This document shows positions 1 to 34,518 of a stretch of 34,518 nt of DNA, one piece after another. Each line of letters begins with the position of its first letter. Within the stretch, counting starts at the first letter, position 1. The DNA is taken from assembly GCA_020349885.1 (NCBI GenBank), contig CP070701.1:2364100-2398617 (forward strand), in the 5' to 3' direction. Made by a program: the position numbers and the translations under genes. This stretch comes from Acidobacteriota bacterium (GTDB lineage Bacteria > Acidobacteriota > G020349885). The notes below the pieces were generated by a model. It saw only the letters and a list, made by a program, of their open reading frames with translations, had not been told where the DNA came from and searched no databases.

Positions 1-935
1 CAGGTACCGCGCTGTCCGTAATCGTCACGCTGTACGTGTCGCTCGCCGTCACCGTGATCGCCGCCGTCGTCTCGCCGCCCGGCGCCCACAGGTACGTGAA
101 CGGAGGCGTACCCGTCGCCGAGCTCGCCACCAGGTCAACGCTTCCGCCCTCGCAGAACGCCGTCGGCCCGCTCGGCGTTATCACCGCCGTCGGAGCCGGA
201 TTCACCGTCACCGCTTCGTTCGCAGACATGTCCACGCACGCAGGCACCGCGCTGTCCGTCATCTCCACGCTGTAGTTACCCGTCGCCGTCGCCGTGTAGG
301 TCGCGTTGGTCCCGCCTGGGATTGGGGCAGCGCCAGCATACCACTGGTACGTGAACGGAGGCGTCCCGGTCGCCGAGCTCGCCACCAGGTCAACGCTCCC
401 GCCCTCGCAGAACGTCGTCGGCCCGCCCGGTGTTATCACCGCCGTCGGGTTCGGATTCACCGTCACCACCTCGCCCGCCGACGTGTCCACGCACGCAGGT
501 ACCGCGCTGTCCGTAATCGTCACGCTGTACGTGTCGCTCGCCGTCACCGTGATCGCCGCCGTCGTCTCGCCGCCCGGCGCCCACAGGTACGTGAACGGAG
601 GCGTCCCGGTCGCCGAGCTCGCCGTCAGGTCAACGCTGCCGCCCTCGCAGAACGCCGTCGGCCCGCTCGGCGTTATCACCGCCGTCGGGTTCGGATTCAC
701 CGTCACCATGATCGAGTTCGTCGTCTCCGTGTCGCCGCAGCCCGGATCGCCATCCGTCACCTCGCAGTAATAATCCCCGGTCGCCGCCGCCACGTAGCTC
801 GAGGCGGTCTCGCCGGCGAGGAGTCCGCCTACCACCTCGTACCACTGGTACGTGAACGGTCCGATGCCGTCGTGCATGGCCGTCAGGGTCACCGAGCCGC
901 CGTCACAGAACGTCGTCGGGCCGCCTGCCGTCGCC
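1..935 (-). repeat. Tandem Ig-like repeat-coding array, alternating A/B units
   Basis: This is part of the giant gene. About four units of 80-85 codons each begin near CEGGSVDL (the outermost is CDGGSVTL) and contain GTPPFTY and ITDSAVPACVD or close variants. Two unit types alternate. The A type carries APGGETTAAITV (near 3-125 and 499-620) and the B type carries YAGAAPIPGG (near 250-400). The two A units are almost identical at the DNA level over about 120 bases, which implies recent duplication or gene conversion. The array continues off the left edge, so the copy number is unknown. Confidence 0.85.
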
Positions 936-3900
936 GTCGCGCTCGTGATGCAGACGCATTCCACGAGATTGCAGGTATAAAGCAGGAAATTCTCGAGGAT
1001 GGTCGACTTCCCTGCGTCCCAACCATGTTCAAGCGTCTGCGTCGAGACGACGACTTTGCCGCATCCAAACTGCCATTCCTGCGCCACTGGCTCCCCGGCG
1101 TTGGCACCGTCGTCCTCAAGGATGGTCTTGGCGGCTACGGGATACATGTCGATGTAAGCGTGCGTGCTCGCACTCCACGAATCGAGCTCAGTGCCCGTAT
1201 CCGTAATGAGATTCGGGGTGTTTACAATGGGATGCTCCGGGTCTACAATGCCCACGGCGTCAGAAAGAACCCGGTAAATGGAAAAATCTCCCGGGAAGAT
1301 GTAGTTATTGACCGCGCCGGTGTTCTCCGCCGCGTGCATCTCGAATATGCCGCCCGTCGAAACCCATGACTCGAACCACGCTTTGTTCGCCACCAGAGCG
1401 TCGTAAAAGGCCAGCGACTGGACGGACGGTATGACCACCTTGTCGAAAGGCGACAGATCCACCACGCCCATATCGGCCGAAGAGAATATCGTGAACGGGA
1501 TTCCGTTGGCCGTCAGGACGTCCTGATTCGACGTATAGCCCCACGGGTTGCTGTTTTGGAAAATGGCCACGTTGCTCGGCCCCGGCGGCGTGTAGCGGCC
1601 GCCCGTGTCCTTATAGCTTGGTGCCACCGTCGTCCCATAGCCGCCCCACACGACGAACTCGGCTCCCGTCCAGACGCCTCCACGGCCGCGGTAGCGCTCG
1701 GTGGGCGCGTCGAGAACCGCCGTCGGCACCCACGAGTTGCTTGAAGGATCGTAGCGTCCGCCCGTGTTCGTGTAGGGAGACCAGCCGCCCCAGACAATCA
1801 TCTCCCTGCCCGTCCACACCGCGGAGTGGTAGTCGCGCACCGAGGGAGCGCCGACCGTCGTGGTTCCCCCTCCGGTCCACGCATCCAGTAAGGGATTGTA
1901 GCGCCCGCCCGTGTTCGTGCGGCCGGTGGCGCTTCCGTAGCCGCCCCAGACAATCATCTCCGTGCCCGTCCACACCGCCGTGTGGTGTCGGCGGCCCGTG
2001 GGGGCCCCTATCGTGCTGGTCACCGCCCAGCCGCCCGTCGAGGGATTGTACCGCGCGCCGTCGTTTTTGTAGGTGGGCGCCGTCGAGCTGTAGCCGCCCC
2101 AGACGATCATCTCCGCTCCCGTCCATACCGCGGAGTGATAGCGGCGCCCCGCGATGGGCGCGGTGATCGATGTCCAGAGGCCCGTCGAGGGATTGTAGCT
2201 CGCGCCGTCGGCGAGGTAGCCAAACGTGGTGCACATCGGCGGATTGTTGTAACCGTAGCCGCCCCAGACGATCATCTCCGTTCCCGTCCACACCGCCGTG
2301 TGGAAGTAGCGGCCGCAGATGGGCGCGGCGGGAAGCGGCGTCCAGACGCCCGTCGAGGGATCGTAGCTCGCGCCGTCGGCATAATAGCTTCCGCTATACC
2401 CGCCCCAGATAATCAGCTCCGTGCCCGTCCACACCGCCGTGTGGTCGCGGCGCCCCGCGAGCGGCGCCGTGGGAATGGGCACCCAGGTATCGTACTCCGG
2501 GTTATAGCGCACGCCGTCGTTCTTGTACGTGGGGCTGCTTCCATTACCACCCCAGACGAACATCCCCTCAATCTCCGGCGCCCACGTTTCCGTGTGGAAG
2601 CGGCGGCCCTGGGGAGGGCTGAACTTCTTATGGATGACGACCGGTTGCGCCGCGCTGTTCCGCGCCACCACCGTGGTTTCCCCCGTGCTAAAACTCAAGC
2701 TCCCGTTCCCGGCCAAATAAGGCGTGGTCACGCCCGCGGCCACCGGGTCGGCGGGGGCCACGACATCAACATTGCCCCCGGTGTCCAACGAGCCGCTAAT
2801 GCTCATAAGTCCCGACCGGTTGAAAATTTCCCACGTGCCGCCGCTCCCCCAGTTATGGTCGCACAGCACCACGACGCCGCCGCCGTTTACGAAGCGCTGC
2901 AGGTCCCTGGCCCAGGCCGCGCCGATGGCTCGAAGCTGGTCAATGCCCGCGTTCTCCTGCTCCGGAATAAGGAGCACGTCCTTTCCCGGAAGGAGGTCGT
3001 CGAGCTGCCCGTAGTCGGAGAATTCCGTGTTGACATAATCGGTAGAAACCGAGTTGATAGCCGCGAGGGTGTTCAGGTATTCGCCCCCGGGCACGTTGTC
3101 CGAGTACTGTATGTAAGAGAGCATCTGGACGGGGCTGGCCGTGGAGAGGAACACGGCGTTTCCGGCGATCCTGTTCTGGTCGGGATTGCTTGCAAAGTAG
3201 TCGTGGCCGATGAGCACGGCGTGCCCCGTGTTCGTCTGGAGGAAGGTCGGCTCCCACTCGCCCAGCGAGCAGACCGCATACACGCCGATGGTGCCCGAGC
3301 CGCTTCCGCCGCAGCCGTTCGAATCCGTTATCGTTACGCTATAGTTGTACGTGCCGGGGGAAGCATAGGCGTATGTGGGATCTTGAAGCGTGGAAGTACC
3401 TATGCCGTCGTCAAAGTCCCAGAAAAAAGTGTAGGGCGGCGTTCCGCCCGAGGGATTCGCGGCAAACTGCACGACCTGCCACACCTCCACGGGGTCTGGA
3501 AAGTCCGTGGGCGAGGCGATTGGATCCACGACGGTGACGGTGCATACCGTGCCGGGTCCCCAAACTTTCGGGATGTAGCCGCATGAGTCGGTCACCTGGA
3601 GCGTGACGGCGTAGACGCCCGGGGAGGGATAGGTGTACGTCGGGTTGGCCGCCGAGGAGGTGGCGCCGTTGCCGAAGTTCCACAGGTAGTCATAAGGCGG
3701 CGTCCCGCCCGAGACGCCCGCTATGAACGAAGCGGAATCGCCCAGGCACACGTTCGTCACGCTGCACACGGGCACGACCGAGAGGTCCGGGCACGGCACG
3801 TAGCCCTCGCAGGTGGTAACCCGCACGTCGTCCACCATCCAGCCGGTGAAGTTGTTCACGACGCCGTCTCCGTCGTTAAAGCGGAAGCGAATCTGGATGT

Positions 3901-6900
3901 CGGATCCCGCGTAGGCGCTCAGGTCAATGTCGCCGGAGTTGAGCCAAATGTCGCTGTCGTCGCAAAGCTCTCCGGTTCCGAGCGGATCCAGCAGCCCTCC
4001 CATAAGCGGAAACCACAAAACTCCGTCCGTAGAGATCTCCACGTAGGCGTTATCGTAAGGGCAGTCGTTACCGCACAAAAACCCACACTCCGTTTCCTTT
4101 CGGAACCAGAAATCAAGGGCCGCGCCCTGCGCCAGGTTGGAGATAACCGGGCTGACGAGGCTTCCGCGTGTAACAACGCCGCCGTGTTCGTACGTGCACG
4201 ATGGAATCGCGAATTCGTCACCGAAGTACCAGCTCGTCGAGGGCGATTTGTAGGCGGGCGAGCACGTCGGCTCAATGATCTGGTGCCAGAGATTGTCCGG
4301 GTCCGGCGGAACGGGCGGGTCGAGCGTCCACCCGCCGACGCCGCCCTCCATGTCCTCGAAGAAGGTGGCCACCGTCACCGTGAAGGTGTCCGTCCACGAG
4401 CCTTCGGCGGCTAGGATGTCGAGCGTGAAATCGAGCACCGTTCCGCACGGCACGGCCGGATGCACCTGCACCTGGAAGTGCGGCGCAATCGAGGTGCCGA
4501 AGCCCGAAGCGGGAATGTTGGGATAGTAGGCCGTGCTGTCCAGGATGGTGACGCCCGGCTCCGTCGTGCTCAAAGCGGCTTTTGGGTCGGTGGCGCCGGC
4601 AAACCAGCTCGGGTTTTCGAGCGTGACCCACAGGAAATTCGTCTCGCCCGGATTGAAGAGGCCGTTCATGTTGCCGCCCGAGTCGTCCACGAAGTGGCTG
4701 TCGTAGCGGAGGAACGGCGCGGCGGGGTTGCAGACCACGGATTCGCACCCCGGCATGTAGAGCACGAAATTTTCGAAAACGAGCGGGCCATCGGCGGTCC
4801 ACGAGGCCGGGATCGTCTGCGTGGTAACGACCACCGCTCCTGCGCCGAAGAACCACTCCATCGCCACGGGCTGTCCGGGATTGGCACCGTCGTCTTCAAG
4901 GATTGTCTTGGCGGCTACGGGATACATGTCGATGTAAGCGTGCGTGCTAGAATTCCACCCGTCCAGCCCCGCGTCCGTGATGGGATTCGGGGTGTTTACA
5001 ATGGGATGCGCGGGGTCTGTTATCGCTACCAAATCCGGTGGATCAGACAGTACCCAGAAAGTTGAGAAATCCCCCGGATAAACGTAAGAATCCAGCGATG
5101 ATCCCACGTTGTTCGCCGCATGCATCTCGAACACTCCCCCCGCCGAGATCCACGCCTCGAACCACGCCTTGTTCGCGACGAGCGCGTCGTAGAAGGGCTG
5201 GTCTTGATTGCCGGTGATGATGACCTTATTGTAAGGCGAAAGATCCACTAAGCCCATGTCGGTTGAACCGAAGACCGAGTAAGGGATTCCGTAGGCGGTG
5301 AGAATGTCGGCGGCGGAAGGGGGCCCCCACCAGTTTGCGACGTCCTCAAAAACCGCCACGTTCGTCGGCGACCCAAAGTCGTCCGCCACCTCCACCACCT
5401 CGCCCGCCGAGAAATTGAAGCAGGGATTTCCGACGCCGTCGTCATAAAATAGCTCGAGCCTGAGGTCAATGGGCGTCCCGCAGGGCACCGCCGAGTCGAC
5501 CGTGAATTCGAAGGGCGTGGACGGCGGCGCGCTCGTTCCTCCCGGAATGTTCGGCGGGTACGAGGCGACGGGTATCGTAACGATCACGCCCGGCGTGGTG
5601 GTGCTCAGCGTGCCGTTTACGTTGAAGGCGTCCTGCACGCCGCTGTTCTTCACCTCGGGCCAGATGCGCACCGTCTCGCCGGGGTTCACGTTCCCGTCGA
5701 AGTTGCCGCAGTCGATGAGCGTGTGGCTCTGGTAGCCGAGGTAGGGAGTGAGCGCCACCCAGTGCGTGAGCACGTCGTTCCCTCCAGACCCTTGCAGGAA
5801 ACTGAGGCGGTACTGGAAATAATCCATGCTGTCCGAGAGCGGGATATCTATACTCATGCTGGAGGTGAGCGGCGTATAATTCCCCCACATCGAGCCGGAC
5901 AGCAGGTCCACAGAGCGGTACTGTATCTCCGCCCAGGCGGGCCCGAAAAGCTCGTAGTACCAGAGCAGGGTCGCGAGATTCACGTTTCCGCCGAAGTCGA
6001 GGATGGGCGACTCGTAGGAGCCGCAGTAGGCGTAGCCGCAAGGAGGACAGTCTCCCGGGCAGTTAATGGAGTTTTCTCCTGGATCGCAGATGCCGTCGCC
6101 GCAGAACATCGCGCCGCACGGGCCGCAGTCGATATCGCAGTTGGAACAATTCTCGGCGGGAGCGCTACAGCACCCGTCGCCGCAGGGGACGACCATCGTG
6201 CCTCTTTGCACGTCCGGCGAAGGCCCTCCTCCCACGATGCCCCCGATGACGAACAGGTCCTTCATGAGGCTTCCCTTGGGGCCGGCCATGACCGCCACAT
6301 GCCGAAAGTACTCCGTAGGCAGGGAGGCGTCGGACACCCAGGGAGAAGAAATATTGCCGTCCGGCGCAAACAAATTCATCGAGACCTCATTGAATCCCGG
6401 GCCCGTGCCTCCTACCACCCACGGCCTGCCGTAGGACGTGACGGCGCGCGTGTAATACACTGGAAACGGCAGCGGATCCGGGAGAACTTCCCAGCCGGCG
6501 AGGGAGCCGTCGTCGTTGATTATCGTCGAATGCACGGTCTGGACGAGGGCGAAGCTCCAGCCGCCGAAGGTAAAGAGGCGTCCGCAGGAGGCCGCCGCGG
6601 CGTGCTCATAAAGGACAGGCGTGGGGGGGTTTGGGAGGGACGGCTCAAAAACGAACGGCGGCAAGTCGCCGTTTATGTCCGGGCGCGTCCTCTCCACCGT
6701 ATTGAGGTAGACTGAACCGTTATATCCGCCGATGACGTAGATCTCGCCCCGGTACGCCACGGCCCGGTGCCCGGTGCGGGGGGTGTTCATGGAGCCGACC
6801 AGTGCCCATGCCCCGAGCGTCGGCGTGCCCCCAGCGTCCCATTGGATGGGGGCGCGGTAGACCCCCGCCGTGGGGGGGCCTCCCTGACTTCCCCCGATGG

Positions 6901-7345
6901 CATACACCCAGTCTCCCACCACCACCGCCTCGAGCTGATAGAGCGGCACCGGAAGCGGGGGGGCCTCGTTCCACGGGCCCAGGTCTCCCGCGTTGTCGAC
7001 GTCGCTGTAGAGGACGGCATTCGTCGGGCCGAAGGGCCCGACTCCGCCGAGGACGAAGACGCGGTTTCCCACCACGACGCCGGCCGCCCAATAAAGCGGC
7101 CACACTCCAAAGGAGGGATGCACGAGCGGAGCCTGGGGGACCCACGCCTGGATGTCGCGGACCTGCGCGAGCGCGACCTCGCCGTCCACGTTGAGCTGCG
7201 TCGCCGTGTTGTCGAACGTGCCGGGAGCGAAATCCTCCTCGGTCGTGTGGCGCAGGGGGAGGGGATCCTGCGCGTACACCGCCACCGGACTCGCCAGGAG
7301 CCCCGCTATAAGCCAAATACCAAGCTGTCGTGTTTTTTGTCGCAT
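1..7345 (-). CDS. Giant modular exported surface protein, 3' end outside window
   Basis: One open frame runs from the ATG at 7345 to the window edge (at least 2448 residues); the frame was confirmed at about a dozen sites. A good ribosome site (GGAAGGG) precedes the ATG. Residues 1-25 form a signal peptide ending VYA before QD. Then, in order: six kelch-like blades (about 40-380, GG motifs such as VYAIGG); a Cys-rich segment with CGDGICDPGE (about 385-440); two NPGET (CARDB-like) domains (about 540-640 and 870-985); a module (about 661-867); a MAM-like domain ending VDDVRV (about 990-1175); two PKD domains with SGGTPPY (about 1190-1350); a GATase/ThuA-like module (about 1355-1580); seven blades with WTGTEMIVWGG (about 1582-1920); a second copy of the 661-867 module (about 1924-2130); then CEGG-type Ig-like repeats to the edge. 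It is likely a secreted or cell-surface protein in adhesion or glycan binding. No catalytic site was identified, and the anchor or sorting domain would lie outside the window. Confidence 0.9.
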   Translation of the reverse strand, partial: MRQKTRQLGIWLIAGLLASPVAVYAQDPLPLRHTTEEDFAPGTFDNTATQLNVDGEVALAQVRDIQAWVPQAPLVHPSFGVWPLYWAAGVVVGNRVFVLGGVGPFGPTNAVLYSDVDNAGDLGPWNEAPPLPVPLYQLEAVVVGDWVYAIGGSQGGPPTAGVYRAPIQWDAGGTPTLGAWALVGSMNTPRTGHRAVAYRGEIYVIGGYNGSVYLNTVERTRPDINGDLPPFVFEPSLPNPPTPVLYEHAAAASCGRLFTFGGWSFALVQTVHSTIINDDGSLAGWEVLPDPLPFPVYYTRAVTSYGRPWVVGGTGPGFNEVSMNLFAPDGNISSPWVSDASLPTEYFRHVAVMAGPKGSLMKDLFVIGGIVGGGPSPDVQRGTMVVPCGDGCCSAPAENCSNCDIDCGPCGAMFCGDGICDPGENSINCPGDCPPCGYAYCGSYESPILDFGGNVNLATLLWYYELFGPAWAEIQYRSVDLLSGSMWGNYTPLTSSMSIDIPLSDSMDYFQYRLSFLQGSGGNDVLTHWVALTPYLGYQSHTLIDCGNFDGNVNPGETVRIWPEVKNSGVQDAFNVNGTLSTTTPGVIVTIPVASYPPNIPGGTSAPPSTPFEFTVDSAVPCGTPIDLRLELFYDDGVGNPCFNFSAGEVVEVADDFGSPTNVAVFEDVANWWGPPSAADILTAYGIPYSVFGSTDMGLVDLSPYNKVIITGNQDQPFYDALVANKAWFEAWISAGGVFEMHAANNVGSSLDSYVYPGDFSTFWVLSDPPDLVAITDPAHPIVNTPNPITDAGLDGWNSSTHAYIDMYPVAAKTILEDDGANPGQPVAMEWFFGAGAVVVTTQTIPASWTADGPLVFENFVLYMPGCESVVCNPAAPFLRYDSHFVDDSGGNMNGLFNPGETNFLWVTLENPSWFAGATDPKAALSTTEPGVTILDSTAYYPNIPASGFGTSIAPHFQVQVHPAVPCGTVLDFTLDILAAEGSWTDTFTVTVATFFEDMEGGVGGWTLDPPVPPDPDNLWHQIIEPTCSPAYKSPSTSWYFGDEFAIPSCTYEHGGVVTRGSLVSPVISNLAQGAALDFWFRKETECGFLCGNDCPYDNAYVEISTDGVLWFPLMGGLLDPLGTGELCDDSDIWLNSGDIDLSAYAGSDIQIRFRFNDGDGVVNNFTGWMVDDVRVTTCEGYVPCPDLSVVPVCSVTNVCLGDSASFIAGVSGGTPPYDYLWNFGNGATSSAANPTYTYPSPGVYAVTLQVTDSCGYIPKVWGPGTVCTVTVVDPIASPTDFPDPVEVWQVVQFAANPSGGTPPYTFFWDFDDGIGTSTLQDPTYAYASPGTYNYSVTITDSNGCGGSGSGTIGVYAVCSLGEWEPTFLQTNTGHAVLIGHDYFASNPDQNRIAGNAVFLSTASPVQMLSYIQYSDNVPGGEYLNTLAAINSVSTDYVNTEFSDYGQLDDLLPGKDVLLIPEQENAGIDQLRAIGAAWARDLQRFVNGGGVVVLCDHNWGSGGTWEIFNRSGLMSISGSLDTGGNVDVVAPADPVAAGVTTPYLAGNGSLSFSTGETTVVARNSAAQPVVIHKKFSPPQGRRFHTETWAPEIEGMFVWGGNGSSPTYKNDGVRYNPEYDTWVPIPTAPLAGRRDHTAVWTGTELIIWGGYSGSYYADGASYDPSTGVWTPLPAAPICGRYFHTAVWTGTEMIVWGGYGYNNPPMCTTFGYLADGASYNPSTGLWTSITAPIAGRRYHSAVWTGAEMIVWGGYSSTAPTYKNDGARYNPSTGGWAVTSTIGAPTGRRHHTAVWTGTEMIVWGGYGSATGRTNTGGRYNPLLDAWTGGGTTTVGAPSVRDYHSAVWTGREMIVWGGWSPYTNTGGRYDPSSNSWVPTAVLDAPTERYRGRGGVWTGAEFVVWGGYGTTVAPSYKDTGGRYTPPGPSNVAIFQNSNPWGYTSNQDVLTANGIPFTIFSSADMGVVDLSPFDKVVIPSVQSLAFYDALVANKAWFESWVSTGGIFEMHAAENTGAVNNYIFPGDFSIYRVLSDAVGIVDPEHPIVNTPNLITDTGTELDSWSASTHAYIDMYPVAAKTILEDDGANAGEPVAQEWQFGCGKVVVSTQTLEHGWDAGKSTILENFLLYTCNLVECVCITSATATAGGPTTFCDGGSVTLTAMHDGIGPFTYQWYEVVGGLLAGETASSYVAAATGDYYCEVTDGDPGCGDTETTNSIMVTVNPNPTAVITPSGPTAFCEGGSVDLTASSATGTPPFTYLWAPGGETTAAITVTASDTYSVTITDSAVPACVDTSAGEVVTVNPNPTAVITPGGPTTFCEGGSVDLVASSATGTPPFTYQWYAGAAPIPGGTNATYTATATGNYSVEMTDSAVPACVDMSANEAVTVNPAPTAVITPSGPTAFCEGGSVDLVASSATGTPPFTYLWAPGGETTAAITVTASDTYSVTITDSAVP
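955..1575 (-). repeat. Second copy of duplicated ~207-residue module inside giant gene
   Basis: This encodes a module that starts NVAIFQNSNPWG and contains DMGVVDLSPFDKVVI, YDALVANKAWFE and STHAYIDMYPVAAKTILEDDGAN. The same module occurs at 4745-5365. Around 1104-1170 the DNA is nearly identical to 4884-4950, with only a couple of mismatches. The fold looks like an alpha/beta GATase or flavodoxin-like domain (alternating hydrophobic strands and glycines). That is a guess, and no catalytic motif is recognised. Confidence 0.8.
4745..5365 (-). repeat. First copy of duplicated ~207-residue module inside giant gene
   Basis: This is the counterpart of 955-1575, starting NVAVFEDVANWWG and containing DMGLVDLSPYNKVII, YDALVANKAWFEAW and STHAYIDMYPVAAKTILEDDG. 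Here it is flanked by NPGET-type domains on both sides. The other copy lies between the second propeller and the Ig-like repeats, so the module moved as a unit. Confidence 0.8.
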
Positions 7346-7563
7346 ATTGTCACCCTTCCTCTCTCCCATAAATGTAGAAACACATTATTTCACCTGAAAA
7401 AACGATAGCACCAGGGGAGATGTTTGTCTGTGATGTGAATCACCTTTTCGTTTTTTCTAAGAAGGCGGCAGATATGGAGAATTTCGCTTTTGCCGGCCGG
7501 AAAAACCGCTGCAGAAGACAGCGCCCCGTCTCCGGCGCTCCCTTACGTCACCGCCGGTCTTAT
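7346..7563. other. Intergenic region between two minus-strand genes
   Basis: These 218 bases carry the upstream region of the giant gene. The half near the gene is AT-richer (7360-7460). A perfect 6-bp inverted repeat AGCGCC/GGCGCT with an 8-base loop lies at 7520-7539, just downstream of the membrane-protein stop. It has no immediate T-run on the minus strand (a short T5 comes about 14 bases later), so it is at best a weak terminator. No small gene was recognised. Confidence 0.5.
7429..7444. promoter_or_regulatory. CRP/FNR-family-like palindrome upstream of giant gene
   Basis: TGTGA-N6-TCACC matches the classical CRP half-site arrangement TGTGA-N6-TCACA at nine of ten positions. It is centred about 90 bases upstream of the ATG at 7345, a reasonable place for an activator site. 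It is a single occurrence and no CRP-family regulator gene is in the window, so it may be chance. Confidence 0.35.
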
Positions 7564-8337
7564 CTAGTGGACCCCCGCCCCCCGGAGAAGCCACTCGCGC
7601 CAGAGAGGGGCGAGCGCGGCCTTGAGCGCGACATCGAGCGCAAGGAGCGCGGCGGCCCAGAGGATGCGTCCGCGGTGCGCCTTCCACGGCCCGCCGGTCC
7701 CGGACGGAAGCGCCCGGCCGCAGAGTTTTTCGTAGACGAGGGAGGCGACGACGACGCCCAGGAGGACAAAGGCCGCCATGCGAAAAAGCGACCACGGATG
7801 CCACGCAAGAAGCGCCGCGAGGCCCTTGTGCTCGGCCGCGAGAATCACGCTTCCCGCGTAGAACGCCATGTAATCCACCAAAAGAACGCCCATCAAGAGC
7901 CCCAGGACGCTGCAGGAGAGAACGCTGAGGGCGAGGAACGCGCCGACGTGAAGAAGGTGCTGCGGGATGAATCGGGCCGGATCACCCTCCGCGCCTTCGC
8001 CGGTTTCGATCCAGTGAAACATTTCCTCCTTGTAGGCCGCGCCGTGGAAGACGGCGCTCTCGGCGCGCTCCGGAAACAGGCACACCCAGAGGACCATGAA
8101 GAATCCAAGCGCATAGGCCCATACAAGAAGAACCCCTGCGGCCCGCCGCGCCTCCTCCTTTCGAAGGAAATGAAAAAGAATCGCAAGGGGTGCGATCAAA
8201 TTAAGCGCGGCCAAAAGCAGCGGCCGCCCCGAGGCGACGCCCAGAAGCGACAGGGCCGCCGTGGCCCCGATGGAAACGGCGTAAAATAAAGCGTGCTTCT
8301 TGAGGCGTGGCTGGAAAAAACTCGCCATGGCCTGCAT
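7564..8337 (-). CDS. Polytopic membrane protein, unknown function
   Basis: A 257-residue integral membrane protein. I read about seven hydrophobic segments, including HALFYAVSIGATAALSL, LLLAALNLIAPLAILF, VLLVWAYALGFFMVLW, SVLSCSVLGLLMGVLL and FVLLGVVVASLVY. A soluble acidic loop lies between segments three and four. The ATG at 8337 is chosen because AGGAG lies 4 bases upstream (8342-8346). The frame stays open further upstream but without a better start. No family was recognised and no catalytic motif is seen. The gene is divergent from the glutamate-cysteine ligase gene with about 90 bases between starts, so the two may share a control region. Confidence 0.75.
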   Translation of the reverse strand: MQAMASFFQPRLKKHALFYAVSIGATAALSLLGVASGRPLLLAALNLIAPLAILFHFLRKEEARRAAGVLLVWAYALGFFMVLWVCLFPERAESAVFHGAAYKEEMFHWIETGEGAEGDPARFIPQHLLHVGAFLALSVLSCSVLGLLMGVLLVDYMAFYAGSVILAAEHKGLAALLAWHPWSLFRMAAFVLLGVVVASLVYEKLCGRALPSGTGGPWKAHRGRILWAAALLALDVALKAALAPLWREWLLRGAGVH

Positions 8338-8373
8338 TATACTCCTGTTTTTCAATCGCTTGTTTGCGCCGTG

Positions 8374-8382
8374 TGATATACT
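8374..8382 (+). promoter_or_regulatory. Extended -10 promoter candidate for gshA-type gene
   Basis: TGA followed by TATACT (8377-8382) fits an extended -10 element (TGn-TATAAT, 5 of 6 in the hexamer). No convincing -35 lies at 16-18 bases, which extended -10 promoters tolerate. The predicted transcript would start near 8389, upstream of both candidate start codons of the next gene. Confidence 0.45.
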
Positions 8383-8430
8383 TAACGCGCACTCCATACC
8401 TCGAAGGTGATTCTGACGCAATATTTTGAA

Positions 8431-9756
8431 ATGGGTACGGATTCCTATTTGGCGTATTTCGACGTGGACGGCGCACCCGAAGGGTTGCCGACCCTCGGTA
8501 TCGAGTACGAACTCCTCGGTGTTTTTGAGGAATCCGCGGAGGCCATCCCGTTTGACGGGCCGCGTTCGCTTTCGGAGGTTTTTCGGAACATGATACGCAC
8601 GGGCCGCTACACGCCCCTAAAAGAAAAGGGGAACACGCTCGGGCTTCAAGGGCCGGGATACCGCATCACGCTCGAGCCGGGCTGTCAGGTGGAATACAGC
8701 GGCGGCGTCCATGCTTCGCTCGCCTCAATCGAGCGGGAGTTTCATGATTTCCGGGAGAATCTCCTTGCCGCCTCGGCGCCCCTTCGCATCCGCTGGCTGC
8801 CTTTGGGCCTCCAGCCCGTGACGCCGCTCGCGAGGATGGACCTCATCCCCAAGGAGCGCTACCGCATCATGACGAAGTACTTCCCCGTGCGCGGTGGCCG
8901 CCTCGCGCTCGTGATGATGCGTCAGACGGGCGGGTTCCAGGTCGGAGTCGGCTATCGCAGCCTCGAGGATGCAGCGCAAAAGTTCGCCGTGGCCACGCGG
9001 GCCTCGTCGTTCGTGAGCGCCGCGTTTGCCAACTCGTCCATCGCCGAGGGCCGCCCCAACGACCACCAGTCGTACCGCATGATGGCGTGGGCCGAATGCG
9101 ACCCCGACCGCTGCCTGTATGTGGAGAAGGGCCTGAGCCGGGAGTTCACGCCGCAGGATTACGTGGACTACGCGATGGACGTTCCCATGGTGTTTCTCGC
9201 TCGGGGGGAACGCTACATTCCCTTCGAGGGCAAGGTGACGTTTCGCCAGTTTTCGCAGGAGGGCTACCTGGGCTACAAGGAAGAGCCCCCGGACTGGGAG
9301 GTGCAGTTGTCGATGGTGTTTCCAGAGGTGCGCCTGCGGCCCGGTTACGTCGAGGTGCGCGCCATGGACGGCGCTACGCCCGCGCTCGCGTTGGCCGGCG
9401 CCGCGTTCTGGCGCGGCCTTCTGGAACATGCCGATGTCCGCCAGCGCGCCCTTTCGGTCGCTGGGGAAACGTCTCTCGAAGAGCGCCTTGAGCTTCATCG
9501 GCGCATCGCGCGCGAGGGACTCGTCGCCGAGTACCGGGGCCGCCGCGTCCTGGACGTTGCGCGGGAGCTTTCAACGGCCGCGCGCGAGGGGCTTGCGCAT
9601 GTGGCACCCAACGAAGTCGCGTATCTCGCGCCTCTTGAGCGGGTGCTGGCCGAAGGCAGGCCCCCCGCCATGCGCTTTCTTCCCGGCCCCGACGCGCGAC
9701 AAGAGACCAGGACGGGGCATCCCGGCCGTTTCGTGAATCGCGTGGCGTTGCGCTGA
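8431..9756 (+). CDS. gshA: Glutamate-cysteine ligase, GCS2 (plant/proteobacterial) type
   Basis: Joins glutamate and cysteine with ATP to make gamma-glutamylcysteine, the first step of glutathione or related thiol synthesis, in the cytoplasm. The 441-residue protein fits the GCS2 family. Near the N-terminus it has YLAYF followed by GIEYELLG, the family's G-x-E-x-E region. It also has PKERYRIMTKYFP, FANSSIAEGRPN, a DPDRC segment, DYAMDVPM and FPEVRLRPGYVEVRAMDG, matching the FPEVRLK..EMRGADG block. The ATG at 8431 puts four residues before the usual first helix. A GTG at 8407 in the same frame is possible; neither has a good ribosome site. No glutathione synthetase gene is present, so the final thiol is unknown. 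Confidence 0.85.
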   Translation: MGTDSYLAYFDVDGAPEGLPTLGIEYELLGVFEESAEAIPFDGPRSLSEVFRNMIRTGRYTPLKEKGNTLGLQGPGYRITLEPGCQVEYSGGVHASLASIEREFHDFRENLLAASAPLRIRWLPLGLQPVTPLARMDLIPKERYRIMTKYFPVRGGRLALVMMRQTGGFQVGVGYRSLEDAAQKFAVATRASSFVSAAFANSSIAEGRPNDHQSYRMMAWAECDPDRCLYVEKGLSREFTPQDYVDYAMDVPMVFLARGERYIPFEGKVTFRQFSQEGYLGYKEEPPDWEVQLSMVFPEVRLRPGYVEVRAMDGATPALALAGAAFWRGLLEHADVRQRALSVAGETSLEERLELHRRIAREGLVAEYRGRRVLDVARELSTAAREGLAHVAPNEVAYLAPLERVLAEGRPPAMRFLPGPDARQETRTGHPGRFVNRVALR

Positions 9757-9781
9757 GGCGGTTTTCGCATCCGCCTTGACA
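9756..9781. promoter_or_regulatory. Hairpin after gshA overlapping a TTGACA element
   Basis: AGGCGG and CCGCCT form a 6-bp stem with a 9-base loop (9756-9776), directly at the stop codon of the upstream gene. The last base of the stem begins a perfect TTGACA (9776-9781). No good -10 lies at 17 bases; TAGCAT at 9796-9801 is only 14 away. No T-run follows the hairpin. It could be a weak terminator, a promoter for the gene at 9853, or both. Confidence 0.3.
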
Positions 9782-9852
9782 ACCGTCCCAAAGCGTAGCA
9801 TCCTATCGACCACGGAGTGACCTAGGCGTCAATGTTTTTCTTGTGAAACCCT

Positions 9853-10530
9853 ATGGAGCAGCAGAAAAGAAAAGGTTCCGAAGAGCAGATGATCGAAGCC
9901 GACTTCGACCAGATGGAGGTTCTGCTCAAGCGTATCGAGGTCGAGTACAACGTGTACTTCCAGGGGGGGCGCAAGCGACCTCCCGACGACTACATGCGCA
10001 CGCTCAAGAACCTCGTGCGCCGCTACCGCAACATGACGCTCCGGCAGTACCGGCACCGCTTCCGTTTCTCGACGTTCATATCGAAATTTTCAATATACGA
10101 GGAGCGCTGGAACCGCCGCTTGAAAGAGATTGAGGAGAGTGTTGATCGCGGGATAACGGGCGCCCAGCGCGTGACGCTCGAGTCGCTCGGCGTCAAGCGT
10201 GAGGTGCCGCAGGACCTCGACGAAGCGGAACAGGCTGCGGACGTTTCACCGCCCCCGGTTCCCGCCGAGCGGGCACCCGGAGCGGACCCCATGTCTCACC
10301 GCATTTCCGACCTTTCTGAGGACCGCGACGCCGTGGAAAAGCTTTTCAAGGCCTACATGGCGGCCAAGGAGAAAGCGGGCGAGAACGTAAAGAAGCTCCG
10401 CCTCGCAAGCTTCAAGAAGGTGATCGCCAAGCAGGTGAAGGGTTTTCAGGCGAAAGGCGCGGAGCACGTGCAGTTTCAGATCGAGACCAAGGACGGAAAA
10501 GTGAAGCTCAGGGCGGGGCGCGCGAAGTGA
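9853..10530 (+). CDS. MXAN_5187-like C-terminal domain protein, function unknown
   Basis: A 225-residue, highly charged soluble protein. The N-terminal half is helical (DQMEVLLKRIEVEYNVYF, then RTLKNLVRRYRNMTLRQY). A Pro-rich linker lies near residues 128-145. The C-terminus (about 160-222) has the pattern FKAYMAAKEKAGENV ... FKKVIAKQ ... VQFQIETKDGKVKLRA. This resembles the domain seen at the end of Myxococcus MXAN_5187 and relatives, where the equivalent stretch reads VRFQVYVKxGKAALKA; that comparison is from memory. The molecular role is unknown. The stop codon overlaps the GTG start of the next gene by 4 bases (GTGA), which implies translational coupling. Confidence 0.75.
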   Translation: MEQQKRKGSEEQMIEADFDQMEVLLKRIEVEYNVYFQGGRKRPPDDYMRTLKNLVRRYRNMTLRQYRHRFRFSTFISKFSIYEERWNRRLKEIEESVDRGITGAQRVTLESLGVKREVPQDLDEAEQAADVSPPPVPAERAPGADPMSHRISDLSEDRDAVEKLFKAYMAAKEKAGENVKKLRLASFKKVIAKQVKGFQAKGAEHVQFQIETKDGKVKLRAGRAK

Positions 10531-12143
10531 ATTCCCTTTTCCTTTTCGCCTGGCTCGGGGCCTGGGGCGCGGCCGCCACCGCTCCGGCTCCCCCCGCGCC
10601 CGAGCTCTCCCTCGACGAGCGCATCGTGGAGGTGCATGAGCTGATCGAGCAGTATCCCGACGTGCCGGAGTTTCACATCGAGCTCGGCAATCTGTACCTG
10701 GCGAAAAACTGGGACAAGGACGCCGCCCGCTCCTATCGCAGGGCGCTCAAACTGGACGGCCGCAACCTCGACGCGCGCTACAACCTGGGCGTGATCCATC
10801 TCCTGAATCGTGACTTCCGCAGTGCAGCGGCGACCTTCCAGCATGTCGTGAAAAAAAGTTCAAAGCACGCGCGCGCGCACTTTAACCTCGGCGCCGCGAA
10901 CGAAGGGCTGCGCCGCCACGACGCGGCCATCGAGTCCTACAAACGGGCTTTCGAACTCGACCCGGGGCTACGCGAGGTGCGCAACAATCCCGCCCTGGTC
11001 ACGTCCGACCTGATCTATCTGTCGCAGGTGAGACTCTACCTCGAAACGTCGGGCAGCACGGCGCTTCCGGTCATCGCGCCCGATTGGCAGGCGGCGCTTG
11101 CGAAAGCCAAAGCCCGGCCCGAAGCGGAGGCTGCGCCCCGGGCGAGAGCGAGGATTGAGGAAAAACCTTTGCCCCAAGGGTGGCTTGGGAAGCGCAAGGC
11201 GGAACGCGCCGCGCGAAAGGAGAAAAAGGCCGCAGCTCGCGAAGCCAAGCGGGCGGAGAAGAAGGCGTCCAAGGAGGGTGAACCCGCAGAGAAAGCGCCC
11301 GCTTTGGAGGGTGCCGGCAAGGCTCCACCCAAGGAAGCATTGAAGGAAGGGGAAGAGGCGGCTCCGCTCACGCGCGAGGAGCGGCGCGAGAAGCGCAAGA
11401 TGGAGCGCGCCGCACGAAAGGAGGAAAAGGCCGCAGCTCGCGAGGCCAAACGGGCGGAGAAGAAGGCGCGCAAGGAGAAACGCGCCGCGGAGCGCGCGGC
11501 AAAGAAAGAAGCGAAGCGCTTAGAAAAGGAAGCCGAGAAGGCGCAGCGCGAGAAGGAAAAAGAGTCAAAAGCCAGAGAAGAAGCGCCTCCCGTAGCAACG
11601 CCCCCTGTCGCAGCACCTCCTGCCAAAGCACCACCTGCCGCAGCGCCTCCTGCCAAAGCACCACCTGCCGCAGCGCCTCCTGCCAAAGCGCCTCCTGCTG
11701 CAGCGCCTCCATCAACAGTGCCTCCATCAACAGCACCTCCCGCCGAAGCGCCTCCCGCCGAAGAGCCCCCCGCCGAAGCGCATCCATCAACAGTGCCTCC
11801 ATCCGCAGCGCCTCCCGCCGAAGAGCCCCCCGCCGAAGCGCTTCCATCAACAGTGCCTCCATCCGCAGCGCCTCCTGCCGCAGCGCCTCCTGCCGCAGCG
11901 CCCCCTGCTAAAGCACCTCCCGCCGAAGCGCCCCCTGCTAAAGCACCTCCCGCCGAAGCGCCCCCTGCCGAAGCGCCTTCTGCGGAAGAACCTCCTGTTG
12001 AAGAGCCTCCCGCTGAAGCACCCCATACCGGAGCGTTTCCTGCTGAAGAGCCTCCTGCTGAAGAACCTCCCGCCGAAGCGGAACCCAGCAGCGAGGAACC
12101 GGCGGACGCGAATCTACAAGAAGAGAAAAAATCCGACGGCTGA
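10527..12143 (+). CDS. Exported TPR protein with Lys/Ala/Glu-rich and Pro/Ala-rich tail
   Basis: 538 residues starting at GTG 10527, overlapping the previous stop. The N-terminus is hydrophobic (about 1-24) and may be a signal peptide or anchor. Residues about 35-160 hold three to four TPRs (FHIELGNLYLAKNW, ARYNLGVIHLLNRD, AHFNLGAANEGLRRHDAA). Residues about 190-350 are extremely Lys/Ala/Glu-rich, probably one long charged helix. They contain two near-identical copies of a block with AARKEKKAAAREAKRAEKKA. Residues about 350-530 are a degenerate array of PPAEA, PPAKA, PPAAA and PPSTV. The tail could span the periplasm in the manner of TonB- or TolA-like proteins, but no TonB C-terminal domain is seen. 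The TPR part may bind a partner protein. Confidence 0.8.
   Translation: MNSLFLFAWLGAWGAAATAPAPPAPELSLDERIVEVHELIEQYPDVPEFHIELGNLYLAKNWDKDAARSYRRALKLDGRNLDARYNLGVIHLLNRDFRSAAATFQHVVKKSSKHARAHFNLGAANEGLRRHDAAIESYKRAFELDPGLREVRNNPALVTSDLIYLSQVRLYLETSGSTALPVIAPDWQAALAKAKARPEAEAAPRARARIEEKPLPQGWLGKRKAERAARKEKKAAAREAKRAEKKASKEGEPAEKAPALEGAGKAPPKEALKEGEEAAPLTREERREKRKMERAARKEEKAAAREAKRAEKKARKEKRAAERAAKKEAKRLEKEAEKAQREKEKESKAREEAPPVATPPVAAPPAKAPPAAAPPAKAPPAAAPPAKAPPAAAPPSTVPPSTAPPAEAPPAEEPPAEAHPSTVPPSAAPPAEEPPAEALPSTVPPSAAPPAAAPPAAAPPAKAPPAEAPPAKAPPAEAPPAEAPSAEEPPVEEPPAEAPHTGAFPAEEPPAEEPPAEAEPSSEEPADANLQEEKKSDG
11585..12095 (+). repeat. Degenerate 15-bp tandem repeats coding Pro-Pro-Ala-x-Ala
   Basis: About 34 units of five codons, roughly GCNCCTCCNGCNRAA, run through the 3' third of the TPR gene. 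Some blocks recur almost exactly (the AAAGCACCACCTGCCGCAGCG type, and CCATCAACAGTGCCTCCATC), giving higher-order repeats. The array is likely prone to unit gain and loss by slippage. It creates long but meaningless open frames on the opposite strand. Confidence 0.85.
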
Positions 12144-12156
12144 TTAGGGCTGCCGC

Positions 12157-15100
12157 CTAGCGCAGCATCACGAGGACTTTGACCGTCCCGGTGCCCGCGC
12201 CGAGCGTCCCCATCGCCTTGCCGAGGATGGTTCCGGGGACGGGGCTCAAGGCTTTCATCGCGTGGCCCGGCGTCGGAGAAGCCACGAGGAGGTCGCCCGC
12301 TTCGACGGCGCCGTATCCCGCGTCCACCTTGCACGCCACCGTCCCGGAGAGCGCCACCGCCGCGTGCGTAGCCTTGAAGATTTCTTCAAGCTGCGCCCAT
12401 GCGGCGTCCTCGGCCTCCTTGTCACCGACGGCGCGCGCGTCGTCTATCCGCGCCGCAAGCTCCGGCTCCATGGCTGCAATCTGTCTGATGCTCCTCCCAA
12501 GCTCGACGCCGGGTGCCGCGGAAACGATACCCACGACCCTCGGGTCGGACTCGAAAGCGCAACGCTGAAGCACGCTGGGATTCTGGGGATCCATCACGAG
12601 CACGTCGCCCGCCTCCACGGTCTCGCTCACGGGATGGTACTCCGCCAGGTCGAGCGATGCGGGACGCACGGAGCCTTTTAAATAGAGATTCCCTTCCTCG
12701 TCCACGCGGAAGACTTCCTCCTGCAGGCCTTCCTCGCCGTCGCGAAAGACGGAGAAGCGCGCCGCGTCGTTCGCGTCCTTGTCGAGGGCGATCTGCAAAT
12801 TTCCGTCCATCTCCTGCCTGCCGGTCTTCCGGTCGGGCGTGCGCAGGTCGAGCTCGTCGCGCAGCGCCGCCTCGCGCCCCTTGCCCTCGCGCCGGAGCTC
12901 CCGCACCGCGCCGAAGAGAAGTGCTTCGGCCTTCTTGACGTCGACGAATTGGTCCGCCGTCGGGTCTTCCGGCGTCGGCGTGCCCCGGATGATTGCCGGG
13001 ACGGTGGCGGGATCCACGATGAGTTGCACCTCGCCGGTTCGCTGGTTGGTCACGGGGATACCCTTCATACCGTCTATCAGGTCGAGGTCGGGGTATGTGT
13101 CAAAAGAGAGCCAGTCGTCATCACTACCGGCACTAAGATAAAAACGAAAACCGTCCGCCCAGACGAGGTTCCAGTAGCGGTTCGATGCTCCCAAGTCGAT
13201 CAAGTCGGAAGTATGCGGCGCAAGGTCGGTGGAGACCTGGAGCTGCAAAGTGGAATCGTTCCACCTTAGATATTCCTGGCCCCCGTTGAAGTAGAGATAG
13301 TGGTCATCGTCGGTGGCCTCCTGACCGATATAAAGATCTCTCCCTATACCGGCATAGTCCGGGGTGTAAATCCCCCACGTGCTGCCGGTGAAATACCCGC
13401 CGTAGTTTGTTAAGCCGCCGGCTGCATCGCCGTAGACGCCGTAGAGTGTGCCGGTGCCGATCGCCTCGCCCTTCACGCCCGTGCTATTCGAATGACCCAG
13501 CACGCCGATGTTGTCACCGGGAGTGGTGGCCCCGGTCGAGATTCCGGCCACACCGATTTCCAGCCCGTTCCAGTCCGCCGAACCCACGCCGTCGAAATCT
13601 GTGGCTCCCTGCACGCCCAGGTAGCCGCGGGTGGGGCCGGCATCTCCGTCTCCGCGCACGGCGCCGTAGCCTCCCGTCGCACCGGAGCCGTAGGTCGAAT
13701 CGACCCGCCAATTGCTTGCCTGCGTCTTCGTCCCCGCGTTGAGGTTTTCCGCGTAGGCATAGCCCGACGTGTAAAGCCCCCAGTTCACCGAACCGCCCGA
13801 GGCCGTGCCGTAGACGCCGTAGTTCGTTGCCGCGGTGCCCGAGGCGATGCCGTAAACGCCGAGGTGTAAGCCGGTGCCTGTATCGCCGCTCGAACTGAAG
13901 GACCCGCCGTAGTGCGACGCGGCGGCCGTGCCGTTCGATTCGCCGAAAACTCCATAGTCGGGGCCGGTAAAATGTCCCCCGTACACTGAACCCGCGCCAT
14001 AAACGGCGTAGTCGCTGTTCGGCGCGGTGCCCACGCCGATCGTCTCAGAGAACGTGATCGCGCCCGCCGCCGTGTCGTCCACGTCGCTTCGCAGGAACTG
14101 CAGCGAGTCGAGCGTGTCCAGCGTATCCGCGTCACCCGCAGCGTGTGTATGGAGTGCGGTCGTCCCGCCGTCCGTGAGGCCCGTCACGTCCGCCGCCGTC
14201 AGATCGTCGTCCGCGCCGCCGCCCAGGTCGAGAGTCCCGCCCACGTAGGCGTCGTTCGGCGTGTAAAGACCCCAGTTTATCGCGCCGCCAAAAGCCCTGC
14301 CGTATACGCCGTAGTGCGTTCCCTCACCCGAGGGCTCTTCGGCTTGCCCCCAAACGCCATAATGATTGCCTTTGCCGCCCCCTGCAATTCCCTGAACACC
14401 GAAATGCGGTCCCGTGCTTTCGGCGTCTCCCGTTGCTTCCGCCGTAAGCCCGTGGACAAATTTGTCGTTTGAGGCTCCAGAAGCATTAGCCTGGCTGTAC
14501 ATTCCGTAGAAGGAAGACGAGGTAGCCGTGTCAGCATTTACCGCCAGGGCACGCACGCCGTAGAGCGCGGCCTGTGAAGTTTCGTCCACATAGCCGTTCA
14601 CGCCTCGGGTGGTCCCTCTAAAGTTACCGCCGTAAAAAGACCCCTCACTATACACCCCATAGCTGTTGATGGGCGCAACGCCCACCCCGAGATGGCCGCC
14701 TTGAACGTATAGATCGTCGCCGACGTCCACCGTTGCATTCAGCGTATCCACGAGGCTACCCCGCACGTCCGTCGTCGCCGCCGTGAACGTGATCACGCCC
14801 GCCGCCGTGTCGTCAACGTCCTTGCGCAGATAGCGCCCGTCGCCGTCCGTAGTGTGCACGTGCAGCGACGTATCTCCTCCGTCCGTCAGGTCCGTCACGT
14901 CCGCCGTCGTCAGGTCGTCGTCCGCGCCGCCGCCCAGGTCGAGAGTCCCGCCCACGTAAGCGTCGTTCGGCGTATAGATGCCCCAGGTCGACCCCAAGAA
15001 ATACCCGCCGTAATTCGTCGCGCCACCCGAGGCATTACCGAAGACGCCGTAGTGCGCACCTCCCGATGTGATACTGTTCGCAACGCCATGAAGCGCGAAG

Positions 15101-16596
15101 TGGTCGCCCGTGCTGGAGGCGTCTCCGATGGCGTGGCCGCTTACACCATGAACGGTCTTCTCGTTGTCCGTGCCAAAGGCGTTGGCGGTACCGTACGTTC
15201 CGTAAAGGAAGCCCGTTCCCGTTCCGCCGTTCTGCGCGGAATTGTGGGAGCCGTAGCCCGTCGATGCGGTAGGGCTCGCGATGCAGCGAGCGCCGTATTC
15301 GTTGCCCGCGAAGTATCCTCCGTAGTTCGTCGCGCCGCCCGAGGCCGCGCCGTAGACGCCGTGGTGGATGCCTGACGCCGCGGGAAGGATCGCTTCGCCG
15401 TAAACGCCGTAGTGGTCGCCCTTGCTGGAGGCGTCTCCGATGGCGTGGCCGCTCAGGCCATGGAGGGTCTTTGCGTTGTCCGTGCCCGAGGCGGTGGCGG
15501 TGCCGTACGTTCCGTAAATGGCGTCCGTTCCCGTGTCGTTGCTTTGCACGGAATTGTAGGCACCGTAGCCCGTCGACGCGGAGACGCTTGCCACGCTGCG
15601 AACGCCGTATCTGCCTCCTTGGAAGTATCCTCCGTAGTTCGTCGCGCCGCCCCCGGATATTCCGTAGACGCCGTAGTGCGAGCCGCTCGTTGTGGCAAGG
15701 GACGCCTCGCCGAAGACGCCGTAATGATTGCCCGTGCTTGAACCGTCTCCGCCGGCAAAACCGCGCAGGCCGTAGACGGACTTTGAGTTGTCCACGCCCT
15801 TGGCGCTGGCGGTGCAGTAAGCCCCGAAAAGTTCGCCGCCTCCCGTGTCGCTGTTTTGCGCTGAATTGAAGGCGCCATAGAGTGTGCTTGCCGTATTTTC
15901 GTTCACGGAACTATTGGAGCCGCGCACGGTGCCTTTAAAATAACCGCCGTAGGTCGGGTTGGGCGAAACGCCCACCCCGATGTTTCCACCCAGAACCCAC
16001 AGGTCATCCCCTACGTTCACCACGGAATCCGTCGTATCCACGAGGCTCCCCCGCACGTCCGTCGTCGCCGCCGTGAACGTAATCACGCCCGCCGCCGTAT
16101 CGGCGATGTCCTTGCGCAGGAATTGCGAAGAATCAAATCCGTCGAGCGTGTCGGCGTCTCCCGAGCTCGCAGCCGTCCCCGCGTTCAAAGCATACGCCGC
16201 CGAGACGACGCGAATTCTCGGCGTCATCGCCGGGTCGGCACCGACCTGCACTTCCACATAGACCGCCGAGTAGTCGCGAAACACGTCCGTGAGCGCCGTG
16301 TACGTGCCGGGACCCGAGCCGTCCGTCACCGTGCCGCCGCCGAGCGAGACGTTGAAGAGGCCGCCCGTCACCGTGACGGCGCCGCTTCCGGCCGCCGTGT
16401 GGGAATCGATGAGAATCTCGTTCCCTGCCGCCGGGTCGTCGAAGAAGCGGAACGTCATGTCGTACGCTCCATCAAGGGGCGCGTCTGAAGAATCTCGCAG
16501 GACTCCCTGGAAGTTTACGAGATCGGGCGGCGCCGCCTGCGCGAAGGCAAGCGTGGCGGCCGCAAACATTGCAAGGCAAATGGCAGTGTTTTTCAT
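12157..16596 (-). CDS. Large exported tail-fibre-like repeat protein
   Basis: 1479 residues. The start at 16596 is chosen because a signal peptide (MKNTAICLAMFAAATLAFAQ) follows and AGAGG precedes it; the frame stays open to 16683, but that part is promoter DNA with tandem repeats. Residues about 21-150 form a beta-rich domain (VNFQGVLRDSSDAPLDGAYDMTFRF). The middle alternates fibre-like segments (DADTLDGFDSSQFLRKD, DDTAAGVITF) with YGVYG, ASGGATNYGGYF and GVGVAP repeats. The last ~200 residues ([42 protein letters not shown]) form a C-terminal domain shared by many bacterial fibre-like surface proteins. It probably forms a trimeric or beta-helical surface fibre for adhesion. No phage genes are nearby, so it is not an obvious prophage part. 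It converges on the TPR gene with 13 bases between stops. Confidence 0.85.
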   Translation of the reverse strand: MKNTAICLAMFAAATLAFAQAAPPDLVNFQGVLRDSSDAPLDGAYDMTFRFFDDPAAGNEILIDSHTAAGSGAVTVTGGLFNVSLGGGTVTDGSGPGTYTALTDVFRDYSAVYVEVQVGADPAMTPRIRVVSAAYALNAGTAASSGDADTLDGFDSSQFLRKDIADTAAGVITFTAATTDVRGSLVDTTDSVVNVGDDLWVLGGNIGVGVSPNPTYGGYFKGTVRGSNSSVNENTASTLYGAFNSAQNSDTGGGELFGAYCTASAKGVDNSKSVYGLRGFAGGDGSSTGNHYGVFGEASLATTSGSHYGVYGISGGGATNYGGYFQGGRYGVRSVASVSASTGYGAYNSVQSNDTGTDAIYGTYGTATASGTDNAKTLHGLSGHAIGDASSKGDHYGVYGEAILPAASGIHHGVYGAASGGATNYGGYFAGNEYGARCIASPTASTGYGSHNSAQNGGTGTGFLYGTYGTANAFGTDNEKTVHGVSGHAIGDASSTGDHFALHGVANSITSGGAHYGVFGNASGGATNYGGYFLGSTWGIYTPNDAYVGGTLDLGGGADDDLTTADVTDLTDGGDTSLHVHTTDGDGRYLRKDVDDTAAGVITFTAATTDVRGSLVDTLNATVDVGDDLYVQGGHLGVGVAPINSYGVYSEGSFYGGNFRGTTRGVNGYVDETSQAALYGVRALAVNADTATSSSFYGMYSQANASGASNDKFVHGLTAEATGDAESTGPHFGVQGIAGGGKGNHYGVWGQAEEPSGEGTHYGVYGRAFGGAINWGLYTPNDAYVGGTLDLGGGADDDLTAADVTGLTDGGTTALHTHAAGDADTLDTLDSLQFLRSDVDDTAAGAITFSETIGVGTAPNSDYAVYGAGSVYGGHFTGPDYGVFGESNGTAAASHYGGSFSSSGDTGTGLHLGVYGIASGTAATNYGVYGTASGGSVNWGLYTSGYAYAENLNAGTKTQASNWRVDSTYGSGATGGYGAVRGDGDAGPTRGYLGVQGATDFDGVGSADWNGLEIGVAGISTGATTPGDNIGVLGHSNSTGVKGEAIGTGTLYGVYGDAAGGLTNYGGYFTGSTWGIYTPDYAGIGRDLYIGQEATDDDHYLYFNGGQEYLRWNDSTLQLQVSTDLAPHTSDLIDLGASNRYWNLVWADGFRFYLSAGSDDDWLSFDTYPDLDLIDGMKGIPVTNQRTGEVQLIVDPATVPAIIRGTPTPEDPTADQFVDVKKAEALLFGAVRELRREGKGREAALRDELDLRTPDRKTGRQEMDGNLQIALDKDANDAARFSVFRDGEEGLQEEVFRVDEEGNLYLKGSVRPASLDLAEYHPVSETVEAGDVLVMDPQNPSVLQRCAFESDPRVVGIVSAAPGVELGRSIRQIAAMEPELAARIDDARAVGDKEAEDAAWAQLEEIFKATHAAVALSGTVACKVDAGYGAVEAGDLLVASPTPGHAMKALSPVPGTILGKAMGTLGAGTGTVKVLVMLR
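13340..15970 (-). repeat. YGVYG/GGYF repeat-coding region of tail-fibre-like gene
   Basis: Numerous imperfect units code for GVYGxASGGATNYGGYF-like segments, together with YGAYNSxQ and SSTGDHYGV variants. DNA similarity between units is strong, for example between 15120-15200 and 15420-15500. The larger cassette VGGTLDLGGGADDDLT(A/T)ADVT occurs twice (near 14190-14250 and 14890-14960). This implies expansion by internal duplication. Confidence 0.8.
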
Positions 16597-16628
16597 GGGT
16601 TTTCCTCTTTTTTTTGGATTGATTGTTT

Positions 16629-16664
16629 CATAACCCCTGGTTGTAACATAACCCCTGGTTGTAA
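16629..16664. repeat. Two tandem exact 18-bp direct repeats upstream of fibre gene
   Basis: CATAACCCCTGGTTGTAA occurs twice back to back (16629-16646 and 16647-16664), 33-68 bases upstream of the ATG at 16596. Each copy contains AACC-CCT-GGTT, a small inverted repeat typical of a dimeric regulator half-site pair. It is likely an operator or an upstream leader element of the fibre gene. No regulator was identified. Confidence 0.55.
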
Positions 16665-16675
16665 GGTATGAGTCT

Positions 16676-16691
16676 ACCACCAAACGGTGGT
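16676..16691. repeat. Perfect 6-bp inverted repeat
   Basis: ACCACC-AAAC-GGTGGT is a stem of six with a loop of four. It lies between the tandem 18-bp repeats and the paralogue remnant. There is no T-run on either side, so a rho-independent terminator is unlikely; an operator or transcript hairpin is possible. Confidence 0.4.
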
Positions 16692-16730
16692 CTAAGGAAA
16701 GCGCTCTCTCTCCCCCGGGCGGGCGCCTCC

Positions 16731-18733
<2,003 letters not shown>

Positions 18734-18767
18734 GGATGGGCAACTCAATAGTTAGAGAGGTTATGAC

Positions 18768-19295
18768 ATGAAAAAACAGTTGATTGTAGGAATTGGTGTT
18801 CTTCTAATAGGAGCCCTGCAAAGCTGGGCAGGGGTCTCCATTGAAGATGACAGTTTTATGAAAAAGGGCCTGTTCCAAGGAAAGATGTTAGGCGACGATT
18901 GGTCGCACAAAAAGGGGGGTGGTGCGTTCTCCGTGCGGAATGCCGAGATTACTTTCTATCACAAGAAGAGCAACGGCTGGATTTCGGTCAATTCGTTTTC
19001 CATAGACGAAGATTACCGTGAAAAACCTGTTGAGGCCAACGTGGAAAATTTCCTTTGGATTAACCGCGAAATAGAATTAAGCCGAAAATCCATTACGGTG
19101 GATGGGCATAACGTTATATGGCTTGAGGCTGAGGACGAAAAAAAATACTATAAAGCCGTAAACGTCTATGTTCGCTTGTCTGATGAATACGCCTGTTGGA
19201 TAACCTACGGCAACACGCCTTCCTTTTTCTCGGAATTCCTTTCGGTTTTTGAAGGATTCCTACAAGACTTTAAAATCCTCACAGACAAACAGTAG
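18768..19295 (+). CDS. Small exported protein, AT-rich, unknown function
   Basis: 175 residues starting with a clear signal peptide (MKKQLIVGIGVLLIGALQSWAG), with GAGAGG before the ATG. The mature part is a beta-rich, charged domain with no recognised motif (GWISVNSFSIDEDY, YKAVNVYVRLSDEYACWITYG). Base composition is much lower in GC than the neighbours: 22 of 60 bases are G or C in 19021-19080 by hand count. That suggests acquisition from elsewhere or relaxed constraint. It lies 34 bases after thiC and may be co-transcribed, but nothing links it to thiamine. Confidence 0.75.
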   Translation: MKKQLIVGIGVLLIGALQSWAGVSIEDDSFMKKGLFQGKMLGDDWSHKKGGGAFSVRNAEITFYHKKSNGWISVNSFSIDEDYREKPVEANVENFLWINREIELSRKSITVDGHNVIWLEAEDEKKYYKAVNVYVRLSDEYACWITYGNTPSFFSEFLSVFEGFLQDFKILTDKQ

Positions 19296-19370
19296 CTTCT
19301 TTTCTTCTGTCATCTCCTGCCTCTGCGCTTATCCCGCGGACGACGTCCTAAAATCCGCCCCCTCTCCCCG

Positions 19371-20261
19371 TCACTCCTCCGTCTGCTCCCCCGCCCCGGC
19401 CTGCACGAGGATTTTCACGATCTCGACGAAGCCCAAATAATCCGCGAACATCAGGGCGGTTGCGCCGTGATCATCCTTCGCGTCCATGTTCGCGCCCGCG
19501 TCGACGAGGATCTTCACCGTCTCGGTGTGGCCGTACGCGGCCGCAAGGATCAGCGCGGTCTCGCCCCTTCGGGTCACGATCTCCATGTTCGCGCCCTTGT
19601 CAATCAGAGCCTTGGCCGCCTCGGCGTGGCCGCTCCTCGCCGCGTATATCAGTGCGGTGTCGCCCTTGTGGTACTCGGCGTTGTACCTGGCGTTTACGTA
19701 CGCGCCCGCGTCGAGAAGGACCTTCACCGTCTCGGTGTAACCTCTTCCCGCAGCGTATATCAACGCGGTCATGCCACGACGGGTCCTCTTGCTAACATCC
19801 GCGCCCTCGGAAATCAGGAAACGGATCGTTTCTGTATGACCTTTCGAGGCGGCGCACATCAGCGGGGTCACTCCACGCGTGTTGGTGATCGCCATGTCGG
19901 CGCCCGCGGCAATCAAGAACTTTGCCATCTCCGTGTGGCCGCCCGACACGGCGTACATCAAGGGGGTCCAGCCGCCTTCTTCCTGTTTCGCGTTCGCGTC
20001 CGCTCCCCCATCGATCAAGGTTTTTACCACTTCGGTATGGCCCTCCCGTGCCGCAACCATCAGGGCGGTTGCACCGCTTTCGTTCTTCGCATCCGCGTTC
20101 GCGCCTTTTTCAAGCAATCGCTCCACCTTGGCGGTGTCGCCTTCTTCCGCCGCGTTCAGCAGCTTTGTGTCGATGTTCCCGCCGCGCTTGGCCGGGTGGG
20201 CCGTTTGCGCGAACAGCAGGGGGAGCAAAAGCAGAATCAACGACTTCATCGGAAACTTCAT
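19371..20261 (-). CDS. Exported ankyrin-repeat protein
   Basis: About 296 residues. The start is uncertain between ATG 20267, 20261 and 20249; all give a short Lys-containing signal peptide (KSLILLLLPLLFAQTAHP). The rest is eight ankyrin repeats with the classic TALxxAAxxGHTExVKxLIDxGADxxAK pattern, for example ATALMVAAREGHTEVVKTLI and ETALILAAAYGHTETVKILV. The last repeat ends at GEQTEE. Ankyrin stacks bind proteins; an exported one probably acts in the periplasm. It follows the BamD-like gene by about 50 bases and may be the last gene of that operon. The convergent AT-rich gene ends 75 bases away. Confidence 0.85.
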   Translation of the reverse strand: MKFPMKSLILLLLPLLFAQTAHPAKRGGNIDTKLLNAAEEGDTAKVERLLEKGANADAKNESGATALMVAAREGHTEVVKTLIDGGADANAKQEEGGWTPLMYAVSGGHTEMAKFLIAAGADMAITNTRGVTPLMCAASKGHTETIRFLISEGADVSKRTRRGMTALIYAAGRGYTETVKVLLDAGAYVNARYNAEYHKGDTALIYAARSGHAEAAKALIDKGANMEIVTRRGETALILAAAYGHTETVKILVDAGANMDAKDDHGATALMFADYLGFVEIVKILVQAGAGEQTEE

Positions 20262-20313
20262 AAACATGTAAACAGAATTACGGCCAGATTGGTAGTTCTT
20301 GCACGGCCCCGCC

Positions 20314-21171
20314 TTACAGATACGGCGGCAGCACCCGCTTCCAGAACGACTGCCGGTTGGGCTTGCCGGCCAGGCGCTCCCGCGCCATCTTCGCATGCGA
20401 GGACTTCGGGTCGCGGTGGATGGTCATTTCCAGGTACTTCCGTCCTTCCTCGCGCTGACCGAGCGCCCAGAGCGTCTCGCCCAGGTAATAAAAGAACTCG
20501 GTTTCTTCAAAATATTCCTCGTAGTTTTGGAGAATTCCCTTAAATCGGTCGAGAGCCGCTTCGTATTCCACCTGGCGGTAGTAGAACTTGCCGATGGCGA
20601 ACTCGCGCTCCGCCAATTTTCGGTGGCAGAGGCGGATGCGGTGCTTCGCGGATGCTGCGTGAACGCTCTCGGGGTAGAGCCTGACGACCTTTTGAAACTC
20701 CAGGAGGGCGAACTCCGTGTCGCGGGCGTCGCGCTGAGGCGAAAGGATCCTCCTAAAGTGGCACATGCCAATCTGGTACTGGGCGTAGGCGGCCTTTTCG
20801 TGGCGCGGGTAGCGGCGCAGGAATTTGCGGTAATGGAAAATGGCTTCCATGAATCCAGTGAAGCCGCCCTGGATGTAGTGGCTGTCGCCTATGCGGAGCC
20901 GGGCGAGCGGCGTGTACACGGAATCCATGGGGCGGATCAAGAGAGCATCAAGGAAGTTGCGCGCCTGCATGGGGTGTTTTCGCTTCATCGCGTGAAGCGC
21001 TCGCTCGTAAAGCTCCTGGTTCGAGAATTTTTGATACTTGGCATAGGGCGACGCGGCGGCCTTGGCTTTCTTCCCCGCGCAGCCTTGGAACACCAGCACG
21101 GGCAGGATCACCAGAATGGTCGCCGGCAGCAGGAAGCGAAAAGGCAAGGGCTTTTGCAGGTCATCCGCCAT
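20314..21171 (-). CDS. bamD: BamD-like outer-membrane assembly lipoprotein with TPRs
   Basis: 285 residues from ATG 21171. The N-terminus has a hydrophobic segment (FLLPATILVILPVLVFQ) ending GC, a lipobox-like site with a non-standard -3 residue. Residues about 55-270 hold BamD-type TPRs: YERALHAMKRKHPMQARNFL, LRIGDSHYIQGG, YAQYQIGMCHFRR, LEFQKVVRLYPES and YYRQVEYEAALDRFKGIL. BamD is the essential lipoprotein of the beta-barrel assembly machine at the periplasmic face of the outer membrane. The length and the QIGMCHFR..RD pattern fit. It lies 22 bases downstream of rpe. A YfiO/BamD paralogue or a generic TPR lipoprotein remains possible. Confidence 0.8.
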   Translation of the reverse strand: MADDLQKPLPFRFLLPATILVILPVLVFQGCAGKKAKAAASPYAKYQKFSNQELYERALHAMKRKHPMQARNFLDALLIRPMDSVYTPLARLRIGDSHYIQGGFTGFMEAIFHYRKFLRRYPRHEKAAYAQYQIGMCHFRRILSPQRDARDTEFALLEFQKVVRLYPESVHAASAKHRIRLCHRKLAEREFAIGKFYYRQVEYEAALDRFKGILQNYEEYFEETEFFYYLGETLWALGQREEGRKYLEMTIHRDPKSSHAKMARERLAGKPNRQSFWKRVLPPYL

Positions 21172-21193
21172 GACGGCTGGAACCGATAACCAA

Positions 21194-21925
21194 TTACTTT
21201 CGTTGGGCTTCGGCGCGCAGCCGCCGCACAGCCTCCGCCGGATCGGGTGCACCGAAGACGGAGGAGCCGGCCACGACGATGCTGACGCCGGCCTTAACCG
21301 CGTCGCGCACGTTCGCTTCCCCAAGGCCGCCGTCCATCTCAATGGGAATGGAACGCTTGCGCGCCCGGAGAAGTTTCCTCAGCGCCTTCGCCTTATCGAG
21401 GGTTGAGGGAATGAATTTTTGTCCGCCGAAGCCGGGATTGACCGACATCAAAAGAATGAAATCAGTGTCATCCAGCACGGGTTCGAGGAGGGAAACGGCC
21501 GTCGAGGGGTTCACGGCCGCACCCGCCTGGGTGCCCAGGGAACGGATGAGATGGAGCGTGCGGTGGAGATGGGGGCATGCCTCGCAATGCACGGAAACCA
21601 TGGCGGCGCCGGCCTCGACGAAGACGGGGATGTAGCGGTCGGGCTCCTCGATCATCAGGTGCACGTCGAGGGGAAGCGAGGTGACACGGCGGAGCGCCTC
21701 GACCACGGGCGGCCCTATCGTAAGGTTCGGCGCGAAGTGGCCGTCCATGATGTCCACGTGGAGGAGCGCGGCACCCCCCTCCTCGACGCGGCGCACCTCT
21801 TCGGCGAGGTGCGCGAAGTCCGCCGAGAGAATGGAAGGCGCGATGCGAACCCGCTTCCCGGTTCCTGCACCTGGGTTTGTTCGAGCCAACGGGCCGGCCC
21901 GCGTCTTGCCTTTTTTCTGCTTCAT
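21194..21925 (-). CDS. rpe: Ribulose-phosphate 3-epimerase
   Basis: Interconverts ribulose 5-phosphate and xylulose 5-phosphate in the pentose phosphate pathway, using a divalent metal, in the cytoplasm. 243 residues. Family signatures are IAPSILSADF (28-37), HVDIMDGHFAPN (56-67, metal His56 and catalytic Asp58), DVHLMIE (87-93, His89), MSVNPGFGGQ (160-169) and IEMDGGL (195-201, second catalytic Asp198). About 25 extra basic residues precede the usual start. The ATG at 21925 is supported by its ATGA overlap with the stop of the upstream PASTA gene. Confidence 0.96.
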   Translation of the reverse strand: MKQKKGKTRAGPLARTNPGAGTGKRVRIAPSILSADFAHLAEEVRRVEEGGAALLHVDIMDGHFAPNLTIGPPVVEALRRVTSLPLDVHLMIEEPDRYIPVFVEAGAAMVSVHCEACPHLHRTLHLIRSLGTQAGAAVNPSTAVSLLEPVLDDTDFILLMSVNPGFGGQKFIPSTLDKAKALRKLLRARKRSIPIEMDGGLGEANVRDAVKAGVSIVVAGSSVFGAPDPAEAVRRLRAEAQRK

Positions 21926-22731
21926 TGCGCCACCCGTAGCGCAAGGGAATCGCCCCGGCGGAACCGCACGCCCCCCGCCGGGTACTGGGATATCACGAGG
22001 CCGCGCTTCCCCGGAAGGCGCCGGTATTCGACCTGCGCTGAAAGGTCGGCACGGGTCAACACCTCCTGGGCGGCTGGCAGGGGCAGGCCGACCAGGCGCG
22101 GCATCCGATAAAACTGCGGAGCCGGGCCGCGGCTTACCACAAGGCGCACCGGCGAATCGCGAAACAGGGCCGTTCCCGCGGGCGGCTCCTGCGCAATGAC
22201 GACGTTTTCGGCGGCCTCGTTCGAGGAGAGCCGGTAGACCCGCCCCAGAGCCAAGTGGTTTTCCTTAAGCCGTTGCCGAGCTTCGGTAAGCAGCATTCCC
22301 GCAAGGGACGGCGCCTCGATCTTGGGGTTGCCCAAGCTTACGACCACAGACAGGGATTGGCCGCGCCTGACGGGAAAACCATCTTGGGGGTTCTGCTCAA
22401 GAATCTGGCCCTCTGGTGCGTCCGCGCTCGGCCGACGGTAAGACTCGACCACCCGGAGGCCAACGCCGAGCGCAAGCGCCTGCGCTTCCTCGAATGCGAG
22501 ACCAACTACGTCGGGCACGGCCACCGTGTCGGCCGACCGGATGAACGCCTGCAAACTAAACCATGCGCTCGCGGCGTAGATGCCCATGATAGCCCCGGCC
22601 CAGAGAAGAAATTGAAGGCATTGGCTCCACCAGGGAAGCTGCTTCCCGGATCCGGAATCTTTCGACTCGGTGCTTTCCCCGACGGCATCGGGATCGGAAG
22701 GCGTATCGGTAGCGTTCGGCTCCTTACCCAT
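21922..22731 (-). CDS. Membrane-anchored protein with three PASTA domains
   Basis: 269 residues from ATG 22731; a longer open frame is ignored because it would run through the promoter. A short acidic cytoplasmic segment is followed by one membrane helix (about 36-58, LWAGAIMGIYAASAWFSL). Three extracytoplasmic PASTA domains follow (VPDVVGLAFEEAQALA; APSLAGMLLTEARQRL; MPRLVGLPLPAAQEVL). PASTA domains bind peptidoglycan fragments or beta-lactam-like ligands. Here no kinase or transpeptidase domain is attached, so the role may be wall sensing or structural. The stop overlaps rpe by 4 bases. Confidence 0.88.
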   Translation of the reverse strand: MGKEPNATDTPSDPDAVGESTESKDSGSGKQLPWWSQCLQFLLWAGAIMGIYAASAWFSLQAFIRSADTVAVPDVVGLAFEEAQALALGVGLRVVESYRRPSADAPEGQILEQNPQDGFPVRRGQSLSVVVSLGNPKIEAPSLAGMLLTEARQRLKENHLALGRVYRLSSNEAAENVVIAQEPPAGTALFRDSPVRLVVSRGPAPQFYRMPRLVGLPLPAAQEVLTRADLSAQVEYRRLPGKRGLVISQYPAGGVRFRRGDSLALRVAQ

Positions 22732-22740
22732 GGCAGGGCG

Positions 22741-22770
22741 ATTGTAGCACAGCCTCAGAGAGGGGCGCAA
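22741..22770 (-). promoter_or_regulatory. Promoter of the PASTA-rpe-bamD-ankyrin run
   Basis: On the minus strand TACAAT (22746-22741, 5 of 6 to consensus) is preceded by TGC, an extended -10. TTGCGC (22770-22765) lies 18 bases upstream as a weak -35. The -10 ends 9 bases before the ATG at 22731, predicting a start of transcription only 2-4 bases before the gene. There is no room for a ribosome site, so the mRNA would be nearly leaderless. Confidence 0.5.
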
Positions 22771-22918
22771 AGACCGGACGGGAAAAGTAACACAAATAAT
22801 CTTGTGTAAGTTCCAGCCGCTCGTTTTTCCGCTTCACGCCCATCCGCTTGACGCTGTTTCCGACAATGAGGTCTGTCCCAATGTGTCAGGGTAAACTTCG
22901 CCGCGGAGCTCTTGCCGC

Positions 22919-25027
22919 TTACGCCGGCTTCCCGTACAAGCGACGGTAGCGTTCGTAGTGCGTGGTGACGCGCTTGACGTAGCGGCGGGTCTCGCCGAGC
23001 GGGATGTCGTCGACGAAAACCTCAACATCTTCGCTTCCGAGCTCGCGCCACCAGCGGGCGGCGCGGTTGGGGCCGCCGTTGTAGGCGGCCAGGGCCAGCT
23101 CCACGCGCCCGTCGAAGCGCTTGAGCATGCCCGCAAGGTACTCGGTCCCGAAATCAATGCTTTTGTCCGGCTCGTAAAGGAGTGCAAGGCGGTAAGGTTC
23201 CTTGAGTTTGCGGGCAATCTGCCGCCCGGTGCCCGGCATGAGCTGCATCAGCCCACGCGCCCCGGAGCGCGACACGGCCCTCGGGTCAAAGGAGCTCTCC
23301 TGCTGGATGACTGCGGCCACCAGGAGCGGATCGAGGCGGCGCGCCCGGGCATGGGAAACGATGGAGTCCCAGAAAAGAAGCGGATACATCGCGCGCATCG
23401 TGTCTTCGGAGATGCGCCCGTGGAGCGCGCGGAGCGTCATGCCCGGCTGCGCCGCGGCTTGGTTAAACGCGGAAAGCGCCACCCGGACATCGCCCACCTC
23501 GGCTTCCAGCCGAGTCTTGAGAAGCCATAAATCCGCGTCGCCGGGCTTTTCCTCTAGAAGAAGCCCCAGCCACAAGCGCGCCTCGTCGAGAAGGCCGAGC
23601 CACCGGAGCGTTTCCACACCGTCTGAAAGGCTAAGCAACATGGGATTCCGCCCGGCCTCAGTCTCGTGAATCGGAGGAAGGGGAAGCGGAGATTCCTCAA
23701 GCTTGCTTGCACGAGCAAGCCGCAGCCGGCTGCGGACGCCGTAGTAGTGGTCGGGAAAATCTTCGGCAATGCGGGCGAAGCGCTCCAGTGATTCCTCCCG
23801 GCGCCCCTGGGCGGCGAGCGCGTCGGCGAGCCAGAACTCCGCCCGCAGGCGCTCCTCCCAGCGGAGCACGGCGTTCTCTTCGAGCGAGAGATAATTTTCC
23901 AGAAAGAGACCTGCCTGCGCCGGGGCGTCGTTTCGAAGGGCGCGCCACGCGAGCGTCCAGAGGGCCTGCCCGCGGTCCTCGGTGCGCTCGGCGTGCGCCG
24001 CGACGCGCTCGAGAATACTTCCGGCTTCTTTTTCGCGCTCCCGCGCGAGGGCGAACGCCGCCTTGGCCCACCAGAGATCGCGCGGCTCGCTCCGGAGGGT
24101 TTTCTCCAACGCCGCGGCGTATTTCCCCATGGAGCGGAGCCTTCGATAGCACCGGGCCTCAACGTAGCAACTTCGCGGTGAGGAGGAGCGCCGCAGCGCC
24201 GGGAGCGCCTTCGTATACAAACCGCGGTGATAGAGACAGAGGCCTTCCACCTCCCAGTCGGAAGAAGTCCTCCGGTCAAGGCGCGCGAGGGCTTCGAGCG
24301 CCTCCGCGAAGCGGCGGTCTTCCGCGAGGGCGTGCGCCCGCGCCCGCCAGAAGGCTTCATTAAGTGTGTGCTCGAACGCTTCATCCTGGAGCAGGGGCTC
24401 GAAGCGGCGCGCGGTTTTCGTCGCGGCGAAGGAGGTCAAAATCTCGCGCGCCAGTGCGTGCGCCTCCTCGATGCAGCCTTGCTCCCGATAGGCCTCCGCC
24501 GCGCGCCCGAGCCAGAGCGCTCGCGCCGCTTCGCCAAGCGGCGCGTCCGCGATGCGGCGGTGCGCCTCGGGCACGCGGCCTAGGCGAAGCATGGCCTCCA
24601 CCGCACGCTCGAACATCGGGCGCCGGAGCGCGGGAGTGTCTCGCGTCCCCTCCGCGAGCGCCGCCGCTTCTTCCGGGCGCCCCAGAAGAAGCAGAATCTC
24701 CGTCCGCAAAAGAAGCGCGAACGCCGCGAGCGGACTCCCCTCCACGGCGGGGTGCTCGAAATCCCCGAGCGCCTCTTCAAGGCGCTCCTCGCCCAGAAAA
24801 TAGTAGCCCCTCAAAAAATACGCCGGGCCCTGCTCCTCCAAGGGAGCGTCCGCAAGAAATCGCTCGATGCGAAGAAGGCCCTCCCGCGGTCCCCCCACAA
24901 GTTCCCCGTAGGTGGGAAGGCCGGCCCCGCTTAAGCCCGGCAGGGGAGCCAGGAGCGCCGCGCCCAGCATGCCTACGCTCAGGGCCGCCGCCGCTACGTT
25001 TGCTACGATGGAATGTCGTCCGCTCAC
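22919..25027 (-). CDS. slt: Soluble lytic murein transglycosylase (Slt family 1)
   Basis: Cleaves glycan strands of peptidoglycan to 1,6-anhydro products in the periplasm. 702 residues from GTG 25027. The N-terminus is hydrophobic (about 8-35, a signal or anchor). A long superhelix of TPR-like pairs covers about 40-540. The C-terminal goose-lysozyme-like SLT domain spans about 555-690. It has VIQQESSFDPRAVS with catalytic Glu577, GARGLMQLMPGT, and LALAAYNGGPNR followed by RRYVKRV. Length is near the E. coli Slt70 size. It lies 79 bases after the GAF-like gene in the same direction. The start is only moderately sure because no strong ribosome site is seen. Confidence 0.92.
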   Translation of the reverse strand: MSGRHSIVANVAAAALSVGMLGAALLAPLPGLSGAGLPTYGELVGGPREGLLRIERFLADAPLEEQGPAYFLRGYYFLGEERLEEALGDFEHPAVEGSPLAAFALLLRTEILLLLGRPEEAAALAEGTRDTPALRRPMFERAVEAMLRLGRVPEAHRRIADAPLGEAARALWLGRAAEAYREQGCIEEAHALAREILTSFAATKTARRFEPLLQDEAFEHTLNEAFWRARAHALAEDRRFAEALEALARLDRRTSSDWEVEGLCLYHRGLYTKALPALRRSSSPRSCYVEARCYRRLRSMGKYAAALEKTLRSEPRDLWWAKAAFALAREREKEAGSILERVAAHAERTEDRGQALWTLAWRALRNDAPAQAGLFLENYLSLEENAVLRWEERLRAEFWLADALAAQGRREESLERFARIAEDFPDHYYGVRSRLRLARASKLEESPLPLPPIHETEAGRNPMLLSLSDGVETLRWLGLLDEARLWLGLLLEEKPGDADLWLLKTRLEAEVGDVRVALSAFNQAAAQPGMTLRALHGRISEDTMRAMYPLLFWDSIVSHARARRLDPLLVAAVIQQESSFDPRAVSRSGARGLMQLMPGTGRQIARKLKEPYRLALLYEPDKSIDFGTEYLAGMLKRFDGRVELALAAYNGGPNRAARWWRELGSEDVEVFVDDIPLGETRRYVKRVTTHYERYRRLYGKPA

Positions 25028-25059
25028 GCTGTTTCGCTCGCGCCCGCCGCCCCTGCCTC

Positions 25060-25079
25060 GTCCCGCTCCAAGGCGGGAC
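25060..25079. repeat. Perfect 7-bp inverted repeat between GAF-like gene and slt
   Basis: GTCCCGC-TCCAAG-GCGGGAC is a GC-rich stem of seven with a loop of six. It lies between the GAF-like stop (25107) and the slt start (25027). No T-run follows on the minus strand, so it may reduce read-through, protect mRNA, or be an operator rather than a classical terminator. Confidence 0.45.
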
Positions 25080-25106
25080 TCCGTCCGCAGGTAAGGCGGT
25101 TCCTGT

Positions 25107-26585
25107 TCAGGATTTGTGGGGATAGTCGCCGAGCGCCGAGGCGATGCCGCCGGCCAGGTTCGCTACCAACTCTTCGTAGAAGTAGTCCCTCTGGGCCATG
25201 ATGCTCGCCGGAATGCGCTCCTTGTACACCTTGAGGCTTCGATCGATGTCGTCCTTCAAGCGGTTGTAAATGTCGCGCTTCTTTCGCCCGGCTGTGACCT
25301 TCTCCTCGTTGTAGAGCTTGATCTCGGAAATGAGAAGCCGCGCGAAACGCCGCGCTTCCTCGTGCTCCTCGCCCTCGACCCCCGGAGCCGGAAACGCCTG
25401 GGTGACGGGAGCTGCCGCTGGCGGTTGTGGCTCGTCGGCCGCCGCCGGTTGTGGCTCGTCAGCCGCCGCCGGCTCTTCAAAGGAAATTTCCTCTTCCACC
25501 GCGGCCGTGTCCTGCCCGCCAAAGTCATCCTCCGCGGCGCGGGTGAGCTCCTCGTCAAAGCCTTTGGTGAAGGTAACGGGTGCCTTGGCGCGAGTCGGAG
25601 GTGGCGGAGGAGAGAGAGGCGGTGCGGCAGCCGGGGGGGCCGGCGGAGGCGGCGTAGGCATGGTGTCCACGTCTGCGCTCCCCAGTTCAAACTCCTTGCC
25701 GCCCGAAATGACGGTCGGCGCTGGCGCCTCAGGCTGTTCGTCCGCGAAAGAGCCCTCCTCGTCCACTCCTGCCCCACCTGGAGGGCCGGGGGCCTCGGCA
25801 GGGGGAGGGCCTTCCTCACCCAGGTCGAGCGCCAAATCATCTTCCGGAGCCTGCTGTTGCAGTGCTTCCGGCCCGGCCTCAAAGCGATATCCAACGACCA
25901 AAGGCGTTTTGGAACGGACGCTGATCAGGTCCACCGCCATGCCCGTAAGCTGGGTGAGGACGGCAAGCGCCTCGGGGTCGAGCTTGCCGCCCGGGGCGCC
26001 GTTATCGGCGTAAAGGATGGCGGCGACGCGGTTCTTCGCCACAATCGGAAAGCCGGCCACGACCGTGGGCGTGCCGCCCATCTTGCCGAGAAACTCCGCG
26101 TTGCCCGAAAATCTGTCGGGCGGGCCCACGTAGGCGCACGGCGTGTCGCGCACCACCTTGAAGAGCGTGTCCTTCGCGACGGGAACTTGAATTTTCTTGA
26201 TATCGTTGTCGGTGAAGGCACCGGAAAAGCCGAAGGCCTTCCAGCCCATCATCCGGTCCTGCTTGAAAACAAAAAGGGCTACCCGCGCGGCGAATTGGGC
26301 CGACTGCTCCACGGCGGGGGTGAGGACGTTGACCTGGCTGCGGCCCTGCTCGATGGGAAGAAGCGCCCGGCGGAGGGCCGGAAGGAGCGACGCGCCTTCC
26401 CCGGGCGCGGGGGCCGGCTCGGAAGGAAGAAGGGGCTTGACCTCCGTTTCGTCCAAATCGACGCGCAGGCCGTCGAGGCGCTCCAAGGCTTGCGAGAGGT
26501 CGCCCTTGAGGCTGGCCACAAGCTGTGTGGCCGCCTCTCGGACTTTGCTGGAAATCAAAGCGTTCAGCTTGTCAATATCCGCCAT
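25107..26585 (-). CDS. GAF-like sensory protein with conserved C-terminal helical block
   Basis: 492 residues, no signal peptide. The N-terminal 60 residues are helical (ISSKVREAATQLVASLKGDLSQAL). A GAF-like fold spans about 75-235: ARVALFVFKQDRMMGWKAFGF, a variable loop, GGTPTVVAGFPIVAKNRVAAILYADN, then LTQLTGMAVDLI. A long acidic, Pro/Ala-rich linker (about 250-405) follows. The end (about 410-492) is a helical block, EEARRFARLLISEIKLYNEEKV then RDIYNRLKDDIDRSLKVY, often seen at the end of such proteins in Acidobacteriota (from memory). It may be a cytoplasmic sensor or scaffold; no output enzyme is attached. AGAGGA precedes the ATG. Confidence 0.8.
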   Translation of the reverse strand: MADIDKLNALISSKVREAATQLVASLKGDLSQALERLDGLRVDLDETEVKPLLPSEPAPAPGEGASLLPALRRALLPIEQGRSQVNVLTPAVEQSAQFAARVALFVFKQDRMMGWKAFGFSGAFTDNDIKKIQVPVAKDTLFKVVRDTPCAYVGPPDRFSGNAEFLGKMGGTPTVVAGFPIVAKNRVAAILYADNGAPGGKLDPEALAVLTQLTGMAVDLISVRSKTPLVVGYRFEAGPEALQQQAPEDDLALDLGEEGPPPAEAPGPPGGAGVDEEGSFADEQPEAPAPTVISGGKEFELGSADVDTMPTPPPPAPPAAAPPLSPPPPPTRAKAPVTFTKGFDEELTRAAEDDFGGQDTAAVEEEISFEEPAAADEPQPAAADEPQPPAAAPVTQAFPAPGVEGEEHEEARRFARLLISEIKLYNEEKVTAGRKKRDIYNRLKDDIDRSLKVYKERIPASIMAQRDYFYEELVANLAGGIASALGDYPHKS

Positions 26586-26623
26586 CGTCCTGTATCCTCT
26601 TGTCCGCCTTGCATTTTCCCTTC

Positions 26624-26653
26624 ATGATGCACGACCCCTCCATGGCTTGTCAA
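26624..26653 (-). promoter_or_regulatory. Promoter of the GAF-like/slt operon
   Basis: On the minus strand a perfect TTGACA (26653-26648) is followed after 18 bases by CATCAT (26629-26624, 4 of 6). This gives a leader of about 30 bases with an AGAGGA ribosome site before the ATG at 26585. It is back to back with the guaB promoter: the two -35 boxes are 9 bases apart. Confidence 0.45.
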
Positions 26654-26662
26654 GCTTTCCGC

Positions 26663-26691
26663 TTGCTTCCTTGCCTGGTTTTTACTATGCT
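26663..26691 (+). promoter_or_regulatory. guaB promoter predicting a leaderless transcript
   Basis: TTGCTT (26663-26668), 17 bases, TATGCT (26686-26691, 4 of 6). The -10 ends 5 bases before the ATG at 26697, so the predicted first transcribed base is at or next to the start codon. No Shine-Dalgarno sequence is visible, which agrees with a leaderless mRNA. Confidence 0.45.
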
Positions 26692-26696
26692 TAAAC

Positions 26697-28166
<1,470 letters not shown>

Positions 28167-28175
28167 AAATTGACT

Positions 28176-28802
28176 ATGAGCATGCGCGCAACCGTCGCTC
28201 TCCTCACGATGTGCGCCGCGCTGCCCCTGTTCTGCGCGAAAGCCGACATAGAGGAAAAAAAGGAAAAGCCCCGCGACTTGCCCGAGCTTCAGGCGGGGAC
28301 GCCGACGCTCATCAAGATCGCCAAAGGAGAAAAAGCCATGGGATTCACTCTGAAAAGCTCCGTGTTCGGGCACGAGGGGATGATTCCCTCAAAATATACC
28401 TGCGACGCCGAGGACGTCTCGCCGCCCCTGAGCTGGGAAAATCCGCCCGAGGGCACTAAGAGTTTTTCCCTGATCTCCGACGATCCCGACGCCCCCGTGG
28501 GCACGTGGGTGCACTGGGTGGTGTGGGGAATTCCCCCGGACGCGCGGTCGCTGCCCGAGGGAGTGATACCCGACGAGGCGCTCGAAAGCGGCGCCCGGCA
28601 GGGCAAGACCGACTTCGGGCGCGTGGGCTACGGCGGCCCGTGCCCCCCGTCGGGGACGCACCGCTACTTCTTCAAGCTCTACGCCCTCGACTCGGAAATC
28701 GCCCCTCCCGCCCGGGCGACGAAGAAGGAGCTTCTTGAGGCGATGAAAGGGCACGTTCTCGAAGAGGCCGTGCTGATGGGGAAATACAAGAGGAAGCGGT
28801 AA
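28176..28802 (+). CDS. Exported PEBP-family (YbhB/YbcL-like) protein
   Basis: 208 residues. ATG 28176 is preferred over TTG 28170. A signal peptide is likely (ATVALLTMCAALPLFCAKA), followed by a charged spacer and the PEBP domain (about 50-206). Family marks are VSPPLSWENPPEGTKSF, DDPDAPVGTWVHWVVWGIP and GPCPPSGTHRYFFKLYALD, the anion-binding pocket. Bacterial members have no settled function; kinase-inhibitor annotations are by homology only. It is encoded 9 bases after guaB. Its stop codon directly abuts the stop of the convergent anti-sigma gene with no base between. Confidence 0.88.
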   Translation: MSMRATVALLTMCAALPLFCAKADIEEKKEKPRDLPELQAGTPTLIKIAKGEKAMGFTLKSSVFGHEGMIPSKYTCDAEDVSPPLSWENPPEGTKSFSLISDDPDAPVGTWVHWVVWGIPPDARSLPEGVIPDEALESGARQGKTDFGRVGYGGPCPPSGTHRYFFKLYALDSEIAPPARATKKELLEAMKGHVLEEAVLMGKYKRKR

Positions 28803-30509
28803 TCAGGGGGCGGGGGTCGAATCGACTAGAAACTTTCGTTCGGTACAGATCTCTCTCGCCCTGCTTCGAACCCCTGCGTCCTCGTGTTTCAGGAATTTTG
28901 CGACAACCCTCATCGCCTCTGGTGTTCCAATAAGTCCCAAATCAAATAAAATACCCCTACCGATAAAATCAACCACGAGAGACCGTTCAATGTCTTGTTT
29001 CAACAATTCTTGCAGCGCTGCGAAGGCCAATTCGTTTTCCCCTATCCGGATCAAAGCATGTGCTGCCTTCTCTTGGACTCCCAGAACGGGAGATTTTAAC
29101 CCCGCTTCATACACCGGCTTAAGGTTTGGATCCCAGAACCATAGCTCGCACCCGCAATTTTCATCATACTTCTTCCCCACCCTGGAGAATGCCCCCGGCC
29201 TTCCTTCTCCATTTTCTACCGCCTCTATGAGAACCGGTAACGCCTCCTCCACGTGGCCAAGAAAGTAAAGGGCCTCTGCCGCTCGCATTTTTCTTGGGCC
29301 GGTAAGACGCTCCCTAAAGGCTGGAACGGCTAATTCTTCCGCGGCTTGTTGAAGCTCGTCAGAAGGAGACCCAAACGGGCCGAACCTACTGCCTGTAATG
29401 AATTCATAAAGGCTTGTGATACTTCCTTCATCACCTCGATCCACGAATGCCTTGATAGCGATAGGATGATCGGCCCTCGCCAAAGATATCGCTGCACGTT
29501 CAGATGGCTGTGAAATATCCGCCACGGGTCCCAACAAATAATCCTGATAATACTTCTGAGGGTTTGCTCGAACGATTTGGTCTACTTTTTCTTCCCCTTC
29601 TCGATTTGCGAGGGCGCTGTCGATTTCCCGTTCGGTTAACGCTTTTCTCCACACCCCCACTTGCCCTTCCACCTTGCTCCAACCGAAATACGTGCCGGGC
29701 GGGCTGCCCGGAGACGTCAGCTCGGCTTGCGCGGACGGAGCCGCAGCTGCCATGGCGGTCGCGCGGGGACTCGCAGGCTGGGGCCCGATTCTGCTCGCCT
29801 CATACCCCCCGGTATAGCGGGCGACGCGGTCGGCGGTTTCTCCTTCGTCGGTCCCGGCAACGCCCGGAGTCGAATCCGCGACTAAGACTCGCTTTTTGCG
29901 GGCGACGACCGCCGTGGGCTCCATCGCGGCCGGACGCTCGGTCTGTTCTTCCCCTCCCGAAAGGTAGCCGAGGCTCGCAACGCGCTCGCGCGAAACGCTT
30001 TCGAGCTCACGAGGCACGGCAACGCGGGCTTCCGGCTTGGTCTCGGGCTCGCGCGGCTTCTCCCCGGCCTCTTTTTTCACGGGCATGGGAATCTCAGCGA
30101 CGCGCACGTCTTCCTCGTGCTCCAAGGACGGGCGCAGCACCCAGAAGGCGACGGCCAGCACCAGCACGAGCACCAGGGTGCCCGCGAGGGCCTGCGGCAT
30201 GCGCAGCCCCAGCGGGGTGGGAGAACGCATCAGGTGCCAGCCCCAGCGGTCCGAGCCGGCGCGACCCAGCCTCTTCTCGAGGCGGAGGCGGAATGTCTCG
30301 CCCGGAGTGCCCTCCTCCCCGCGCCGCGCGGCTTCTTTCGCCTCGTCGCGGAGAATTTCCGCGAGCGGCGCCTCAAGAGGCGTGAAGGCGTCCGCGCACG
30401 CCTTGCACGATGCGAGGTGCGCTTCGAGGCGCTCGCGCTGCGCTGCGGTCAGGTCTTCCCGCTCGCGCGAGCGCAGCATCCACTTCAACCGCCGGCAGTC
30501 AAGACTCAT
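28803..30509 (-). CDS. Anti-sigma factor with zinc-finger-like N-terminus and C-terminal repeats
   Basis: 568 residues from ATG 30509, which overlaps the end of the sigma gene by 11 bases; GGGAAGAAG precedes it. Residues 1-50 carry a zf-HC2-like motif (CRRLKWML ... HLASCKAC), known to bind ECF sigma factors. A single membrane helix is at about 108-126 (LAGTLVLVLVLAVAFWVL). A disordered Pro/Ala/Glu region follows (about 130-270). The last ~295 residues are helical pairs resembling HEAT repeats (ALYFLGHVEEALPVLIEAVENG, AAHALIRIGENELAFAALQELL). The C-terminal half is clearly less GC-rich than the first half: 23 of 60 G+C at 28921-28980 against 44 of 60 at 30241-30300. This suggests a fusion of parts with different histories. 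It presumably holds the sigma factor at the membrane and senses an envelope signal. Confidence 0.85.
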   Translation of the reverse strand: MSLDCRRLKWMLRSREREDLTAAQRERLEAHLASCKACADAFTPLEAPLAEILRDEAKEAARRGEEGTPGETFRLRLEKRLGRAGSDRWGWHLMRSPTPLGLRMPQALAGTLVLVLVLAVAFWVLRPSLEHEEDVRVAEIPMPVKKEAGEKPREPETKPEARVAVPRELESVSRERVASLGYLSGGEEQTERPAAMEPTAVVARKKRVLVADSTPGVAGTDEGETADRVARYTGGYEASRIGPQPASPRATAMAAAAPSAQAELTSPGSPPGTYFGWSKVEGQVGVWRKALTEREIDSALANREGEEKVDQIVRANPQKYYQDYLLGPVADISQPSERAAISLARADHPIAIKAFVDRGDEGSITSLYEFITGSRFGPFGSPSDELQQAAEELAVPAFRERLTGPRKMRAAEALYFLGHVEEALPVLIEAVENGEGRPGAFSRVGKKYDENCGCELWFWDPNLKPVYEAGLKSPVLGVQEKAAHALIRIGENELAFAALQELLKQDIERSLVVDFIGRGILFDLGLIGTPEAMRVVAKFLKHEDAGVRSRAREICTERKFLVDSTPAP

Positions 30510-31092
30510 GTTTCTTCTTCCCTTTCGGTCCTTCCCGGTCAAGGTGCTCTCGGACGCGGGCGCGCGCCTTGAAGAGGTGCACGCGAACGGTCGGCGGCGC
30601 TACGCCCAGCATCTCCGCCACTTCCTCCGTCGGGCGCCCCTCGACGTCCCGGAGCCAGAGCACGGAGCGCATCCGCCCGTCCAGCTCGCGGACGGCCCGC
30701 CAGAGCGCCTCGCGCAGCTCCCGGCGGGCCAGGGACTCGTCGGCCGCCTCCGTCCCGGCGGGACGAAGCGCCGCCGCGTCCGGGTGCTCCGCTGCGAGAC
30801 CGCGCGCCCTCTTGGCGCGCCGGATGCGGTCTATCGAGAGGTGCGTTGCGATGGAGAGAATCCATGGCAGGAAGGGTCTCTTCCGATCAAACCGCTTGAG
30901 GGCCTCGAACGCTTTCACGAACGCCTCCTGCGTCACGTCTTCGGCCTCCTCGGCGTTCCGGAGCATGCCGTAGACTACCCGGAAAACCCGCCCGCGGTGG
31001 TGCTCGGCGAGGCGGCCGAACGCCTCGGTGTCGCCGTCAAGACACTTGGTTATCCACTTGTGCTCCAAGGCCGCTTCACTCGCAGAGGCCAC
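30499..31092 (-). CDS. ECF RNA polymerase sigma factor (RpoE-like)
   Basis: 197 residues from GTG 31092, with AGGA about 7 bases upstream. Region 2 is at about 25-95 (LAEHHRGRVFRVVYGML, AEDVTQEAFVKAFEAL, PWILSIATHLSIDRIRR). Region 4 is at about 130-185 (RSVLWLRDVEGRPTEEVAEM, LGVAPPTVRVHLFKARARVR). Regions 1 and 3 are missing, as in ECF sigmas. The 3' end overlaps the anti-sigma start (ATGAGTCTTGA). The region before it contains TATACA but no GGAAC-type ECF -35, so autoregulation is not visible. It lies 78 bases after apt. Confidence 0.95.
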   Translation of the reverse strand: MASASEAALEHKWITKCLDGDTEAFGRLAEHHRGRVFRVVYGMLRNAEEAEDVTQEAFVKAFEALKRFDRKRPFLPWILSIATHLSIDRIRRAKRARGLAAEHPDAAALRPAGTEAADESLARRELREALWRAVRELDGRMRSVLWLRDVEGRPTEEVAEMLGVAPPTVRVHLFKARARVREHLDREGPKGKKKHES

Positions 31093-31170
31093 CCCGTCAT
31101 CCTACTGTATACGCCCGAAGGGGGCAAACGTTTAGGGAAGGGCCGGAAAGAGAGGTCGCCGCTGGGGGGG

Positions 31171-31686
31171 CTAATCGTAGCGCAGGACGGTGTGGAAGGG
31201 CACGTCGGGGATGCGCTCGCGGCCCTGCAGGAACGCGAGCTCGATGAGAAACGTCGCGCCCGCGATCTCGGCCCCCAGGCGCCGCAGGAGCGCCACGGAA
31301 GCGGCGGCCGTCCCGCCGGTCGCAAGAAGGTCGTCCACCAGGAGCACGCGCTCCCCCTGCTCCACGGCGTCCTCGTGCACCTCGACCGCGTCGGTGCCGT
31401 ATTCGAGGGCGTAGGACTCGGAAAGGGTCTTGTAGGGAAGCTTTCCCTTCTTGCGAACGGGCACGAAGCCCGCGCCGAACGCCTGGGCCAGCGCGGTGCC
31501 GAAAATGAAGCCGCGCGACTCGATGCCGGCCACCTTGGAAACACCCTTGTCCCGGAACGGCCCGGCCATCAGGCGCACGGCGTGGAGAAAGGCCTCGGGC
31601 GACTGAAGGAGCGGCGTGATGTCCTTGAAGACGATTCCCTTCTTGGGAAAATCGGGCACGTCGCGGATGAACGAGGAGAGATTCAT
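31171..31686 (-). CDS. apt: Adenine phosphoribosyltransferase
   Basis: Salvages adenine with PRPP to AMP in the cytoplasm. 171 residues, the usual length. It has IRDVPDFPKKGIVFKDITPL near the N-terminus, AGIESRGFIFGTALA (53-67), RKKGKLPY (79-86), LEYGTDAVEVHEDAV (94-108) and the PRPP-binding motif VLLVDDLLATGGTA (114-127). It is encoded 32 bases after acyP in the same direction, probably one transcript. Confidence 0.97.
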   Translation of the reverse strand: MNLSSFIRDVPDFPKKGIVFKDITPLLQSPEAFLHAVRLMAGPFRDKGVSKVAGIESRGFIFGTALAQAFGAGFVPVRKKGKLPYKTLSESYALEYGTDAVEVHEDAVEQGERVLLVDDLLATGGTAAASVALLRRLGAEIAGATFLIELAFLQGRERIPDVPFHTVLRYD

Positions 31687-31718
31687 TTGTCTGCGCGTTT
31701 TACCGCCGAGACACCGCC

Positions 31719-32006
31719 TCAGCCGGAGGGGTGGTAAAACCGTATCTCGAAATTCGAAAGACTCTCATCGGGCTTGGCCTCCTTGACCTCCACCTTTTCG
31801 ACGCGGGCGCCGGGGGGACCTTCGTACAGGAAGCGCTCGAACGCCGCGAGTTTTTCATCGTCGCCCTGCGCCAGGATGGCGACGCGGCCGTCGGGCAGGT
31901 TCATGACCCAGCCCGTGAGATCCAGTCGGCGCCCCTCGCGCTGGGTGTGAGCGCGAAAGCATACTCCCTGCACCAGCCCGGAGATGACGTAGCGTTTCGA
32001 CGGCAT
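31719..32006 (-). CDS. acyP: Acylphosphatase
   Basis: Hydrolyses acyl phosphates such as 1,3-bisphosphoglycerate or carbamoyl phosphate. 95 residues, a standard size. It has ISGLVQGVCFRAHTQ with catalytic Arg18 and GWVMNLPDGRV with catalytic Asn36. AAGGA precedes the ATG. It is first in the acyP-apt-sigma-anti-sigma run and starts 49 bases from the divergent gene at 32056. Confidence 0.95.
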   Translation of the reverse strand: MPSKRYVISGLVQGVCFRAHTQREGRRLDLTGWVMNLPDGRVAILAQGDDEKLAAFERFLYEGPPGARVEKVEVKEAKPDESLSNFEIRFYHPSG

Positions 32007-32020
32007 GCGAACGTGTTCCT

Positions 32021-32050
32021 TTGACGCAACAGGCTAAACTGGAATAGAAT
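32021..32050 (+). promoter_or_regulatory. Strong sigma70-like promoter predicting a leaderless mRNA
   Basis: TTGACG (32021-32026, 5 of 6), 18 bases, TAGAAT (32045-32050, 5 of 6). The -10 ends 5 bases before the GTG at 32056, the same geometry as at guaB. No ribosome site can fit between them. Confidence 0.55.
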
Positions 32051-32055
32051 GCTCT

Positions 32056-33300
32056 GTGAAAAGAACCAATTTAGCACGCCTTGCGGGCGCGCTCAACTGC
32101 TTCCTCGTGCTCGGCGGCGTCTTCCTTTACGCCGAAGAGGGCGCCTTCGACGTCGAGGGGCGCGTCCTCAACCTGACGGCCTCGGATGAAGGCGCGCCGC
32201 TCGCCGACGCGCCGGTGCTCCTTCAGCGGCACGACTGGACGAGCATGGAGGATATTTCGGAAACCCACCGGGAAGAGGGGATCACCGACGAAGAGGGGCG
32301 CTTCGCGTTCCGCGACCTGGAGTTCGACCACCACACGTTCTTCACCGTGGCGACCGAATACCAGGGAGTGCGCTATCTCACCGACCCCATCGTCCCCCCT
32401 GCCCCGCCCGAAGCGCGGGAGGAAGGAGCGGGGGAAGACGCCCCGGAGGCCGAGGACCTGGTGCTGGCCGTGTACGAGAGCAAGCCCGGCACGCCGCAGC
32501 TCCACGCGCACGTGCGCCACGTGTTCGCAAGCGTGGAGGGCGGTGCGGTGCATGTGCGCGACATGATGGCTTTCATGAATCCGGAGCGCTACACCTTCCT
32601 TGGTGACGACGCGGAGCCGACGCTCCGGCTCACGCTTCCCGAAGGCGCCGCGCAAATCGCCGTGCGGGAGGGCCTCCCGGGCGTGCACGTCTCGGAAAAC
32701 GTCGTCGAGAGCCACGTTCCCATACGCCCGGGCATGCTCGACGTCGTGGCGGACTACATCGTGCCCCGCTCGAAGGAGCTCGTCATTCCCGTCGATTTTC
32801 CGACCCAGATGGTCGGCGTGCTCGTCGCGGGCAAGGGCGTGCGCCCCTCCGGCCCCGAACTGAGCGAGGCCGAGGAGGTGGAGTTCGAGGGCGTGAAGTA
32901 CCTGCACGTGCAGGCGCATGACCTCGCCCCCGGCCAGCCTCTCGTCGTCCATCTGAAAGCGCGGTGGACGCCGGAGAAGAAGCTCCGCGCCGGCGCGCTC
33001 GCGGGGGCGATCATCATCGCGCTCGCCGTCGCCTGGACGCTCTTTCGCATGCGGAAGGCCGGCCCTCCCGCCGCGTCCCCTCCCGCCGCGCCCCCTCCCG
33101 CCGCGTCCCCTCCCGCCGCGCCCCATCCCGCCGCGTCCCCTACGCCCGCGGGGAGCGAGAAGGAAGCGCTCCTCGAGGCGCTGGCCGACCTGGACGAGCG
33201 CCGCGATAAAGGGGAAATTTCCCCCGAGGCCCACGCGCGGGAGCGCGCCGCGCTCAAGGAGCGCCTGATGCGCATGATGCAGGGGAAGGGGGGCGGCTAG
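32056..33300 (+). CDS. Membrane-anchored protein with carboxypeptidase-regulatory-like domain
   Basis: 414 residues from GTG 32056. A signal peptide or N-terminal helix (ALNCFLVLGGVFLYAEE) is followed by a beta-sandwich region with carboxypeptidase-regulatory-like features (VEGRVLNLTASDEG, then ITDEEGRFAFRDLEFD, about 29-110). A further beta-rich extracytoplasmic domain runs to about 310. One membrane helix is at about 311-331 (LAGAIIIALAVAWTLFRM). The cytoplasmic tail has Pro/Ala-Ser repeats and a small helical hairpin LLEALADLDERRDKGEISPEA resembling the SHOCT/CcmI-type ends. The domain order suggests a membrane-bound envelope protein; similar proteins sometimes sit with cytochrome c maturation genes, but none are seen here. 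Confidence 0.75.
   Translation: MKRTNLARLAGALNCFLVLGGVFLYAEEGAFDVEGRVLNLTASDEGAPLADAPVLLQRHDWTSMEDISETHREEGITDEEGRFAFRDLEFDHHTFFTVATEYQGVRYLTDPIVPPAPPEAREEGAGEDAPEAEDLVLAVYESKPGTPQLHAHVRHVFASVEGGAVHVRDMMAFMNPERYTFLGDDAEPTLRLTLPEGAAQIAVREGLPGVHVSENVVESHVPIRPGMLDVVADYIVPRSKELVIPVDFPTQMVGVLVAGKGVRPSGPELSEAEEVEFEGVKYLHVQAHDLAPGQPLVVHLKARWTPEKKLRAGALAGAIIIALAVAWTLFRMRKAGPPAASPPAAPPPAASPPAAPHPAASPTPAGSEKEALLEALADLDERRDKGEISPEAHARERAALKERLMRMMQGKGGG
33064..33138 (+). repeat. Five tandem 15-bp repeats coding Pro-Pro-Ala-Ala-x
   Basis: The unit CCTCCCGCCGCGTCC alternates with CCTCCCGCCGCGCCC, a 30-base higher-order period, inside the cytoplasmic tail-coding part of the preceding gene. The last unit has one change. 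It is likely length-variable among strains. Confidence 0.85.
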
Positions 33301-33394
33301 CGCCGCAGGGCTCGCACCGGCGCATAACGGGGGGACGTCACAAGACATCGACCCATGGCCGGGATATTTGCGACCGCAATCAACTGCATGGACG

Positions 33395-33414
33395 GACGGG
33401 CCCGGCTGCCCGTC
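33395..33414. terminator. Perfect 7-bp GC hairpin downstream of 32056-33300
   Basis: GACGGGC-CCGGCT-GCCCGTC is a stem of seven and loop of six, about 95 bases after the stop at 33300 and 59 before the next start. A short AT-rich stretch (GATTAGTGTTTAG) follows, but there is no clean T-run. It may terminate the upstream transcript or act as an operator for the downstream gene. The rest of 33301-33472 shows no gene. Confidence 0.35.
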
Positions 33415-33472
33415 ATCGATTAGTGTTTAGTATGTAGTATCGAGTATGAATAACACCGAACGGAGACAATTT

Positions 33473-34518
33473 ATGACACGCGATCCTCGCTACGACGTCC
33501 TTTTCGAGCCGGTGAAAATCGGGCCGGTCACCGCCAAGAACCGTTTTTACCAGGTGCCGCACTGCACCGGCATGGGATACATGATGCCCAAGACCCTGGC
33601 GGCCATGCGCGAGGTGAAGGCCGAAGGCGGCTGGGGGGTGGTGTGCACGGAGTACTGCTCGATCCACGCGACGTCCGACAACAGCCCTTTCCGGTCCGCG
33701 ACCCTCTGGGACGACGAGGACGTCAAGGCCCAGGCCCTGATGACGGAAAAGGTTCACCGCCACGGCGCCCTGGCGGGCGTGCAGCTGTGGTACGGGGGCG
33801 GGGTAACCTCCAACCTGCTGTCCCGCGAGGTCACGCTCGACGTCGACAGTGTTCCGTCCGATGCTCCGGTCCAGAGCCAGGTCATGGACAGGAAGGACAT
33901 ACACGAGCTGCGGCGCTGGCAGGTCGACGCCGCCCGCAGGGCGGTGCGGGCCGGGTTCGACATCGTCTACGTCTACGCCGCCCACGGCTATCTGCTTTCC
34001 AATTTCCTGTCCCGCGGCTGGAACCGGCGCGGCGACGAGTACGGCGGCTCCCTGGAGAACAGGGTGCGGCTGGTGCGCGAGATGATCGAGGACACCAAGG
34101 AGGCGGTCGGCCACAAGTGCGCCGTCGCCGTGAGGTTCTCGGCCGACGGCGACGGGCACATCGACAACGACGAGCAGCGCGACATGGTGGAAATGCTGGC
34201 CGACCTGCCGGACCTCTGGGACTTCGTCGTCGCCGACTATTCGTGGGAGATGGGCAGCTCCCGGTTCGTCAAGGAGGCCGCCCTCGAGGAATACGTCGCG
34301 TTCGCGAAAAAAGTCACCGGCAAGCCGGTCGTGACGGTGGGCCGGTTCACGTCCCCCGACACCATGGTCGGCCAGATAAAGAAAGGTATCACCGATTTCA
34401 TAGGCGCCGCCCGCCCCTCGATCGCGGACCCCTTCCTGCCCAGGAAGATCGAGGAAGGCCGGATCGACGACATCCGCGAGTGCGCCGGCTGCAACGTCTG
34501 TTTCGCGCACGATTCCCA
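33473..34518 (+). CDS. Trimethylamine/dimethylamine-dehydrogenase-like flavoprotein, partial at window end
   Basis: The first 348 residues of a protein matching the Old-Yellow-Enzyme half of trimethylamine dehydrogenase; the Fe-S end and FAD/ADP-binding half lie outside the window. ATG 33473 has GGAG 7 bases upstream. Strong family marks are RDPRYDVLFEPVKIGP, NRFYQVPHCTG, YVYAAHGYLLSNFLS, YGGSLENRVRL, GAARPSIADPFLP and CAGCNVC. By recall of the Methylophilus enzyme, Cys31 corresponds to Cys30 that binds 6-S-cysteinyl FMN, Tyr61 to Tyr60, Tyr168/His171 to Tyr169/His172, and Cys337/340/343 to the first three 4Fe-4S ligands. The substrate loop around residues 255-265 (DYSWEMGSSRF) is shorter than in the classic enzyme. 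The substrate may therefore be dimethylamine, another N-methyl compound or a betaine-type amine. Confidence 0.85.
   Translation, partial: MTRDPRYDVLFEPVKIGPVTAKNRFYQVPHCTGMGYMMPKTLAAMREVKAEGGWGVVCTEYCSIHATSDNSPFRSATLWDDEDVKAQALMTEKVHRHGALAGVQLWYGGGVTSNLLSREVTLDVDSVPSDAPVQSQVMDRKDIHELRRWQVDAARRAVRAGFDIVYVYAAHGYLLSNFLSRGWNRRGDEYGGSLENRVRLVREMIEDTKEAVGHKCAVAVRFSADGDGHIDNDEQRDMVEMLADLPDLWDFVVADYSWEMGSSRFVKEAALEEYVAFAKKVTGKPVVTVGRFTSPDTMVGQIKKGITDFIGAARPSIADPFLPRKIEEGRIDDIRECAGCNVCFAHDS

Follow-up and report, generated by a model that had tools for sequence, protein, structure and literature searches.

The window analysed here, a stretch of 34,518 nucleotides, is the final segment (2364100-2398617) of a 2.4-Mb scaffold from an Acidobacteriota bacterium. 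At its left edge, a first-pass annotation noticed a giant exported protein whose domain order it could not assign to any described protein. The question is what this protein is built from, how it ends, and what it may do outside the cell. We consider it rather probable that the frame encodes the N-terminal ~2450 residues of a giant Sec-exported mosaic rod with putative binding heads, which ends in a tail domain. The source organism belongs to a deep-branching Acidobacteriota lineage; in the nearest-relatives search, all 39 other genomes were related at phylum level only.

The open frame and its modules

One uninterrupted minus-strand frame is present at positions 2-7345 of the window, corresponding to 2448 codons from the ATG at 7345. 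Neither an in-frame stop nor a frameshift was seen in it, and the single frame of at least 2448 residues read by the annotation stands. The ATG at 7345 is preceded by a ribosome-binding-like GGAAGGG site. With the alternative start, ATG 7369, the minus strand is open at 2-7369 for 2456 aa. The features of the frame are as follows.

7268..7345 (-): signal peptide MRQKTRQLGIWLIAGLLASPVAVYAQ (residues 1-26; read from the sequence; GGAAGGG site before the start)
6182..7138 (-): kelch propeller 1, six GG blades (residues 70-388; Pfam Kelch_1/Kelch_6; kelch structures, E to 4e-40)
6026..6190 (-): Cys-rich segment, CGDGxC...ENC..C..DCG..C repeats (residues 386-440; read from the sequence)
5375..5740 (-): CARDB-like module 1 (residues 536-657; recurs many times in the own genome)
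4742..5374 (-): GATase/ThuA-like module 1, GG-VF-E-M-H motif (residues 658-868; AF2 and Foldseek)
4337..4732 (-): CARDB-like module 2 (residues 872-1003; own-genome HMM)
3788..4336 (-): MAM-like or choice-of-anchor-J-like module (residues 1004-1186; InhA-like_MAM, E 2.6e-4)
3290..3787 (-): two PKD domains (residues 1187-1352; PKD_4, E 1e-25)
2576..3289 (-): third, divergent GATase-like module (residues 1353-1590; hhalign to A4)
1586..2575 (-): kelch propeller 2, seven GG blades (residues 1591-1920; PF24681, E 1e-43; kelch structures, E to 1.5e-16)
962..1585 (-): GATase/ThuA-like module 2 (residues 1921-2128; 63% identical to module 1; DNA repeat, 78-88%)
2..961 (-): Ig-like repeats, cut by the scaffold gap (Ig_3, E 1e-9)

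The frame runs from a six-bladed kelch through Cys-rich, CARDB-like, GATase-like and CARDB-like segments to a MAM/choice-of-anchor-J-like module. This is followed by two PKD domains, the divergent third GATase-like module, a seven-bladed kelch, a GATase-like module and Ig-like repeats. Most of the annotation's claims agree with this list. The signal peptide supports the claimed export. Two kelch propellers are indicated by the full sets of six and seven GG motifs together with significant Pfam matches (Kelch_KLHDC2-type, E 1e-43; Kelch_1, E 5e-15), and full-length kelch-enzyme models remain below cut-off (TIGR03548, 32.7 vs 243.2 bits; NANM, 14.6 vs 45 bits). The claimed Cys-rich segment is found as the listed repeats, and the PKD and Ig-like repeats are detected by Pfam at the listed E values. 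Two claims were borne out in part, using module HMMs built from own-genome copies and from loci retrieved from other genomes. The CARDB-like segment is real and recurs across the own genome, whereas Pfam CARDB has no match in the window protein; in paralogs, this region lies inside matches to NF038112/TIGR03900 (myxosortase-dependent M36 peptidases, MXAN_5808 models). The MAM-like module has a weak Pfam match (E 4e-3 on the whole protein, 2.6e-4 on the module alone), and the homologous region of a paralog is matched as choice-of-anchor J (NF038128).

The frame leaves the left edge of the window without a stop codon. The leftward extension proposed in the annotation was performed, but it did not reach a C-terminal anchor. 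In the parent scaffold, a 100-N gap lies directly before window position 1, and on its far side is the end of an IS3 transposase, unrelated to the giant frame. Thus the frame is ended by the assembly, not by a stop. The Ig-like repeat unit is ~255 bp, and two 212-bp copies are 96% identical. The likely cause of the break is this identity between the last repeat and a copy ~500 bp away. Such 100-N gaps recur within other giant repeat-bearing ORFs of this genome (L009:12001-12100, L011:9078-9177, L012:7705-7804 and L014:5690-5789). The scaffold order at these gaps is not trustworthy, and the gap of the window at least joins unrelated sequence.

A gapped scaffold, with gaps inside repeat-rich giant ORFs and joins that can be arbitrary, as at the IS3 end, might also produce a giant frame as a chimera from misassembled repeats of different genes. 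However, no module join interrupts the frame, and near-identity (96%) is confined to the Ig repeats, where the assembly did break. The kelch domains and the GATase-like modules are not collapsed copies, because each has diverged (63% protein identity between GATase-like modules 1 and 2). We therefore regard a chimera as very improbable.

According to searches within the own genome, ~21 other ORFs match the window protein via one or another module, and one of them has ten kelch-2 matches. Since these ORFs reuse its modules, the window protein is a lineage-specific mosaic; it does not stand alone but belongs to a set of ORFs with common modules, and the gene probably grew by reuse of these modules. 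A 1983-aa ORF (L010:3357-9308, minus strand) combines a DNRLRE domain and the Ig-like repeats of the window with 14 CXXCH motifs. It would be a multiheme cytochrome on a window-type Ig stalk, which fits a generic stalk role. In another locus (L041, around 5367-5466), a low-complexity CADCDD repeat ends a 2262-aa kelch-bearing ORF and adjoins a scaffold gap. The window itself also encodes a 1508-aa repeat protein with YGVYG-type repeats and no Pfam match (12157-16683, minus strand), and a TPR protein whose C-terminal region is proline-rich and extensin-like (10527-12143, plus strand).

Predicted fold and distribution of the GATase-like modules

The GATase-like domains were claimed from sequence patterns, and a fold check per module was suggested. 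AF2 on a nine-row alignment of the module gave a model with pLDDT 80 and pTM 0.83. Its Foldseek matches are STM3548, GH42 enzymes, a mannosidase, GATase1 proteins, IFT52 and the ThuA-like protein 1t0b, with TM scores of 0.42-0.63 (0.63 for 1t0b) and E values down to 8e-9. The check places the module among GATase1/ThuA/GH42-M folds, and residues 658-868 and 1921-2128 are predicted to adopt the flavodoxin-like alpha/beta fold of the class I GATase-like/ThuA superfamily. The claim is supported for these two close modules, and a divergent third is added between the PKD domains and kelch 2 by hhalign (E 7.8e-5, probability 62%); the single-sequence AF2 model of this third module was uninformative. 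In the window modules, Pfam found nothing meaningful, and no ThuA (PF06283) match was above cut-off. A PDB sequence search with the module profile returned chance matches only.

Across nine diverse modules, the motif G-G-x-[LF]-E-[FMY]-H is conserved with E82 and H84 invariant, and no Cys nucleophile is conserved. Amidotransferase catalysis is unlikely, because the module has this Glu/His motif instead of a conserved Cys. Assignment as a catalytic class I glutamine amidotransferase was rejected on the same ground.

Another type of catalysis is conceivable. The protein may be an extracellular enzyme scaffold, with GATase/ThuA-like modules that use the conserved Glu/His to act on sugars or peptides, and kelch domains that position a polymeric substrate. 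Relatives of the module match Pfam ThuA (E 2e-11; four of nine members), one of them exceeding the cut-off over the whole protein (44.8 vs 33.4 bits). The nearest folds include GH42 enzymes, the mannosidase and 1t0b; E and H are invariant in GG-x-[LF]-E-x-H; and some relatives are fused to subtilase. On the other hand, the module has no conserved Cys, and the GH42-M and IFT52 domains of the same fold are structural, not catalytic. Furthermore, apart from the GATase-like modules, the window protein has no enzyme domain that Pfam recognises. We judge an enzyme scaffold to be unlikely.

The preferred reading is a binding rod. After secretion through Sec, beta-sandwich spacers (CARDB-like, MAM/choice-of-anchor-J, PKD and Ig-like) would form a long rod that displays the two kelch propellers and the three GATase-like domains, which lack a conserved nucleophile Cys. 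The most likely role of the kelch and GATase-like domains is to bind glycans, proteins or matrix polymer at the cell surface or close to it, and the annotation's putative surface adhesin or glycan scaffold is plausible. The domain and fold searches yielded no ligand or enzyme assignment for the window protein.

Among 297 Acidobacteriota genomes, strong module matches were found in ORFs of ~1700-5700 aa in five genomes, several with two to four modules; genomes G029, G042 and G067 have them in secreted-type proteins of 313-401 aa. Weaker partial matches occur in further ORFs of this set, and several of these are read as resembling PIG-L-type deacetylases. A GTDB contig scan with the two window modules alone gave no match. 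With a broader alignment it gave six loci: Ignavibacteriales, Eisenbacteria, two Acidobacteria (one of which, G254, JALOKP010000001, is already among the genome set), one unclassified bacterium and one Sigynarchaeota MAG. The linkers of the relatives are HYDIN/ASH-type Ig domains, and some relatives carry subtilase. The window-type kelch is absent from every other GATase-module protein checked in the 297 genomes and the contig scan. The same domain order was found in neither, in line with the annotation's view that it fits no described protein. The Sigynarchaeota protein (L099:3260-7477, plus strand) has two GATase-like modules closer to those of the window than most bacterial copies are. In the module tree, the window and Sigynarchaeota modules are grouped at 90/89 support. 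Since this support is only moderate, no transfer is claimed.

The C-terminal domain of the paralogs

Several complete paralogs finish with similar domains of ~100 aa, here called the tail domain. It also terminates three orphan fragments, each of which opens at a scaffold gap within the Ig repeats that the window protein shares; no exact overlap connects the window end to any of these C-terminal fragments. A tail profile detected 16 copies in the own genome, and the tail lies 0-9 residues before the stop in all 15 copies checked. Each of the checked ORFs that contains no gap starts with a signal-peptide-like stretch (judged, as throughout this survey, by a simple hydrophobicity score), and some large paralogs have no tail domain. 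By analogy with the paralogs, the lost end of the window protein most likely carries the tail. The unassembled part would consist of further Ig-like repeats followed by the ~100-aa tail.

An approximate tail consensus, derived by eye, reads Y-x-[IV]-Y-[EQ]-G ... C ... [YF]-[YF]-[LV]-V-x(6)-E-G-S-x-G-x(2)-S-x(2)-x-E-R ... C-P-stop, and most copies end in Cys-Pro or Cys-x(n)-Pro. Seven own-genome members matched no Pfam or NCBIfam family, and 14 members of the wider set had no NCBIfam match beyond chance. In other Acidobacteriota, the tail is at or near the stop in 15 of 15 copies of a first set and in 29 of 30 copies of a second, overlapping set, each of the latter from a different genome (one being the own genome). 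No transmembrane-like stretch was found in the 30-copy set. A wider profile matched 51 of 199 genomes in a scan whose per-genome copy counts are lower bounds. The single-contig Acidobacteriota genome G058 has 98 matches. In a sample of 20 of these taken down the ranking, the tail is C-terminal in 17 and the start is signal-peptide-like in 15. A few weak copies lie internally. The Ignavibacteriales, Sigynarchaeota, Eisenbacteria and M3-22_Bin_282 genomes yielded no copy of the tail. The tail loci are L155-L174 (G058), L103-L109 and L125-L154. A literature search found nothing on the tail domain or on kelch giants in Acidobacteria.

The annotation listed a type IX sorting signal among the possible ends. 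The TIGR04183 T9SS tail has no match in the own genome (control genomes were positive), and SprA is absent there (SprA_N; positive in G297 and G298). Likewise, 20 tail-bearing genomes lack SprA, which two control genomes do have. A T9SS cargo was rejected for this genome, the window protein's own C-terminus lying in the gap.

Two readings of the tail are weighed here. It may be a mere terminal fn3/Ig-like spacer without sorting function, kept terminal by shuffling that reuses gene ends. In size and, by eye, in sequence pattern it is reminiscent of an Ig/fn3 sandwich, no gene dedicated to secretion was linked to it, and the few weak internal copies also suit a spacer, to which we give a somewhat less than even chance. 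Against a spacer, the tail is C-terminal in 29 of 30 and 17 of 20 sampled copies, mostly with the shared Cys-Pro-type ending, and it occurs in up to 98 copies per genome, mostly on proteins with signal-peptide-like starts. The tail could also be, though this is less likely than not, the sorting tag of an undescribed, SprA-independent outer-membrane export or attachment system in much of the Acidobacteriota, similar in kind to that of the T9SS C-terminal domain, with up to ~100 clients per genome and the window protein as a giant one among them. In our model of the rod, the tail would substitute for T9SS by contributing to export or to holding the protein at the surface.

Comparison with known systems

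Giant mosaic surface proteins are a known kind. The window protein adds a new module order to them, as well as an extracellular GATase-like module common to bacteria and an Asgard-archaeal MAG. It also leads to a tail without Pfam or NCBIfam match in the searches made and, in the sampling made, found only in some Acidobacteriota. To our knowledge, little is known of how Acidobacteriota export proteins and keep them outside the cell. The candidate sorting tag makes protein export and retention in this phylum directly testable.

With the KLHL/Keap1 kelch domain and NanM-type mutarotases, the window protein shares clear kelch repeats and blade motifs, but the match is limited to the repeat, and the NanM/mutarotase models are far below their cut-offs. 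ThuA, the GH42 middle domain and class I GATase share the predicted fold of the window modules, whereas the latter have neither a Pfam match nor a conserved Cys and sit in a giant exported rod. The giant HYDIN/BACON-Ig proteins of Acidobacteriota, Ignavibacteriales and Eisenbacteria (L090-L095, L097 and L101) are also exported and have between one and four copies of this GATase-like module, but their ORFs are without window-type kelch or CARDB-like modules. Some GATase-module relatives (L097 and L102) end in FlgD-like T9SS-type tails. Like the tail domain described here, the T9SS C-terminal domain (TIGR04183) closes many exported proteins as a segment of ~70-100 aa; the two differ in sequence signature, and 20 tail-bearing genomes are without SprA.
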